Positions 1 through 64,000 of a stretch of DNA of 64,000 bases are shown piece by piece. The notes beneath the pieces are model-generated. The model was given only the letters and a program-made list of their open reading frames with translations, was not told the origin of the DNA and made no database searches. This stretch comes from Modestobacter sp. VKM Ac-2984. Lineage in GTDB: Bacteria; Actinomycetota; Actinomycetes; Mycobacteriales; Geodermatophilaceae. Where the stretch lies: NCBI RefSeq assembly GCF_026967985.1, contig NZ_JAPVBJ010000001.1:248001-312000 (forward strand). Direction: 5' to 3'. The translations under genes were made by a program, and so were the position numbers. The stretch's first letter is position 1; each line of letters begins with the position of its first letter.

Positions 1-1453
1 CCTGGGCGATGAGCGAGGACACCACCCGCGGGGCGATCCGCACGCCGTCGTTGGCGAGGGTCTGGTAGGCCGACGCCATCTGCAGGGTGGTCACCGAGAC
101 GCCCTGGCCGATCGGCACGTTGGCCGCGCGGCTGGCGGTCCAGTCCGCCGCGTCCTCCAGGATGCCGGCGCTCTCGCCGGGGAGCTCGATGCCGGTGGTC
201 GAGCCGAAGCCGAAGTCCTGCAGGTACTGCTCGAGCGTGCCGTCCCCGATCTCCCGGGCCAGCATGATCGACCCGACGTTGCTGGACTTGGCGAGGATCC
301 CGGTGACGGTGAAGTCGATCGGCTCGTGGTCGTGGGCGTCGGTGACCACGACGTCACCGGCCCGGATGTGCCCATCCACGTTGAGCACCGTGTCCTTGGT
401 GGCCTTGCCCTCCTCGATGGCGGCGGCCAGGGTCACCGCCTTCATCACCGAGCCCGGCTCGTACACCTCGGAGACGACCGGGTTGCCGAGCAGGTCGCGG
501 TCGGTGGTGTTGTAGCTGCCCGGGTCGTAGCCGGGGCAGGAGGCCATCGCGACCACCTCGCCGGTCTGCACGTCCTGGACGACGGCCGACGCCGTGGCCG
601 TCGCCTCGTCGGCGCAGGCCGCGTCCAGCGTCTGCTGCACGACGAACTGCAGGTCCTGGTCCAGCGTCAGCTGGACGGTGCTGCCGTCGGTCGCCGGCTG
701 GGTGTCGTCGATGCCCGACGGGATCGGGTTGCCGACGCCGTCCACCTCGATCCGCTCCTCGCCGTCGACGCCGGCCAGGTGCTCCTCGAAGGTCTGCTCG
801 ATCCCGGCGAGGCCGTCGCCCTCCTTGCCGACGAAGCCGACCAGCTGGCCGCCGACCGCGCCCGCCGGGTAGAGCCGCACGGGGTCGTCCTGGAAGACCA
901 GGCCGGCCTGGGTGGAGGCCGGGAGCTCCCGGATCTGGTCGGTGACGTCGGTGCTGACCTCGTCGGCCAGGACGACGTAGCGCCCCTCCCGGGAGAGCTT
1001 CTCGACCAGCTCGTCGACCGGGATGCCGAGCAGCGTGGTCAACGCCAGCGCCGTCCGGGTGGGGTCGGAGACCAGCGTCGGGTCGGCCGTGACCCGCTTG
1101 GCGTCCACCGACCAGGCGAGCACCTTGCCGTTGCGGTCGACGATCTCGCCCCGGACGGCCTCGATCGGGTACGTGCGCATCCGGTCGTTCTCGGCCGCCT
1201 GCGCGTAGGCGGCCCCGTCGACGCCCTGGAGCACCACGAGCTTGCCGACCACCACCACCAGCAGGGTGATCAGGAACGCCAGCCCCCACCGGTTGCGCTG
1301 GTCGCGCTGCGTGAGCCCCAGCGGCTGGAGGCGCCGCGCCCCGGGCTCGCGACGCGCGCGCTGCGCACCGCGCCCGGCCGGACCGGTGGGCCGCGGCGGG
1401 GTGCGGCGGCCCCCGGCCGGACGATGCGGCGGGAGAGGACCTGCAGGGGGCAC
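1..1453 (-). CDS. ftsI: Peptidoglycan transpeptidase FtsI/PbpB, 3-prime end cut by window
   Basis: Class B penicillin-binding protein that crosslinks septal peptidoglycan at the division site. The minus-strand frame starts at a GTG (1453-1451), 3 bp after the ftsL-like stop. It has a proline- and arginine-rich cytoplasmic tail, one membrane segment (LAFLITLLVVVVGKLVVL), and a PBP dimerisation region (RGEIVDRNGKVLA). The catalytic serine lies in YEPGSVMKAVT (SxxK), with SSN further on and SVTTLQMASAYQ near the window edge. The KTG box would lie beyond position 1. About 484 codons are visible. It follows rsmH and the ftsL-like gene in the usual division-cluster order, so it is probably co-transcribed from the mraZ promoter. 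The function is secure. The GTG start is chosen from spacing and is less so. Confidence 0.93.
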   Translation of the reverse strand, partial: MPPAGPLPPHRPAGGRRTPPRPTGPAGRGAQRARREPGARRLQPLGLTQRDQRNRWGLAFLITLLVVVVGKLVVLQGVDGAAYAQAAENDRMRTYPIEAVRGEIVDRNGKVLAWSVDAKRVTADPTLVSDPTRTALALTTLLGIPVDELVEKLSREGRYVVLADEVSTDVTDQIRELPASTQAGLVFQDDPVRLYPAGAVGGQLVGFVGKEGDGLAGIEQTFEEHLAGVDGEERIEVDGVGNPIPSGIDDTQPATDGSTVQLTLDQDLQFVVQQTLDAACADEATATASAVVQDVQTGEVVAMASCPGYDPGSYNTTDRDLLGNPVVSEVYEPGSVMKAVTLAAAIEEGKATKDTVLNVDGHIRAGDVVVTDAHDHEPIDFTVTGILAKSSNVGSIMLAREIGDGTLEQYLQDFGFGSTTGIELPGESAGILEDAADWTASRAANVPIGQGVSVTTLQMASAYQTLANDGVRIAPRVVSSLIAQ

Positions 1454-1456
1454 GGA

Positions 1457-2275
1457 TCAGTTCCCGGGGGTCGGCGACGCGGGGTCGGTGGGCGCGGGGT
1501 CGGTGGGTTCAGCTGGGGCAAGGCCGGGCTCGGCGGGGGCGTCGGCGGGGGCGGGCTGTGGCGCGGTGGCCCCGTCGGCCGCCGGGTCGGCGGCCTCCGG
1601 CTCGACGGGCGCCGGCGCCGGGGTCGCGCTGCCCAGCAGGACGGAGCTGCCGTCGGGCTGCAGCACCAGGTGGGCTGCGTCCCCCGGCGGGACCAGCCCG
1701 ACCGCGGCTGCGGCGCGGGCCAGCTCGGCAGCAGTGTCGGCAGTGATCACCTGCTGCTCCAGTCGAGCGACCTCCTTGGCCTGCTCGGCCATCGCGACGC
1801 GCTGCTCGGTGGCGCGCAGGGAGTCCACGGCGATGGCGGTGTTGAGCAGCAGGAGGCCCAGCGTCGTCCCGACCAGCAGGGCGACGAGCACGGCGACGAA
1901 CGGCGCCCGGCGACCGCGCAGCGCCGCCCGCCGGCTGCCGCGGGGTCCGCGGGCCGGGGTCGGCACCAGCCGCAGCTGCGGGCCGCTCGGGACCGGTCCG
2001 CTGCGTCGGGGTGGGGCGACCCGGGGCACGTGCACCGGGCCGGTGGTCGCCCGGCCGGTGGTCCGGGCCGTCGTGGTCCGGGCGGTCGTCGTCCGGGCGG
2101 TCGTGGTCCGGGCCGTCGTCGTCCGCGCGGTCGTCCGGGCCGTGCTCGTGCGGCCGGTGCCCGCCCGGGTCGCACCGGTGCGCGCGGTGGCGCCCTGGGG
2201 CTGGCTGCGGGACTGGCCGGTGCGGGGGGTCGGTGCACTGCTGGTCCGGGGGACGGACCGCGCCGGCTGGCTCAT
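1457..2275 (-). CDS. FtsL-like septum protein with Thr-Ala-Arg-Thr-Thr repeat tail
   Basis: A 272-residue single-pass membrane protein at the FtsL position between rsmH and ftsI (compare Rv2164c). The long N-terminal cytoplasmic region (about residues 1-125) is rich in Thr, Arg and Pro and holds about six copies of a TTART-type pentapeptide. One membrane helix follows at about 127-148 ([20 protein letters not shown]), then a short extracytoplasmic helix with coiled-coil character ([16 protein letters not shown]), then a Pro/Ala tail. This matches the architecture of divisome scaffold proteins that partner with FtsQ/DivIC and FtsI, but overall sequence conservation is low. The ATG overlaps the rsmH stop (ATGA), which indicates translational coupling. 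The role is inferred from position and topology. Confidence 0.8.
2054..2140 (-). repeat. 15-bp tandem repeat inside the ftsL-like gene
   Basis: On the plus strand the unit is approximately GGTCGTCGTCCGGGC, with clear adjacent copies at 2069-2083, 2084-2098, 2099-2113 and 2114-2128 and partial copies on both sides. On the coding strand it encodes the basic, Thr-rich pentapeptide repeat in the cytoplasmic tail. Copies differ at one or two bases, so the array is not freshly expanded, but it remains a plausible site of length change. Confidence 0.85.
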
Positions 2276-3249
2276 GCCGCCCGCCGGACGCGCTCAGCGG
2301 CCCGCACCCGGGCCGAGGCGGACCGCGAGTTGACGGCGAGCTCGGCCTCGCCGGGTGCCTCACCGCCCCGGGTGACCAGCTTCAGCACCGGTGCGTGCTC
2401 GGGCATCGGGACCGGCATGCCGGGCGGGGTGCGGTCCACGGCGTCTGCGGCGAGCGTCTGCTTCACGATGCGGTCCTCGAGGGAGTGGAAGCTGATCACG
2501 ACCAGTCGGCCACCGACCGCGAGAGCGTCGATGGCGGCGGGCAGGGCCCGGGAGAGCACCCCCAGTTCGTCGTTGACCTCGATCCGGAGGGCCTGGAAGG
2601 TCCGCTTGGCCGGGTGTCCCCCGGTGCGGCGGGTGGCCGCGGGGATCGCCGAGCGCACCAGCTCGGCCAGCCGGGCGGTGCCGGTGAACGGCTCCCGGGC
2701 GCGCTCCCGCTCGATGGCGGAGGCGATCCGGCCGGCGAAGCGCTCCTCGCCGTAGACCTTCAGCACCCGGGTGAGCTCCCCCCGGGAGTAGGTGTTGACC
2801 ACGTCGGCGGCGGTGCGGGGCCCGGTGGGGTCCATCCGCATGTCCAGGGGTGCGTCGGTGGAGTAGCTGAACCCTCGGGTGGGGCGGTCCAGCTGCAGGG
2901 AGGAGACGCCGAGGTCGAACAGGACGCCCTGCACCTCCTCGACCCCGAGGTCGGCCAGCACGTCGGGCAGCTCGTCGAAGACGGCGGGCACCAGCGTGGT
3001 GCGCTCGGTGTGGCCGGCCGCGGCGATCCGGGCGGCGGCCTCGGCGCGGGCGTCGGGGTCGCGGTCCAGGCCGATGAGCCGGAGCTCGGGGTGGGCCGCC
3101 AGCAGGGCCAGGGAGTGGCCGGCCAGCCCCAGCGTGCAGTCGACCAGGACGGCGCCCGGTGCCTGGAGGGCGGGGTCGAGCAGCTCGGTGACCCGGTCGA
3201 GGAGGACGGGGACGTGCAGCGCGGGCCCGGAGGCCTCGGGGCTGCTCAT
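2272..3249 (-). CDS. rsmH: 16S rRNA (cytosine1402-N4)-methyltransferase RsmH
   Basis: SAM-dependent methyltransferase (MraW/RsmH) that methylates N4 of C1402 in the ribosomal P site. 325 residues. The N-terminus [13 protein letters not shown] is the family signature; the SAM-binding segment [26 protein letters not shown] and [16 protein letters not shown] are all typical, as is the C-terminal [15 protein letters not shown]. The ATG at 3249 was chosen over longer open-frame starts because AGAGGAG sits just upstream and the family homology begins there. The gene is separated from mraZ by an unusual 386-bp gap instead of the customary short spacer. Its stop overlaps the next start. Confidence 0.97.
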
Positions 3250-3480
3250 CGACGGCTCCTCTCGCTGCGCAGGGGGCGGACAGGACGGGGTGGGGCGAGC
3301 GGGCAGGGCGGGGGGGTGGGGCGCAGTGGGGTGGGTGGTGCGCAGTGGAGCGCGGGTGGGGCGGGGAGCGGGCACCGCCCCGGCCCGCTGCCCCGCCCGG
3401 CTCGCCTGGCGCCGGGGAAGCGGTACCAGGTGGAGTCGGGCTCGGGCAGCTGGGCAGGTGGGGCGGTCGGTGCGGTGGAC

Positions 3481-3543
3481 GTCGAGCCGGGGGGAAGTCG
3501 GCTCGCTGTCCGGGCCCGGTCGAGCCGGGGGGAAGTCGGCTCG
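3481..3543. repeat. Pair of identical 25-bp hairpin repeats
   Basis: Two perfect direct copies of a 25-mer at 3481-3505 and 3519-3543, 38 bp apart start to start. Each contains CGAGCCG and CGGCTCG as 7-bp inverted arms around a 9-nt purine-rich loop (GGGGGAAGT), so each can fold alone, and the two could also cross-pair. A perfect duplication of a palindromic unit suggests a mobile intergenic repeat or a paired regulatory structure. Which it is cannot be told from one window. Confidence 0.85.
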
Positions 3544-3584
3544 TGCGGGGTGGTGCGGTCCTGCGGTGGGGGTGGTGCGGTCCA

Positions 3585-3623
3585 GCGGTGGGGTCGTGCG
3601 GTGGGGTCGTGCGGTGGGGTCGT
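3585..3623. repeat. 13-bp tandem repeat, three perfect copies
   Basis: Unit GCGGTGGGGTCGT at 3585-3597, 3598-3610 and 3611-3623, with degenerate GTGGGG-containing copies on either side. It begins just downstream of the mraZ stop. The GTGGG core recalls MraZ boxes, but the 13-bp period and the position after mraZ do not fit the standard operator. Confidence 0.85.
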
Positions 3624-3635
3624 GTGGGGGTCGAC

Positions 3636-4070
3636 TCAGGACAGGGTCGGCATCCCCTCGCTCTCCATGGCGGCGAAGACCGCCTCCTGCTCTGCCACGT
3701 AGGCGTCCCAGGTGCCGGAGTCCCAGATCTCGAAACGGGTGTCCACGCCGACGACGACGACGTCGCGGTCCAGGCCGGCGTACTCCCGCAGGCTCGCCGG
3801 GATGGTGATCCGCCCGGTCTTGTCCGCCTCGACCTCGACCATCGAGCCGAAGCTCATCCGGGCGTGCATGCGGCCGGCGTTGGTGTCGGCCGGCGCCATG
3901 GACTTCAGCGCGGCGCTCTGCTCGGCGACCCGGGCCATGGTCAGGCCGTAGACGCAGCGTTCCTGGCCCTTCTTGATCACCATGCCGTCGGCCACCAGCT
4001 CGCGGTAGCGGACCGGGAGGGCGAGCCGGCCTTTCTCGTCGAGCCGCAGGGGATAGCTGCCGACGAACAC
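3636..4070 (-). CDS. mraZ: Division/cell-wall cluster regulator MraZ
   Basis: AbrB-fold DNA-binding protein that represses its own division-cluster promoter and forms ring oligomers. 144 residues. Both tandem MraZ half-domains are visible: [18 protein letters not shown] near the N-terminus and [20 protein letters not shown] in the second half, each with the DxKGR/DKTGR signature. The GTG at 4070 was chosen because family homology starts at VFVGSY and GGGGTGA lies just upstream; in-frame starts further up are untranslated leader. The gene is divergent from the moxR operon. A triple-repeat MraZ box lies 85-109 bp upstream, consistent with autoregulation. Confidence 0.96.
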
Positions 4071-4154
4071 CGGATCACCCCCTGCATCAGTCCTCCTGTG
4101 GTCGTGCCGGGCACCATCCGTGGCCCCTGCCTCCCCATTGCGCGACACAGTAAC

Positions 4155-4179
4155 CCACTGGCCCCCACTGGACACCACT
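4155..4179 (-). promoter_or_regulatory. MraZ box: three AGTGG repeats at 10-bp spacing
   Basis: On the minus strand, upstream of mraZ, AGTGG occurs three times with an exact 10-bp period (plus-strand CCACT at 4155-4159, 4165-4169 and 4175-4179). MraZ proteins are known to bind three or four short direct repeats containing a TGGG or GTGG core, spaced one helical turn apart, upstream of their own gene. The match in core, spacing, copy number and location makes this a confident operator call. The exact promoter elements were not resolved. Confidence 0.85.
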
Positions 4180-4310
4180 CCACGCCGTGTCGCCCCCTTC
4201 CCCCCACCGGCCCCCACCGACCGCCTCCGGGCCGGGGTCCGGGCCGCCTCCGGGCCCCCTCCCGGCCGCGGAACGGGATCGACCGTGCGCGCCGCTGAGC
4301 AGCACGTACC

Positions 4311-5369
4311 GTGAGCGGGGTGACCGAGAGCACGGCAGGGCTGCGGTCGGACCGGGGAGTCACGGAGCTGCGCTCCGCTCCCCGGCACGACACCAGCCAG
4401 GACGCCGCAGCGACGCAGCCGGAGACCGACGCCGACGTGGCGGCCGAGGGGGCGCAGCTCGCCGAGGCGATCGGCCGGGTGGTACAGGGCAAGCCCGACG
4501 TCGTCCGGCTGGCGCTGGTCGTGCTGTTGGCCGAGGGCCACCTGCTGATCGAGGACGTCCCCGGGGTCGGGAAGACCACGCTGGCCAAGGCGCTGGCCCG
4601 CACCATCGACGGCACGGTGCGCCGGATCCAGTTCACCCCCGACCTGCTGCCCAGCGACGTCACCGGGGTGGCCGTCTACGACCAGGAGTCCCGCGCCTTC
4701 GAGTTCAAGCCCGGCGCCGTCTTCGCCAACGTGGTCGTGGCCGACGAGATCAACCGCGCCTCCCCCAAGACGCAGTCCGCCCTGCTGGAGTGCATGGAGG
4801 AGCGGCAGGTCACCGTCGACGGGGTCACCTACGAGCTGGCCCGGCCGTTCATGGTGGTCGCGACGCAGAACCCGCTGGAGATGGAGGGCACCTACCCCCT
4901 CCCCGAGGCGCAGCGGGACCGGTTCACCGCCCGGGTCTCGATGGGCTACCCGGACCGCGAGGCCGAGCTGGCGATGCTCGGCGGGCGGGCCACCGTCGAC
5001 CCGCTCACCGCCCTCACCCCGGTGCTCGACGCCGCGCGCGTGCGGACCCTGGTGGCCGCGGTGGGCCAGCTGCACGTCGCCGAGCCGCTGCGCCAGTACG
5101 TCGTCTCGCTGGTCGAGGCCACCCGCCGCTCCCCCGACCTGCGGCTGGGCGCCTCCCCCCGCGCGGGGCTGCAGCTGCTGCGCGCCGCCCGCGCCACCGC
5201 GGCGCTGGCCGGCCGCGACCACGTGCTCCCCGACGACGTGCAGGCCATGGCGGTCCCGGTGCTGGCCCACCGGCTGCTGCTGACCCCGGACGCGGCGCTG
5301 GCGCGACGGGACGCCCAGCGGGTGGTCACCGACCTGCTCGCCGCCGTGCCCGTCCACGGCGGCCGCTGA
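4311..5369 (+). CDS. MoxR-family AAA+ ATPase
   Basis: 352-residue MoxR-type AAA+ chaperone, thought to remodel or activate protein complexes with the DUF58 and transglutaminase-like partners encoded next. Walker A is GVGKTT (about 85-90), Walker B VVVADEINRA (141-150), and sensor region VVATQNPLEMEGTYPLPEAQ. The C-terminal lid domain contains GASPRAGLQLLRAARATA. GTG 4311 is used; a second GTG at 4320 is possible. The start is divergent from mraZ across a 240-bp region. The three-gene set moxR - DUF58 - transglutaminase is common in bacteria; the substrate of the complex is not known. Confidence 0.93.
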   Translation: MSGVTESTAGLRSDRGVTELRSAPRHDTSQDAAATQPETDADVAAEGAQLAEAIGRVVQGKPDVVRLALVVLLAEGHLLIEDVPGVGKTTLAKALARTIDGTVRRIQFTPDLLPSDVTGVAVYDQESRAFEFKPGAVFANVVVADEINRASPKTQSALLECMEERQVTVDGVTYELARPFMVVATQNPLEMEGTYPLPEAQRDRFTARVSMGYPDREAELAMLGGRATVDPLTALTPVLDAARVRTLVAAVGQLHVAEPLRQYVVSLVEATRRSPDLRLGASPRAGLQLLRAARATAALAGRDHVLPDDVQAMAVPVLAHRLLLTPDAALARRDAQRVVTDLLAAVPVHGGR

Positions 5370-5400
5370 CCCGGCCCACCCGAGAGACGGACGGTCCCCC

Positions 5401-6765
5401 ATGGCGCGCACCCGGATCGCCGATGCGGCGTCCTCCCTCACGCTGCGCGGCCGCTGCCTGGTCGCCGCCGGGCTGACCCTGGGCGCGCTGGGCGCCCTGT
5501 TGGGTGAGCGGGCCCTGGTCCAGCTGGCCCTGTTCGTGCTCGCCCTGCCGGTGGTGTCGGCCATCGGGATCGCCCGGCAGCGCTTCCGGGTCGCGACCCG
5601 GCGCACCGTCACCCCGGCCCGGTTGCCGCGCGGCGGGTCCGCCGAGGTGCTGGTGGAGGTCTCCAACGCCGACCGGCGGGCCGGTGGGCTGTGGTTGCTC
5701 ACCGAGCACCTGCCCGCCGACCTCGGCCCCCAGCCGCGCTTCGTCGTGGAACGGCTCGCCAGCGGCAGCACCGCCCCGCTCCGCTACCGGCTGCACGGTT
5801 CCCGTCGCGGCCGCTACACCCTCGGGCCGCTGAGCCTGCGGCTCGTCGACCCCTTCGGCCTGGTGCTGCGCACGGCGACCGGCAGCGACACCGCTGCACT
5901 GCTGGTCCTCCCCCGGGTCGTGCCGCTGTCCGGAGGCGGCGCGCTGACCGGCGCCGGAGGGGACGGCGGCGAGGGCGCCCGCCGCGCGATCGCCGTGCAC
6001 GGCGAGGACGACGTCAGCACCCGGGAGTACCGCCACGGCGACGACCTGCGCCTGGTCCACTGGCGAGCCACCGCGCGCACCGGCGAGCTGATGGTCCGGC
6101 TGGAGGAACGACCCTGGCGGGCCGCGGCGACCGTGTTCGTCGACACCCGGTCGACCGCCCACCTGCTCGGGGGCCGGGTCGAGGGCCGGGTCGGTGGAGC
6201 AGCCGGTGACCCGGCCCCGCCGCAGGACACCCTGGAGTGGGTGGTGGAGGCCGCCGCCAGCATCGGCACCCACCTGCTGCGCCGGGGGGCCGCGCTGCGG
6301 GTCGTGACCGACGGCGGGGAGCTCACCCCGGCGCTCGGCCGGGGACAGCTGGGCCCGGACGAGCTGCTCGAGCGGCTCGCCGTCCTGGGTGGTGCACCCC
6401 AGCCCGGCCTGCAGTTGGGCGTGGAGGCGCTGCGCCGGTCGGGGGCCGACGGACCGGCGATCTGCATGCTGGGCCTGGTCGGGCCCGAGGACGTCGCGGC
6501 GCTGGTCCGCGCCCGGTCCGGCCCGGGCCGCGACGTCGCGGTGCTGGTGGACACCGCCGGCTGGCTGGACGCCGGTACCACCCGGGGCCGACGCACGCTC
6601 GGCCCCGCCGCCCGGGCCGAGCTGGACACCCGGCAACAGCAGGCCGGCGACCTGCTCCGCGCGGCCGGCTGGCAGGTGGTCACCGTCGGCCCGGACCAGA
6701 CCGTGGCGCAGCTGTGGAGCCAGGTGGGCAGCCGGGCCGGCGCCGCAGGACCGGTGCCGGCATGA
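5401..6765 (+). CDS. DUF58 protein (MoxR partner)
   Basis: 454 residues. Two membrane helices near the N-terminus (about 18-34 and 39-58) are followed by a soluble region with the DUF58 signature [20 protein letters not shown] from about residue 208, and a von Willebrand A-like C-terminal half with [11 protein letters not shown]58 proteins are encoded beside MoxR ATPases and are presumed to be membrane-associated clients or adaptors. The gene starts 31 bp after moxR and overlaps the next gene by 4 bp (ATGA). Family assignment is firm; molecular function is not established. Confidence 0.9.
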
Positions 6766-9116
6766 GCGGCCAGGTCGACGAGCTGCCCCGGGCCACCCGC
6801 GGCGGGCCGGGCACCGGGATCGCCGTCGCGGTCGCCGTCCTGCTGGGTGCACTGGCGCTGGACCCCGTCTTCGTCGCCCGCACGTGGCTGCTGCCGGTGA
6901 CGATGGTGGTGGCGGCCGTGGGCCTGGGCGGGGTGGCGCTGCGGGCGCTGCTGGACCGGCTGGTGGACGACGCCGAGGACGACGGCCCGTGGTGGTCCGG
7001 CCCGGCTCGGCTGGCGGTGCCGCTGGGTCAGGTGGCCCTGGTGCTCGTCGTGCTCACCGTCGTCTTCGCGCCCGAGCGCGCCTGGGCGGGCGTGCTGCCG
7101 ACCCTGAGCAGCCTGACCGACCTCGCCGGCCTGCTCGGTGACGGCACCGCGGAGATCCGGGAACAGGCCACCCCGGCGTTGCCGCTCACCGGGCTGGTGG
7201 CGCTGACCACCGTCTTCGTCGCCCTGATCGCGCTGGCCGTCGACCTGCTCGCCGTCCCCGCCCGCCAGCCGGCCCTGGGCGGGCTCGGCCTGCTGGTCCT
7301 CTACTGCGTCCCGGTGAGCACCGTGACCGGGGAGGTGGCGCTGATCTCCTTCGCCGCGCCGGCCGCCGGGTTCGCCGTCCTGCTGTGGGCCGACCAGCGG
7401 GCACGGCTGGTCGGGAGCGGCCGGGGTGGCAGCGGGTCGCCGATGGGCACCGGCACCCTGCCGGCGCTGCGCACCGCCCTGGTCGCCCTGGTCGCCGGGC
7501 TGCTGCTGCCGGCGTTCGTGCCGACCCTGGCCGAGGGCTCGCTCGCGGCGGGGTGGGGCGGGGCGGGCACCGGCAGCGGCGTGGGGACGTCGCTGGACCC
7601 GGTGGCGGAGATGGCCGGCCAGCTGAGCCTCCCCGAGCCGATCGACCTGCTGGCCGTCGACGCCTCGGTGGCCGACCCGGGGTACCTGCGCTCGGTGTCG
7701 CTGGACGAGTACAGCGGCGACGTCGGCTGGCGGATGAGCAACCTCGACGGGCAGGCGTCGATCGCGGCCGACGGCCCCCTGGCCCCGCTCCTCGACGGGC
7801 AGTCCCGCCGCGAGGTGACCGCGCGGGTCACCGTGCTCGCCCACGACGACCGCTTCCTCCCGCTGTTCGACTCCCCGCTGTCGGTGCAGGTGCTCGGCTC
7901 CGAGGACGAGAGCTGGCGCTTCGACCCGGCCGCCCGGACCGTCTTCGGCCGGGACGTGACCACCGGCGGGCTCTCCTACCGGTCCACCTCCCAGCAGCCG
8001 CAACCGAGCGCGGCGGAGCTGACTGCCGCACCCCAGGACCCGGGTGACCCGATGGTGGAGCGCTACACGGCGCTGCCGGAGCTGGACCCGAGCGTCGTCG
8101 CCCTGTCCGACCAGCTGACCGACCCGGCGCAGTCGCCCTACGAGCGGGTCCGGGCCGTGCTCGGCCTCTTCACCGACCCGGCCAACGGCTTCACCTACAG
8201 CCTGTCCACCAGCCAGGGCACCACCGGAGACGACCTGGCCGACTTCCTGCGGCTCAAGCGGGGCTACTGCGAGCAGTACGCCGGCGCCATGGCCGTACTC
8301 GTCCGGGCGGCCGGGGTGCCGGCCCGGGTGGTGCTGGGCTACACACCCGGTCAGGTCGGCGAGGACGGCGACCGGGTGGTCACCACCGACGACGCGCACG
8401 CCTGGGTCGAGGTCTGGTTCGCCGGCCTGGGCTGGATCCCCTTCGACCCGACCCCGATCGCCGCCGACCGGGCCGTGGCGCTCCCCTGGGCACCGCGCAC
8501 GGACGAGGCCGACACCAGCACCCCGGACCCGTTCACGCCGGGCGGCGCGGCACCGCTGCCGGCGCCACCGGCTGCCGAGCTGGACCGCGACGACCAGTAC
8601 GTGCCGCCACTGGCGCCCCAGGCCGCGCCGGAGGAGCAGCTCCGGCCGTGGTTGCTGGGGACGGCGGGCACCCTGGTCGTCCTCGCCCTGGCCGCGCTGC
8701 CGTTCGCCGTCCGCCGCCGGCAGCGCGCCCTCCGGCTGGCCGACGGGCAGCCCGGCGCCCTGTGGGAGGAGCTGCTGGCGACCACCGAGGACCTGGCCGT
8801 CGAGCTGCCCGGGAGGTCGACGGCACGCCAGCTGGCCCAGCAGCTGGCCCAGCGGCTCGCCGCCACCGACCCGGCCGCGGTCGCCGCGGTGCAGGCGCTG
8901 GCCCGGGCCCAGGAGCGTTCGGTGTACGGCCCACCGGCAGCCCGGTCCGGACCGGACCCGGCGCTGACCGAGGCGCTGGCGACGGTGCGGCGGGCGCTGC
9001 TCCGGTCCTCCTCCCGCGGGGAGCGGGTCCGGGCGGCGCTGTGGCCGGCCTCCACGCTCGCGACGGCCACCCGGTGGGCCGCCGCCCGGGCACCCCGCCG
9101 ACCCCGCCCGGCCTGA
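6762..9116 (+). CDS. TgpA-like membrane transglutaminase-domain protein
   Basis: 784-residue membrane protein. About six hydrophobic helices occupy the first 230 residues. A periplasmic-side transglutaminase-like core follows, with a Cys-His-Asp triad visible as [10 protein letters not shown] (C503), [11 protein letters not shown] (H546) and GWIPFDPTP (D562). A further helix at about 630 ([21 protein letters not shown]) precedes a C-terminal cytoplasmic DUF4129-like region. The ATG overlaps the DUF58 stop. It resembles TgpA, an essential periplasmic transglutaminase-fold protein of Pseudomonas; the reaction in actinobacteria is unknown. It is the last gene of the moxR operon. Confidence 0.9.
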
Positions 9117-9194
9117 CCACCGGGCCGGGGCTGGTTACGGTGGCCGGTGTCGGTGGCGTCGCCACCGACTGCCCCTCCAGCTGCGGAGTGCCCC

Positions 9195-10151
9195 TTGCGC
9201 GAGATCGCCGTCTTCGCCGGCAGTGCCCACCCCGAGCTCGCCGCGGAGATGTGCGCCCACCTGGGCGTGCCGCTGCAGCCGGTCCGGATGACCCGCTTCG
9301 CCAACGACTGCCTCGAGGTGCAGCTGCAGGCCAACTGCCGGGAGCGCGACGTCTTCCTGGTGCAGCCGCTGGTCACCCCGGTGCAGGAGAACCTGGTCGA
9401 GCTGCTGCTGATGATCGACGCGGCCCGCGGCGCGTCCGCCGCCCGGATCACCGTGGTGATGCCGCACTACGCCTACGCGCGGTCGGACAAGAAGGACGCC
9501 CCCCGGATCTCCATCGGTGGCCGGCTGATCGCCGACCTGATGGTGGCGGCCGGGGCCAGCCGGGTGCTGGCCATGACGCTGCACTCCCCGCAGGTGCACG
9601 GCTTCTTCAGCGTGCCGGTCGACCACCTGCACGCCCTGCGGGAGCTGGCCGACCACTTCCGCGCGCTGGACCTCTCCCGCACCACCGTCGTCTCCCCCGA
9701 CCTGGGCAACGCCAAGGAGGCCGCGGCCTTCGCCCGGCGGCTCGGGGTGCCGGTCGCCGCCGGTGCCAAGCAGCGCTACGCCGACGATCGGGTCAGCATC
9801 AGCGCCGTGATCGGGGACGTCGCCGGCCGTGACGTGATCGTGCTGGACGACGAGATCGCCAAGGGCAGCACGGTGCTGGAGCTCATCGCCCGGCTGCGGG
9901 ACGACGGCGCCCGCTCGATCCGGGTGGCCTGCACGCACGGCCTGTTCGCCGCAGGTGCGCTGGAGCGGATCGGCGCCCAGGCCGACGTCGTGGAGATCGT
10001 CTGCACGAACACCGTGCCGGTGCCGGCCGGGGCCTCGGAGAAGCTGACCGTGCTGTCGGTGGCCCCCGCGCTCGCCCAGGCCGTGCAGCGGATCCACGAC
10101 GGGGAGTCGGTCAGCGCGCTGTTCGACACGACGGCGACGCCCGAGGTCTGA
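9195..10151 (+). CDS. Ribose-phosphate pyrophosphokinase homologue
   Basis: PRPP synthetase family enzyme (ribose 5-phosphate + ATP to PRPP). Family features: FANDCLEVQLQANCRERDVF, the ATP-site region PHYAYARSDKK, SIGGRLIADLMVAAGASRV and MTLHSPQVHGFF. The PRPP loop reads VIVLDDEIAKGSTV rather than the canonical VDDMIDTGGT type, so this may be a divergent second synthetase and not the housekeeping Prs. I prefer TTG 9195, giving 318 residues, because GGAG lies 7 bp upstream and homology starts at REIAVFAG; a GTG at 9147 would add 16 poorly conserved residues. A strong terminator hairpin follows the stop. Confidence 0.85.
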   Translation: MREIAVFAGSAHPELAAEMCAHLGVPLQPVRMTRFANDCLEVQLQANCRERDVFLVQPLVTPVQENLVELLLMIDAARGASAARITVVMPHYAYARSDKKDAPRISIGGRLIADLMVAAGASRVLAMTLHSPQVHGFFSVPVDHLHALRELADHFRALDLSRTTVVSPDLGNAKEAAAFARRLGVPVAAGAKQRYADDRVSISAVIGDVAGRDVIVLDDEIAKGSTVLELIARLRDDGARSIRVACTHGLFAAGALERIGAQADVVEIVCTNTVPVPAGASEKLTVLSVAPALAQAVQRIHDGESVSALFDTTATPEV

Positions 10152-10164
10152 GCCGGCCGGAGAG

Positions 10165-10205
10165 GCCAGCAGCCGCCGTCCCCGACGGGGACGGCGGCTG
10201 CTGGC
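10165..10205. terminator. Bidirectional hairpin between prs homologue and DUF3040 gene
   Basis: Perfect 19-bp inverted repeat with arms GCCAGCAGCCGCCGTCCCC (10165-10183) and its complement (10187-10205) around a 3-nt loop. It sits 13 bp after the prs-like stop and 22 bp before the convergent DUF3040 stop. There is no U-run, as is usual for GC-rich actinobacterial terminators. Confidence 0.85.
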
Positions 10206-10227
10206 TCAGCGGGTGGGCCGGCGCGCG

Positions 10228-10641
10228 CTACTGGTCGTAGCGACGGCGGAAGCGCTCCTCGAGCCGGCTCTTCAGCGGCTGGCGGCGCGACTTCGCGCTG
10301 CTGCTGCCACCACGGCCGCCGGCCGCCGGACGCCCAGCGGGGCCCGGGGCGGAGCCGGCCGGCACCTCACCGGTGGCGGCCTTGTAGTTCAAGACCCCGA
10401 GGACGGCCCCTCCGAAGGCCACCAGGAAGCCCAGCACGCCGACGATGACGTTCGGCAGGGCCACCCCGCCGACCACCACGGCCAGCCCGACGACCACCAG
10501 GGCGGCGCCCAACTGCAGCTTGCGGCGGGCCTTCTGCCGCCGGTCACCGGTGCGGACCGTCGAGGCGAACTTCGGATCGTCATCGACGAGGGCGCGCTCG
10601 ATCTGCTCCAGCAGACGCTGCTCGTGCTCGGAGAGCGGCAC
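10228..10641 (-). CDS. DUF3040 small membrane protein
   Basis: 137-residue member of the actinobacterial DUF3040 family (compare Rv2169c). It begins PLSEHEQRLLEQIERAL with DPKFASTVR shortly after, the family hallmark. Two closely spaced membrane helices follow (LGAALVVVGLAVVVGGVAL and IVGVLGFLVAFGGAVLGVL), then a Gly/Ser/Arg-rich basic cytoplasmic tail. GTG 10641 is chosen over longer starts because GGAGG lies 7 bp upstream and the family signature starts there. No biochemical role is known. It stands alone between two terminators. Confidence 0.9.
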   Translation of the reverse strand: MPLSEHEQRLLEQIERALVDDDPKFASTVRTGDRRQKARRKLQLGAALVVVGLAVVVGGVALPNVIVGVLGFLVAFGGAVLGVLNYKAATGEVPAGSAPGPAGRPAAGGRGGSSSAKSRRQPLKSRLEERFRRRYDQ

Positions 10642-10771
10642 GTCGACCTCCAGGTACAAGTGCAAGAAACCACCGGCGGCAGTCCGCCCGCGGTGACACC
10701 GAGGATACGAGCCGTTTGCGGCGTGCGAAAGGCGAGTTGCCGTCGACACACCGGGCGGGGACCGTGTTGCC

Positions 10772-10794
10772 GCCCCGCAGCGCCCCCGCGGGGC
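10772..10794. terminator. Hairpin downstream of dinB
   Basis: Arms GCCCCGC (10772-10778) and GCGGGGC (10788-10794) around a 9-nt loop, 11 bp past the dinB stop on the minus strand. A moderate candidate for a dinB terminator, without a U-tract. Confidence 0.5.
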
Positions 10795-10805
10795 AGAGGG
10801 CCTGG

Positions 10806-12044
10806 TCAGCGAGGCGTTCCCGATGATGGGCCGCGCGCAACCGGACCGGCGCCCGGGACCTGTCGGCGGCCGAGCAGGGTGGCCGGCCGGACGGCGCCGG
10901 CCCCGAAGCGCCGGGCAGCCCGGTCGGCGGCCAGCTCGGCGTCCCGGCGGCCGTGCTCGCGAGCCCCCAGCTCGAGCTGTCGCGCGGTCGCCTCCGCCTC
11001 CACCAGCCCCTCGGCCCGCACCCCGACCAGCCGGATGCGGGCCCGGTCCAGCCCCAGGGCGTCGAACAGCGCGCGCGCCGTGTCGTACAGCTCCTGACCC
11101 ACGTCGGTGGGGACCTTCAGCGTGCGGGAGCGGGTGATCGTGGTGAAGTCGGCGAAGCGGACCTTCACGGTCACCGTGCGCGCCAGGTGACCGGTCGAGC
11201 GCAGCCGTCCCGCCGTCCGCTCGGCCAGGTGCAGCAGCTCACGGTGGACCACCTGCGGGTCGTCGACGTCGGTGCCGAAGGTCTCCTCGGCACCGGTGGA
11301 CCGGTCGGGCTGGTCGGGCACCACCCGCCGGGGGTCGCGCCCCCAGGCGAGCTCGTGCAGGTGGCTGCCGGCCGCCTGACCCACTGCGCGCTGCAGGGTG
11401 CGCGCCGGCACGTGGGCCAGGTCCCCGACCGTGCGCAGGCCCAGCCTGAGCAGGACCTCCTCGGTCTTCGGGCCGACGCCCCACAGGGCGCTCACCGGCA
11501 GCGGGTGCAGGAACTCCATCACCTCGGCCGGCGGCACCACGAGCAGTCCGTCGGGCTTGGCCCGGGTGGAGGCCAGCTTGGCCACGAACTTGCTGCCGGC
11601 CACCCCGACCGAGCAGGTGATCCCCTGCTCGTCGTGGACCCGGGCCCGGATGTGCTCCCCGATCGCCACCGGGTCACCCAGCCGGCGGCCGCTGCCGGAG
11701 ACGTCGAGGAACGCCTCGTCCAGGCTCAGCGGCTCGACCAGCGGCGTGAGGGAGCGGAACAGCGCCATCACCGAGCGGGACACCTCGGCGTAGAGGTCGA
11801 GGTCGCCGGGGAGCACGGTGGCCGTCGGGCACAGCCGCAGTGCCCGGGAGGTCGGCATGGCGCTGTGCACCCCGTACCGGCGGGCCTCGTAGGTGGCCGA
11901 GGTGACGACCCCGCGGTTGCCGACCCCACCGACGATGACCGGCGTGCCGGCCAGCTCGGGGTGCCGGCGCACCTCGACGCTGGCGAAGAAGGCGTCCATG
12001 TCGACGTGCAGCAGCGTGCAGCCGGCAGCCCGGTCCCTGGTCAC
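10806..12044 (-). CDS. dinB: DNA polymerase IV (DinB), SOS-controlled
   Basis: Y-family translesion polymerase of 412 residues. Catalytic acidic residues sit in HVDMDAFFASVE (D15, D17) and SLDEAFLDVSGS (D109, E110). Helix-hairpin-helix and thumb features follow (LWGVGPKTEEVLLRLGLRTVGDLA), then the little-finger domain (VTVKVRFADFTTITRSRT). The C-terminal tail after about residue 370 is basic. The open frame extends to a TTG at 12086, but that start overlaps the LexA site; GTG 12044 (or 12047) lies downstream of the operator and fits homology. A perfect SOS box 24 bp upstream predicts LexA repression and DNA-damage induction. Alternative family: other Y-family polymerases, less likely. Confidence 0.95.
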   Translation of the reverse strand: MTRDRAAGCTLLHVDMDAFFASVEVRRHPELAGTPVIVGGVGNRGVVTSATYEARRYGVHSAMPTSRALRLCPTATVLPGDLDLYAEVSRSVMALFRSLTPLVEPLSLDEAFLDVSGSGRRLGDPVAIGEHIRARVHDEQGITCSVGVAGSKFVAKLASTRAKPDGLLVVPPAEVMEFLHPLPVSALWGVGPKTEEVLLRLGLRTVGDLAHVPARTLQRAVGQAAGSHLHELAWGRDPRRVVPDQPDRSTGAEETFGTDVDDPQVVHRELLHLAERTAGRLRSTGHLARTVTVKVRFADFTTITRSRTLKVPTDVGQELYDTARALFDALGLDRARIRLVGVRAEGLVEAEATARQLELGAREHGRRDAELAADRAARRFGAGAVRPATLLGRRQVPGAGPVARGPSSGTPR

Positions 12045-12067
12045 CACACCCCCATCGTCCCCGTTGA

Positions 12068-12083
12068 TCGAACGTGTGTTCGA
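12068..12083 (-). promoter_or_regulatory. LexA SOS box upstream of dinB
   Basis: TCGAACGTGTGTTCGA is a perfect match to the actinobacterial LexA consensus TCGAAC-N4-GTTCGA. It lies 24 bp upstream of the chosen dinB start, so LexA bound here would cover or adjoin the promoter. Confidence 0.93.
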
Positions 12084-12148
12084 CAAACGGGGACGATAGC
12101 GGGTCCGGCGCCGGGACCGCGGTCGGTCCCGGCGCCTGTCGCGTCAGG

Positions 12149-12847
12149 TCAGCGGGTGGTGGTCACCCGGTTGTCCTCGGTGTCCTTCTTGGCCGGCCAC
12201 ATCTTGGCCCCGAGGACACCGCCGAGCGCGGACAGGATGATCGCCACGCCCATCACCAGGACGGCCCAGCTGGCCACCGACTGGGCGTTCTCCACGACCG
12301 GGCCCAGCTGCGCCGCCGGTGCGTTGGCGTTCTGCTGCAGCAGACCCAGCTGGCCGATGGCGTCACCGACGGCACCGAGGACCGCACCGCCGCCGAGCAG
12401 GCTCAGCACGAGGAAGGTCGCCATGCCCAGCGCCCACACCAGGATGCCGTGCAGGATGCCGTCACTCACCCCGCGCCAGACCGCCGAGGCCGCCGCGGTC
12501 AGCCCACCGAGGAAGAAGGCGCCCCACAGGATCGCCGTGCTGATCCAGTCGCCGTTGGAGCCGCCGGCACCCTCGAGGTCCCACCAGCCGAGGGCGAAGG
12601 TGATCAGGTTGAACAGGATGAACGAGGAGATGGCCACGAGCAGGCCCGCCCACACCGGCCCCCAGCGGACCCGGTCACGCCGCGGCGGGGCCACCGACAC
12701 CTGGGTCGGCTCCTCACGCCGCTCCACCTCGTGCACCACCGGCTCGGCCCGCACCTCGCGGGTCGCGCCGACGGTCGACTCCGGCGTCACCTCCCGCACC
12801 ACGTTGCCCTCGGAAGTGACGTCGGTGCGCGTACGACTCTCGGTCAT
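12149..12847 (-). CDS. Four-helix membrane protein, function unknown
   Basis: 232 residues. The hydrophilic N-terminus (about 1-70) is rich in Glu, Arg and Thr. Hydrophobic helices follow: PVWAGLLVAISSFILFNLI, STAILWGAFFLGGLTAAASA, ILVWALGMATFLVLSLLGGG and VASWAVLVMGVAIILSALGG. The ATG at 12847 is preceded by GAGAGGACA, and longer in-frame starts lack support. I do not recognise a named family with confidence; the topology recalls small YrzE-like or DUF-type actinobacterial membrane proteins. It is transcribed away from the repeat-peptide operon. Confidence 0.75.
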   Translation of the reverse strand: MTESRTRTDVTSEGNVVREVTPESTVGATREVRAEPVVHEVERREEPTQVSVAPPRRDRVRWGPVWAGLLVAISSFILFNLITFALGWWDLEGAGGSNGDWISTAILWGAFFLGGLTAAASAVWRGVSDGILHGILVWALGMATFLVLSLLGGGAVLGAVGDAIGQLGLLQQNANAPAAQLGPVVENAQSVASWAVLVMGVAIILSALGGVLGAKMWPAKKDTEDNRVTTTR

Positions 12848-13232
12848 GACCTGTCCTCTCTCGTGCGTCGTCGTGTCTGGCAGGTCCTGACGTGCCCGGC
12901 CGGGCCCGGCTGTCCACGGCACCACCGGGACCGTGACCGAATCGTCATGAAGCGACGCCGGATCCGGCACGACCCCGCGACCCACGCGGTCGGGCAGTCG
13001 CTCGACGGGGTGGCCGACGCCGAACCGCGTCGCCAGGTCGGTGCCGAGACCTCGCGCCCGCGGCACCCGACGCAAGGAGGTGCGCATGACGCCCCAGCGC
13101 ACCGACTGCGCCACCTCGGTCGTGCACCACCGGACTGTGGGCGAGCAGGAGGTGTGGGGAGTCGATCATCGCGGTAGAACTGGGCCAGGTGGTCGCCGAC
13201 CGGTGGCCACGACCTCGACGATCGGAGGAGCC
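12848..13232. other. Intergenic region upstream of the repeat-peptide operon
   Basis: 385 bp between two divergent genes. No full gene is convincing. It contains a very strong Shine-Dalgarno sequence (AAGGAGGTG, 13074-13082) followed by ATG 13086, which is in frame with the repeat-peptide gene, so an alternative start giving a 135-residue product is possible. A TAGAAC sequence before 13180 could be part of a promoter for the 13233 gene. Both are tentative. Confidence 0.5.
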
Positions 13233-13493
13233 ATGGCGCTCGACGACGACGACATGACCAGCACGGAAGGACCGGCCGACGGCGGCGCCGAGGGCACGCC
13301 GGGCCAGCACGACGGCGGTGCCGACGGCGGCGCTGACGGCGGTGCCGATGGCGGTGCCGATGGCGGTGCCGACGGTGGCGCGGACGGCGGTGCCGATGGC
13401 GGTGCCGACGGTGGCGCCGAGGGCCCGGCCGACTCCGGTGCCGGCGGCGGCACGCCCGGGCAGCACGACGGCGGCGCGGACGGCTCGGCCTGA
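13233..13493 (+). CDS. Small Asp-Gly-Gly-Ala repeat peptide
   Basis: 86-residue acidic, Gly-rich peptide beginning MALDDDDMTS. Residues 27-62 are nine uninterrupted DGGA units, flanked by two copies of GTPGQHDGGADG (21-32 and 73-84). It has no signal peptide, membrane segment or cysteine. GGAGGAG lies just upstream of this ATG; a longer form from ATG 13086 is possible. It is followed 2 bp later by a JmjC-type oxygenase gene, so the peptide is a candidate substrate for Asp or His hydroxylation. I recall similar short peptides (sometimes annotated BatC) beside cupin genes in other actinobacteria but cannot verify this here. Function unknown. Confidence 0.75.
   Translation: MALDDDDMTSTEGPADGGAEGTPGQHDGGADGGADGGADGGADGGADGGADGGADGGADGGAEGPADSGAGGGTPGQHDGGADGSA
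13311..13418 (+). repeat. 12-bp coding repeat, nine units
   Basis: Nine adjacent 12-bp units of the form GAC-GGC-GGT-GCC with synonymous third-position changes (GAT/GAC, GGT/GGC, GCC/GCT/GCG), encoding DGGA x9. The synonymous scatter shows selection on the peptide repeat and not just recent slippage. Confidence 0.9.
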
Positions 13494-13495
13494 CC

Positions 13496-14863
13496 GTGCT
13501 CGACCCAGAACTGCAGGACCGGGCGTCGTCCTCCGCTGAGGAGGGCGACGCCCGCCCCTGGGCCGACGGCCCCGCCCGCCCCGCGTTGCGCCGGTGCATC
13601 CGGGTCGAGCCGGAGGTGTTCGCCGCCGAGCACTGGTCCCGCCGGCCCCTGCTCTCCACCGCCGCCGAGCTCGGCGGCACCTTCACCGACCTGCTCGACC
13701 TGGCCGCCGTCGACGAGCTGCTGAGCACCCGCGGCCTGCGCACGCCGTTCCTGCGCATCGCCAAGGACGGCGCGGTCGTCGACGCCAAGCGCTTCACCAG
13801 CCCCCAGGGCGCGGGCGCCGAGGTGGCCGACCAGGTCTCCTCCGACGCGGTGCTGCGGCTGTTCGCCGACGGCAGCACCGTCGTGCTGCAGGGCCTGCAC
13901 CGGCTGTGGCCGCCGCTGATCGAGTTCGCCGGCCAGCTCGCCGCCGACCTCGGGCACCCCACGCAGGTCAACGCCTACATCACCCCGCCGTCCTCGCGTG
14001 GGTTCTCCCCGCACTACGACGTGCACGACGTGTTCGTGCTGCAGGTCGCCGGCGAGAAGCACTGGACGATCCACGAGCCGGTGCTCACCGACCCGCTGCG
14101 CACCCACCCCTGGACCGACCGCGCCGACGAGGTCGCCGCCGCCGCGCAGCGCCCGCCCGTGATCGACGCGGTGCTGCGCCCCGGCGATGCCCTCTACCTG
14201 CCCCGCGGCTACCTGCACTCGGCGGTCGCGCTCGGGGAGATCAGCGCGCACCTGACCGTTGGCGTGCACTCGGTGACCCGCTGGGGCGCCGTGGAGTCCG
14301 CCCTGGACGAGGTGCGCACCCTGGCCGCAGAGGACCCGGCGCTGCGCGGCTCCCTCCCCCTCGGCGTCGACCTGGCCGACCCGTCGACCACCGCCGAGGA
14401 CGTCGCCGCGGTGCTCTCCGGGCTGCAGCGCTGGCTCGGGGAGGTCGACCCGGCTGCCGTGGCCGATGCGCTGCGGGCCCGCACCTGGGCGCAGGTGCGG
14501 CCGGCCCCGGTGTCGCCACTGGCCCAGTCCAGCGCGATCGCGGCGCTGGCGGCCGACACCGTGCTGCGGGTGCGGCCGTTGCTGCGCGTGCAGCTGCGCG
14601 ACCCGGACTGCGACCGGGTCGCCCTGGTCGCCGGTCGCCGCACCCACGACCTGCCGGCCAGCACGCACCCGGCCCTGGCCGCGCTGCTCGCCGCGGGCGA
14701 GCTGAAGGTGGGCGACCTGCCCGGACTGGACGCGGCGGACCAGCTCACGCTGGCCCGCCGGCTGGTCACCGAGGCGATCGCGGTCGTGCCGGACGCCACC
14801 GCCGGGGCACCGGCCGCCACCGCCGGGCACGATGGGGGTCGTGGCGACACCGGTGGGGCCTGA
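13496..14863 (+). CDS. JmjC/ROXA-type cupin Fe(II)/2-oxoglutarate oxygenase
   Basis: 455-residue cupin of the JmjC ribosomal-oxygenase type, a family whose characterised members hydroxylate protein side chains (YcfD acts on an arginine of ribosomal protein L16). The Fe(II) facial triad is visible as SPHYDVHDVF (H173, D175) and LPRGYLHSAV (H241). QVAGEKHWTIHEP between them is typical. A C-terminal winged-helix-like region follows the cupin, as in ROXA proteins. It starts (GTG) 2 bp after the repeat-peptide stop and overlaps the next gene by 32 bp, so the three genes form one unit. The peptide upstream is an attractive substrate, but a ribosomal substrate is equally possible. Confidence 0.87.
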   Translation: MLDPELQDRASSSAEEGDARPWADGPARPALRRCIRVEPEVFAAEHWSRRPLLSTAAELGGTFTDLLDLAAVDELLSTRGLRTPFLRIAKDGAVVDAKRFTSPQGAGAEVADQVSSDAVLRLFADGSTVVLQGLHRLWPPLIEFAGQLAADLGHPTQVNAYITPPSSRGFSPHYDVHDVFVLQVAGEKHWTIHEPVLTDPLRTHPWTDRADEVAAAAQRPPVIDAVLRPGDALYLPRGYLHSAVALGEISAHLTVGVHSVTRWGAVESALDEVRTLAAEDPALRGSLPLGVDLADPSTTAEDVAAVLSGLQRWLGEVDPAAVADALRARTWAQVRPAPVSPLAQSSAIAALAADTVLRVRPLLRVQLRDPDCDRVALVAGRRTHDLPASTHPALAALLAAGELKVGDLPGLDAADQLTLARRLVTEAIAVVPDATAGAPAATAGHDGGRGDTGGA

Positions 14864-15836
14864 GCCGACCGGCCCGGTCCAGCCCGCAACGGACTCCCCG
14901 GCGCTCCGGTCCACCCCGGCCGGGCGACTGGACCCGGCCCGCTGCTCGGTGCAGGCGCTCCTCCGCGGCGACTCTGCCGTCGCCACCGCGCCACCGGCCC
15001 GCCGCTGGCTGCTGGTCGAGCAGCCCGGCCCGTGGGGGCGGGACGCCCTGCTGGAGTCCCGGTTCGACCGCCGCGTCGCCTCCCGGCTGGCAGCCCGGGC
15101 CCGCGAGCTGGGCATGCGGATCCAGCTGGTGCGCCGGCCCGGCGAGCGGCTGTCGGACTCCGGTCGCCGCTGGGCCGTCGCCGACACCACCCCGGGACGG
15201 GAGACCGTCCGGTGGTCGACCCGGACCGATGACGCCGAGCTGCTCCAGCTGCCCTGGGACGGCTCGATCGGCGAGCCGACGCAGGTGCCGACGTACCTGG
15301 TCTGCACGCACGGTGCGCACGACGTCTGCTGCGCCGTCCGCGGCCGGCCGCTGGCCCGGGCGTTGCTCACCGCAGACACCTCCGCCTCGGCCGACGTCTG
15401 GGAGACCAGTCACCTGGGCGGCGACCGCTTCGCCGCGAACGTCGTCGTCCTGCCCTGGGGGCTGGTCTACGGGCAGGTGCCCGAGGGCGGTCAGGTGCTG
15501 CTCGCCGCGCACGCCGCCGGCCAGGTCTCGCTGCCGTTCCTACGCGGGCGGGCCGGGCTGACACCGGCCGCCCAGGCCGCGCAGCACCACGCCCGCGGGG
15601 AGCTCGGCCTGCTCGGGGTGCACGACCTGCCGCCGCGCCGGGTGACCGGGCTGCCGTCGCCCGCGCCCGGCATCGAGCGGTTCGAGGTGACCCTGGCCGG
15701 CCCGGACGGCGACGTCCTGGTCACCGTGGAGAGCAGGTTGTCGGAGGAGTCGCACCGGCTGACCTGCGCCGCCCCGCAGCCGGGCCACTGGCGCACCTGG
15801 CACCCGCTGTCCCTGCGTCTGGCCAGCTCGGGCTGA
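14832..15836 (+). CDS. Suc_Fer-like (sucrase/ferredoxin-like) iron-sulfur protein
   Basis: 334 residues of the sucrase/ferredoxin-like family, a thioredoxin-fold group related to 2Fe-2S ferredoxins. The hallmark CTHGAHDVCCAVRGRPLA lies at about 158-175 (C158, C166, C167), with WETSHLGGDRFAANVVVLP later. These proteins are predicted to carry a 2Fe-2S cluster; no enzyme activity is established. ATG 14832 overlaps the end of the oxygenase gene; GTG 14841 is an alternative. Its place in the operon suggests it could supply electrons to, or otherwise support, the Fe(II) oxygenase, which is inference only. It converges on the phosphodiesterase gene with a 15-bp gap. Confidence 0.85.
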   Translation: MGVVATPVGPEPTGPVQPATDSPALRSTPAGRLDPARCSVQALLRGDSAVATAPPARRWLLVEQPGPWGRDALLESRFDRRVASRLAARARELGMRIQLVRRPGERLSDSGRRWAVADTTPGRETVRWSTRTDDAELLQLPWDGSIGEPTQVPTYLVCTHGAHDVCCAVRGRPLARALLTADTSASADVWETSHLGGDRFAANVVVLPWGLVYGQVPEGGQVLLAAHAAGQVSLPFLRGRAGLTPAAQAAQHHARGELGLLGVHDLPPRRVTGLPSPAPGIERFEVTLAGPDGDVLVTVESRLSEESHRLTCAAPQPGHWRTWHPLSLRLASSG

Positions 15837-15851
15837 GGCCCGGCGCGATGC

Positions 15852-17021
15852 TCAGCGGAGTGCGCGACCGCGGGCGGCCAGCAGCGGGATCGCCAGCTCT
15901 GCCGAGGTGAGGGAGCCGTGGTAGGCGGCCAGCATCGACCCGAACGGGTCCCGCTGGACGTCGGTGAACGCCCAGCTGCCCCGGGCCAGCGCGACGACGT
16001 CGCCGATCCGGTCGGCCAGCTGCTCCTGGACGTCGCCGAAGACCCCGCTGTCGACCGCTTCCGCCCGGCTGACCACCCAGGCGCGGGGGCCGAGCACCGT
16101 GCGCCAGGCGGCGAGCACGTCGTCGGCGGCGCCAGGCTCGGCGTGCACGTACCGGGCGCGGGGTTCACCGGCGAGCAGCCGCACGCCCTCGGTGAGCCCG
16201 GGTTCGGCGCCGACGTCGAGCCGGGTGGTGTCGGGGACGTCGACCATGCCGTGGTCGGCGGTCACCAGCAGCACCGCATCGTCGGGCAGCCCCTCGGCCA
16301 GCTGCTCCACCAGGCGGTCGACGATGCCCAGCTGGGCGCGCCAGGCGGCCGAGTCGACACCGCGGACGTGCCCGGTCAGGTCGAGGTCGGCGGTGTAGCC
16401 GTAGACCAGGCTGCGCTCCCCGGTGCGCAGTGCGGCGTGCATCCCGGCGACCAGGTCGCCGGGGCTGAATGCGCTGGCGTAGTCGGCTCCGCGGTAGGCG
16501 GCGCGGGTGAGGCCTGAGCCGGCGAAGGCGTGCGGGGCGACGACGGTGCACGAGACGCCGTCGGCGGTTGCCTGCTCGAAGACGGTCGGCTGGGCCTGCC
16601 ACCGCAGCGGATCCGGGTCGTCGTCCCAGTGGACGTGGTTGAGGGTGCGCTCCTCGCCGGGCACCGCGGTGACGAAGCCGAGCACGCCGTGGCTGCCCGG
16701 CGGCAGGCCGGTGCCCAGGGTGACGAGGCTGACCGGGGTGGTGCTGGGGCACGGCGCGGAGAGCGTGCCGACCGGGGTGCCGAGAGCGTTGAGCACCGGC
16801 GCCTGCTCCGGGTGGGCGGCGACCAGCTCGGCGCCCAGGCCGTCGACCAGCAGGACGGCGACCCGGCGGGCGCCGGCCACGGCGGCGGTCAGGTCGAGCG
16901 GGTCGACGGGCAGGCCGCCGCGGCGGATCGGGACGCCGAGCGCGGTGGCGGCGCTGGGCAGCACGTCGGCGAGGGTGGCGCTCCCGTAGGGCGGGACGCC
17001 GAACCCGTCGGGCAGGCTCAT
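15852..17021 (-). CDS. Alkaline phosphatase superfamily phosphodiesterase
   Basis: 389-residue nucleotide pyrophosphatase/phosphodiesterase-type enzyme. Metal-binding and nucleophile segments are visible: VAVLLVDGLGAEL (D60), CPSTTPVSLVTLGTG (nucleophile Thr region near 94), VHWDDDPDPLRW, and LLVTADHGMVDVP for the second metal site. There is no signal peptide, so it acts in the cytoplasm. The substrate is not evident. It follows the methyltransferase gene by 20 bp on the same strand and probably shares its transcript. Confidence 0.88.
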   Translation of the reverse strand: MSLPDGFGVPPYGSATLADVLPSAATALGVPIRRGGLPVDPLDLTAAVAGARRVAVLLVDGLGAELVAAHPEQAPVLNALGTPVGTLSAPCPSTTPVSLVTLGTGLPPGSHGVLGFVTAVPGEERTLNHVHWDDDPDPLRWQAQPTVFEQATADGVSCTVVAPHAFAGSGLTRAAYRGADYASAFSPGDLVAGMHAALRTGERSLVYGYTADLDLTGHVRGVDSAAWRAQLGIVDRLVEQLAEGLPDDAVLLVTADHGMVDVPDTTRLDVGAEPGLTEGVRLLAGEPRARYVHAEPGAADDVLAAWRTVLGPRAWVVSRAEAVDSGVFGDVQEQLADRIGDVVALARGSWAFTDVQRDPFGSMLAAYHGSLTSAELAIPLLAARGRALR

Positions 17022-17041
17022 CGACTCGGCCGGCGACCGGG

Positions 17042-17785
17042 TCAGCCGGCGGCCGGGCGGGTGGCGAGGACGTGCAGGCCGGTGGCGACGTCCCGGTAGG
17101 GCGAGGTGCCGGCCAGCGCCAGCTCCAGCGCGCGCAGCGCGTCAGGGTCGGCGCCGGAGGAGGCGCTCAGCAGGTCGGCGACGACGGCGACGCCGTGCCA
17201 CTCCCCCGGCTCCAACCCGGCGCCGGCGAGCAGCGCGAGCAGCTCGGCCGGGTCGAACCGCCGGTGGACGTGGCCGCCGCGACCGGGGGCCGGGTCGCGG
17301 TCGGCCAGGAGGGCGACCGCCTCGACCGGGTGCCCGCTGATCGCCCGCCCGAGGACGGCGCCGGCCCGGTTCGCCACGGCGAGGGAGAGCTGCCCGCCGG
17401 GGCGGAGGGCACTGGCGAGCTGCTGGAGGGTGCTGGCCGGCTCGTCGACCACCTCCAGGACGAAGTGGCACAGCACCAGGTCGAAGAGGTCACCGGACGG
17501 GAGGGCGGTGAGCATCCGGTCGCCGTCCCCCTGGATGCCGCGGACCCGGTCGCCCGCGCCGACGGTGGCGGCCCGGCGGTGCAGGGTGGCCAGCGCATCG
17601 GCGCTGGGGTCGACGACGGTGACCTGGTGGCCGAGGGCGGCGAGCGGGACGGCGAACATCCCGCTGCCGCCGCCGAGGTCGAGCACCTGGAGCGGGGAGC
17701 CGGCCGCGACCAGCGGGTCGAGCGCGGCCCAGATCGCCGCGGTGCGGGCGGGGGCCTGCGCGGCGGTGGCCGGAGGGGTCGTCAC
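17042..17785 (-). CDS. Class I SAM-dependent methyltransferase
   Basis: 247 residues with a Rossmann SAM fold: motif I QVLDLGGGSGMFAVPLA at about 33-49, VTVVDPSADAL as the acidic strand, and FDLVLCHFVLEVVDEP as the post-motif region. It resembles SmtA/CmoA-like methyltransferases; the substrate is unknown. GTG 17785 is preferred because homology begins just after it and the longer open frame upstream is arginine-rich noncoding translation. It is the first gene of a probable two-gene unit with the phosphodiesterase. Confidence 0.85.
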   Translation of the reverse strand: MTTPPATAAQAPARTAAIWAALDPLVAAGSPLQVLDLGGGSGMFAVPLAALGHQVTVVDPSADALATLHRRAATVGAGDRVRGIQGDGDRMLTALPSGDLFDLVLCHFVLEVVDEPASTLQQLASALRPGGQLSLAVANRAGAVLGRAISGHPVEAVALLADRDPAPGRGGHVHRRFDPAELLALLAGAGLEPGEWHGVAVVADLLSASSGADPDALRALELALAGTSPYRDVATGLHVLATRPAAG

Positions 17786-17939
17786 CCAGCGGAGCCTAAT
17801 CGCGGACCGCCGAGCACCCCGGCCCGGACCGGCGCTCCGCAGAGCCCGCAGCACGGCGCCGTCCCGGACAGCCGTCCGTCCGTCCGTCGAGTGTGCACAT
17901 CCCGGGCAGGTCAGAGCTTAGGACAACCAGGCCAATCAG

Positions 17940-18740
17940 TCAGTGACCCTCATCTGCGAGATAGGTCTGAACTGCGAGTGGGACACCACCAGCACCAATG
18001 CCCTGCCACCATGCGGCCGCGACCAGCTTCACGCCTTTACGACGGAGAATCGCTGGGCGTGGACAGCCTCGTCGGTACATTGCGACGCCCCGCGTCAGGA
18101 CAACTTCCCTGTCTAGCCGAACGTCGAAGAACTCGTCGCCCGAACGGGAAAGAAGACTAGCGCCGAGTGTCACCTGCGCTGCGTTGGCGTCCAACAGATC
18201 GATTATGTAGTCGACGGTGGCAGGTTTTTTCTCCAAATGCACCCGTACCAGCGAGATTTCGGGTGGACCGAAGGCCGCGCTGCCAATACGCGACGCCGGT
18301 GGTCGAGCATTCGCCCGAAGCGCACCTCGCAGGACGTTCATCCAGTCCGCCTGCTGTGCGCTCACCCACTGCAATCGCTCCATGCTGCTGGGCGGCTTTG
18401 TCCCATCGAGCACTAAGGGGAGGATGAACACCGCCCCTTCTGGTCGCATGTCCGCTTGCTCAAGGACTAATTTGACTTCGCGCTGCAAGAATCCGGTCTT
18501 GGACACGGAGGCGGCACTAACCAGCACCAACACAACATCCGAGGAGCGCACACCCTCCCGGACGACGTGCTGCCAATCCTGCCCTGGCTGGATGCAGAAA
18601 CGATCAAGCCATATGGCAAACCCAGCGTCGAGTAAGTGACCGGCTACGGCCCACGCTTGATCCGCATCCTCGGATGCATGACATATGAAGACCTTGATGG
18701 CTCGCGAGCTAAGGTGTTGGCCCGAGATGGCCAGCGACAT
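17940..18740 (-). CDS. TIR-domain protein, probable acquired defence or effector gene
   Basis: 266 residues. The N-terminal TIR domain begins IKVFICHASEDADQAW, with AIWLDRFCIQPGQDW as the second conserved block and TGFLQREVKLVLE carrying the likely NADase glutamate (E88 from this start). It ends near ERLQWVSAQ. The C-terminal 120 residues (HLEKKPATVDYIIDLL, LAVQTYLADEGH) match nothing I recognise. TIR proteins in bacteria often cleave NAD+ or make signal nucleotides in antiphage defence. The gene is clearly less GC-rich than its neighbours, with AT-ending codons, so it looks acquired. No partner gene is adjacent. The start is uncertain: a GTG at 18818 would add 26 residues. Confidence 0.85.
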   Translation of the reverse strand: MSLAISGQHLSSRAIKVFICHASEDADQAWAVAGHLLDAGFAIWLDRFCIQPGQDWQHVVREGVRSSDVVLVLVSAASVSKTGFLQREVKLVLEQADMRPEGAVFILPLVLDGTKPPSSMERLQWVSAQQADWMNVLRGALRANARPPASRIGSAAFGPPEISLVRVHLEKKPATVDYIIDLLDANAAQVTLGASLLSRSGDEFFDVRLDREVVLTRGVAMYRRGCPRPAILRRKGVKLVAAAWWQGIGAGGVPLAVQTYLADEGH

Positions 18741-18886
18741 GCCGCAAGGATGCCGAAAAGACGAGGCCAGCGCACCTCGGTGAACCGCCCATGTTCCCCT
18801 GGCTTCGCGACCGGCCACTCAGCTACCGCCGCTAGGTCAGTTCCGGTAGCTCGGAGATGAGCGCGATGAGTCAGATCGGGACCGTT

Positions 18887-18933
18887 GGACTCGTACGGCC
18901 CAGAACCGCTGGGTTTTTGGGCCGTACGAGTCC
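18887..18933. terminator. Nested hairpin between TIR gene and dnaE2
   Basis: Perfect 16-bp arms GGACTCGTACGGCCCA (18887-18902) and complement (18918-18933) around a 15-nt loop. The loop joins the arms into a second hairpin on the plus strand, CCCAG-AACCG-CTGGG followed by TTTTT (18913-18918 region). It lies 17 bp after the dnaE2 stop, so it is the likely dnaE2 terminator, and it marks the edge of the lower-GC TIR segment. Confidence 0.75.
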
Positions 18934-18949
18934 ATAAGTGGGGGCCGCC

Positions 18950-21900
18950 TCAGTGGCCGGAGCTGCCGGGGCTGGAGTGCCAGAGCTTGCGGGGTGGCGC
19001 TGCTGCCGCGCGGCGTGCGGCGGTGGCCGCGTCCTCCCCGGCCGGCTTGATGTCGGCGTAGGGCGACATCCGGAACCCGGTCGGGTGCACCAGCACCGGG
19101 CGCACCACCACCGGCCGGGACGCCCGGGACGCCGCTGCCCCGGCGATCGCCTGCTCGCTGTACTCCCCCGGCGCGGCCATCAGCTCGGCGACCGCCGCGA
19201 GCCCGCCGGTCTCCCAGGCCTCGTGCAGCGCGGGGAGCTCCCACGCCCCGGTGGCCCGCATCGAGACTCCGCGCGGCCCGGTGCGCCGCATCACCCCGCG
19301 GACCACCAGCAGCCAGGAGTGGAAGACCGTGGCGGCGTAGGGCCCCTGCACGTCCTCGAAGAAGGTCGCGTCCGCACAGCCGGTGCCGTCGTCCAGGGTC
19401 ACGAACACCACCCGGCGGCCGGACCGGATCGGCGGGGTCTGGGTGGCCACCTTCACCCCGGCCACCAGCACCTCCGCCCCGCTGCGGCACTGCAGCAGCT
19501 CCTCGGCCGGCACCGCACCGAGGGCAGCCAGGAACGGCCGGTAGAACTCCACGACGTGCCGGCTGGCGTCCAGCCCCAGCACCTCCAGCTCGGCCCGCAC
19601 CCGCTCGGCGTCGGTGAACTCCGGCAGCCCGGAGGCGACGAACTCCGGTCGTCCGGATGCCTCTTCCTCGTCCTCCGGGTCGAACAGCCCGGGCTCGGCC
19701 TCCCCGGCCCCGGACTCGGCACCGAACAGGTCCAGGCCCAGCTGGCCGGTGCTGCTCGCCCGGGCCCCGCTGCGGCTCCAGCGGTCCAGCTCGCCGATCT
19801 GCAGCAACAGGTCACGGCGGGTCAGCTGCTCCCGCCGCCGGGCCGGCCGGCCGCCCTCGCTGTCGCGCATCCCGAACCCGTAGACGGAGTCGAACCCACC
19901 GGCCAGCACCAACCGCTCCACCACCGGCCGGGACACCTTCGCCCGGTTCCAGAAGTCGGTCAGCGACCGGTAGGGCTGCCCGGCCTGGATCCGGGCGACC
20001 TCCTCGTCGTTGATCCCCTTGACGTCGGCCAGCGACAGCCGGATGCCGTACCGCCCCGGGTCGGGCATCGACGCCGGCATCCACGCCGGACGGGGGCGCG
20101 GCTGGTCGGCCGGCCCGTCGTCCGTGCCGCCGTCGACCCGTTCGACCCGGTAGGTGCCGGCCGAGGCGTTGACGTCCAGGCCGAGCACCTGCACGCCGAA
20201 GTTCCGGGCGTCGTCGAGGATCAGCCGCTTGGGGTACATCCCCGGGTCGTGGGTGAGCACCCCGGCCAGGAAGGCCGCGGTGTGGTGGGTCTTCAGCCAG
20301 GCCGACTGGTAGGTCGGCAGCGCGAACGCCGCGGCGTGGGCCTTGCAGAAGCCGAAGGAGCCGAAGGCGACCAGCACCTCCCACACCTGCTCGACCACCG
20401 CGACGTCGAAGCCCTCCGCCAGCGCACGCGGCGCGAACCAGGCCTTCACCTCCGGATGGGCGTCCTTCTCCCCCAGCGCGCGGCGCACCTCGTCGGCCTC
20501 GGCCAGGTCGCAGCCGGTCATCACCGACACGATCTGCAGCACCTGCTCGTGGAAGACCACCACCCCGGCGGTCTGCTCCAGCGCCGGCTGCAGCGCGGGG
20601 TGCAGGTACACCGGGTCGCGCCAGCCGTTCCGGGCCATCAGGAACGGGGTGACCATGTCGCTCTTCACCGGCCCCGGGCGGAACAGCGAGATGTCGACGA
20701 TGAGGTCCTCGAAGGTCTGCGGACCGAACTTGCCGACCAGTTCTCGCTGACCCGGCGACTCGATCTGGAACATGCCCAGGGTGCGGGTGCTGCGGATCAG
20801 CTCGAAGGTGGTCGGGTCGTCGCGCGGGACGGCGTCGATCTCGACCTGCTGCCCGTCGACCCGGGCCACCTCGTCCATCGCGTGCGCGATCGCCGACTGC
20901 ATCCGGATGCCGAGCAGGTCCAGCTTGAGCAGCCCCAGCTCCTCGACGTCGTCCTTGTCGAACTGGCTCATCGGGTAGCCCAGGTAGCTGCTCTCCACCG
21001 GCGTGCGGTCGAGCAGGGTGGCGTCGGAGAGCAGCACCCCGCACGGGTGCAGCGCGATGTGCCGGGGCAGGCCGTCGAGCCGGGAGACCAGGTCGAAGAG
21101 CAGGTCCAGGTCACCCGAGCCACCGCTCCGCCTGGAGCCCAGCCGGCTGGCCCGCAGCTCCGGGAGGTCGCGCAGCGCCGCGTGCACCTGGTTGGCCCGG
21201 ATGTGCGGGAACGCCTTGGCCACCGCGTCGACCTCCGCCGGGGGCAGCCCGAGGGCGGCCCCGACGTCGCGGACCGCGTGCCGCACCCGGTAGGTGTCCA
21301 TCATCGAGATGCAGCTGACCCGGGAGGCGCCGAAGCGCTCGAGCACCGCGTCGTAGACCTCCATCCGGCGGGCGGACTCCACGTCGATGTCGATGTCGGG
21401 CAGCTGGTGGCGCAACGGGGAGAGGAAGCGCTCCATCAGCAGGCCGTACCGGATCGGGTCGACGTCGGAGATGCCCAGCAGGTAGGTGACCAGGCTGCCG
21501 GCGCCCGAGCCCCGGGCCGCCGCGCGGACCCGGAGCTCCTTGATCAGGGTGACCACGTCGGCGACGGTGAGGAAGTAGGAGGGGTAGCCGAGGGAGTCGA
21601 TGACCGCCAGCTCCTCCTCCAGCCGCTCGCGCACCACGGCCGACGGGGTCATCCCGCGCCGGCCGAACCCGGCCTCGCACCGGGCCCGCAGCACCGCCGA
21701 GGGGCCCATCCCGCGCTCGGCGGCGGTGGTGACCACGTCGAGCTCCGGGTAGCGCACGGTGCCGATGCCGAGGTCGGCCCGGACGTCGACCGCGCACTGC
21801 TCGGCGACCCGGGCGGTGGTCTCCAGCAGCTGCAACGCCGCGTCCCGGTCCGGCCCGGCCAGCTCCTCGGCGAGCAGCGCCATCTCCTTGCCCGACTTCA

Positions 21901-22714
21901 GGTGCCCCTCGGCGGTGCGCCGGTCGACGTGTCGCTGGCCCAGCGGCACCAGCCGGCGGGCGGCGTCCAGCACGTCGGCGGTCGGGGCGTCCAGGGCGTC
22001 GACGTAGCGGACCGCGTTGGTCAGCACCGCCGGCACCCCGGCCTCGGCGGCCAGCCGCAGCATCGCCTGGGCGCGGGACCGGTCGCCCTGGCCGCGGTGG
22101 TGCACGACCTCGAGCACCAGCTGGCCGGGCCCGAACACCGCACGCCAGGTGTCCAGCCGGGCCCGTGCCAGGTCGGCCCGGCCGGCGGCCAGCGCACGGC
22201 CGACCGAGGACCCCGGCCCCAGCACCGCCAGCAGCCCGGTCGCGTGCGCACCGGCCAGCGTCAGCGAGCTGACCGGTTCACCGCGGGTGCCGCCGAGGTG
22301 GGTGGCGCTGGTCAGCCGGCACAGCGACCGCCAGCCGGCGCCGTCACGGGCGAGGAAGGTGGCCCGGGGCAGCCGGGAGTCGACGCTGGCCCCGCCGCGC
22401 GCCGGGGCGCGGCGGCCGACGGGGTGGGCGGCCCGGTGCCGGGCCGCAGCGGTGATCCGCCCCGGGGTCTGGTCCGCCGGCTCGCCGCCGGCGACCGGGT
22501 CGACCGCGAGGTCGACGCCGAACAGCGGCCGGATGCCCGCTGACCGGCAGGCCAGCGCGAACTTGACCGCGCCGTACAGCCCGTCGCGGTCGGTCAGGGC
22601 CAGGGCGCCCATGCCGTGCTCGGCCGCCCGGGCGACCAGGTCGGCCGGGTGGTTGGCGCCGTGCCGCATCGAGTACCCCGACGCGACGTGCAGGTGGACG
22701 AAGGGGTCGCTCAC
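18950..22714 (-). CDS. dnaE2: Error-prone DNA polymerase III alpha subunit DnaE2
   Basis: 1254-residue C-family polymerase used in SOS translesion synthesis. The N-terminal PHP domain starts DPFVHLHVASGYSMRHGANH. The polymerase active-site acidic motif is visible in LPDIDIDVESARR, with GSGAGSLVTYLLGISDVDP and RPGPVKSDMVTPFLMARNG as palm and finger segments. GFCKAHAAAFALPTYQSAWLK is typical of DnaE. The C-terminal OB fold contains VVFVTLDDGTGCADATFFED. GTG 22714 overlaps the upstream HEPN stop (GTGA). The operon is headed by a LexA box. Known DnaE2 systems need ImuB for clamp access; no imuB lies in this operon. Housekeeping DnaE1 is excluded by length and neighbours. Confidence 0.94.
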   Translation of the reverse strand: MSDPFVHLHVASGYSMRHGANHPADLVARAAEHGMGALALTDRDGLYGAVKFALACRSAGIRPLFGVDLAVDPVAGGEPADQTPGRITAAARHRAAHPVGRRAPARGGASVDSRLPRATFLARDGAGWRSLCRLTSATHLGGTRGEPVSSLTLAGAHATGLLAVLGPGSSVGRALAAGRADLARARLDTWRAVFGPGQLVLEVVHHRGQGDRSRAQAMLRLAAEAGVPAVLTNAVRYVDALDAPTADVLDAARRLVPLGQRHVDRRTAEGHLKSGKEMALLAEELAGPDRDAALQLLETTARVAEQCAVDVRADLGIGTVRYPELDVVTTAAERGMGPSAVLRARCEAGFGRRGMTPSAVVRERLEEELAVIDSLGYPSYFLTVADVVTLIKELRVRAAARGSGAGSLVTYLLGISDVDPIRYGLLMERFLSPLRHQLPDIDIDVESARRMEVYDAVLERFGASRVSCISMMDTYRVRHAVRDVGAALGLPPAEVDAVAKAFPHIRANQVHAALRDLPELRASRLGSRRSGGSGDLDLLFDLVSRLDGLPRHIALHPCGVLLSDATLLDRTPVESSYLGYPMSQFDKDDVEELGLLKLDLLGIRMQSAIAHAMDEVARVDGQQVEIDAVPRDDPTTFELIRSTRTLGMFQIESPGQRELVGKFGPQTFEDLIVDISLFRPGPVKSDMVTPFLMARNGWRDPVYLHPALQPALEQTAGVVVFHEQVLQIVSVMTGCDLAEADEVRRALGEKDAHPEVKAWFAPRALAEGFDVAVVEQVWEVLVAFGSFGFCKAHAAAFALPTYQSAWLKTHHTAAFLAGVLTHDPGMYPKRLILDDARNFGVQVLGLDVNASAGTYRVERVDGGTDDGPADQPRPRPAWMPASMPDPGRYGIRLSLADVKGINDEEVARIQAGQPYRSLTDFWNRAKVSRPVVERLVLAGGFDSVYGFGMRDSEGGRPARRREQLTRRDLLLQIGELDRWSRSGARASSTGQLGLDLFGAESGAGEAEPGLFDPEDEEEASGRPEFVASGLPEFTDAERVRAELEVLGLDASRHVVEFYRPFLAALGAVPAEELLQCRSGAEVLVAGVKVATQTPPIRSGRRVVFVTLDDGTGCADATFFEDVQGPYAATVFHSWLLVVRGVMRRTGPRGVSMRATGAWELPALHEAWETGGLAAVAELMAAPGEYSEQAIAGAAASRASRPVVVRPVLVHPTGFRMSPYADIKPAGEDAATAARRAAAAPPRKLWHSSPGSSGH

Positions 22715-23220
22715 GAGGTGGAGCCGGGACGACCCGGGCCGCGCCGACGGGAACCGGGGTCGACCGCGCGCAGACGTACGGGCGCCGGTGGCACCGGGCG
22801 GCTGATCGCGGCCTCCACGACGCCGAGGAACGTGCCGACGTCCCGGACCAGGTCGTCGGCCTCCCGTGCGGTGACCGCGTGCGAGAGCCCCGCCTCGGCG
22901 GCGGCGCGCTTGGCCGCCCCGGCGGCGAAGAACGCCGCCCACTCCGCCAGCTCGGGGGCGACCTGACCGATCAGCACCCAGGCGCTGCGCGGACGGCGCC
23001 GCCCGGACTCGGGCTGGGTGCGGGCGGCCAGCACGGCTGCCGCGGCGCGCAGGGCAGCCAGGTGTGCGGTCGCGTACCGCCAGGCCGCGTCGGGGCTGCT
23101 GGCGGCCTCGGCCAGCCCGCGATGGGCCTGGCCGAGCAGCTGGGCGGCGGCCGCGGGCAGCGGCGGGAGCAACGGGAGCTGCCCGTCGGCGGCGGCCGGG
23201 AGGGCCCGGGCGGCGCCCAT
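22711..23220 (-). CDS. SAV_6107-type HEPN domain protein
   Basis: 169 residues, all-helical and Ala-rich. It matches from memory the actinobacterial SAV_6107 HEPN family encoded beside dnaE2: PPLPAAAAQLLGQAHRGLAE, AWRYATAHLAALRAAAAVLA and VAPELAEWAAFFAAGAAK. HEPN folds often bind or cut RNA, but the catalytic Rx4-6H motif is not obvious here, so I make no RNase claim. ATG 23220 overlaps the DUF6504 stop, and its own stop overlaps the dnaE2 start, so all three proteins are translationally coupled. It probably takes part in, or regulates, the mutagenic polymerase. Confidence 0.8.
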   Translation of the reverse strand: MGAARALPAAADGQLPLLPPLPAAAAQLLGQAHRGLAEAASSPDAAWRYATAHLAALRAAAAVLAARTQPESGRRRPRSAWVLIGQVAPELAEWAAFFAAGAAKRAAAEAGLSHAVTAREADDLVRDVGTFLGVVEAAISRPVPPAPVRLRAVDPGSRRRGPGRPGSTS

Positions 23221-23546
23221 CAGTCGTGCACCCGGACGAGCAGCCACTGGTTGCCCGTCGGCTCCCAGGACAGGTCGAAGACCCCGGCGAAGCTCATCCG
23301 GGACCGGCCTGCGCGGACCGCCTCGACCCGCCAGACCTGCCGGGTGGCGACCAGCTCGGCCGACGCCCCGCCCCGTCCGGTGGCATCGGTCTGCCACCAC
23401 GGCGCGGACTCCACCCACGAGTCGAGCAGCTCCCCCACCACGTACCGGGTCTGTCCTCGCCAGAACTCGGCCGGCCCCGACGGCCCCTGTTCGACCTGCA
23501 CCTCTTCACCGGCCCGGCCACCGGCCCCGGCGAGCACTCGGCTCAT
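23220..23546 (-). CDS. DUF6504 family protein, first gene of the dnaE2 operon
   Basis: 108 residues. The core PAEFWRGQTRYVVGELLDSW and VESAPWW fits the DUF6504 family, usually found next to ImuB-type Y-family polymerase genes in actinobacteria. C-terminal FDLSWEPTGNQWLLVRVHD is also typical. GGAG is 6 bp upstream of the ATG. There is no known activity. It is the first gene after the LexA box, so it should be damage-inducible together with the HEPN protein and DnaE2. Confidence 0.75.
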   Translation of the reverse strand: MSRVLAGAGGRAGEEVQVEQGPSGPAEFWRGQTRYVVGELLDSWVESAPWWQTDATGRGGASAELVATRQVWRVEAVRAGRSRMSFAGVFDLSWEPTGNQWLLVRVHD

Positions 23547-23888
23547 GTCAGACTCCGCAACTCTTCGCCCCCCACCGGCCGCCCGCCCCCCGGCCCGGCG
23601 GGGAAGCGCACGTCGGAGGACGTGACGGCCCGGGCCGGCGAGCGGATCGCCGGTGTTCGAACAGGTGTTCGAACACCGATGAGTAGACCGGAGTGGGCCG
23701 GAGCGGTCAAGCCGGACGCGCGTGTCGTCATCCGTGTCGTTACAGCGACTGCACTCATCACCTCGAGCAACCCTCGACCCCAGCTGGAGGTCGGCGGTGC
23801 ACCCCCGGGACGACGACCCACCGACCGTCGGCGTCGGCCCAGGTGCCGGGTGGCGCGCGGTCCCGGGACCGGTGGGAGGATCGCGGGC
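23547..23888. other. Divergent control region of the dnaE2 operon and YbaK gene
   Basis: 342 bp. It holds the LexA box (23657-23672) about 110 bp upstream of the DUF6504 start. I see no remnant of an imuA or imuB reading frame. The 23700-23800 stretch is somewhat less GC-rich and may contain the promoter for the YbaK gene, but no element stands out. Confidence 0.6.
23657..23672 (-). promoter_or_regulatory. LexA SOS box upstream of DUF6504-HEPN-dnaE2
   Basis: TCGAACAGGTGTTCGA matches TCGAAC-N4-GTTCGA perfectly. It lies within two 11-bp direct repeats of GTTCGAACACC (minus strand), so each half is itself a GTTCGAAC palindrome and LexA could bind in more than one register. It is 110 bp from the first start codon, further than the dinB box. 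Confidence 0.9.
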
Positions 23889-24413
23889 ATGACCGCTGCG
23901 GAGACCCCGCACCCACGGGTCGCCGAGGTCGAGCAGTTGCTGCGCGCCTCCGGCGTCGCCGGTGAGGTGCGCGTACTGCCCGACAGCGCCCGCACCGCCG
24001 CCGCCGCGGCCGCCCAGCTCGGCGTCGGGGTCGGTGCGATCGCCAACAGCCTGGTGTTCGACGCCGGCGGCGTCCCGCTGCTGGTGCTCACCAGCGGCGC
24101 GCACCGGGTCGACGAGGCGCTCGTCGCCGACCTGCTCGGCGTCCTGCGGATCACCCGGGCCACCCCGGAGTTCGTCCGCCGGCACACCGGCCAGGCGATC
24201 GGCGGGGTGGCACCGGTCGGGCACCCGGAGCCGATCGGCACGCTGGTCGACGTGGAGCTCGCCCGGCACCCGCGGGTGTGGGCGGCCGCCGGGCACCCGC
24301 ACACCGTCTTCCCCACCAGCTACGACGAGCTGCTGCGGCTCACCGGCGGCACCCCCGCGGAGGTCGGCCCGGGGCCGTCCCCGGCCGCCGCCGACGAGGA
24401 GACCGACCGATGA
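23889..24413 (+). CDS. YbaK/EbsC-type aminoacyl-tRNA deacylase
   Basis: 174 residues of the YbaK/ProX-like trans-editing family, which hydrolyses mischarged tRNAs such as Cys- or Ala-tRNAPro. VGVGAIANSLVFDAG contains the conserved KS/NSL-type segment, GQAIGGVAPVGHP is the signature glycine loop, and WAAAGHPHTVFPTSYDELL is the C-terminal conserved block. The family catalytic Lys in the first block is replaced here by Asn (IANSLVF), so the activity may differ. It is translationally coupled to the GNAT gene (ATGA). Function by family; substrate unknown. Confidence 0.85.
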   Translation: MTAAETPHPRVAEVEQLLRASGVAGEVRVLPDSARTAAAAAAQLGVGVGAIANSLVFDAGGVPLLVLTSGAHRVDEALVADLLGVLRITRATPEFVRRHTGQAIGGVAPVGHPEPIGTLVDVELARHPRVWAAAGHPHTVFPTSYDELLRLTGGTPAEVGPGPSPAAADEETDR

Positions 24414-25003
24414 CCGGCACCACACCCGCGGCCCGGGTCACCGAGCTGCCCGCCGGCTGGATGCGCGAGCACCTGCACGAGGCACTGGCGATCTACGGCG
24501 CGGCGATGGGCTACGGCGACTCCGTCGTCGCCGGGCGCTACGGCTACGCCGTCCAGCACACCGAGCGGGAGGGCTTCCGCGCGGTCGGCGCCTTCGCCGA
24601 GGTCGTGCAGGACGACGGCACGGTCGGCGAGCGGCTGGTCGGCTTCGGCTACGGCTACCAAGTCGCCCCCGGCCAGTGGTGGCACGACCAGGTCCGCAAC
24701 GCCCTGGACCGGCGGACGGCGAAGCAGTGGCTGCCCGGCGCGTTCGAGGTGTGCGAGCTGCACGTGCACCCCGACCGGCAGAGCCAGGGCCTGGGCCGGC
24801 AGCTGCTGCACGCGCTGCTGGCCGACCTCCCCCAGCCGGCCGCCCTGCTGAGCACCCCGGACACCGACACCAAGGCCTTCCGGCTGTACCACGCCGACGG
24901 GTTCGTCGACCTGGCCCGTGGCTACCACTTCCCCGGCGACACCCGCCCCTTCGCGATCCTGGGCGCGCGGCTGCCTCTGGCCCGCCCCACCGGGAAGGGC
25001 TGA
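24410..25003 (+). CDS. GNAT family N-acetyltransferase
   Basis: 197 residues. The acetyl-CoA motif A is VCELHVHPDRQSQGLGRQLLHALL, with the R/QxxGxG loop QSQGLG, and the C-terminal LYHADGFVDLARGYHFPGD is a typical motif B end. The acceptor is unknown. Its stop overlaps the first codon of the carotenoid oxidoreductase frame (CTGA), so it may be translationally coupled to the carotenoid set downstream, although no metabolic link is evident. Confidence 0.87.
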   Translation: MTGTTPAARVTELPAGWMREHLHEALAIYGAAMGYGDSVVAGRYGYAVQHTEREGFRAVGAFAEVVQDDGTVGERLVGFGYGYQVAPGQWWHDQVRNALDRRTAKQWLPGAFEVCELHVHPDRQSQGLGRQLLHALLADLPQPAALLSTPDTDTKAFRLYHADGFVDLARGYHFPGDTRPFAILGARLPLARPTGKG

Positions 25004-26676
25004 TCACCGTCGACAGCACCGCCGACACCAGCACCGCCGACGTCGTCGTCATCGGCTCCGGGCACAACGGCCTGGTCGCCGCCTGCCACCTCGCCCGGGA
25101 AGGGCTGCGCGTGGAGGTGGTGGAGTCCGACGAGGTCCTCGGCGGCGCCGTCTCCACCGTGGAGCGCTGGCCCGGCGTCCGGGTCGACCGCGGGTCCAGC
25201 GCGCACGTGATCATCCGGCATAGCGGGGTGGTCGAGGAGCTGGAGCTCGACCGCTTCGGCCTGCGCTACGTCGACTGCGACCCCTGGGGCTTCGCGCCGG
25301 CACCCGCGCCCGGCGACCCCGGCCCCGACGGCCGGCCGCTGGTCTTCTCCGTCGACCTCGACGCCACCTGCGCCTCCATCGCCGCCGCCTGCGGGGACGC
25401 CGACGCCGCGGCCTACCGCCGGTTCGTCGAGGTCTGGGGCCCGCGCAGCGCCGCCGTCGTCAAGGCCTTCGGCGACCGCCCGGCGATGACCCGGCTGGTC
25501 CGGCACCTGTGGCCGGTCGGTGCCCCCCGCCGGGGCCAGCCCCGCACCCCGGGCGGGGAGATCGCCACCGACTTCCTCGGCTCCGGCGACGCCCTGCTCG
25601 ACCGGTGGTTCACCAGCGAGCGGCTCAAGGCGGCCCTGGCCTGGTTCGGCGCCCAGTCCGGCCCGCCCATGTCCGAGCCCGGCACGGCCGCGATGGTCGG
25701 CTGGGTCGCGCTGCTGCACGACGTCCCGCCCGGTCACCCGGTCGGCGGGTCGGGCGGGCTCACCCAGGCGCTGGCGGCGCGGCTGGCCAGTGACGGCGGC
25801 CGGGTCACCCTCGGGGACGGCGCGGCCCGTCTCCTCGTCGACGGGCCGCCCGACGACCGGCGGGTCACCGGGGTGCAGACGGTCTCCGGACGGCGGATCT
25901 CCGCACCGGTGGTCGTCGCCGCCTGCCACGTGCTGGCCACCAAGGCGCTGGCCGGCGACGACGCCCCGCCCGCGCTGGCCGAGGCCGACCCGCCGCTGGG
26001 CAACGGCTTCGGCCTGGTGCTGCGCGCACAGACCGATGCCCTGCCGAACTACCCCGGCGCGGGTGAGGAGGCGCTGCAGGGGCTGCAGCTGCTCTGCACC
26101 GACCGGGCCCAGCTGGCCCGGGCGCACGGCGACTGGCTGGCCGGCGAGCTCCCCCGGGAGCCGGTGCCGTTGGCCATGTCGTTCTCCGCGAGCGACCCGA
26201 CCCTCGCCCCGGCCGGCCAGCACGTGGTCACCGTCTGGGGCCAGTGGTACCCGTACGAGCTCGCCGACGGGTCGGACTGGGAGGAGATCGCCGACCGGGC
26301 CGCCCAGCAGCTGATCGCCGCGGTCGACCGGTACGCGCCCGGTTTCGCCGACTCGGTACAGCGGCTGTACGTCCAGACCCCGCTGAGGCTGGAGCAGGAA
26401 CTGTCCCTGCTGCGTGGCAACGTCATGCACGTGGAGATGAGCCTGGCCAGCATGTTCGGCTTCCGGCCCACCCCGGCGCTGTCCGGTCACCGGGTGCCGG
26501 GCCTCGGTGGGCTGTACCTGACCGGCGCCTCCACGCACCCCGGGGGCGGGGTCTCCGGCAACTCCGGGCGCACCGCCGCCCGCGTCGTGCTCGCCGACCG
26601 CCGGCCGGCAGCCCGGCTGCGAGCCGGGGTGACGAGCTGGGCCGGACGCCGGCTGCACCGGGGGACGGCGGGGTGA
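25000..26676 (+). CDS. CrtI/CrtD-like carotenoid FAD oxidoreductase with no standard start codon
   Basis: About 558 residues. The FAD Rossmann motif VVVIGSGHNGLVAACHLARE is only 15-24 codons into the frame, and the C-terminus GLYLTGASTHPGGGVSGNSG matches the phytoene desaturase/carotenoid oxidoreductase end motif. CruF-like and GT2 genes follow, as in pathways where a CrtD-type 3,4-desaturase acts after 1,2-hydration of an open end. No ATG, GTG or TTG lies in frame between the GNAT gene and the FAD motif. The best candidate is CTG 25000, overlapping the GNAT stop as CTGA after a GGGAAGGG purine run; GTC 25009 is another option. The family is firm; start and exact substrate are not. Confidence 0.83.
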   Translation: MITVDSTADTSTADVVVIGSGHNGLVAACHLAREGLRVEVVESDEVLGGAVSTVERWPGVRVDRGSSAHVIIRHSGVVEELELDRFGLRYVDCDPWGFAPAPAPGDPGPDGRPLVFSVDLDATCASIAAACGDADAAAYRRFVEVWGPRSAAVVKAFGDRPAMTRLVRHLWPVGAPRRGQPRTPGGEIATDFLGSGDALLDRWFTSERLKAALAWFGAQSGPPMSEPGTAAMVGWVALLHDVPPGHPVGGSGGLTQALAARLASDGGRVTLGDGAARLLVDGPPDDRRVTGVQTVSGRRISAPVVVAACHVLATKALAGDDAPPALAEADPPLGNGFGLVLRAQTDALPNYPGAGEEALQGLQLLCTDRAQLARAHGDWLAGELPREPVPLAMSFSASDPTLAPAGQHVVTVWGQWYPYELADGSDWEEIADRAAQQLIAAVDRYAPGFADSVQRLYVQTPLRLEQELSLLRGNVMHVEMSLASMFGFRPTPALSGHRVPGLGGLYLTGASTHPGGGVSGNSGRTAARVVLADRRPAARLRAGVTSWAGRRLHRGTAG

Positions 26677-27491
26677 CCGGCACGCTCCTCGCCCGCCGGC
26701 CGGGCACCGGCCCGGCGCCGCTGCCCTGGCTGCCCCTCACGCTCACCGTCGCGCTGCTGGGCACCGCGATCGCCTACCCGCTCAGCAGCGGTGCCGCCCG
26801 CGACGCGGTCAGCTGGGCGATCGTGCTGCTGGGCTCGGCGGTGTCGGTCAGCCACGCCACGGTCAGCCGCGGCGCCCGCACCGGTGCCGCGGTCTTCGTC
26901 GTGGTCGGCGTCGTCGCGGTGCTGTTCGAGGCCCTGGGGCTCCGCACCGGGTTCCCGTACGGCGAGTACGTCTACAGCGACACGCTGGGCCCGACCCTGC
27001 TCGGGGTGCCCTTCCTGGTGCCGCTGGCCTGGCTGATGATGGCGTGGCCGAGCTGGGTGCTCGCCGCCCGGCTGACCTCGCGGGTACGCGCCCCGCGGCG
27101 CCGGGCCGCCCGGGTGGCGGTGGCGGCCTACGTGTTCGCCGCCTGGGACGTGGTGCTCGACCCGCAGCTGGTGCAGGCCGGCTACTGGCGCTGGGCGCAC
27201 CCCGAGCCGGGCCTGCCGGGCATCTCCACCGTCCCGCTCACCAACCTCGCCGGGTGGCTGCTGGCCGGCCTGGTGCTGATGACCCTGCTCGACCTGCTCG
27301 TCGAGCGCACCAGCCGGCCACCGCGGATCGGGGACGTCGCACCGCTGCTGACCCTGGGGTGGATGGTGCTGGGCGGGGCGCTGGCACACGCCGGCTGGCT
27401 CGGGCTGCCGGGGTCCGCGGTCTGGGGCGTCGTCCTGGCGCTGCCGGTGCTCGCCGCCCTCGCCGTCCAGGAGCGGCGGCGACGGCGATGA
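26673..27491 (+). CDS. CruF-like carotenoid 1,2-hydratase (DUF422)
   Basis: 272-residue polytopic membrane protein with about seven helices. Family features include GLRTGFPYGEYVYSDTLGP, VPFLVPLAWLMMAWPSWVLA and AAWDVVLDPQLVQAGYWRW with the conserved acidic D-P pair. CruF enzymes add water to the psi end of carotenoids, for example on the way to myxol glycosides or bacterioruberin. The GTG overlaps the preceding stop (GTGA) and the stop overlaps the glycosyltransferase start (ATGA). Context supports carotenoid end-group modification. Confidence 0.85.
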   Translation: MTGTLLARRPGTGPAPLPWLPLTLTVALLGTAIAYPLSSGAARDAVSWAIVLLGSAVSVSHATVSRGARTGAAVFVVVGVVAVLFEALGLRTGFPYGEYVYSDTLGPTLLGVPFLVPLAWLMMAWPSWVLAARLTSRVRAPRRRAARVAVAAYVFAAWDVVLDPQLVQAGYWRWAHPEPGLPGISTVPLTNLAGWLLAGLVLMTLLDLLVERTSRPPRIGDVAPLLTLGWMVLGGALAHAGWLGLPGSAVWGVVLALPVLAALAVQERRRRR

Positions 27492-28654
27492 CCGCTTCCT
27501 GGCGCAGGCTGCTGCGGGTGTGCGCCGGGCTCTCGGTGGCGGCCGCGGTGCACGCCGCACTGAACAGCCGGCTCCTCCGCCGGCCGCCGGCCGTGCCCCG
27601 ACCGGCCCCCCGCCGGGTGACCGTGGTGGTCCCGGCCCGCGACGAGGCCGACCAGATCGCCGACTGCCTGGCCGCCGTGCTCGACCAGCGCGGGGTGCCG
27701 CACCTGCAGGTCGTGGTCGTCGACGACGGCTCCACCGACGGCACCGCCGACCGGGTCACGGCGGTCGGCGACGACCGGGTCACCCTGCTCCTTGCGACGC
27801 CACCCGCGCCGGGCTGGCTGGGCAAGCCGAACGCCTGCGCCCAGGGCGCCGCCACGGACCACCAGCAGGCCGACGACGTGCTGGTCTTCCTGGACGCCGA
27901 CGTCCGGCTGATGCCCGACGCGATCGCCTCGGCGGTCGCCCTGCTCGACGACGCCGGGCTCGACCTGGTCTCCCCCTGGCCGCGCCAGCTCACCGGCAGC
28001 GCCGCCGAGCGGCTCGTCCAGCCGCTGCAGCAGTGGCTGTGGGCCACCCTGTTGCCGCTGCACCTGGCCGAGCGGTCACCGCGACCGTCGCTGGCAGCGG
28101 CCAACGGCCAGTTCCTGGTGGTCCGCCGCGCGGCCTACGGCCGGGCCGGCGGGCACGCCGCCGTCCGCGGTGAGGTGATCGAGGACGTCGCACTGCTGCG
28201 TGCGGTCAAGGCCGCCGGGGGCCGGGGCGTCGTCGTCGACGGTTCGACGCTGGCCGCCTGCCGGATGTACGACGGCTGGCCGGGGGTCCGGGACGGTTAC
28301 ACCAAGTCGCTGTGGTCGGCGGTCGGCGGGCGCCCGGCGGCCGCCGTCGGGGTGGCGGCCGGGCTCAGCGCCGTCTGGCTGCTGCCGCCGCTGGCTGCGC
28401 TGACCGGCTCCCGCGCCGGGCTGGTCGGCTACGCCGCCGGGGTGGTGAACCGGGCCGTGGTCGCGTCCCGCACGGGTGGCCGGGCCTGGCCGGACTCGCT
28501 GGCGCACCCGGTGTCGATCGTCCTGCTCGACGTGCTGGTCGCCCGCTCGGTGGCCGGCCACCGGCAGGGCTCGCTCCGGTGGCGCGGGCGCACCCTGACG
28601 GCTGCCGCCGTCGACCAGCGGCCTGCGCCCCGAGCCACCATGCTGGGCCGATGA
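27488..28654 (+). CDS. GT2 glycosyltransferase, CruG-like
   Basis: 388 residues. GT-A features: VTVVVPARDEADQIADCL at the N-terminus, VVVVDDGSTDGTADR for nucleotide binding, VFLDADVRLMPD as the DxD metal motif, and EVIEDVALLRAVK as the catalytic ED. An N-terminal helix (about 7-24) and two C-terminal helices (WSAVGGRPAAAVGVAAGLSA and VWLLPPLAALTGSRAG) anchor it in the membrane, as in carotenoid glycosyltransferases of the CruG type. It is coupled to CruF upstream and to the selenoprotein gene downstream by ATGA overlaps. The sugar donor and exact acceptor cannot be deduced. Confidence 0.87.
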   Translation: MTASWRRLLRVCAGLSVAAAVHAALNSRLLRRPPAVPRPAPRRVTVVVPARDEADQIADCLAAVLDQRGVPHLQVVVVDDGSTDGTADRVTAVGDDRVTLLLATPPAPGWLGKPNACAQGAATDHQQADDVLVFLDADVRLMPDAIASAVALLDDAGLDLVSPWPRQLTGSAAERLVQPLQQWLWATLLPLHLAERSPRPSLAAANGQFLVVRRAAYGRAGGHAAVRGEVIEDVALLRAVKAAGGRGVVVDGSTLAACRMYDGWPGVRDGYTKSLWSAVGGRPAAAVGVAAGLSAVWLLPPLAALTGSRAGLVGYAAGVVNRAVVASRTGGRAWPDSLAHPVSIVLLDVLVARSVAGHRQGSLRWRGRTLTAAAVDQRPAPRATMLGR

Positions 28655-29319
28655 CGAGCAGCGACCTCCTCGCCCTGCGCACCGACGAGCGCGCCGCCCT
28701 CCTCTTCATCGGCCTGCGCGGCGACTGGTAGCCCTACTGCTGCGCCCAGGCGGTCCGTCTGGCCCAGTCCCTGCCCCGCGTCACCGCCGCCGGCGCCGAG
28801 GTGGTGCTCGCCTCGGTCGACCCGCCCGAGGTCCAGCTCGCGATGGACCACACCTGGCACCTGCCGTTCCGGTGGGCCAGCGACCCCGACGGCACCCGGC
28901 TCGCGAAGCCGCTGGACGCCTGGGACACCGACGCGTCGATCTTCCGGCCGGTCGTCGTCGTCGTGGCCCCGGACGGCCGCGAGGTGTTCCGGGAGCTGTC
29001 CCGGGACTTCACCGACCGCACCGACGACGAGCCGGTGCTCACCGCCATCGAGGCCCTCGGGCTCCCCGCGCTCCCCGAACCGGCGCCGTGGGCCCCGGAG
29101 GGTGTGGCCCCGCAGCCGTCCAAGCGCGCGTTCAAGCCCAGCTCCTTCATCCCCTACTTCCGCGCCATCCGGTTCAACACCATGGCGCTGAGCGACCGGA
29201 TGGTCGACGACCGGGACCGCGACCTGCTGGTCACCGAGCAGCGGATGGCCGAGTCCTTCCTCGGCGCCTTCGACACCTGGCGCGCCGAGCACCCGCCGGA
29301 CGGGCAGGGCCGGAGCTGA
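28651..29319 (+). CDS. Thioredoxin-fold (peroxiredoxin-like) selenoprotein with UAG-encoded Sec
   Basis: The frame opens at ATG 28651 (overlapping the GT2 stop), meets a single TAG at 28729-28731, then stays open to 29319: 222 codons in all. Residues around the TAG read LRGDW-TAG-PYCCAQAV. In peroxiredoxin- and thioredoxin-like proteins this is the active-site GDWCPYC, so the stop falls exactly on the first redox Cys (residue 27). IFRPVVVVVAPDGREVF downstream is the expected central strand of the fold. A hairpin with apical GGUCC follows at SECIS distance. UAG-programmed Sec insertion is known in Geodermatophilus and Blastococcus. I infer Sec27 in a UxxC redox site. A decayed gene or a sequencing error is possible but less likely. 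Confidence 0.85.
28740..28767 (+). promoter_or_regulatory. Candidate bacterial SECIS element
   Basis: Hairpin beginning 9 nt after the UAG. Upper stem CCAGGC (28746-28751) pairs with GUCUGG (28757-28762), including one G-U, around the apical loop GGUCC (28752-28756). Lower pairs CUG/CAG (28740-28742 with 28765-28767) flank a small internal loop. The loop G is 23 nt from the first base of UAG, against 22 nt for the GGUCU loop of E. coli fdhF. Size, position and the GGU loop all fit SelB recognition. Confidence 0.75.
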
Positions 29320-29350
29320 GCCCGGCGACCCGGTCGGCGACGATGGCCCG

Positions 29351-30007
29351 GTGACCGAGCAGAGCAGTCCGCCGCGCGTCTCCTTCGACCCGGCGGAGAT
29401 GGAGACCGGTGCCTTCTACCGGGTGCTGAACTCGGTGGTGGTGCCCCGGCCGATCGCCTGGGTCTGCAGCCGCTCGGCGGAGGGGGTGCACAACCTGGCA
29501 CCGCACTCCTTCTACACGGTGGCCTGCGTCGACCCGCCGGTCGTCCAGTTCACCTCGGTGGGCCGCAAGGACTCGCTGCGCAACGTCGAGGACAGCGGCG
29601 AGTTCACCATCAGCCTCACCCCGGAGGCGCTGTTCGAGCAGGTCAACGCCACCGCGACCGACTTCCCGCCGGACCAGAGCGAGGCCGAGCACACCGGGGT
29701 CACCCTGGAGCCCAGCGACCGGGTCACCACGATGCGGGTCGCCCAGTCGCCGGTGGCCCTGGAGTGCGTGCTGCACGCGACGCTGCGGCTGGGCGACAGC
29801 ACGGTGGTGTTCGGCCGGGTGGTGCACGTCTCGGCGTGGGACAGCGTCGTCCGGGACGGCCGGCCGCGGATCGAGCAGCTGCAACCGCTGGCCCGGCTCG
29901 GCGGCAACGAGTGGTCGACGATCGGCGAGGTCAAGGAGATCCGCCGGATCCCCTACCGCAGCTGGACCGAGGACCCGGCCATCGGCGACCGCCTCCGCGG
30001 GGGGTGA
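29351..30007 (+). CDS. Flavin reductase family protein (FMN-binding split barrel)
   Basis: 218 residues of the flavin reductase-like family. VLNSVVVPRPIAWVCSRSAEG, NLAPHSFYTVACVDPPVVQF and the phosphate-binding GRKDSLRNVEDSGEFTISL are characteristic. ALECVLHATLRLGDSTVVFGRV closes the barrel. Such proteins reduce or bind FMN for a partner, or act as oxidoreductases themselves. GTG 29351 lies 31 bp after the selenoprotein stop, so they may share a transcript. The partner is unknown. Confidence 0.87.
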   Translation: MTEQSSPPRVSFDPAEMETGAFYRVLNSVVVPRPIAWVCSRSAEGVHNLAPHSFYTVACVDPPVVQFTSVGRKDSLRNVEDSGEFTISLTPEALFEQVNATATDFPPDQSEAEHTGVTLEPSDRVTTMRVAQSPVALECVLHATLRLGDSTVVFGRVVHVSAWDSVVRDGRPRIEQLQPLARLGGNEWSTIGEVKEIRRIPYRSWTEDPAIGDRLRGG

Positions 30008-30036
30008 CGTCCGACCGGGACGGTGGCCCCGCTGCA

Positions 30037-30079
30037 GGGTCCCGGCGCGAGCTCGCGGGTGCCGGGCGCAGCGGGACCC
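30037..30079. terminator. Hairpin between flavin reductase and adoK genes
   Basis: Outer arms GGGTCCCG (30037-30044) and CGGGACCC (30072-30079) enclose a smaller GC-rich palindrome (GCGAGCTCGC). It lies between two convergent stop codons and probably terminates both transcripts. Confidence 0.6.
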
Positions 30080-30083
30080 GTCG

Positions 30084-31061
30084 TCAGCCCGGCAGGTGCG
30101 GGGCCACCTCGTCGGCGGCGTCGGCACCGAACGCCTCGGCGAACCGCTCCAGGAACGGCGCGCGCGGCAGCGTGTACTCCTGCGTGCCGATCACCTCGAC
30201 CGCGGCGGTGGCGACCGCGGACCCGACCTGGGTGGCGCGCTCGACGCCGAGCCCCCACTGGAGAGCGGCCACGAACCCGGCACGCAGTGCGTCACCACCG
30301 CCGGTCGGCTCCACCGGCTTGGTCTCCGGGACGGCGATCACCTCGATCGTCGCCTCCCCGGCCTGCTCGACCCGCACGCCCTTGGCGGCCTGGGTGGTGA
30401 CCCAGGTGCCCACCCGGGCGAGCACCTCGGCGTCGTCCCAGCCGGTCTTCTGCAGCAGCAGGGCGTGCTCGTACTCGTTGGTGAACAGCAGGTCGGCGCC
30501 GTCGACGAGCTCGCGGATCATCTCCCCGTCGGCCCAGGCCAGCTGCTGCGAGGGGTCGGCCAGGAACGGGTAGCCCCGCTGCCGGCACTCCTGCGTGTGC
30601 TGCACCATCGCCGTCGGGTCGTTCGGCCCGATGATCACCAGGTCCAGGTCACCGACGCGCGCCGCCACCGGGGCCAGCTCGATCAGCGCCGCCTCGGACA
30701 TCGCCCCGGAGTAGAACGACGCGATCTGGTTGTTCGCCGCGTCGGTGGTGCAGACGAAGCGGGCGGTGTGCTTCAGCTCCGACCAGCGCACGCTGCCGGT
30801 GTCCACGCCGTGCCGGCTCAGCCAGGCGTCGTAGTCGGCGAAGTCGTTGCCCACCGCGCCGACCAGCACCGGGCCCTGCCCCAGCAGCCCGAGCCCGTAG
30901 GCCATGTTCGCCCCGGCACCGCCGCGGTGCTGCACCAGGTCGTCGACCAGGAAGGAGAGCGAGACGTTCTCCATCTTGCCCTCGACGAACTGGTCGGTGA
31001 ACCTCCCGGGGAAGGTCATCAGGTGGTCGGTGGCGATGGAACCGGTCACGACGACGGGCAT
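30084..31061 (-). CDS. adoK: Adenosine kinase AdoK (PfkB family)
   Basis: 325 residues of the PfkB/ribokinase family. The N-terminus VTGSIATDHLMTFPGRFTDQF and SLSFLVDDLVQHRGGAGANMAYG closely match the mycobacterial adenosine kinase (Rv2202c), which phosphorylates adenosine to AMP in purine salvage. The anion hole and catalytic base lie in EPTGGGDALRAGFVAALQWG (Asp of GGGDA). The ATG at 31061 follows GGAGAGAG; the open frame upstream is noncoding. It stands between convergent and same-strand neighbours and may have its own promoter. A general sugar kinase is the alternative. Confidence 0.9.
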   Translation of the reverse strand: MPVVVTGSIATDHLMTFPGRFTDQFVEGKMENVSLSFLVDDLVQHRGGAGANMAYGLGLLGQGPVLVGAVGNDFADYDAWLSRHGVDTGSVRWSELKHTARFVCTTDAANNQIASFYSGAMSEAALIELAPVAARVGDLDLVIIGPNDPTAMVQHTQECRQRGYPFLADPSQQLAWADGEMIRELVDGADLLFTNEYEHALLLQKTGWDDAEVLARVGTWVTTQAAKGVRVEQAGEATIEVIAVPETKPVEPTGGGDALRAGFVAALQWGLGVERATQVGSAVATAAVEVIGTQEYTLPRAPFLERFAEAFGADAADEVAPHLPG

Positions 31062-31182
31062 GAGGGCGACTCTCTCCGGGGACGGCGGCCACCATCGGCC
31101 TGCGGACCCCGGCCGGGAACGGACGCCGGGGCGGGAACAGCGTAGGAGCCGCGGCACGTGCCCGCCCGTGGAGGTGCTGCGG

Positions 31183-31866
31183 TCAGTCGGCCAGCGCCCG
31201 GCGCAGCTGGACCCCGAGCTGCGCCGTCCCGATGACGCCCAGCAGGCAGCCGACCGCCGCAGCGCAGCCGACGGCGAGCACGACCGCGTCGGCGCCCGCC
31301 AGCTCCAGCTCCACGTCCAGGAGGGAGACGACCCCGGCGCCGCCCAGCCCGAGCGCCGCCATCGCCACCCGGCTGGGCCGCTCCCAGACCGAGACGGCCC
31401 CGGTCTCGTGCACGCCGGCCTGCCCGGCGCGGGCGCGCAGGTAGTCCGGCAGCCAGCACAGCGCACCGAAGGCGGCGGCCAGCCAACCCGGGGCGCCGGC
31501 GACCCAGAAGGCCACGGCGTAGCCGGCCTCGGTCAGCCGGTCGACGGCGGAGTCCAGCACGAACCCACGCCGGGAGGCGCGCCCGCCGGCGATGGCCAGG
31601 GCGCCGTCCAGGGAGTCCAGCAGGCCGGACAGCCCGATGAGCACGCCGGCCGCGATCAGCCAGGCCCCGCCCGCGGCGGCCGGCGCGATCGCGGCCACCG
31701 CGACCAGCAGCCCCAGCGCGGTGGCGGCCAGCGGGGAGAGCCGGGCCAGCGGCACCGCCAGGGTGTAGGCCAGGGACAACCAGCCGCGCACCAGCCGGCT
31801 CTCGGCCGGGTCGGTGCCCCCGTGCCAGCGTGACCAGGCCACCAGGTACTCGTCGCGGCTCAGCAC
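31183..31866 (-). CDS. CDP-alcohol phosphatidyltransferase family membrane protein
   Basis: 227 residues with about six helices. The CDP-OH-P motif is present as SLDGALAIAGG then GFVLDSAVDRL, keeping DG...G...D...D. The Arg expected shortly after DGxxA is displaced (DGALAIAGGRA), so binding-site geometry may differ. Family enzymes transfer a phosphoalcohol from a CDP-diacylglycerol-type donor in phospholipid synthesis; the acceptor cannot be told. GTG 31866 is used. It is divergent from the lipase gene across 58 bp. Confidence 0.82.
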   Translation of the reverse strand: MLSRDEYLVAWSRWHGGTDPAESRLVRGWLSLAYTLAVPLARLSPLAATALGLLVAVAAIAPAAAGGAWLIAAGVLIGLSGLLDSLDGALAIAGGRASRRGFVLDSAVDRLTEAGYAVAFWVAGAPGWLAAAFGALCWLPDYLRARAGQAGVHETGAVSVWERPSRVAMAALGLGGAGVVSLLDVELELAGADAVVLAVGCAAAVGCLLGVIGTAQLGVQLRRALAD

Positions 31867-31924
31867 GGTGTGCAGTCCACCACGAAGCGGGCAGCCCGGT
31901 GTCCGGAGCAGGGACAGTGGGCTG

Positions 31925-32737
31925 GTGCTCGCCGGCCTCTCCCCCGCCCGTCGTCGTCTCGCGCTCGCGCTGCTGGCGCTGGTCGCGGTGGTGGCCGTCG
32001 CGGCCCTCGCCGTCGCCCGGCTGACCGGCCCGGACGGCGGATCCGGGCCGGCCGCCGTCGAGGAGCTCACCCCGGGCCCGGTGCTGCTGGTGCCCGGGTA
32101 CGGCGGCTCGGTCGGCTCGCTGCAGCCGCTCGCCGACCGGCTCACCGCCAGCGGGCGGGACGCCACCGTCGTCCCGGTGCCGGGCGACGGCACCGGGGAC
32201 CTGGCCGCCTCCGCGGCGGTGCTGGGCACCGCGGTCGATGCGGCGCTGGCGCGCACCGGCGCCGGCAGCGTGGACGTCGTCGGCTACTCCGCCGGAGGGG
32301 TGATCGCCCGACTGTGGGCGGCCGACGGCGGAGCGGAGCAGGCCCGGCGGGTGCTCACCCTGGGCTCCCCGCACCACGGCACGGCCATCGCCGACCTGGC
32401 CGCCCGGTTCCTGGCCGCGGAGTGCCCGGACGCCTGCCAGCAGCTGACCACCGACAGCCCGCTGCTCGCCGAGCTGAACGCCGGCGACGAGACGCCGGCC
32501 GGCCCCAGCTGGGTGTCGGTGTGGACGACGCAGGACGAGACCGTCACGCCGGTGGCGTCGGCCGCGCTGGACGGCGCGCTCAACCTGCCCGTGCAGTCGG
32601 TCTGTGCCGACGCCGAGGTGTCGCACGGCCAGCTGCCCGCGGACGCGCTGGTGCAGTCGATCGTGCTGGCCCAGCTGGCCGCCGGTCCCCCGGTGCAGCT
32701 GGACCCGGCCGACTGCAGCCAGCTCCGCCAGGGCTGA
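31925..32737 (+). CDS. Secreted or membrane-anchored lipase (alpha/beta hydrolase)
   Basis: 270 residues. A signal-anchor helix (RRRLALALLALVAVVAVAAL) opens the protein. PVLLVPGYGGSVGSLQPLA supplies the oxyanion strand, VDVVGYSAGGVIARLW holds the nucleophile (S122), and TLGSPHHGTAIADLA is the lipase class 2 (EstA/triacylglycerol lipase) block. VSVWTTQDETVTPVASA likely carries the acid and VSHGQLPADA the His. Two pairs of cysteines suggest disulfides outside the cell. GTG 31925 was chosen because the signal helix follows directly; the longer frame overlaps the divergent neighbour. Confidence 0.85.
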   Translation: MLAGLSPARRRLALALLALVAVVAVAALAVARLTGPDGGSGPAAVEELTPGPVLLVPGYGGSVGSLQPLADRLTASGRDATVVPVPGDGTGDLAASAAVLGTAVDAALARTGAGSVDVVGYSAGGVIARLWAADGGAEQARRVLTLGSPHHGTAIADLAARFLAAECPDACQQLTTDSPLLAELNAGDETPAGPSWVSVWTTQDETVTPVASAALDGALNLPVQSVCADAEVSHGQLPADALVQSIVLAQLAAGPPVQLDPADCSQLRQG

Positions 32738-32820
32738 CGTCGTACCCGGGGGCCGACCGACCCTGCCGACCGGACCCTGCCGACCGGCTCCCCGGTCGGT
32801 GGCCACCTAGGGTCGCGGGC

Positions 32821-33438
32821 ATGGCCGCCCCGATCAGCGACGCCGTCGTCGTCGACGTCCTCCGCCGTGTCGACCGTGGGCTGAACCCGCTCGCCCAGCG
32901 GCTGGGGCGCCCGCCGCGGCTGTCCCCGGCCGAGCGGGCCGCCTGGTGGGCCGACCAGGTCAGCCGGGTGGCCGCCGGCGTCTCGGCCGCGCCGCGCTTC
33001 GCCGGCAAGCTGGCCGACCTGCTGCCGCTGCAGAACACCGTCGGCTCGGCGGTGCAGGCCCTCGTCGTCCTCGGCGTGGCCGGGGAGCACGACCTCGACC
33101 GTCCCGCGGACCGGGTGTCGCTGCTCGCCCGGGTGCTGCTGGACCGCGATCTGCCGGCCGACCGGGTCCAGCCGCTGCTGGACCGCACCCGCGGGGTCTA
33201 CGTCGACGAGGCGCTGGGCGAGGACCGCTCCGGGGCGCGGGGCGTCGCGCGCAGCCTGTGGCGGGCCGCCCGGCTGCTCAGCCGGATCGACGACGCCCTG
33301 GACGCCCGGCCGAAGGGGAAGCTCCGGCACCGGGCGCTGGCCCAGTTCCCGGTCGTCGGGGTCGCCGGTGGCTACGCGGCCGAACGGCAGGGGCTGCGGC
33401 GGGCGGCGCTGGAGGCCGAGGAGCTGCTGTCCCGCTGA
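32821..33438 (+). CDS. Conserved hypothetical alpha-helical protein
   Basis: 205 residues, soluble and mainly helical. Visible segments include LSPAERAAWWADQVSRVAAG, ADLLPLQNTVGSAVQALVVLG and a basic C-terminal half with PKGKLRHRALAQFPVVGVAGGY. No cysteine, signal or recognised catalytic motif. The ATG at 32821 starts a frame with strong actinobacterial codon bias that ends 3 bp before the convergent metF stop. Not recognised; similar proteins are likely annotated as hypothetical or EcsC-like, which I cannot verify. Confidence 0.75.
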   Translation: MAAPISDAVVVDVLRRVDRGLNPLAQRLGRPPRLSPAERAAWWADQVSRVAAGVSAAPRFAGKLADLLPLQNTVGSAVQALVVLGVAGEHDLDRPADRVSLLARVLLDRDLPADRVQPLLDRTRGVYVDEALGEDRSGARGVARSLWRAARLLSRIDDALDARPKGKLRHRALAQFPVVGVAGGYAAERQGLRRAALEAEELLSR

Positions 33439-33441
33439 ACC

Positions 33442-34341
33442 TCAGGCCGCCGGCACGCCGGCCAGGTTGGCGTACACCTCACGCGTGGCCGTCGAGCGGT
33501 TCATGGTGATGAAGTGGATGCCGGGGACGCCCTCGTCCAGCAGCTGGCGGCACATCTGGGTGGCCACCTCGACACCGAGCGCTCGCACCGCGCGCTTGTC
33601 CTCGGGGCGGTCGCCGTCCAGCGCGGCGAACCGCTCGGCCAGGTCCGCCGGGAACGCCTGCCCGGACAGCTGCACGATCCGGGTGATCTGCCGGGCGTTG
33701 GTCACCGGCATCACCCCGGCGAGGACCGGCACGTCGCAGCCGCGGGCCGCGACCCGGTCCCGCAGCCGCAGGTAGTCCTCGACCCGGAAGAACATCTGGG
33801 TGATGGCGAAGTCGGCACCGGCCCGGCACTTCGCGACGAACATGTCGGTGTCGGTGTCGAAGTCCGCCGAGCGGGGGTGCCGCTCGGGGAAGGCGGCCAC
33901 GCCCACGGAGAAGTCGCCGATGCCCTTGATCAGCTCGACCAGCTCGGCGGCGTACCGGAGGCCCTGCGGGTGGGCCACCCACTCCCCCTGCGGGTCGGCA
34001 CCCGGCGGGTCGCCGCGCAACGCGAGCAGGTTCCGCACGCCCGCGGCCGCGAGCCGGCTCACCACGTGCCGGAGCTCGGCGACGCTGTGGTCGACCGCGG
34101 TCAGGTGGGCCATCGGGAGCATGGTGGTGTCGGTGGCGATGCGCTCGGTCACCGACACGGTGCCCTCGCGGGTCGACCCGCCGGCGCCGTAGGTAACCGA
34201 CACGAAGGAGGGCCGCAGCTGCTCCAGCTGGCGCAGCGCCGTCCACAGCTGGGTCTCCGCCGCCGCGTCACGCGGGGGGAAGAACTCGAACGACCAGGTG
34301 GGCCGCTCGGTCTGGAGCAGCTCGCGCACGGTGCCGGTCAT
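33442..34341 (-). CDS. metF: Methylenetetrahydrofolate reductase
   Basis: 299 residues, FAD-dependent TIM barrel that reduces 5,10-methylene-THF to 5-methyl-THF for methionine synthesis. Signatures: [11 protein letters not shown] (with the catalytic Glu), [59 protein letters not shown] and the C-terminal [13 protein letters not shown] 34341 starts directly at the family N-terminus. It is divergent from the carotenoid crtE gene, as metF-like Rv2172c is from idsA2 in M. tuberculosis (from memory). Confidence 0.95.
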
Positions 34342-34509
34342 GGCAGGCGAGCCTACGTGCGCGCGGGTCACCGGCCGTGCACCGACCGCCGCAGGGGGCG
34401 TCCCGGCCGGGTGCATCCACCGGCGGGGTCGAGACAGAAGCAACCCCGGACGGCGCACGGACGGCCCGCGACACGGCGGGCCGGCGAGGCCGGCAGAGGA
34501 GGAGGCCCA

Positions 34510-35709
34510 GTGGAGACGACGGCCGCACCAGCCAGGGTGAACGGGCAACGTCGGATCACGGCGGGCGATACTGGCCCGGTGACCGCCGGGACCCAACGCC
34601 GCCAGCCGCCCGTCCGGGGCCCGGTCCAGCCGGGGGCCGCCGACGAGGAGCGGGTCCGCGCGGCGGTCGCCGCCGCGCTGGCCGGGTTCCTGGCCGAGCA
34701 GCGGCAGACGCTGGCTGCGATGGACGACTCGCTCGTCCCGGTCGTCGACGAGGTCCGCGCCCTGGCCGAGGGCGGGAAGCGGCTGCGGCCGCTGTTCGCC
34801 TACTGGGGCTGGCGCGGGGCCACGGCCGGTGCGGCCGGCGTCGCCGAGGCCGACGCCGACGTGCTGCGCGCCGTCGCCGCGGTGGAGTTCGTGCACGCCA
34901 GCGCGCTGGTCCACGACGACGTGATGGACGGCGCACTGACCCGCCGCGGCCGCCCGGCGACCCACATCGGCTTCGCGACCCGGCACGTCGACGACGGCCT
35001 GAACGGCGACGCCACCGGTTTCGGCGTGGGGGCCGCGATCCTCGTCGGCGACCTGGCCCTGGTCTGGTCCGACGAGCTGCTGCGCCGGTCGGGCATCTCC
35101 GCGCCGGCGCTGGCCCGGGCCCGGGGGGTCTGGGACACCATGCGCACCGAGGTCACCGCCGGGCAGTACCTGGACCTGCTGCGCGCCGCCGGTGGGCTGC
35201 CCGGGCCCGGGGGCGCCCTGACCGTGGCCCGGTACAAGAGCGCCGGCTACACGGTGCAGCGGCCGCTGCAGCTCGGCGCCGCGATCGCCGGTGCCGGCCC
35301 CGACGTCAGCGAGGCCTACACCGCCATCGGCCTGCCGCTCGGCGAGGCCTTCCAGCTCCGCGACGACGTGCTCGGCGTCTTCGGCGACCCCGCCGTCACC
35401 GGCAAGTCCGTCGACGACGACCTGCGCGAGGGCAAGCAGACCCTGCTGATCGCGCTGGCCGAGGAGCGGGCCGGCGAGGCCGGCCTGCGGCTGTTGACCA
35501 GGGCGCTCGGCGACCCGGACGCCGGTCCGGAGCAGCTGGCCGCGCTGCGCACCCTGCTGGAGGAGACCGGCGCCCGCAGCCGGGTGGAGGAGCGGATCGC
35601 CGACCGGACGGCCGTGGCCCGCGCGGCCATCGCGGCGGCACCCATCAGCGACGAGGCGCGCGCCGCGCTGGACGCCCTCGCCGTGGCCGCCACCATCCGA
35701 ACCGCGTGA
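34510..35709 (+). CDS. crtE: Geranylgeranyl diphosphate synthase (polyprenyl synthetase)
   Basis: 399 residues. The first aspartate-rich motif is [16 protein letters not shown] (D136, D137, D140) and the second [12 protein letters not shown] (D285, D286). [12 protein letters not shown] is the diphosphate-binding GGKxxRP region. It makes the C20 precursor for phytoene. GTG 34510 is selected because GAGGAGGAGG lies immediately upstream; it adds an N-terminal extension before the fold. The stop overlaps crtI (GTGA), giving the order crtE-crtI-crtB. Chain length is inferred from the carotenoid context; idsA2-type enzymes are the closest remembered relatives. Confidence 0.92.
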
Positions 35710-37208
35710 GGACGACCCTGCGCACCGTCCCCGGGCGCACCGACCGGATCGTGGTGATCGGGGCCGGCCTGGCCGGCCTGTCCGCGGCGTTGCGGCTGCG
35801 CGGCGCCGGACGCGAGGTCACCGTCGTCGACCGCTGCCCCGGCCCCGGCGGGCGGGCCGGCCGGGTCGAGCGCTCCGGGTACGCCCTGGACACCGGCCCC
35901 TCGGTGTTCACCGCCCCCGAGCTGGTCGCCGACGCCTTCGCCGCGGTCGGCGAGACGATGTCCGACCGGCTGACCCTCACCGCCCTGGACACCACCTACC
36001 GCGCCCAGTTCGCCGACGGGTCGCACCTGGACGTGCACGCCGACCGGACCGCCTTCGCCGCCGAGGTCGAGCGGCTGTGCGGCGCCGGCGAGGCCGCGGC
36101 CCTGCTCCGCTACCTCGACGACCTCGCCGAGCTCTACGAGCTGCAGCTGCGGACCTTTATCGACCGCAACCTGGACTCCCCGCTGGACCTGCTGGGCCCC
36201 GAGCTGCTGTCCCTGGTCCGCCGCGGCGGGTTCCGCCGGCTGTCCAAGCACGTCGAAGCGGCGTTCACCGACGACCGGCTGCGCCGGCTGTTCAGCTTCC
36301 AGGCGCTCTACGCCGGGGTCTCCCCGTTCCGGGCGATCGCCGCCTACGCGGTCATCGCCCAGCTCGACATCGGGGCCGGCGTCTGGCACCCGCAGGGCGG
36401 GATCGGCGCCGTCCCCCGGGCGATGGCCGCGGCCGCCGCCGACGCCGGGGTGGAGTTCCGGTACGGCACCGAGGTGGCCGAGCTGGAGCTGGCCGGCGGC
36501 CGGGTCACCGGGGTGGCGCTCGAGGGCGGGGACCTGCTGCCCGCCGACGCCGTGGTGGTCACCGCCGACGCCCCGCACCGGCTGGTGCCCGGGCTGCGCG
36601 GGCCACGGCGCCCGGTCTACTCACCGTCCTGCGTGGCACTGCACGTGGGGGTGCGGGCCGAGCTGCCCGGCCAGGCGCACCACACGATCAGCTTCGGCGC
36701 GGCCTGGGAGCAGGTCTTCGCCGAGCTCACCCGCGACGGCCGCCCGATGAGCGACCCGAGCCTGCTGATCAGCATGCCCTCGGTGACCGACCGCTCGCTC
36801 GCGCCCGAGGGCGGCCAGGTGCTCAGCGTCGTCGCCCCGACCCCGAACCTGGACCCGCGCAGCGGCGGCAACCCCGACCTGGACTGGCCGGCGCTGGCCC
36901 CCCGCTACCGCGAGGAGCTGCTGGCCACCCTGGAGACGCGCGGCTGGACCGGGATCGGCGGGTCGATCGAGGTCGAGGAGCTGCTCACCCCGGTCGACTG
37001 GGCCGCCCAGGGCATGGCCGCGGGCACCCCGTTCGCGCTGGCGCACACCTTCGGGCAGACCGGGCCGTTCCGGCCGTCCACCCTCCCCCGCAGCGGGCCG
37101 CAGAACGTCGTCCTGGCCGGTTCGTCGGTCCAGCCCGGCGTCGGGGTGCCGATGGTGGTGATCAGCGGCCGGCTGGCCGCCGAGCGGATCACGGGGGCGC
37201 AGGGATGA
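35706..37208 (+). CDS. crtI: Phytoene desaturase
   Basis: 500 residues. N-terminal FAD motif [20 protein letters not shown] and [20 protein letters not shown] are classical Crt[21 protein letters not shown] and [17 protein letters not shown] occupy the middle, and [19 protein letters not shown] is the C-terminal FAD-binding block. It converts phytoene to lycopene or a partially desaturated intermediate. The GTG overlaps the crtE stop and the stop overlaps the crtB start, so the three are translationally coupled. A second, divergent desaturase-like gene lies at 25000. Confidence 0.95.
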
Positions 37209-38167
37209 CCACCGCACCGCCGCCCACCCGGGTACAGCAACAGGCCCGGCTGGACGCCGCCTACGCCGTGTGCCGCGGGATCGCCGCCGAGCACGGCAAG
37301 TCCTACTTCCTGGCCACCCGACTGCTCACCCCGGACCGCCGGGCCGCGATCCACGCGCTGTACGCGGCCGCCCGGGTGGCCGACGACATCGTCGACGTCG
37401 GCGCCGACCTGCCCGGCCGGGACCCCGAGGGCGAGCTGCTGGCCTGGTCGAAGGCGGCGCTGGAGGAGGTCGAGGCCGGCTGGTCCGACGACCCGGTGCG
37501 GCTGGCGCTGGTGCACACCTACCGCCGCTACGACATCCCGATGGAGCACCTGGTCGACTTCCTGGCCGCGATGACCAGCGATCTCGACGTCAGCGGCTAC
37601 GCCGACCTGGCCGCGCTGGACCGGTACATGTGGGGCTCGGCCTCGGTGATCGGCCTGCAGGTGCTACCAGTGCTGGGCACCGCCCCCGGGGTCGCCCGGG
37701 AGGAGGCCGCACCGCACGCGATCGCGCTGGGCGAGGCGTTCCAGCTGACCAACTTCCTACGCGACGTCGCCGAGGACGTCGACCGCGGCCGGGTGTACCT
37801 GCCGGCGGACCTGATGGCCGCGCACGGGGTCACCCGGGAGCAGCTGGCCGCCAAGCGGCACTCCCCCGGCTTCGCCGAGCTGATGCGGGAGATGATCGCG
37901 GTCACCCGGCGCCGCTACGACGACGCGGCACCGGGCACCCCGATGCTGGCCCGCGAGTCCCGGGACTGCGTGCGCGCGGCCACCGCCCTCTACGGCGGGA
38001 TCCTCACCGAGATCGAGCGCGCCGACTACCGGGTGCTGGACCGCCGGGTGCGGGTGTCCAGGCCGCGGCGTCTGGCCGTGTTCGCCCGCCGGTTGACCGC
38101 CGCCCAGCTGGCCAGGGTCAGCAGCACCAGGGCGAAGCCGAACAGCAGGTCCTCGACCGGGGCGTAG
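37205..38167 (+). CDS. crtB: Phytoene synthase
   Basis: 320 residues. It condenses two GGPP to phytoene. The aspartate motifs are DDIVD (60-64) and RDVAEDVDRGRVYLP (D187, D191), and YFLATRLLTPDRRAAIHALYA and GEAFQLTNFLR are standard. The last about 40 residues, after RVSRPRRLAVFARRL, are basic and not typical of the family; they are encoded where the gene runs 142 bp into the convergent crtYd gene. It ends with TAG, with no plausible read-through product. Function is secure; the C-terminal tail is odd. Confidence 0.94.
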   Translation: MTTAPPPTRVQQQARLDAAYAVCRGIAAEHGKSYFLATRLLTPDRRAAIHALYAAARVADDIVDVGADLPGRDPEGELLAWSKAALEEVEAGWSDDPVRLALVHTYRRYDIPMEHLVDFLAAMTSDLDVSGYADLAALDRYMWGSASVIGLQVLPVLGTAPGVAREEAAPHAIALGEAFQLTNFLRDVAEDVDRGRVYLPADLMAAHGVTREQLAAKRHSPGFAELMREMIAVTRRRYDDAAPGTPMLARESRDCVRAATALYGGILTEIERADYRVLDRRVRVSRPRRLAVFARRLTAAQLARVSSTRAKPNSRSSTGA

Positions 38168-38373
38168 GCGATCCGCGGCCCCCAGATGGCCGCCGGGTCG
38201 TAGGTGACCACGTCGAGCCCGGTGAGCACGCCGTTCATCAGCAGCTGGAAGGTGATGATGATCGCGTAGGCCACCCAGAACACCGGCCGGGTCACCATCC
38301 GGGTGCGCAGCACCGCCAGGTCGATCACCAGGACGGCGACCAGCACGACCACCGCGATCGTCGAGTACGTCAT
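38026..38373 (-). CDS. crtYd: Lycopene cyclase subunit CrtYd
   Basis: 115-residue membrane protein with three helices: STIAVVVLVAVLVIDLAVL, VFWVAYAIIITFQLLMNGVL and FGFALVLLTLASWAAV. GPRIAYAPVEDLLFGFA contains the conserved PVED motif of heterodimeric lycopene cyclases. The ATG overlaps the crtYc stop. The final about 20 residues (NRRANTARRRGLDTRTRR) are basic and lie wholly within the antisense overlap with crtB. Together with CrtYc it should cyclise lycopene ends; beta specificity is assumed. Confidence 0.9.
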   Translation of the reverse strand: MTYSTIAVVVLVAVLVIDLAVLRTRMVTRPVFWVAYAIIITFQLLMNGVLTGLDVVTYDPAAIWGPRIAYAPVEDLLFGFALVLLTLASWAAVNRRANTARRRGLDTRTRRSSTR

Positions 38374-38735
38374 CGCCGCCCCACCTCCTCGCTCGGGAGG
38401 GCCTCCTCGGCCGGGTAGCCGGCGTCCCAGCCGGTCACCTTCCGGACCGCCTCCAGCGCCAGCACCGCGCACAGCGGGACGACGAGGAAGAAGAGCACCT
38501 CCTCCACCGGGATCCCCCCGGGCAGCCGGACGTCGATGGTCCGGGTGCTGCTGTAGTCCCAGTGCCCGGCGGAGATGGCGTAGAGCACCCAGGTCAGGAA
38601 GACCACCAGCTCGGGCACGACCGCCAGCAGCAGCCGGCGCCAGCGCGCGTAGACCCGGACGCCGAGCAGCAGCTCCAGCGGTGCAGTCACGACCAGGCAG
38701 CCGACCAGCAGCGCAAGGTAGGTCAGGTGCCCCAT
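38370..38735 (-). CDS. crtYc: Lycopene cyclase subunit CrtYc
   Basis: 121 residues, three helices. The N-terminus GHLTYLALLVGCLVVTAPLE and the motif GGIPVEEVLFFLVVPL (with PVEE) are diagnostic for the CrtYc half of the heterodimeric cyclase. It begins 10 bp after the Rv2175c-like gene stop on the same strand and overlaps crtYd by 4 bp, so it may be co-transcribed from the palindromic promoter at 39066-39086. Relatives in corynebacteria make epsilon ends; here the ring type is not determined. Confidence 0.9.
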   Translation of the reverse strand: MGHLTYLALLVGCLVVTAPLELLLGVRVYARWRRLLLAVVPELVVFLTWVLYAISAGHWDYSSTRTIDVRLPGGIPVEEVLFFLVVPLCAVLALEAVRKVTGWDAGYPAEEALPSEEVGRR

Positions 38736-38745
38736 CGGCGGGCGG

Positions 38746-39069
38746 CTACAGCGCCAGGGCCTGGGCCCGGCGGGTGACCTCGGTGTGCCGGTCGTCCCGC
38801 AGGGCCTGCACCGGCGTGCCCGGCAGCGAGTCGTCCTCGCGGAACAGCCACTCGAAGGCCTCCTCGTCGGTGAACCGGCCGTCGTAGAGCACCGTGAGCA
38901 GGCCGGGCAGGTGCTTGAGGATGACCCCGTCCTGCACGAAGTCCACCGGGATCTTGCTGTTGCCGCTGCCGGGCACGGCCATGAGCTTCCGCTCGGCGAT
39001 CAGCTGACGGACCTTGTTCGTCGAGACGCCGAGCTGCTCGGCGACCTCCGCGGGGGTGTACGTGTCCAT
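38746..39069 (-). CDS. Rv2175c-like winged helix DNA-binding protein
   Basis: 107 residues. The N-terminal HTH reads YTPAEVAEQLGVSTNKVRQLIAERKL, followed by PVDFVQDG, HLPGLLTVLYDGRFTDEEAFEWLF. This matches Rv2175c of M. tuberculosis, a DNA-binding substrate of kinase PknL whose DNA binding is controlled by N-terminal Thr phosphorylation. The N-terminal MDTYTP provides Thr residues here too. A PknL-like kinase is encoded 1.35 kb away. Start at ATG 39069 sits inside a palindrome shared with the divergent gene, which this protein might bind. Confidence 0.88.
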   Translation of the reverse strand: MDTYTPAEVAEQLGVSTNKVRQLIAERKLMAVPGSGNSKIPVDFVQDGVILKHLPGLLTVLYDGRFTDEEAFEWLFREDDSLPGTPVQALRDDRHTEVTRRAQALAL

Positions 39070-39086
39070 AGGCTGCCAGCCTATGG
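39066..39086. promoter_or_regulatory. Palindrome spanning both divergent start codons; likely leaderless twin promoter
   Basis: CCATAGGCT (39066-39074), GCC, AGCCTATGG (39078-39086). The two ATGs (39069-39067 minus, 39083-39085 plus) are only 13 bp apart and sit symmetrically at the ends. Each strand carries TAGGCT, a TANNNT-type -10, 8 nt before its ATG, which would place transcription starts at the start codons. The same palindrome is a good operator for a dimeric regulator. Confidence 0.6.
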
Positions 39087-40237
39087 CGCACAGTGCAGCC
39101 CCGGCGAACGGTCCCCGACTCAGCCAGCCGCAGCGGAGCAGCGATGCCCCGGCCGTCCCGGACGAACCCGGCCGCGAGCCGCCGTACCTGGACCTCGACG
39201 CGCTCGCCGAGCGGGCCAGGCAGCTGTTGCCGGCCGACGTCGCCGACTACTACGCCGGCGGCGCCGGCACCGAGACGACCCTGGCCGAGGCGCCGGCCGC
39301 CTGGCGGGCGTGGCGGCTGCGCCCCCGGGTGCTGCGGGGGATCGCGAGCCCGCAGCTGGGCACCACGCTGCTGGGCGCGGAGGTGGCCACCCCGATCGGG
39401 GTCGCCCCGTGGGCCTACCAGGCGATGGCGCACCCGGACGGCGAGCTGGCCACGGCCCGCGGCGCGGCCACGACCGGCGCGCTGATGACCGTGTCGACCA
39501 GCGCGACGACCTCGCTGGAGGAGGTCGCCGCCGCCCGCCCGGCCGGGCCCCGCTGGTTCCAGCTCTACCGGCTGCACTCCCCCGCCCACACCGACGACCT
39601 GGCCCGCCGCGCCGGGCAGGCGGGCTACGGCGCGCTCGTGCTCACCGTCGACCTGCCGGTGCTCGGTCGCCGGCACCGCGACCTGCGGCACGACTTCGCG
39701 CTGCCCGCGGGGCTCCGGCTGGCCAACCACCCGCCCGTGACGGGGCCCCAGCCGCCGCTGGCGGCCGCCGAGACGCCGACCTGGACCTTCGCCGACATCG
39801 GCCGGTTCGCCGACGTCTCCGGGCTGCCGGTGGTGGTCAAGGGGGTGCTGCGCGGCGACGACGCGGCCTGCTGCGTGGCCGCCGGGGCCGCGGCGGTGTG
39901 GGTCTCCACGCACGGTGGGCGGCAGGCCGACCCGGCGGTCGCCAGCGCCGAGGCGCTGCCGGAGGTGGTCGAGGCGGTCGGGGACGAGGCCGAGGTCTAC
40001 GTCGACGGGGGCATCCGCACCGGGTCCGACGCCCTCACCGCCCTGGCGCTGGGCGCCCGGGCGGTCTTCCTCGGCCGGCCCACGGTGTGGGGGCTGGCCA
40101 CCGGGGGCGCCGACGGCGTGGCCCGGGTGATCAGCGGGCTGACCGAGGAGCTGGCCCACACCATGGCCCTGTGCGGAGTCGACGACGTGCGGGCGGTGCC
40201 GCGCGACACCGTCACCCGGCCGTGGCCCGGCCGGTGA
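39083..40237 (+). CDS. FMN-dependent alpha-hydroxy-acid oxidase
   Basis: 384 residues of the lactate/glycolate oxidase TIM-barrel family. YAGGAGTETTLAEAPAAWRAW opens the fold, VATPIGVAPWAYQAMAHPDGE binds FMN, WFQLYRLHSP follows, and catalytic His and Arg lie in WVSTHGGRQADPA. VYVDGGIRTGSDALTALALGARAVFLGRP is the phosphate-binding end. It oxidises a small 2-hydroxy acid with O2 or another acceptor; the substrate is unknown. ATG 39083 lies in the palindromic divergent promoter, so it is likely co-regulated with the Rv2175c-like protein. Confidence 0.88.
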   Translation: MAHSAAPANGPRLSQPQRSSDAPAVPDEPGREPPYLDLDALAERARQLLPADVADYYAGGAGTETTLAEAPAAWRAWRLRPRVLRGIASPQLGTTLLGAEVATPIGVAPWAYQAMAHPDGELATARGAATTGALMTVSTSATTSLEEVAAARPAGPRWFQLYRLHSPAHTDDLARRAGQAGYGALVLTVDLPVLGRRHRDLRHDFALPAGLRLANHPPVTGPQPPLAAAETPTWTFADIGRFADVSGLPVVVKGVLRGDDAACCVAAGAAAVWVSTHGGRQADPAVASAEALPEVVEAVGDEAEVYVDGGIRTGSDALTALALGARAVFLGRPTVWGLATGGADGVARVISGLTEELAHTMALCGVDDVRAVPRDTVTRPWPGR

Positions 40238-40332
40238 ACGACGGGTCGGCGCGCCGTCCGGGCACAGCCGCCCCACTGGCCACCGGCGCCCCGGACCGAC
40301 CACCTCGGGCGGCCCCACGCGTCCACCTGGTC

Positions 40333-40350
40333 ACTCCAGGTCCCTGGAGT
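40333..40350. promoter_or_regulatory. Palindrome between hydroxyacid oxidase and kinase genes
   Basis: ACTCCAGG-TC-CCTGGAGT, 8-bp arms (40333-40340, 40343-40350), nested within GGTCAC (40329-40334) and GTGACC (40358-40363). It lies about 95 bp after the oxidase stop and 69 bp before the kinase start. The 2-nt loop argues for a protein-binding site over a terminator, but neither is shown. Confidence 0.5.
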
Positions 40351-40405
40351 CCAGACCGTGACCTGCCAGCTCGCGTCGTTCGGGCCACGCACCCCGATCC
40401 GCTCC

Positions 40406-40411
40406 TAGACT
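40406..40411 (+). promoter_or_regulatory. Candidate -10 element of a leaderless kinase transcript
   Basis: TAGACT fits TANNNT and ends 7 nt before the GTG start of the kinase gene, so transcription would begin at or next to the start codon. There is no Shine-Dalgarno sequence in this interval, consistent with leaderless translation. Confidence 0.45.
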
Positions 40412-40418
40412 CGCCGGT

Positions 40419-42437
40419 GTGGAGACCGTCGTGACCGACCCCGTGGTCGGCCTCGTCCTCGAGGGGCGCTACCGCCTCGAGGAGCGTCTGGCACGTGGCG
40501 GCATGTCCACCGTCTACGCCGCCACCGACCTGCGCCTGCACCGCACCGTGGCCGTCAAGGTGATGGCCGAGCACCTGGCGCACGACCCCGCCTTCGTCGA
40601 TCGGTTCACCCGGGAGGCCCGGGCCACCGCGATGCTCAGCCACGTCAACGTGGTGTCGGTCAGCGACCAGGGCAGCGACCAGGGGCTGGTCTACCTGGTC
40701 ATGGAGCTGGTCCGCGGCCGCACGCTGCGCGACCTGCTGCAGGCCCGCGGCCGGCTGACCGTGGGCGAGGCGTTCGCCGTCCTGGAGCCGGTGCTGTCCG
40801 GGCTGACCGCGGCCCACCGGGCCGGGATCGCGCACCGCGACGTCAAGCCGGAGAACGTGCTCATCTCCACCGACGGCCAGGTCAAGGTCGCCGACTTCGG
40901 GCTCGCCCGCGCGGTGGCCGGCACCGGGCAGACCAGCCACACCGGCGGCGTGCTCATCGGCACGGTCGCCTACCTCTCCCCCGAGCAGCTCGAACGCGGC
41001 CGCAGCGACGCCCGCAGCGACGTCTACGCCGCCGGCGTGATGCTGTACGAGCTGCTCACCGGCCACCCCCCCTACGCCGGCGACACCCCGCTGGCGGTCG
41101 CGTACCAGCACGTGCACCACGACGTGCCGGTGCCCTCGGGCGAGGTGCCGACGGTGCCGTGGCAGGTCGACGAGCTGGTCACCCGGACCACCCGGCGCGA
41201 CCCGGCGGCCCGGCCGCTGGACGCCGGCGCCTTCCTGGCCGAGCTGACCGACCTGCGCGCCGACCTGGGCCTGGCCCGCGTCCCGGTGCCCACGGGCCTG
41301 CCCGCCGACAACCCGGCCACGCTCCGCCCGACCAACCGCCCGACCGCGCCCCGCCCCCGGCAGCCCAGCGCGCCGGGCGGGCGCGCCGGCGACCCGCGCA
41401 CCGAGGTGATCGGCGGCCCGGTGGACCGCGGCCGGGGCACCACGGTGCTGCCGGGCATGGGCTCGGGCGCGACCACCGCCGTGGGGGGCGCCCGCCCGGG
41501 CATCGGCCCGCGTCCGCCCGCCGTCCGCCCCGGGGTGCCCCCGCACATCCGCCGTCGCCGTGCCCAGCTGGGCATCGCGGTGGTGCTGCTGCTCGCGGTG
41601 ACCATCGGCGCGATCGGCTGGTGGCTGGGCGTCGGGCGCTGGACCGAGGTCCCCGACCTGCTCAACAAGGACCAGGACACCGCGGTCGGCCTGCTGCAGG
41701 AGGCCGGCCTGGACCCGGTGCTGACCGAGGAGCGGTTCAGCGAGACCGTCCCGCCCGGTGCGGTGATCGCCGCCGAGCCCGCCGCGGGCGAGGCGATCCG
41801 CGGCTCGGACGTGGAGATCGTCGTCTCCAAGGGGCCGGAGCGCTTCGCGGTCGACCCGGCGCTGGCCGGCCAGCCCGCCGAGGCCGTCCTCGCCCAGCTG
41901 CAGACCCAGTTCCCCGACCTGGCCTTCGCCACCGAGGAGGACTACAGCGACGACGTCGACTCGGGCAACGTGATCCGCTTCGACCCCGCGCCGGGCACGG
42001 AGCTCAAGCGCGGTGACACCGTCACCGTCGTGGTCTCCTCCGGCCGGGCGCCCGTCGCGGTGCCCAACGTCGTCGGTCAGAGGCCGGACGCCGCCGAGAG
42101 CAACCTCGAGCAGCTGGGCTTCACCGTCGAGCGGGCCACCGGTCGCAGCGCCGACGTCGCCACCGGCGCGGTCATGGCGGTCAGCCCCGGGCCCGGTGCG
42201 GGCGCGCAGCCCTACGGCAGCCCGGTGACGATCACGGTGTCCGAGGGCCTGCCCCAGGTGGCGGTCCCCGACGTCACCGGCAAGAGCCGCGAGGAGGCGA
42301 TCGCCACCCTCGAGGAGGCCGGCCTGGAGGCCGAGGTCACCCAGTTCTTCGGCAACCAGGTGCTGCGGCAGACCCCCGGGGCCGGCGAGGTCGTCGACCT
42401 GGGCTCGTCGGTCACCATCCTGGTGACGTTCGGGTGA
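40419..42437 (+). CDS. PknL-like Ser/Thr protein kinase with four PASTA domains
   Basis: 672 residues. Kinase domain: GGMSTVY loop, catalytic K47 (TVAVKVMAEHL), HRDVKPEN (D141), DFG (159-161), GTVAYLSPEQ. A Pro/Arg/Thr-rich linker (about 285-385) leads to one membrane helix (about 385-407, LGIAVVLLLAVTIGAIGWWL), then four PASTA repeats outside (about 408-473, 476-545, 547-612, 613-672). PASTA repeats bind peptidoglycan fragments or lipid II, so this is a cell-wall sensor kinase. Order next to an Rv2175c homologue identifies it as the PknL orthologue, although M. tuberculosis PknL lacks PASTA repeats, as I recall. The Rv2175c-like protein is the expected substrate. Confidence 0.92.
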   Translation: METVVTDPVVGLVLEGRYRLEERLARGGMSTVYAATDLRLHRTVAVKVMAEHLAHDPAFVDRFTREARATAMLSHVNVVSVSDQGSDQGLVYLVMELVRGRTLRDLLQARGRLTVGEAFAVLEPVLSGLTAAHRAGIAHRDVKPENVLISTDGQVKVADFGLARAVAGTGQTSHTGGVLIGTVAYLSPEQLERGRSDARSDVYAAGVMLYELLTGHPPYAGDTPLAVAYQHVHHDVPVPSGEVPTVPWQVDELVTRTTRRDPAARPLDAGAFLAELTDLRADLGLARVPVPTGLPADNPATLRPTNRPTAPRPRQPSAPGGRAGDPRTEVIGGPVDRGRGTTVLPGMGSGATTAVGGARPGIGPRPPAVRPGVPPHIRRRRAQLGIAVVLLLAVTIGAIGWWLGVGRWTEVPDLLNKDQDTAVGLLQEAGLDPVLTEERFSETVPPGAVIAAEPAAGEAIRGSDVEIVVSKGPERFAVDPALAGQPAEAVLAQLQTQFPDLAFATEEDYSDDVDSGNVIRFDPAPGTELKRGDTVTVVVSSGRAPVAVPNVVGQRPDAAESNLEQLGFTVERATGRSADVATGAVMAVSPGPGAGAQPYGSPVTITVSEGLPQVAVPDVTGKSREEAIATLEEAGLEAEVTQFFGNQVLRQTPGAGEVVDLGSSVTILVTFG

Positions 42438-42447
42438 CCTGCACCCC

Positions 42448-43332
42448 GTGACCCCCTCTCCTGCCGTGCTGCCCGCGATCGGGGCGCACATCCAGATCAA
42501 GGGCGGCCTGGCCAAGGGTGGGCTCGCCTACACCGACGCCGTCGGCGCCCGCGCCGTCCAGGTGTTCGTCGGGAACCCGCGCGGCTGGCGGCCCAGCGCC
42601 GGTGACCCGGTGCAGGACGCCGCGTTCACCGCCGGGTGCGCCGAGCGCGGGGTGCCCTCCTTTGTGCACACGCCGTTCCTGGTGAACGTCGGGTCCCCGA
42701 ACGAGGCGACGGTCGAGCAGTCGATCGCGACGATCCGGCACAACCTCGCCCGGGCCACCCAGCTCGGGTGCGCGGGGGTCGTGGTGCACGCCGGTTCAGC
42801 GGTCGACGCCGACCGGTACGAGGACGCGCTGGCCCAGCTGCACGAGCGGCTGCTGCCGGTGCTCGACGAGCTCCCCGAGGGCGCACCCCGGCTGCTGATC
42901 GAGCCGACCGCCGGCGGGGGCAGGTCCCTGGCGGCGACCGTCGAGGACCTGGGCCCCTACCTGGCCGCCCTGGACCACCACCCGGCCGTGGGCGTCTGCT
43001 TCGACACCTGCCACGCCTGGGCCGCCGGGCACGACCTCGCCACCCCGGGCGGGATGGCCGCCACCCTGGCGGCACTGGAGGCCACCGTCGGCCCGGGCCG
43101 GCTGGGGCTCGTGCACGCCAACGACTCCCTCGACGGCTGCGGCTCCACCCGCGACCGGCACACCACCATCGGGGCCGGCTCGATCGGTGCCGCGCCGTTC
43201 GCCGAGCTGCTCACCCACCCGGCGATGGCCGGGGTCCCGGTGGTCGTGGAGACCCCCAGCGCCGACGACGGCCACGCCAAGGACATCGCGCTGCTCTGTG
43301 CCCTGCGCGACGGCGTTCTCGTCCCCGGCTGA
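42448..43332 (+). CDS. nfo: Endonuclease IV-type AP endonuclease
   Basis: 294 residues, TIM-barrel metalloenzyme of base excision repair that cuts at abasic sites. Zn-ligand segments: AIGAHIQIKGG, VQVFVGNPRGW, PSFVHTPFLVNVGSPNE, GVVVHAGSAV, LLIEPTAGGG, VGVCFDTCHAWAAGHD, LVHANDSLDGCGSTRDRHTTIGAG and VVVETPSADD. All the His, Glu and Asp ligand blocks of endonuclease IV are present. GTG 42448 is 10 bp after the kinase stop, so read-through from the kinase gene is likely. Confidence 0.94.
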   Translation: MTPSPAVLPAIGAHIQIKGGLAKGGLAYTDAVGARAVQVFVGNPRGWRPSAGDPVQDAAFTAGCAERGVPSFVHTPFLVNVGSPNEATVEQSIATIRHNLARATQLGCAGVVVHAGSAVDADRYEDALAQLHERLLPVLDELPEGAPRLLIEPTAGGGRSLAATVEDLGPYLAALDHHPAVGVCFDTCHAWAAGHDLATPGGMAATLAALEATVGPGRLGLVHANDSLDGCGSTRDRHTTIGAGSIGAAPFAELLTHPAMAGVPVVVETPSADDGHAKDIALLCALRDGVLVPG

Positions 43333-43482
43333 CCCGCCTCTGCCGCGACTCGCCGAGTGGCAGGAAACGCCGGACGCAACCGATTCCACGGCCTGGCACC
43401 TTCCACTGGTACAACCCAACGGTTTCACTCTCCGTGTCGAACTCGCAGCTGATTGCGACGACCTGGACCGAGGAGAACCGCC

Positions 43483-44643
<1,161 letters not shown>

Positions 44644-44652
44644 GCCGCGGTC

Positions 44653-44686
44653 GGCCGGGTCGTCCGCTCGCGCGGGCGACCCGGCC
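44653..44686. terminator. Bidirectional hairpin between protease and gntP genes
   Basis: Perfect 10-bp arms GGCCGGGTCG (44653-44662) and CGACCCGGCC (44677-44686) with an inner CCGC/GCGG pair in the loop, between convergent stops. Confidence 0.8.
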
Positions 44687-44701
44687 GGCCACGATCGGGC
44701 G

Positions 44702-46210
44702 CTAGACGACCAGGCTCAGCGCCCAGGCGATGGCGAAACCGACCACCCCGATCAGCGTCTCCATCACCGTCCAGGTCTTCAGGGTCGTCTTCACGTCCAT
44801 CTCCAGGAACCGGCCGACCAGCCAGAACCCGGAGTCGTTGACGTGCGAGAGCACGGTGGCCCCACAGGCGATCGCGATGACCACCAGCGCGGTGTCCAGC
44901 CGGGACAGGTCGTTCTCCGCGACGGCCGGGGCGATCAGTGCGGCGGTGGTCAGCAGCGCCACCGTCGCCGACCCCTGGGCGACCCGCAGGCAGGTCGCGA
45001 TCACGAAGGCCGCGACGATCACCGGCAGGCCGATCGACTCCAGGCTCTCGGCCAGCGCGGTGCCGATGCCGCTGGCGCGCAGCACCCCGCCGAACATGCC
45101 GCCGGCACCGGTGATCAGGATGATCGCCGCGACCGGACCGATCGAGGAGTTGAGCAGGTCCTCGGTCTCCGAGCGCGAGAACCGCTCGCGGCTGAGCACC
45201 GTGGCGGCAACCAGGAGCGTGATCAGCAGCGCCACCGGCGTCTGGCCGAGCAGGGTCACCCAGTCCAGCCAGCCGGCCTCGCCGTCGACCGCGCCGGCCG
45301 TGGCCAGGGTGTTGAAGCCGGTGTTGAGCAGGATGAGCACCAGCGGCAGGAGCAGCAGGGCCAGCACGGTGCTGAACTTCGGCGGTCCGGTCCGGGTGGC
45401 CGTCGACGTCGCCGTCCCGGCGGTCACGGTGGCGCCGCCACCCGTGCCGCCCGTGCCGCCCGTGCCGCCCGTGACGCCACCGTCCGGGCCGGCCGCGTCG
45501 TCGACGTCGGTGTCGACCCGGGGGTCGTCGGCCTCGGACTTGCGGCCGGCCATGGTGGAGGGGATCGGCACCATGACCTGCCGGCCGATCCACTTGCTGA
45601 ACAGATAGCAGGAGATGAACCAGGTGGGCAGGCCGATGACCAGGCCGACGACGACCAGGAGCCCGATGTCGGCGCCCAGGATGTCACCGGCGCCGACCGG
45701 CCCGGGGTGCGGCGGCACGAAGGCGTGCATGACCGCGAAGGCCCCCGCCGAGGGCAGTGCGTAGAGCAGCACCGACCCACCGAACTTGCGGGCGACGCTG
45801 AAGATGATCGGCAGGAAGACGACGAAGCCGGCGTCGAAGAAGATCGGGAAACCGAACAGCAGGGACGCGACCCCCAGCGCGAGGGGGGCCCGCTTCTCGC
45901 CGAACCGGTTGATCAACGAGTCCGCCAGCACGGTGGCGCCGCCGGTGACCTCGAGCAGCTTGCCGATCATCGCGCCCAGCCCGACGAGCAGCGCGACGGC
46001 GGCCAGCGTCGAGCCGAACCCGGCCAGCAGCGTGTCGATGACGTCCCCGATGGGGATGCCGGTGGCCAGCGCGGTCAGCAGGCTGACCAGCACCAGCGCC
46101 ACGAAGGCGTGCACCTTGAACTTCATGATCAGGACGAGCAGCACGGCGACGGCACCCACGGCGATCAGCAACAGCGGCGTGGTGCCCAGGGCGGGTTCGA
46201 CTTCTGGCAC
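44702..46210 (-). CDS. GntP-family gluconate/proton symporter
   Basis: 502 residues, about 12-14 membrane helices, GntP/gluconate transporter family. Typical blocks: GFGSTLAAVALLVGLGAMIGKLLEVTGGA, GFPIFFDAGFVVFLPIIF, AVMHAFVPPHPGPVGAGDILGAD and SHVNDSGFWLVGRFLEMDVK. A central cytoplasmic loop holds a low-complexity GGTGGTGGTGG stretch and Thr-Ala-rich segment, an insertion relative to the compact family form. The gene ends in TAG. No gluconate catabolic gene is adjacent, so the substrate could be gluconate or another hydroxy acid. Confidence 0.92.
   Translation of the reverse strand: MPEVEPALGTTPLLLIAVGAVAVLLVLIMKFKVHAFVALVLVSLLTALATGIPIGDVIDTLLAGFGSTLAAVALLVGLGAMIGKLLEVTGGATVLADSLINRFGEKRAPLALGVASLLFGFPIFFDAGFVVFLPIIFSVARKFGGSVLLYALPSAGAFAVMHAFVPPHPGPVGAGDILGADIGLLVVVGLVIGLPTWFISCYLFSKWIGRQVMVPIPSTMAGRKSEADDPRVDTDVDDAAGPDGGVTGGTGGTGGTGGGATVTAGTATSTATRTGPPKFSTVLALLLLPLVLILLNTGFNTLATAGAVDGEAGWLDWVTLLGQTPVALLITLLVAATVLSRERFSRSETEDLLNSSIGPVAAIILITGAGGMFGGVLRASGIGTALAESLESIGLPVIVAAFVIATCLRVAQGSATVALLTTAALIAPAVAENDLSRLDTALVVIAIACGATVLSHVNDSGFWLVGRFLEMDVKTTLKTWTVMETLIGVVGFAIAWALSLVV
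45441..45476 (-). repeat. 9-bp coding repeat in the gntP loop
   Basis: Unit CCCGTGCCG in three perfect copies (45441-45467) and one near copy (45468-45476). It encodes Gly-Gly-Thr units in a cytoplasmic loop between transporter halves, where length change should be tolerated. Confidence 0.85.
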
Positions 46211-46527
46211 GGGGGACCTCTTCGAGTCGAAGGCGACGCGGACTCGACCGCGGGCGCGGACGAGGACACCACTCTGGCAGTGGTGATCACCTGCGCGCGA
46301 GTGCTCGCCGGGTGTCGGACGGGTCCGGCTGCGGCATCATCGGCCGGGCGGCCGGTGGCGCCGCGATCCGGGTAGGTGGGGGATGTCCCGAGCCGGGCGA
46401 CGGCTGCGCCGGGCGGTGAACCCCGTCTCGACCGGCTTCTCGACGTGGTGGTGTCACAGCGCGCTGCGCCGTGCGGTGCTCCGCCGCCAGGAGCGCCGCC
46501 AGGGGCGCCGCTGACCCCGTCGCCGGC
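46211..46527. other. Region upstream of gntP with overlapping palindromes
   Basis: 317 bp without a gene. It contains CCACT-CTGGC-AGTGG (46269-46283) overlapping the perfect palindrome GGTGATCACC (46282-46291), 60-80 bp upstream of the gntP start. These are candidate operator sites for a local repressor; no regulator gene is adjacent. The rest, towards the aldolase stop, shows nothing I can name. Confidence 0.5.
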
Positions 46528-47579
46528 TCAGCCTGCGAGGTCGCCGATCACCTGGGTGAGCACCTTGGCGGCCCGCTCCACGCCGTCCCGGTCGACGTCC
46601 AGGTGGGTGACCAGCCGGACCCGCCGGGCGCTGACCTGGCCGACCAGCACCCCCTGGGCCTTGGCCGCCTCGGCCACGGCCGGGGCGGGGACGTCGTCGA
46701 CGACCACCATGTTGGTCTCCACCGTCGCCGGGTCGACGCCGAGGCGCTCGGCGAGCAGGCGGGCGTGCTCGTGGTCGGTGGCCAGCCGGTCGAGGTGGTG
46801 GTCCAGCGCGTAGGAGGCAGCCGCGGCGAGGACCCCGACCTGGCGCATCCCGCCGCCGAGCCGCTTGCGCCACAGCCGGGCCGCGGCGATCCGCTCGGCG
46901 CTGGCGACCAGCACCGACCCGACCGGTGCGCCGAGCCCCTTGGACAGGCACACCGACGCGGTGTCGGCCAGCCGCCCGTAGGTGGCCAGCGGGACGCCGG
47001 AGGCCACGGAGGCGTTGAAGACCCGGGCGCCGTCGAGGTGCACGTTGACCCTGGCGGTGCGGGACCAGGCGAACAGCCGCTCCAGCTCGGCGAGCGGCTG
47101 CACCAACCCGCCGCCGCGGTTGTGGGTGTTCTCCACGGCGATCGCGGCCGTCGCGGTGAGGTGCCAGTCCCCGTGCGGGCGCACCTGGGCGATCAGCTGG
47201 TCGGCCGACAGCCGGCCCCCCTCGGAGACGACGGTGCGGGAGGAGAGCCCGAACAGCGCCGCCGCGGCACCCATCTCGTAGGTGAGGACGTGCGCGTCGG
47301 CGTCCCCGAGCACTTCCTGGCCGGGCTCGCAGACCAGCCGCAAGCCGATCTGGTTGCCCATCGTCCCGGACGGCACGAACAACGCGGCCTCGTGGCCGAA
47401 CAGCTCGGCGACCCGGGCCTCCAACGCGTTGACCGTCGGGTCCTCGCGGTAGACGTCGTCGCCCACCTCCGCCTCGGCCATCGCCCGGCGCATCGCCGGG
47501 GTCGGCCGGGTCAGCGTGTCCGAGCGCAGGTCCACGACGTCCCCGCGGGTGGCCGGGCCGTCGGTGTCGATGCCGTACA

Positions 47580-47580
<1 letters not shown>
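46528..47580 (-). CDS. Low-specificity L-threonine aldolase
   Basis: 350 residues, PLP fold type I enzyme that splits L-threonine or allo-threonine into glycine and acetaldehyde. [20 protein letters not shown] is the family N-terminus; [28 protein letters not shown] and [16 protein letters not shown] follow, and the PLP lysine lies in [19 protein letters not shown] 47580 overlaps the aroG stop (ATGA), so it is translated together with DAHP synthase, although the two pathways are not obviously connected. Longer in-frame starts overlap aroG and are rejected. Confidence 0.9.
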
Positions 47581-51193
<3,613 letters not shown>

Positions 51194-51201
51194 CGGACCC
51201 C

Positions 51202-51234
51202 GGGCCGCCGGCGGTGACCTGCCGCCGGCGGCCC
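51202..51234. terminator. Hairpin between chemoreceptor and membrane protein genes
   Basis: Perfect 13-bp arms GGGCCGCCGGCGG (51202-51214) and complement (51222-51234) with a 7-nt loop, 8 bp after the chemoreceptor stop and touching the convergent stop codon. Confidence 0.88.
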
Positions 51235-51882
51235 TCAGCCCGCCGGGCCCCGCTCCCGGCGCAGGTGCGGACCGGGGTCGGCCGGTCCGCCGTCCTCCAG
51301 CCACTGCGCCATGGCGGCCGGGTCCCGGCGGACGAGCTCGTCCAGGATGAGACCGCGGACCCGCACGAGGGCGGCCCGCTCCTGCGGGTCCGTCGTCGCC
51401 TGCAGGGGTGGGTCCGTGGCCCGCCACTCCCGGATGAGCGCCTCCGTGGGCAGCACGCCGACGAAGTCGCGCAGCGCCGCCACCCGCCGCGGGTCCGACA
51501 CCGTGAGCGGCGCGGCGTCCCAGTCGGCGATCCACATCCCGGCCACGGTCGCGGCCAGCAGGATCATGCCGATCACCAGCCAGGCACCCGAGGGCCCCAG
51601 CAGTGCCACACCGCTGGAGAAGGGCACGGTCAGGGCTGCCGCGGCGAAGGCCCCCAGCACGGCCCGCCGCGCGCGTGGGTGCGCCGGGAACCCCGGGTTG
51701 ACCAGGCCGGCGACGACGGCGGCGAAGGCACCGACCAGCGGCGCCAGCAGCAGCATCCGCGGGACGGGCGTCACCACGGCTCCGGGCAGGGCGATCCCCA
51801 CGTACAGGACGGCCAGCAGCAGTCGCAGCGCCCGGGCGACCCGGGTCCAGGTGGCGTCGCTGTCTCCGGGGTGCGCGGACAC
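51235..51882 (-). CDS. Four-helix membrane protein, function unknown
   Basis: 215 residues. Helices: RLLLAVLYVGIALPGAVVTP, LLLAPLVGAFAAVVAGLV, AVLGAFAAAALTVPFSSGVA and WLVIGMILLAATVAGMWIAD. A cytoplasmic C-terminal third (PRRVAALRDFVGVLPTEAL, ALVRVRGLILDELVRRDPAA) is helical and polar. GAGGAGG lies 6 bp upstream of GTG 51882. No family recognised. It stands alone between two terminator hairpins. Confidence 0.78.
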   Translation of the reverse strand: MSAHPGDSDATWTRVARALRLLLAVLYVGIALPGAVVTPVPRMLLLAPLVGAFAAVVAGLVNPGFPAHPRARRAVLGAFAAAALTVPFSSGVALLGPSGAWLVIGMILLAATVAGMWIADWDAAPLTVSDPRRVAALRDFVGVLPTEALIREWRATDPPLQATTDPQERAALVRVRGLILDELVRRDPAAMAQWLEDGGPADPGPHLRRERGPAG

Positions 51883-51995
51883 GGCAGCCTCCTCGGGCCA
51901 CGGGCGAGGTCGGCCTCGGCCCTCGCCACCTGCTGACGATGGCCCGTCCTCCGGGGGGTCGCACCGGCTGGACCGGGCACCGTACCGCCACCCCC

Positions 51996-52016
51996 GGTTG
52001 CCGGTTCCCGGCAACC
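51996..52016. terminator. Hairpin downstream of PucR-type regulator
   Basis: 9-bp arms GGTTGCCGG (51996-52004) and CCGGCAACC (52008-52016) with loop TTC, 19 bp past the regulator stop on the minus strand. Confidence 0.75.
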
Positions 52017-52034
52017 AGGGACCCGCCGGCACCC

Positions 52035-53246
52035 TCAGTCGGCGACCAGCCGGCGTCGGGGCCAGCCGAGCAGCCGGGCCCCGGTCACGGCGACCAGCAG
52101 CGGCAGGTGGTCGGCCGGGTCGGTGGCGTCGTGTCCGGTGAGCGTGTGCACCCGTTCGATCCGGTAGCTCACCGCCCGCACGCTCAGGTGCAGGTCCCGG
52201 GCGGTGGCCGCGGTGTTCCCGCCGGTGGCGAAGTAGGCAGCCAGCGTGCGCACCAGCGGCTCTGCCCCACCGCGGGCGCCGACCAGGGGGCCGAGCACGG
52301 TCTGCACCAGGTCTGCCATGGCCGCCTCGTCGCGCAGCAGCACCCGGTAGACCAGCAGGTCGCGCGCGTGGACGACGGGCTGCGGCAGGTCCAGCCGGGC
52401 CGCGAGGTCCAGCGCGTCGAGTGCCTCCCGGTAGGAGTGCAGCACCCCGCGCGGACCGGCGTGCGGACGCCCGACCCCCACCCGCCACGAGGACCGGTGG
52501 GTCAGCCGCGCGACGGCCCGGCCGACCACCTCGGCCAGCTCCGGTGGGTCCAAGGCGTCGGCGCCCCTGCCGTCGTCGGCCGGCGAGGAGAGCATGCACA
52601 CCACCCGCCCGTCCTTGGCGGCGACGAGCAGACCCCGCCCGGCGGCGCGGGCCCGGACCGCCGCCTCGACCGCACCGGCCACGTGCATGCCCGAGTCGAT
52701 CGGTCGGTCGATCCCGGCCACGAGGACCACGTGGGTCGCGGTGAGCGACAGGCCGAACGGCTCGGCCCGCTCGACCAGCGACCCGACGTCGGACCCCCCG
52801 CTGAAGAGATCGTCGACGAACTCACGCCGGTAGGCCTCCTCCCGGCGCACCACCTCGTGCTGGGCGTCGAGGTAGCCACTGGCCAGGGCGGCCAACGCGG
52901 TGTCCGCAGCGCGCCAGACGGACTCGCCGATGCCGACCAGCTCCGTCGGCCGGACCGGCCGCGACCGCACCTGCCCCAGCAGCGCGGGCAACTCGGGCCA
53001 CAGCCGCCGGGACGCCGTCATGTAGAGGTCGACCAGCGCCGGCAACGACACCCCGGCCCGCGCTGCCTCCCCGCCCAGCCGGCAGCAGGACTCCTCCTCG
53101 GCGGCGCTGAGCCGGCGACCGGTCCGCGCCACGGCCAGGACCGCCGGCAGGTAGCCGTCCAGCAGCCCCGCCGGCGCACCGTGCTCGCCGGCGGCCGCGC
53201 GGGCGAGCCGGGCCAGCGCCTCGTCCGGCGTCGCTGCTGCCTCCAC
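52035..53246 (-). CDS. PucR/CdaR-type transcriptional regulator
   Basis: 403 residues. The C-terminal PucR-type HTH reads LAAYFATGGNTAATARDLHLSVRAVSYRIERVHTLTG. A GGDEF-like CdaR middle domain (WRVGVGRPHAGPRGVLHSYREALDALDLA) precedes it, and an N-terminal helical domain of the RsbRD-like kind (LVDLYMTASRRLWPELPALLG, EEAYRREFVDDLFSGG) occupies the first 160 residues. Such regulators often control adjacent catabolic genes in response to a small ligand, but no obvious target operon is next to it. The GTG start at 53246 is the only one consistent with the N-terminal domain. Confidence 0.88.
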   Translation of the reverse strand: MEAAATPDEALARLARAAAGEHGAPAGLLDGYLPAVLAVARTGRRLSAAEEESCCRLGGEAARAGVSLPALVDLYMTASRRLWPELPALLGQVRSRPVRPTELVGIGESVWRAADTALAALASGYLDAQHEVVRREEAYRREFVDDLFSGGSDVGSLVERAEPFGLSLTATHVVLVAGIDRPIDSGMHVAGAVEAAVRARAAGRGLLVAAKDGRVVCMLSSPADDGRGADALDPPELAEVVGRAVARLTHRSSWRVGVGRPHAGPRGVLHSYREALDALDLAARLDLPQPVVHARDLLVYRVLLRDEAAMADLVQTVLGPLVGARGGAEPLVRTLAAYFATGGNTAATARDLHLSVRAVSYRIERVHTLTGHDATDPADHLPLLVAVTGARLLGWPRRRLVAD

Positions 53247-53273
53247 CCGGACCAGTGTCGCGCCCCGAGCAGG

Positions 53274-53786
53274 TCAGCGGGCCGCTCCGAGACCTCCGGC
53301 CGCCTCGATCACCTGCCAGCGGGTCAGGTTGTACCGGGCGTCCACCAGCGCGTCGTGCGTCCCTGCCGGCTTGGGCGGGAGAGCAGGCCGGCCGGCGTCG
53401 TCCCAGCGCTGGCGCAGCTCGCGGGTGAACCGCGGGATCGGTCGCGGCAACGCCGGCATGGCGCCCCAGAGCTGGGCCAGCGCGACGTGGTCGTAGGCGG
53501 CGAACCAGGCCCACAGCTCGATCTCCTCACCGGGGGCGGTGAGGAAGGACAGCAGGTCCTCCCGGATCCGCTCCCGGCTGCGCCACGCCTTGTCCGCCGG
53601 GGAGGGCAGCTGGTCGAGGACGTTGCGGCGCACCCACGGGATCGCCTTCCCCGGGTCGAACTCGGTGCTGACGGCGTAGAACTCCCGGCCGGTCTCGTCG
53701 ACCACGCCGATCGACACCAGGTCGATGGTGGTGCCGTCCTCGATGAACTCGGTGTCGTAGAAGTACCGCCGCACGCTCACCGGCAC
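53274..53786 (-). CDS. Rv2179c-like 3'-5' exoribonuclease (DEDDh)
   Basis: 170 residues. RRYFYDTEFIEDGTTIDLVSIGVVD carries the first catalytic pair (D-T-E), WAWFAAYDHVALAQLWG the central Asp, and GTHDALVDARYNLTRW the His-x4-Asp. This is the compact RNase T-like family of M. tuberculosis Rv2179c, a dimeric 3'-5' exoribonuclease. GTG 53786 is used; GTG 53780 is equally possible. It lies downstream of the acyltransferase, as Rv2179c does relative to Rv2182c (from memory). Confidence 0.9.
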   Translation of the reverse strand: MPVSVRRYFYDTEFIEDGTTIDLVSIGVVDETGREFYAVSTEFDPGKAIPWVRRNVLDQLPSPADKAWRSRERIREDLLSFLTAPGEEIELWAWFAAYDHVALAQLWGAMPALPRPIPRFTRELRQRWDDAGRPALPPKPAGTHDALVDARYNLTRWQVIEAAGGLGAAR

Positions 53787-53895
53787 ACCGTAGGCGGTGG
53801 CCGATCACGACCACCCCGGGCTCCTGGCGGTCACCGGGCGGCGATGACGACCCTCAGCCCGTGCTGATCGCCCGGCCGCGGGTCGGGTCGGGGGC

Positions 53896-54678
53896 TCAGC
53901 CGGCCAGTGAGCTGGGCAGCCGGTCGGCGGCCTCGTGCGGCGGGGGCTGCAGCCGGGACACGGCCTCGGTGGCGGTGATGCCGGTGGTGTCCATCGACTT
54001 CTTCACCTTGGCGCCGTAGAGGTCGACGTACTCCTGGCCGGAGAGCTCCATGATCTCGTACATGATCTCGTCGGTGATCGACCGCTCGACGAAGCGGTCA
54101 CCGGAGAGCCCGTCGTAGCGGGAGAAGTCCAGCGGTTCCCCGAACCGCACGACGACCCGCAGCAGGTGCTTGCTGAGCCGGCGGCCCAGCTTGCCGGGCA
54201 GGGGCACCGAGCGCGGCTCGTAGACCATCGCGACCGGGACGACGGGCGCGCCGGTCTCCAGGGTCATCCGGGCGATGCCGGTCTTGCCCCGGAAGAGCCG
54301 GCCGTCGGGCGACCGGGTGCCCTCGGGGTAGATCCCGAGCAGCCTGCCCCGGCTGAGGATGCGGATGCCGGTGCGGATCGCGTCCTCGGCCGCGGAGGCG
54401 TTGGTCCGGTCGATCGGCACCTGGCCGCTGCCGCCGAAGAACAGCCGCTGCGCGGCCCCCTTGGGCCCGGTGCCGGTGAAGTACTCCGCCTTGGCCAGGA
54501 AGGTGACCCGCCGGCGGAGGGACAGCGGCATGAAGATCCAGTCCGCCGCGGACAGGTGGTTGCTGGCCATGATCGCCGCACCGGTCGCCGGCACGTGCTC
54601 GACACCTTCGACGCGGGGCCGGAACACGAGCTTGACGATCGGCCCGACGGCCACGAACTTGAGGAACCAGTAGAACAA
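53896..54678 (-). CDS. 1-acylglycerol-3-phosphate acyltransferase family (PlsC, Rv2182c-like)
   Basis: 260 residues. NHLSAADWIF gives the catalytic HX4D, KGAAQRLFFGGSGQVPIDR and GIYPEGTRSPDGRLFRGKTG give the phosphate-binding blocks, and FLAKAEYFTG is shared with Rv2182c. It acylates lysophosphatidate or a related acceptor in phospholipid synthesis. TTG 54678 is the start: GGGAGG lies 4 bp upstream and Rv2182c-type proteins begin at the same hydrophobic stretch (FYWFLKFVAVGPIVKL). Longer in-frame starts overlap the divergent hydrolase promoter. The short gap to that gene (95 bp) must hold both promoters. Confidence 0.9.
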   Translation of the reverse strand: MFYWFLKFVAVGPIVKLVFRPRVEGVEHVPATGAAIMASNHLSAADWIFMPLSLRRRVTFLAKAEYFTGTGPKGAAQRLFFGGSGQVPIDRTNASAAEDAIRTGIRILSRGRLLGIYPEGTRSPDGRLFRGKTGIARMTLETGAPVVPVAMVYEPRSVPLPGKLGRRLSKHLLRVVVRFGEPLDFSRYDGLSGDRFVERSITDEIMYEIMELSGQEYVDLYGAKVKKSMDTTGITATEAVSRLQPPPHEAADRLPSSLAG

Positions 54679-54773
54679 CGCGCCTCCCTCAGCGACTGTC
54701 AGACTAAGGAGGCGCACAACACCGCCACAATCCCAGCCGCCGCCGCACGGCCACTCACCGCTCCGGAGGACCG

Positions 54774-55565
54774 ATGCCGCAGGTCGCACCGCAGGCCGGG
54801 CCGCTGATGCCCGGCGCCGACCCGTTCGACCTGCCGGGCGGACCGGTCGGGGTGCTGCTGTGCCACGGGTTCACCAGCACCCCGCAGAGCCTGCGCCTCT
54901 GGGGCGAGCACCTGGCGGCCGCCGGCTTCACCGTGCGCTGCCCGCTGCTGCCCGGCCACGGCACCCGCTGGCAGGACGCCAACGCCAGCACCGAGGAGGA
55001 CTGGTACCAGGAGCTGTCCGGGGCGCTGGACGACCTGCGCGCCCGGTGCGGCTCGGTGGTGGTGGCCGGCCTGTCGATGGGCGGCGCCCTGGCGCTGCGG
55101 CTGGCCCAGCGGCGTCCGGACGACGTCGCCGCCCTGGTGCTGGTCAACCCCTCGCTGCTCACCGAACGGCGCGATGCACGGCTGCTGCCGCTGCTGGCCC
55201 GGCTCACCCCGGCCTGGGTCCCGGTCGCCGGCGACATCAAGAAGCCGGGCTCGGTCGAGCTGGCCTACCCGCGGCTGCCCACCCGGGCCGCGCTGGCACT
55301 CCGCCGGCTCTGGACCGCCGTCCGCGCCGACCTGGGCGCCGTGCGGGCCCCGCTGCTGGTGTTCCGCAGCGTCACCGACCACGTCGTGGAGCCGGCCTCG
55401 ACCCGGGTGCTGCTCGCCGGCGTCGGCAGCACGGACAGCACCGAGGTGCTGCTGCACGACAGCTGGCACGTGGCGACGCTGGACAACGACGCGACGATGC
55501 TCTTCACCCGGTCCGTCGAGTGGATCCGGGAACGCGTGCCGGCCGCCCAGGAGCGCAGCTCGTGA
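54774..55565 (+). CDS. Carboxylesterase/monoacylglycerol lipase-type hydrolase
   Basis: 263 residues, alpha/beta hydrolase of the Est30/thermostable carboxylesterase type. GVLLCHGFTSTPQSLRLWGE is the HGF oxyanion segment, VVVAGLSMGGALALRLA holds the nucleophile Ser, VFRSVTDHVVEP the Asp and LHDSWHVATLDND the His. Cytoplasmic, no signal peptide. Divergent from the PlsC-like gene, so a shared role in lipid turnover is plausible but unproven. The stop overlaps the next start (GTGA). Confidence 0.88.
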   Translation: MPQVAPQAGPLMPGADPFDLPGGPVGVLLCHGFTSTPQSLRLWGEHLAAAGFTVRCPLLPGHGTRWQDANASTEEDWYQELSGALDDLRARCGSVVVAGLSMGGALALRLAQRRPDDVAALVLVNPSLLTERRDARLLPLLARLTPAWVPVAGDIKKPGSVELAYPRLPTRAALALRRLWTAVRADLGAVRAPLLVFRSVTDHVVEPASTRVLLAGVGSTDSTEVLLHDSWHVATLDNDATMLFTRSVEWIRERVPAAQERSS

Positions 55566-56248
55566 CGCTCCCCCGCGGCCGCGGCCGGGGCCGCCGGGAC
55601 AACGGGCTGGACGCCACGCTGTGGCACCCGCTGCGCGACGTCGACCCCCGGGTGGGCGAGCACCTGCTCGACCTGCTGGCCGCCGCGGGGATCGCCGCCT
55701 ACCTCGAACCGGCCACCGACGTGCAGCCCTACACCCGCAGCGTGTCCTTCCCCAGCCCGCCGTCGGACCGGTTGTTCGTCGACCGGGCCCGGCGCACCGA
55801 GGCCGCCGCCGTCGTCGACCCGCACACCGACGAACCGGTCGCTCCCCGCCCGATGCCGCCCCGGTCGGACCGGGTCACCGACGAGGACGCCGAGTTCGCC
55901 CGGATCGTCGCCGCGTTCGAGGCCGAGCACGGCCGCAACGTCGTGGCCGCCGAACCGCGCGACGACCCGCCCCCGCCGCCGGCCGAGCGATCGGTGCTGG
56001 AGGCCTTCGACGACCACTACGAGCCGCCCCCGCCCCCGCCGCTGCCGGTCCTCGCGCCGGCCTCGCTGTACGCGCTGCTGCTCATCGCCGTCGGTGCCGT
56101 GCTCCTCGTCGCCCCGACCCGGGTCGGCCTGTCACTGGACCTGGGCCTGGTGCTCGGGGTGGCCGCAGTGGTCGGCGGCGTCGGGGTGCTGGTGTCCCGG
56201 ATGCGCGACCGCGACGACCGCGACGGGGACGACGGCGCGGTCGTCTGA
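55562..56248 (+). CDS. Hypothetical protein with proline tract and two C-terminal helices
   Basis: 228 residues. The N-terminal part (DATLWHPLRDVDPRVGEHLLDLLAA, AAYLEPATDVQPYTRS, PSDRLFVDRARRTEA) is conserved-looking and soluble. A Pro-rich linker with two short polyproline runs follows, then two helices (SLYALLLIAVGAVLLVAP, LGLVLGVAAVVGGVGVLVS) and an acidic tail. It is reminiscent of DUF308-type actinobacterial proteins. Function unknown. Translationally coupled to the hydrolase. Confidence 0.75.
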   Translation: MTLPRGRGRGRRDNGLDATLWHPLRDVDPRVGEHLLDLLAAAGIAAYLEPATDVQPYTRSVSFPSPPSDRLFVDRARRTEAAAVVDPHTDEPVAPRPMPPRSDRVTDEDAEFARIVAAFEAEHGRNVVAAEPRDDPPPPPAERSVLEAFDDHYEPPPPPPLPVLAPASLYALLLIAVGAVLLVAPTRVGLSLDLGLVLGVAAVVGGVGVLVSRMRDRDDRDGDDGAVV

Positions 56249-56318
56249 GGGGGCACCCCGCGCCCCCGTTCCTCGCGAGCTCCCGGCGGACACCGCTCGA
56301 GCCGATAGCGTCACGGGG

Positions 56319-57557
56319 ATGAGCTCCCCCTCCTCGACGCACTCCGCCGTCGTCACCCTGACCGGTCACCTGATGGACACCGGCATCCTCGCCCGGGTGC
56401 TCGACGACGTCCTCGAGTACGGCGGTGACTACCGGATCGACCGCCTGGACCTGGGTCGTCAGCACCAGGACGAGTCCCGGGCGCTGGTCGAGGTCAGCGC
56501 GAGCGAGCCCGAGCTGCTGGACCGGATCCTGATGCGGGTGCAGGTGCACGGGGCCAACGCCGTCGACCCCGGGACGGCGACGACCCGGCCCGCCCCCTCC
56601 GACGGCGTCTTCCCGGAGGACTTCTACTCGACCACCAACCTGGAGACCCTGGTCCGGCTGGACCGGGACTGGCTGCGGGTGCAGCAGCCGGAGATGGACT
56701 GCGGTCTGGTCGTGACCGATGGACGGGTCGTGCGCACCGTGCCGGTCAGCGACGTGCGCGCCGGGGACGCCGTGGTCTGTGGCGCCCACGGCGTACGGGT
56801 GGAGCTGCCGCCGCAGGCGCCCCGCGGCGACGAGGACGACTTCGGGTTCATGTCCTCCTCGGTCTCCAGCGAGAAGCCCCAGGCGCTCCTGGTCCGCCAG
56901 ATCGCCGAGCGGATGCGGGAGGTCAAGGCCACCGGGAAGCGGGTGCTGTGGGTCGGCGGCCCGGCCGTGGTCCACACCGGTGCCGCGCCCGCGATGGTCC
57001 GGCTGGTGCAGGCCGGCTACGTCGACGTGCTCTTCGCCGGGAACGCACTCGCGACCCACGACATCGAGTCCTCGCTCTTCGGCACCTCGCTCGGGGTCGA
57101 CCTGGCCAAGGGCTCCGGCGTGCCGCACGGCCACGAGCACCACATCCGGGCGATCAACACCATCCGGGCAGCCGGGTCGATCGCCGCGGCGGTGGAGACC
57201 GGCGTCCTCACCGGCGGGGTCATGCACGCGATGGTGCAGGCCGGCAAGCCGTTCGTGCTGGTCGGGTCGGTGCGCGACGACGGCCCGCTGCCCGACGTCA
57301 TCACCGACGTCATCGACGGTCAGCGCGCGATGCGCGCCGAGCTGCCCGACGTCGGCTTCGCGATCATGGTGGCCACGATGCTGCACTCGATCGCCACCGG
57401 GAACATCCTCCCGGCGTCGGTGCCGCTGGTCTGCGTGGACATCAACCCCGCGACGGTGACCAAGCTGGCCGACCGGGGCAGCGCCCAGGCGATGGGGATC
57501 GTCACCGACATCGGCCTGTTCCTGGAGCAGCTGGCCCGCGAGCTCGCCCCCGAGTGA
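56319..57557 (+). CDS. TIGR00300 (LOR/SDH-like) family protein, possible ornithine cyclodeaminase
   Basis: 412 residues. The N-terminal domain (VTLTGHLMDTGILARVLDDV, YRIDRLDLGRQHQDESRALVEV) and the Rossmann-like C-terminal domain (KRVLWVGGPAVVHTGAAPA, VDVLFAGNALATHDIESSLFGTS, MLHSIATGNILPASVPLVCVD) match the LOR/SDH bifunctional conserved region, TIGR00300. A methanogen member was reported to be an archaeal-type ornithine cyclodeaminase (ornithine to proline and ammonia). Whether the bacterial protein shares that reaction is inference. ATG 56319; no operon partner except possible read-through from upstream. Confidence 0.83.
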   Translation: MSSPSSTHSAVVTLTGHLMDTGILARVLDDVLEYGGDYRIDRLDLGRQHQDESRALVEVSASEPELLDRILMRVQVHGANAVDPGTATTRPAPSDGVFPEDFYSTTNLETLVRLDRDWLRVQQPEMDCGLVVTDGRVVRTVPVSDVRAGDAVVCGAHGVRVELPPQAPRGDEDDFGFMSSSVSSEKPQALLVRQIAERMREVKATGKRVLWVGGPAVVHTGAAPAMVRLVQAGYVDVLFAGNALATHDIESSLFGTSLGVDLAKGSGVPHGHEHHIRAINTIRAAGSIAAAVETGVLTGGVMHAMVQAGKPFVLVGSVRDDGPLPDVITDVIDGQRAMRAELPDVGFAIMVATMLHSIATGNILPASVPLVCVDINPATVTKLADRGSAQAMGIVTDIGLFLEQLARELAPE

Positions 57558-57563
57558 GCACCC

Positions 57564-57590
57564 GGCAGCGGGGCCGCCGGCCCCGCTGCC
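57564..57590. terminator. Hairpin between TIGR00300 and ROK kinase genes
   Basis: 12-bp arms GGCAGCGGGGCC (57564-57575) and GGCCCCGCTGCC (57579-57590) with a 3-nt loop, between convergent stops. Confidence 0.85.
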
Positions 57591-57612
57591 GTCCTCGCCG
57601 TCGGACCTGCTG

Positions 57613-58641
57613 CTACTGCTCGCCGTCGGCCACGGCGCGGCGGACCAGGTCGGCGGCGCCGACCATCCCGGCCTGCGCACCCAGCTCGGCGGCCACCACC
57701 CGCGGCCCGGGCCGGAACCCGCGACCGGGCAGGGCCCGCTCCAGGCGTTCCCGGGCCGGCGCGAGCACCGTCTCGCCCAGCACGCTCACCCCGCCGCCGA
57801 TCACCACCACGTCCGGGTCGAGGATCGCCGAGAGGTCGGCGATCCCCTGCCCCAGCCAGGTGCCGACCTCGCACAGCAGCTCGATCGCCAGCGGGTCGCC
57901 GTCGGCGGCGGCCTGCGCCACCACCTCGCCGGTGATCCGCGCGGCGTTGCCGTCCACCCGGTCGAGCAGGTCGGCCGCGGCCGCCGGGGAGTTGTCGGCC
58001 ACCTCCCGCGCGGTGTGGCCCAGCGCGTTCCCGCTGGCGTACTGCTCCCAGCACCCGCGGTTGCCGCAGGCGCACAGCCGGCCGTCGGGCACCACTCGCA
58101 TGTGACCCCACTCGCCGGCCACGCCGTGCGAGCCACGCTGCAGCCGGCCGTCGACGACGATGCCGCCGCCGATCCCGGTGCCCAGGGTGATCATCAGCAT
58201 CAGGCTGCTGCCGCGGGCCGCGCCGTAGCGGTACTCGGCCCAGGCCGCCGCATCGGCGTCGTTGCCCACCCAGAGCGGGCGCTGCAGCCGGTCGGCGAGG
58301 TCCTTGCGCAGCGCCTGGTTGCGCCAGGCCAGGTGCGGGCTGAACAGCACGGTGTCCCCGGTGCGGTCGAACCAGCCGGCGGCGCCGACGCCCACGCCGA
58401 CCAGCGGGTCACCGTGCCGCTGCGCGAGCTCGTCGACCACCGCCGAGATCGCGTCCTCGGTGGCGGTCACCGACGTGCCCGGGGTGGCCCGGCGGGCGGT
58501 GTCCAGGATCGTGCCGTCGGGGGCCACGACACCGCCGGCGACCTTGGTGCCGCCGATGTCGATGCCCAGCGCAGGCAGCTGGGCGGCCCGGCCGGTCGGC
58601 ACGGCGCCGGGGCCAGGGCCCTGGCGATCGGGGGCGGTCAC
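57613..58641 (-). CDS. ROK-family glucokinase
   Basis: 342 residues. ALGIDIGGTKVAGGVV is the ATP phosphate-1 motif, LWVGNDADAAAWAEYRYG and LMLMITLGTGIGGGIVVDG follow, and the zinc-binding CACGNRGCWEQYASG with upstream EWGHM defines the ROK family. It phosphorylates glucose or a related sugar; in actinobacteria this type is usually the main glucokinase. GTG 58641 overlaps the stop of the CxxC protein gene (GTGA). The chain of overlaps 60262-59081-58638 joins it to the ArsA-like and SRPBCC genes. Confidence 0.93.
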   Translation of the reverse strand: MTAPDRQGPGPGAVPTGRAAQLPALGIDIGGTKVAGGVVAPDGTILDTARRATPGTSVTATEDAISAVVDELAQRHGDPLVGVGVGAAGWFDRTGDTVLFSPHLAWRNQALRKDLADRLQRPLWVGNDADAAAWAEYRYGAARGSSLMLMITLGTGIGGGIVVDGRLQRGSHGVAGEWGHMRVVPDGRLCACGNRGCWEQYASGNALGHTAREVADNSPAAAADLLDRVDGNAARITGEVVAQAAADGDPLAIELLCEVGTWLGQGIADLSAILDPDVVVIGGGVSVLGETVLAPARERLERALPGRGFRPGPRVVAAELGAQAGMVGAADLVRRAVADGEQ

Positions 58642-59084
58642 GCGACGTCGATCCGCTGGACGGGGGCGGGGGCCGGGTGGGTCACGGTCTCCTCGGGAGG
58701 GGCTGGTGCGTCCGCGGCGCGGACGTCGGGGGCGGGGGCCTCGGGCGCGGCAGCGCTGCCGTCCGGTTCAGGGTGGGTCGTCTGGGCACGCAGCGCGGTC
58801 GCTGCGCTGGCGAGCACGTCGGCGAGCGCCTCGACCAGGTCGGGACGGCGTCCACGCAGCGCTGCCAGCCCGGCGCAGACCGGGCACCAGCGGCAGTCCT
58901 CCGCCGCCGGGGGCGCCGTGGTCGCACCGTCGTCCTCGGGTCGGGCCGGGTCGGGCCGCGCGGCGGGCGTGCCGAGCAGCCCGCCCAGCACGTCGGTCAG
59001 CCGCGCGCCGGCCGCGTGCTCGGCGGCCAGCCCGGCAGCCAGCCGGCGGGCCTGCTCGACCCAGTCGGGGCCGGGCGCGGTCAC
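58638..59084 (-). CDS. Small hypothetical protein with CxxC pair
   Basis: 148 residues. The N-terminal helix (WVEQARRLAAGLAAEHAAG, LTDVLGGLLG) precedes a zinc-knuckle-like EDCRWCPVCAGLAALRG, then a helix (LVEALADVLASAATALRAQ) and an Ala/Pro-rich tail. The position between an ArsA-like ATPase and other Rv2184c-Rv2187 homologues resembles Rv2186c, but similarity is weak. GTG start overlaps the ATPase stop (GTGA). Function unknown. Confidence 0.72.
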   Translation of the reverse strand: MTAPGPDWVEQARRLAAGLAAEHAAGARLTDVLGGLLGTPAARPDPARPEDDGATTAPPAAEDCRWCPVCAGLAALRGRRPDLVEALADVLASAATALRAQTTHPEPDGSAAAPEAPAPDVRAADAPAPPEETVTHPAPAPVQRIDVA

Positions 59085-60262
59085 GCCCCGCTCCCCTCGG
59101 CCGGCGCACCGGCCGCGACGCCGGCCGCCAGCAGCCCGGCCGGCCACTGCTCCGGGTCGGGGACGAAGCGGACCTCCAGCACCGCCCGGGCCGTGCCCGG
59201 CTCGGTCAGCGACCCGCCGGAGACCGTGCACCGGCGCAGCAGGGCGTCCAGCCCGAGCGACCGGCGTGCCCCGGCCGCGGTGACCACCAGGTCGTCGGCC
59301 CAGCGGGTGAGCTCGACCTCGCCGCGGCGGGCGAAGGGCAGCGGCACGTCCAGCAGCCACTCGCCGTCCACCCGGCGGGGCGCGGCCGGCGCCAGCGACG
59401 GCCGCGCGGTCCCGGGCAGCGCCGCGTCCAGCGCGAACAGGTCGGCGATCGTGACCGGTGCGACGGCGGCCTCGGCCACCTCCTGCACCGGGTCCACGAG
59501 CGCGCGCACCGCGCGCACCGCCTGCTCCTGCTCCGCGGCCCGCTGCTGCCACCACTCCCCCGGGCCGGCCGGGAGCAGCCGGGCGACCGTGGCCGAGGCG
59601 ACCCGCTGCCCGAGGACGCCCAGTGCGGTCGCCGTGTGCTGCAGGTGGTCGGCGGCCGCTGCGTCGGGGCGCAGCACCAGGTGGACGGCGGTGCGCGCCG
59701 GGTCGGCCAGCGGCACGGCGTCCAGCAGCTCCTCCGTCGCGGCGGCACCGGCGAGCAACCCGGCGGTGACACCGGTGCGGTCTGCGGTGGCGGCCGCCCG
59801 CAGCGTGGCGAGCACCCGCAGCCGGGTCGGCGCGGCCTGCGCCAGCCACCACCGCAGCGCCCCCGGGAGGCCGACCAGCGCCGTCGCCGCCGCCGTCGGG
59901 CCGGGGTCCAGCACGACGACGTCGGCGTCCCCGGAGCGGAGGTGCCCGGCGAGGGCGGTGAGCAGCGCGAACTCGGCGACGCCGGGCAGCGCGACGACCG
60001 AGGTCGCCGGTGGCACGGTGAGCAGGGGCAGCGCGCCGGACAGCTGCCCGGCGTGCCGGGCCCACAGCTCCTCCAGCGCGGGCTGCGGTGCGGCGACGTC
60101 GACGGTCACCCGGTCGGGGAGGTCGGCGATCCCGGCCGGCTGACCGGTGAGCAGCACGCACCGGGAGCCGGCCGCGGCCAGCCGGGCGGCGGTGGCCGCG
60201 GCGACGGTGGAGCTGCCGGCGCCACCGGGGCCGGTGACGAGGAGGACCTGCACGGCGCGCAT
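59081..60262 (-). CDS. ArsA-like ATPase homologue with degenerate Walker A (Rv2184c-like)
   Basis: 393 residues. The fold follows ArsA/GET3-type anion-pump ATPases: phosphate loop VLLVTGPGGAGSSTVAAA near the N-terminus, VVVLDPGPTAAAT as the switch region, and a C-terminal half with GEWLLDVPLPFARRGEVELTRW like the Hsp20-like tail of ArsA homologues. In the loop, both lysines of GKGGVGKTT are replaced (P12, S17), so nucleotide hydrolysis is doubtful. It probably acts with the overlapping SRPBCC gene. Alternative: a true ATPase that uses other residues. Confidence 0.82.
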   Translation of the reverse strand: MRAVQVLLVTGPGGAGSSTVAAATAARLAAAGSRCVLLTGQPAGIADLPDRVTVDVAAPQPALEELWARHAGQLSGALPLLTVPPATSVVALPGVAEFALLTALAGHLRSGDADVVVLDPGPTAAATALVGLPGALRWWLAQAAPTRLRVLATLRAAATADRTGVTAGLLAGAAATEELLDAVPLADPARTAVHLVLRPDAAAADHLQHTATALGVLGQRVASATVARLLPAGPGEWWQQRAAEQEQAVRAVRALVDPVQEVAEAAVAPVTIADLFALDAALPGTARPSLAPAAPRRVDGEWLLDVPLPFARRGEVELTRWADDLVVTAAGARRSLGLDALLRRCTVSGGSLTEPGTARAVLEVRFVPDPEQWPAGLLAAGVAAGAPAEGSGA

Positions 60263-60693
60263 CAGCCCTCGACGCGCTTCTTGAGCTCCTTGAGCGCGGT
60301 GTCGAGGATGACCTTCTCGGCCTTGCGCTTGATCATCCCGAGCATCGGGATCGACAGGTCGATGGTGATCGAGTACGTGACGGTGGTGCGACCACCCGAC
60401 TCGGCCAGGGAGTAGGAGCCGTCCTGCTGCTTCTGCATCTGGCCCTGCACCAGGGTCCAGTCCACGCGGCGGTCGTCGTCCCAGGTGTAGTCCAGGACGT
60501 AGTCGTCCTGGACCGCACCGGCGTCGAGCACGAAGTGCACCCGGCGGGCCCGCCCGTCCTCCCCGGTCTCCAGCACCTCCACCTGCTTGGCTGCCGACAC
60601 CCACGACGGGTAGGCCGGGAAGTCGGCGATCACGGCCATGACCTCGGCCGCTCGCGCGTCGATGACGATCGACTGGGTGGACTGGTCAGCCAT
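60262..60693 (-). CDS. SRPBCC (polyketide cyclase-like) family protein, Rv2185c-like
   Basis: 143 residues, START-like hydrophobic-ligand fold. SIVIDARAAEVMAVIADFPAYPSW is the family N-terminus, VLDYTWDDDRRVDWTL the central strand, and MLGMIKRKAEKVILDTALKELKKRVEG the long C-terminal helix. Rv2185c (TB16.3) is the closest remembered relative. No ligand known. Its stop overlaps the ArsA-like start, and the pair is divergent from the FadD15-like gene. Confidence 0.88.
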   Translation of the reverse strand: MADQSTQSIVIDARAAEVMAVIADFPAYPSWVSAAKQVEVLETGEDGRARRVHFVLDAGAVQDDYVLDYTWDDDRRVDWTLVQGQMQKQQDGSYSLAESGGRTTVTYSITIDLSIPMLGMIKRKAEKVILDTALKELKKRVEG

Positions 60694-60867
60694 GGGGCGC
60701 AGGGTAGTCGCTGCCCACCCCTGACCCGGTCTCCTCCCGGGCCGCCTGCCCCGTCCGGGGCCGCTCGGCTACTGCGCGGTGGCTGCGCGGACTAGATTGG
60801 ACGCCGGACCCTGGTCCGGAGCGGCGGGGCGACGGAGCCCCCGGCCGGGCAGGACAGAGAGGACGGC

Positions 60868-62661
60868 GTGCGCGAACTGAGCGTTCCCCCCACCGCCAGC
60901 GTGGGGCCCGATGACGCCCTGACGGACATGGTCGCCACCAACGCGGCCGAGCACCCCGACGAGGTCGGGCTGCGCCGCCAACAGGCCGGTCAGTGGGTCG
61001 ACGTCACCTACGCGGAGTTCGCCGCCGAGGTCTCCGGTGTCGCCAAGGGGCTGATCGCCGGTGGCGTGCAGGCCGGCGACCGGGTCGGCCTGATGGCCCG
61101 GACCCGCTACGAGTGGACCGTCCTGGACTACGCGATCTGGACCGCCGGCGCCGTCGTCGTCCCGATGTACGAGACCTCCAGCGCCGACCAGGTGGCCTGG
61201 ATCCTCTCCGACTCCGGCGCGCGGGCCGTCGTCGTGGAGAGCGCCGAGCACGCCGCGACCGTCGAGTCCGTGCGCTCCGAGGCCCCCGAGCTGGGCTCGG
61301 TCTGGGTGATCGACGACGGCGGCCTGGCCACCCTGACCGCCGCCGGCGCCGACGTGCCCGACAGCGAGCTGACCGCCCGCCGGGCCACCCTCTCCGCTGA
61401 CAGTCTGGCCACGCTGATCTACACCAGCGGCACCACCGGCCGGCCCAAGGGCTGCGAGCTCACCCACGCCAACTTCCTGTTCGAGATCCGCAACGGCATG
61501 ACCCTGCTCAGCCGGTTCATGAACGCCGACGGGTCGCTGCTGCTGTTCATCCCGCTGGCGCACGTGCTGGCCCGCGTCCTGCAGGTGGGTGCGCTCAACA
61601 CCCGCACGGTCATCGGGCACACCCCCGACATCAAGGACCTGGTCGGGGACCTCGGGCGGTTCCAGCCCACGTTCGTGCTGGCCGTGCCCCGGGTCTTCGA
61701 GAAGGTGTTCAACGGCGCCAAGGGCAAGGCCGACGCCGACGGCAAGGGCAAGGTCTTCGACCGGGCCGCCCAGGTGGCCGTCGACTGGTCGCGGGCGCAG
61801 GACACCGGCGGCCCGGGGCTGGCGCTGCGGCTGCAGCACGCGCTGTTCGACCGGCTGGTCTACGGCAAGCTGCGCGCCGCCCTCGGTGGTCGTTGCGCCG
61901 GCGCCATCTCCGGCGGCGCCCCGCTCGGCGAGCGGCTCGGCCACTTCTTCCGGGGCATCGGGGTGACGATCTTCGAGGGCTACGGCCTGACCGAGACCAC
62001 CGCGGCCGCCGCGGTCAACCACGACGCGGCCCTGCGCATCGGCACCGTCGGGCGCCCGCTGCCCGGGGTCGACGCGGCGATCGCCGACGATGGCGAGGTG
62101 CTGCTGCGCGGCGGGATCGTCATGCGGGGGTACTGGAAGAACGAGAAGGCCACCGCGGAGGCCATCGACGCCGACGGCTGGTTCCACACCGGCGACCTCG
62201 GTGAGCTCGATGCCCAGGGCTTCCTCAAGATCACCGGGCGGAAGAAGGAGATCCTGGTGACCGCGGGTGGCAAGAACGTCGCCCCCGCCGTGCTCGAGGA
62301 CAGGCTGCGGGCGCACAAGCTGGTCAGCCAGTGCCTCGTCGTGGGCGACCAGCGGCCCTTCATCGCCGCCCTGGTCACGCTGGACGCCGAGGCCCTGCCC
62401 GCGTGGCTGAAGGCCCAGGGCAAGGACGCCTCGCTCACCCCCGCGCAGCTGCGCGACGACCCCGACCTGCTGGCCGAGCTGGACGCAGCGGTCGCCGACG
62501 CGAACAAGGCCGTCTCACAGGCCGAGGCGATCAAGAAGTTCCGGGTGCTCGGCGACGACTTCACCGAGGACAACGGGACGCTCACCCCGAGCCTGAAGCT
62601 CAAGCGGGCCGTGGTGATGAAGGAGTTCGGCGCCGAGGTCGAGGCCCTCTACGCCCGGTAG
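60868..62661 (+). CDS. Long-chain acyl-CoA synthetase, FadD15-like
   Basis: 597 residues of the ANL superfamily. SLATLIYTSGTTGRPKGCELTH is the AMP-binding P-loop, GYGLTETTAAAAV the adenylate motif, DGWFHTGDLGELD the A7 core and KITGRKKEILVTAGGKNVAP the hinge and A8 loop; the A10 Lys lies in LTPSLKLKRAVV. It activates long-chain fatty acids to acyl-CoA. GTG 60868 follows GAGAGGA. The upstream interval has a TAGATT sequence that could be a -10. Gene ends in TAG without any hairpin resembling a SECIS. Confidence 0.94.
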   Translation: MRELSVPPTASVGPDDALTDMVATNAAEHPDEVGLRRQQAGQWVDVTYAEFAAEVSGVAKGLIAGGVQAGDRVGLMARTRYEWTVLDYAIWTAGAVVVPMYETSSADQVAWILSDSGARAVVVESAEHAATVESVRSEAPELGSVWVIDDGGLATLTAAGADVPDSELTARRATLSADSLATLIYTSGTTGRPKGCELTHANFLFEIRNGMTLLSRFMNADGSLLLFIPLAHVLARVLQVGALNTRTVIGHTPDIKDLVGDLGRFQPTFVLAVPRVFEKVFNGAKGKADADGKGKVFDRAAQVAVDWSRAQDTGGPGLALRLQHALFDRLVYGKLRAALGGRCAGAISGGAPLGERLGHFFRGIGVTIFEGYGLTETTAAAAVNHDAALRIGTVGRPLPGVDAAIADDGEVLLRGGIVMRGYWKNEKATAEAIDADGWFHTGDLGELDAQGFLKITGRKKEILVTAGGKNVAPAVLEDRLRAHKLVSQCLVVGDQRPFIAALVTLDAEALPAWLKAQGKDASLTPAQLRDDPDLLAELDAAVADANKAVSQAEAIKKFRVLGDDFTEDNGTLTPSLKLKRAVVMKEFGAEVEALYAR

Positions 62662-62692
62662 CACCGGACAAGCGGCCTGTTCGGCCCCGCGC

Positions 62693-63826
62693 TCAGGGCG
62701 CGGGGTCGAGCACGTCGGCGAAGGTCGACGCGATCGTCGTCCAGGACCACCGCTGCTCCACCCACGCCCGGCCGGCCGCTCCCATCGCCCGTGCGCGTCC
62801 GGGGTCGGCCAGCACGTCGGTCAGCACGTCCGCGACCGCGGTGGGTGACCGCGGGTCCACGACGTGCCCGGTCACCCCGTCCTGGACGGTCTCCGGCGCC
62901 CCGCCCGAGGTGCCGGCGACGACCGGACGGCCACAGGCGGCCGCCTCCAGGAAGACCATGCCCAGCCCCTCGACGTCCAGCCCACCGCGCCGCGTGCGGC
63001 ACGGCATGGCGAACACGTCCCCGGCCGCGTAGTGCGCCGGCAGGTCCGCCGGTGCCACTCCCCCGGTCAGGACGACCGAACCGGCGAACCCCCGGGCTGC
63101 GACCGTGCGCCGCAGCGCCGGCTCCAGCGGGCCGCCGCCCACCAGCAGGAGCTTCGCCCGGGGGTGCCGGGCCAGCACCTGCGACCAGCCCTCGACCAGC
63201 ACGTCCTGCCCCTTGCGCGGCACCAGCCGGGACACGCAGACCACGACCGGGTCGGACCCGAGGCCGTACCGGGCGCGGACCGCCGTCCCGTCGGCGTCCG
63301 GGGTGAACCGGTCGACGTCGACCCCGGGTGAGAGCTGGACCAGCTGCGTGCGGTCCCCCAGCGCCGGGGCCAGCCGGCCGTGGGTGTACTCGCTGATGTA
63401 GGTGAGCACGTCCAGGCCGGCGGCGATGCGCTGCAGGAGCTGCCGGGCCGCGGGCAGCGCCACCCAGCCGGTCTCGTGGCCGTGTGTGGCCCCCACCAGC
63501 CGCTGGACCCCGGCCCGGCGCAGCGCCGGCGCCAGCAGGCCCAGGGGTGCTGCGGCACCGAAGAACGCCGTCCGGCACCCGTGCTCGCGGACCAGCCGGG
63601 CGGCCGTCCGGGCGGTCCTCGGCGTCGGCAGCAGCATGCCGGTGGGCGCCCGCACCACCGGGTAGGGCAGCGATGCGTCGTGCGCAGCCGAGCCGGGATG
63701 GTCCGAGGCCAGCACGACCAGCGACTCCGGTGGCCGGGTGGCCAGCAGGGCGGCGACGAAGGTCTGGATGCCGCCCTGCCGGGGCGGGAAGTCGTTGGTG
63801 ACGACCAGCGTCCGGCCCCCGCTCAC
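62693..63826 (-). CDS. GT4 glycosyltransferase, PimB-like
   Basis: 377 residues, GT-B fold. TLVVTNDFPPRQGGIQTFVAAL is the acceptor-domain N-terminus; VSRLVPRKGQDVLVEGW and LLLVGGGPLEPAL bind the nucleotide sugar; MPCRTRRGGLDVEGLGMVFLEAAACGRPVVAG carries the EX7E motif. By position (next to FadD15) and the N-terminal sequence it matches Rv2188c PimB', a GDP-mannose-dependent mannosyltransferase acting on phosphatidylinositol mannosides. GTG 63826 overlaps the stop of the upstream peptidase gene (GTGA). Substrate assignment is from synteny. Confidence 0.9.
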   Translation of the reverse strand: MSGGRTLVVTNDFPPRQGGIQTFVAALLATRPPESLVVLASDHPGSAAHDASLPYPVVRAPTGMLLPTPRTARTAARLVREHGCRTAFFGAAAPLGLLAPALRRAGVQRLVGATHGHETGWVALPAARQLLQRIAAGLDVLTYISEYTHGRLAPALGDRTQLVQLSPGVDVDRFTPDADGTAVRARYGLGSDPVVVCVSRLVPRKGQDVLVEGWSQVLARHPRAKLLLVGGGPLEPALRRTVAARGFAGSVVLTGGVAPADLPAHYAAGDVFAMPCRTRRGGLDVEGLGMVFLEAAACGRPVVAGTSGGAPETVQDGVTGHVVDPRSPTAVADVLTDVLADPGRARAMGAAGRAWVEQRWSWTTIASTFADVLDPAP

Positions 63827-64000
63827 CGGTCGCGCACCGCCACCCAGTCGGCGGCGAAGGCGATCCGCTGCGGCACCGTGGGGTGCGACCCGAAGGCCCA
63901 CTGCCAGATCGCGGGGGGATCGGGGTCGTTGAGGTTGGCGCCCCCCAGGGCCTGCTGCACCGCCACGAAGGAGTCCGGGTCCTCGGTCAGGTCGAGCGCG
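63823..64000 (-). CDS. M48-family metallopeptidase, C-terminal fragment
   Basis: The window holds the last 58 codons. NLNDPDPPAIWQWAFGSHP and TVPQRIAFAADW are typical of the C-terminus of membrane-bound Ste24/HtpX-like M48 zinc peptidases, in which the ANLxDPxPP and SHP-xxxRI segments are conserved. The HExxH motif lies upstream, beyond the window end. The stop overlaps the PimB-like start. Seen directly: the terminal motif; inferred: the rest of the domain. Confidence 0.72.
   Translation of the reverse strand, partial: ALDLTEDPDSFVAVQQALGGANLNDPDPPAIWQWAFGSHPTVPQRIAFAADWVAVRDR

Follow-up and report, generated by a model that had tools for sequence, protein, structure and literature searches.

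Gene and neighbourhood

The window is a stretch of 64,000 nt from the genome of the soil actinobacterium Modestobacter sp. VKM Ac-2984 (G000; 21 contigs, 4.56 Mb), corresponding to C1:248001-312000. A gene for a peroxiredoxin-like protein of the AhpC/TSA family, 222 residues long, lies on its forward strand at positions 28651..29319, stop codon included. The frame opens with ATG, comprises 222 codons (28651-29316) and ends in TGA. Its sole internal stop is a TAG at 28729..28731 on the same strand, codon 27, which we read as selenocysteine. An earlier note on this DNA had pointed to a single TAG in an otherwise open 222-codon frame, with GDW and PYCC as the flanking residues, and both the frame and its translation agree with that description. 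The TAG takes the first Cys position of a GDWCPYC motif, where the product would carry Sec27 within U-P-Y-C. In the list of open reading frames, the gene is split into two separate frames, the downstream one starting with a GTG at 28801. Ordinary ORF calling truncates this UAG-Sec peroxiredoxin-like protein.

The start of the gene overlaps the stop of an upstream glycosyltransferase frame as ATGA. The earlier note had used this overlap as an argument for recoding; the overlap exists, but it is no evidence for recoding because only the window's genus has these neighbours. In 7 of the 8 loci of that genus the glycosyltransferase adjoins the gene, and in all 8 a flavin reductase does. Neither was found in 22 loci of other genera (flanks of at most 1.5 kb), nor in 15 loci with 4-kb flanks, a set that overlaps the 22. 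A function based on an operon was rejected, since neighbours restricted to one genus are uninformative on function.

Protein family and predicted fold

The read-through protein matches the Pfam model AhpC-TSA (PF00578) with 45.3 bits (cut-off 26; E 9.8e-12) over residues 19-109. None of the NCBIfam models, including the AhpC equivalog TIGR03137, matched the window protein at E 0.001, and we therefore claim no named peroxiredoxin subfamily for it. A structure was predicted with AlphaFold2 from an alignment of 31 rows, consisting of the window protein, 14 further orthologues of the 30 described below and 16 of the 60 distant relatives, with Cys in place of Sec. The model has a mean pLDDT of 92.7 and a pTM of 0.88, and residue 27 directly precedes a helix (residues 28-39), as the redox position does in a thioredoxin fold. 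Among the 50 Foldseek matches listed, all are peroxiredoxins, the best with an E of 5.9e-7 and a TM-score by query of about 0.5. Sequence searches retrieved three solved structures, all weak matches, the best of which is a protein disulfide-isomerase (E 0.0012).

Two helices are predicted beyond the Pfam match, at residues 163-213, and the start of this part is shared by relatives with Cys at the Sec position. These are peroxiredoxin-like RGDWCPYC proteins from Rubrobacteraceae and Rubrobacter MAGs (L087-L090) and from an actinobacterial MAG (L103). They have the same domain and a similar beginning of the C-terminal extension, but differ from the window protein in encoding Cys (TGC) at the Sec position, with 27-34% identity to it overall.

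Decoding machinery

The genome encodes a tRNA-Sec with a CUA anticodon on the minus strand of the same contig (C1:521731-521822), which scores 64.2 bits against RF01852 (cut-off 47). It is the only strong tRNA-Sec in the genome; ARAGORN identifies a second match above the cut-off, with 48.1 bits, as a tRNA-Ser(TGA). The gene is adjoined by selA (E 1.1e-93), whose domain make-up was checked, and by selB, which combines SelB-wing_3 (E 2.4e-14) with an EF-Tu GTPase domain, while selD (E 8.3e-117) is encoded about 8 kb beyond them. The tRNA-Sec(CUA), selA, selB and selD by which the earlier note proposed to judge its reading are thus all present. The gene for RF1 (prfA) is also found in the genome. 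In the region containing these genes (L241:1067-13114), genes resembling those for sugar transport, glycosidases and a LacI-type regulator, as judged by eye, separate the cluster of tRNA-Sec, selA and selB from selD.

Alternatively, the CUA anticodon might belong to a pyrrolysine tRNA or some other amber suppressor, which would then read the UAG. ARAGORN indeed labels this tRNA 'tRNA-Pyl', and compared with the tRNA-Sec model it has five non-standard pairs (two in the inner acceptor stem, one in the D-stem and two in the anticodon stem). However, it aligns with the tRNA-Sec model from end to end, with a six-position D-stem and a 4-base loop, and both G73 and an encoded CCA follow. A long D-stem with a 4-base loop and G73 are features of tRNA-Sec according to excerpts of PMC7609411. 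The adjoining selA and selB also speak against a suppressor, as does the place of the codon, which falls at a redox Cys in the window gene and at a Sec site in the formate dehydrogenase (FDH) of the same genome. In that enzyme, TAG occurs in the context NQARI-*-HSATV, the place that selenocysteine (UGA) takes in E. coli fdhF. From the class of the tRNA and the site of the codon, pyrrolysine was judged unlikely, and we regard this whole reading as highly improbable.

Conservation of the TAG codon

A search of 112 genomes of the family with the read-through protein as query returned matches in 32; of the 96 genomes with a completeness of 90% or more and a contamination of no more than 5%, 31 had a match. 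Two weak matches, 25-28% identical over part of the protein (G028 and G038), were left out of the orthologues, as was a second match of 30% in G104. The orthologue is therefore present in 30 of the 112 genomes, distributed over five genera. Every one of the 30 has TAG at codon 27, a count that was rechecked with a motif permitting any codon at the site, and every one resides in a genome with a CUA tRNA-Sec. The search detected no orthologue in the other 82 genomes, of which 80 gave no match and 2 nothing beyond weak matches, indicating that the gene is dispensable.

Apart from the TAG, the frame is continuous in 28 of the 30 orthologues. Among these 28, dN/dS is 0.15 upstream of the TAG (22 codons) and 0.25 over the first 64 codons downstream, obtained from 371 and 375 of the 378 pairs, respectively. 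Purifying selection acts on both sides of the TAG.

We also scanned genomes of named species, in which 101 relatives were found and 80 kept. The first 20 of these belong to Geodermatophilaceae (Modestobacter, Blastococcus and Geodermatophilus) and all carry TAG; they overlap the 30 orthologues and are not an independent count. One of the species with a TAG orthologue is Blastococcus saxobsidens DSM 44509 (L073), to whose protein the window protein is 78% identical. The remaining 60 relatives all have Cys (TGC or TGT) within GDWCPYC, a result that is largely due to construction, GDWCPYC being one of the two search patterns. Concerning the choice between Cys, TGA and TAG at this codon, on which the earlier note wanted homologues aligned, the answer is TAG in the orthologues and Cys in distant homologues.

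A putative SECIS hairpin downstream of the TAG

The segment that follows the TAG can fold as CCAGGCG-GUC-CGUCUGG. This putative bacterial SECIS hairpin, at 28746..28762 on the forward strand, has a 7-bp stem (CCAGGCG / CGTCTGG) with a GTC loop or, alternatively, a stem of 6 bp with a GGTCC loop. Its GGTC apex is located at 28752-28755, 20 nt past the TAG. E. coli fdhF likewise has a GGUC-apex hairpin, 18 nt past its Sec codon; it differs in its codon, which is UGA and not UAG, in its shorter and bulged stem and in belonging to an unrelated protein family. The FDH of the window's own genome also has a GGUC, 18 nt past the TAG.

Past the TAG, the DNA is nearly frozen, with little variation at synonymous sites. 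Codons +2 to +8, +10 and +11, which make up 9 of the 10 codons from +2 to +11, do not differ among the 28 intact orthologues. Codon +9 alone varies, between C and T, with pairing kept as G-C or G-U, and this is the only variable position of the stem. The mean synonymous difference is 0.10 for codons +1 to +12 vs 0.27 for codons +13 to +64 and 0.30 upstream; the Mann-Whitney p value of 0.001 for this reduction is indicative, since the sequences share ancestry. In the window, counting both strands, 22 of the 1519 GGTC sites have a stem of at least 6 pairs, and from the window sequence about 0.0012 GGTC hairpins of at least 6 bp are expected per codon at the right distance. The folding energy of the hairpin is not exceptional compared with shuffled sequences (z -0.44, 54 of 200 as good); the corresponding z values are -1.68 for the FDH of the same genome and -1.55 for that of E. 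coli. An argument for the hairpin from energy alone was consequently rejected as not significant.

This ordinary folding energy could be taken to favour another explanation, in which the UAG undergoes low-level, unprogrammed readthrough with Gln or Tyr, yielding little protein, and the conserved hairpin has some other role. Nevertheless, a sense codon occurs at the site in none of the 30 orthologues, the codon falls on the position of the catalytic Cys, and a tRNA-Sec that reads UAG is encoded in the genome together with selA, selB and selD. We consider such readthrough very improbable.

Frameshifted orthologues

The two orthologues without a continuous frame, L035 (in G104) and L036 (in G029), have a 1-nt deletion just after the TAG: each lacks one C in the same run of C residues, at the 5' foot of the hairpin. 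The deletion breaks the frame, although the remainder is still open, with 188-189 residues matched. L035 and L036 have a downstream dN of 0.138 and 0.178, respectively, vs 0.124-0.152 in four intact controls. The tree does not join the two as sisters, and L036 is on a long branch. The deletion may represent a sequencing error, recent decay or frameshifting. A frameshift in sister orthologues was the one counter-sign named in the earlier note that did appear, in 2 of the 30, the other 28 being intact.

That the window gene is simply broken, by a nonsense mutation or a sequencing error and possibly with reinitiation at the GTG at 28801, would account for the in-frame stop, for the downstream start in the ORF list and for an indel near the TAG in two orthologues, but is the least probable alternative and can practically be dismissed, given that all 30 orthologues, which come from separate genomes and five genera, have this TAG, that purifying selection acts on both of its sides and that the DNA past it is frozen. 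A pseudogene or a sequencing error was rejected on the conservation of the TAG in 30 of 30 alone.

Probable selenocysteine insertion at codon 27

The earlier note held the UAG to be a recoded Sec codon and not a lesion. This reading is supported by the tRNA-Sec(CUA), by selA, selB and selD, by the TAG of all 30 orthologues, by Cys in distant relatives and by the TAG of the FDH gene. Very probably, the gene product is a selenoprotein of peroxiredoxin-like type, with a UAG-specified selenocysteine at residue 27 (in U-P-Y-C) as its catalytic residue.

We infer Sec insertion, SelB binding and enzymatic activity from these genes and motifs. By the established bacterial route, SerRS would charge tRNA-Sec(CUA) with serine, and SelA would convert the charged tRNA using selenophosphate from SelD. 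SelB, which the hairpin beginning 14 nt past the UAG would presumably recruit, would then bring the Sec-tRNA to the ribosome. At codon 27, SelB would outcompete RF1 for the UAG, and other UAGs would still terminate. The product is expected to reduce peroxides or disulfides through its selenol, with Cys30 or Cys31 as the probable resolving thiol.

UAG-encoded selenocysteine in previously described systems

UAG-programmed selenocysteine was reportedly described in Geodermatophilus and Blastococcus, with a 75Se result, by Mukai et al. 2016 (Angew Chem). The study is cited in both PMC5330540 and PMC10778597, as far as the available excerpts of these papers go, and the excerpts of PMC5330540 cite it for FDH and UGSC selenoproteins. 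The same excerpts of PMC5330540 (Santesmasses et al. 2017) report a CUA tRNA-Sec in three Geodermatophilaceae genomes, and what the earlier note had said about UAG-Sec in Geodermatophilus and Blastococcus is to that extent borne out. The present case resembles those systems in its CUA tRNA-Sec, in UAG as the Sec codon and in an FDH with UAG. It differs in the genus, Modestobacter, and in the selenoprotein, which is AhpC-like; a UGSC protein was not found in the window's own genome, in a search that had no positive control.

A UAG-Sec AhpC was already reported in 2017 for B. saxobsidens DD2, again according to excerpts of PMC5330540, so the kind is known and the window gene is a further member of it. 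The two have in common the AhpC family, the Sec-TAG, a bSECIS and a CUA tRNA-Sec, as far as those excerpts describe the DD2 gene, and they are probably one-to-one orthologues. In a literature search that covered few subscription papers, no paper was found on Modestobacter and selenocysteine. Nor did the portions of the literature that this search covered mention the distribution across genera, the frozen hairpin or a single gene that uses UAG in both ways.

UAG as probable Sec codon across the family

A tRNA-Sec above the cut-off was detected in 108 of the 112 family genomes. Of the 110 genes retrieved, 102 have a CUA and 8 a UCA anticodon. At the level of genomes, CUA tRNA-Sec is present in 101, UCA only in 7, and no tRNA-Sec was found in the remaining 4. 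The seven UCA-only genomes (L038-L043 and L046) all belong to three genera, g6-g8, which may help to date the switch to CUA. None of these seven gave a match in the FDH search (E 1e-40).

At that threshold, FDH matches were retrieved from 99 of the 112 family genomes, and in 98 of these 99 at least one match contains a single TAG. We read 30 of the FDH loci, and in all 30 the TAG stands in the Sec context and is followed by GGTC at bases 19-22. In the 99th genome (G080, genus g9), which has a CUA tRNA-Sec, the FDH matches on contigs C4 and C12 are split around the Sec position, with no piece covering it, and one FDH piece has two in-frame TGA codons. Taken together, these results suggest that UAG-Sec decoding is a state of the whole lineage, involving at least two selenoprotein families, and not the curiosity of a few strains.

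UAG has nevertheless kept its role as a terminator. The terminal stop of the 28 intact orthologues is TAG in 14 and TGA in 14, and in the former 14, UAG therefore means both selenocysteine and stop within one gene. A Sec-UAG must be told from a stop-UAG by context, most likely by the hairpin and SelB. The gene is thus a natural case in which one codon carries the meanings 'insert Sec' and 'stop' and the two are told apart by their surroundings, most likely by a short hairpin.

Tentatively, and with rather more doubt than confidence, we propose that in the core Geodermatophilaceae UAG replaced UGA altogether as the Sec codon, a change that occurred in their ancestor and has been fixed since, with UAG doubling as a terminator even within one gene. 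On the same tentative footing, at least one descendant (G059, of the Geodermatophilus group) would since have gained a UCA tRNA-Sec beside a TGA-bearing CMD gene, and so may decode both UAG and UGA as selenocysteine with a single SelB.

G059 has both a CUA (L207) and a UCA tRNA-Sec, a TAG in its FDH and one SelB found. The UCA tRNA-Sec (L037) and the CMD gene (L240) are located at G059:C17:1173-1263 and 1579-2157, near a transposase-like frame recognized by eye. In the CMD gene, which encodes an AhpD-like protein (PF02627), a TGA stands in frame behind C-F-Y, and a hairpin of 7 bp follows it. At a distance of about 10 kb, the same contig has a 4-kb part with matches in all of the 26 genomes of the genus; these matches are largely repeats, so the contig with the UCA tRNA-Sec may be contamination. 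A genome with both CUA and UCA tRNA-Sec may be a newer observation.
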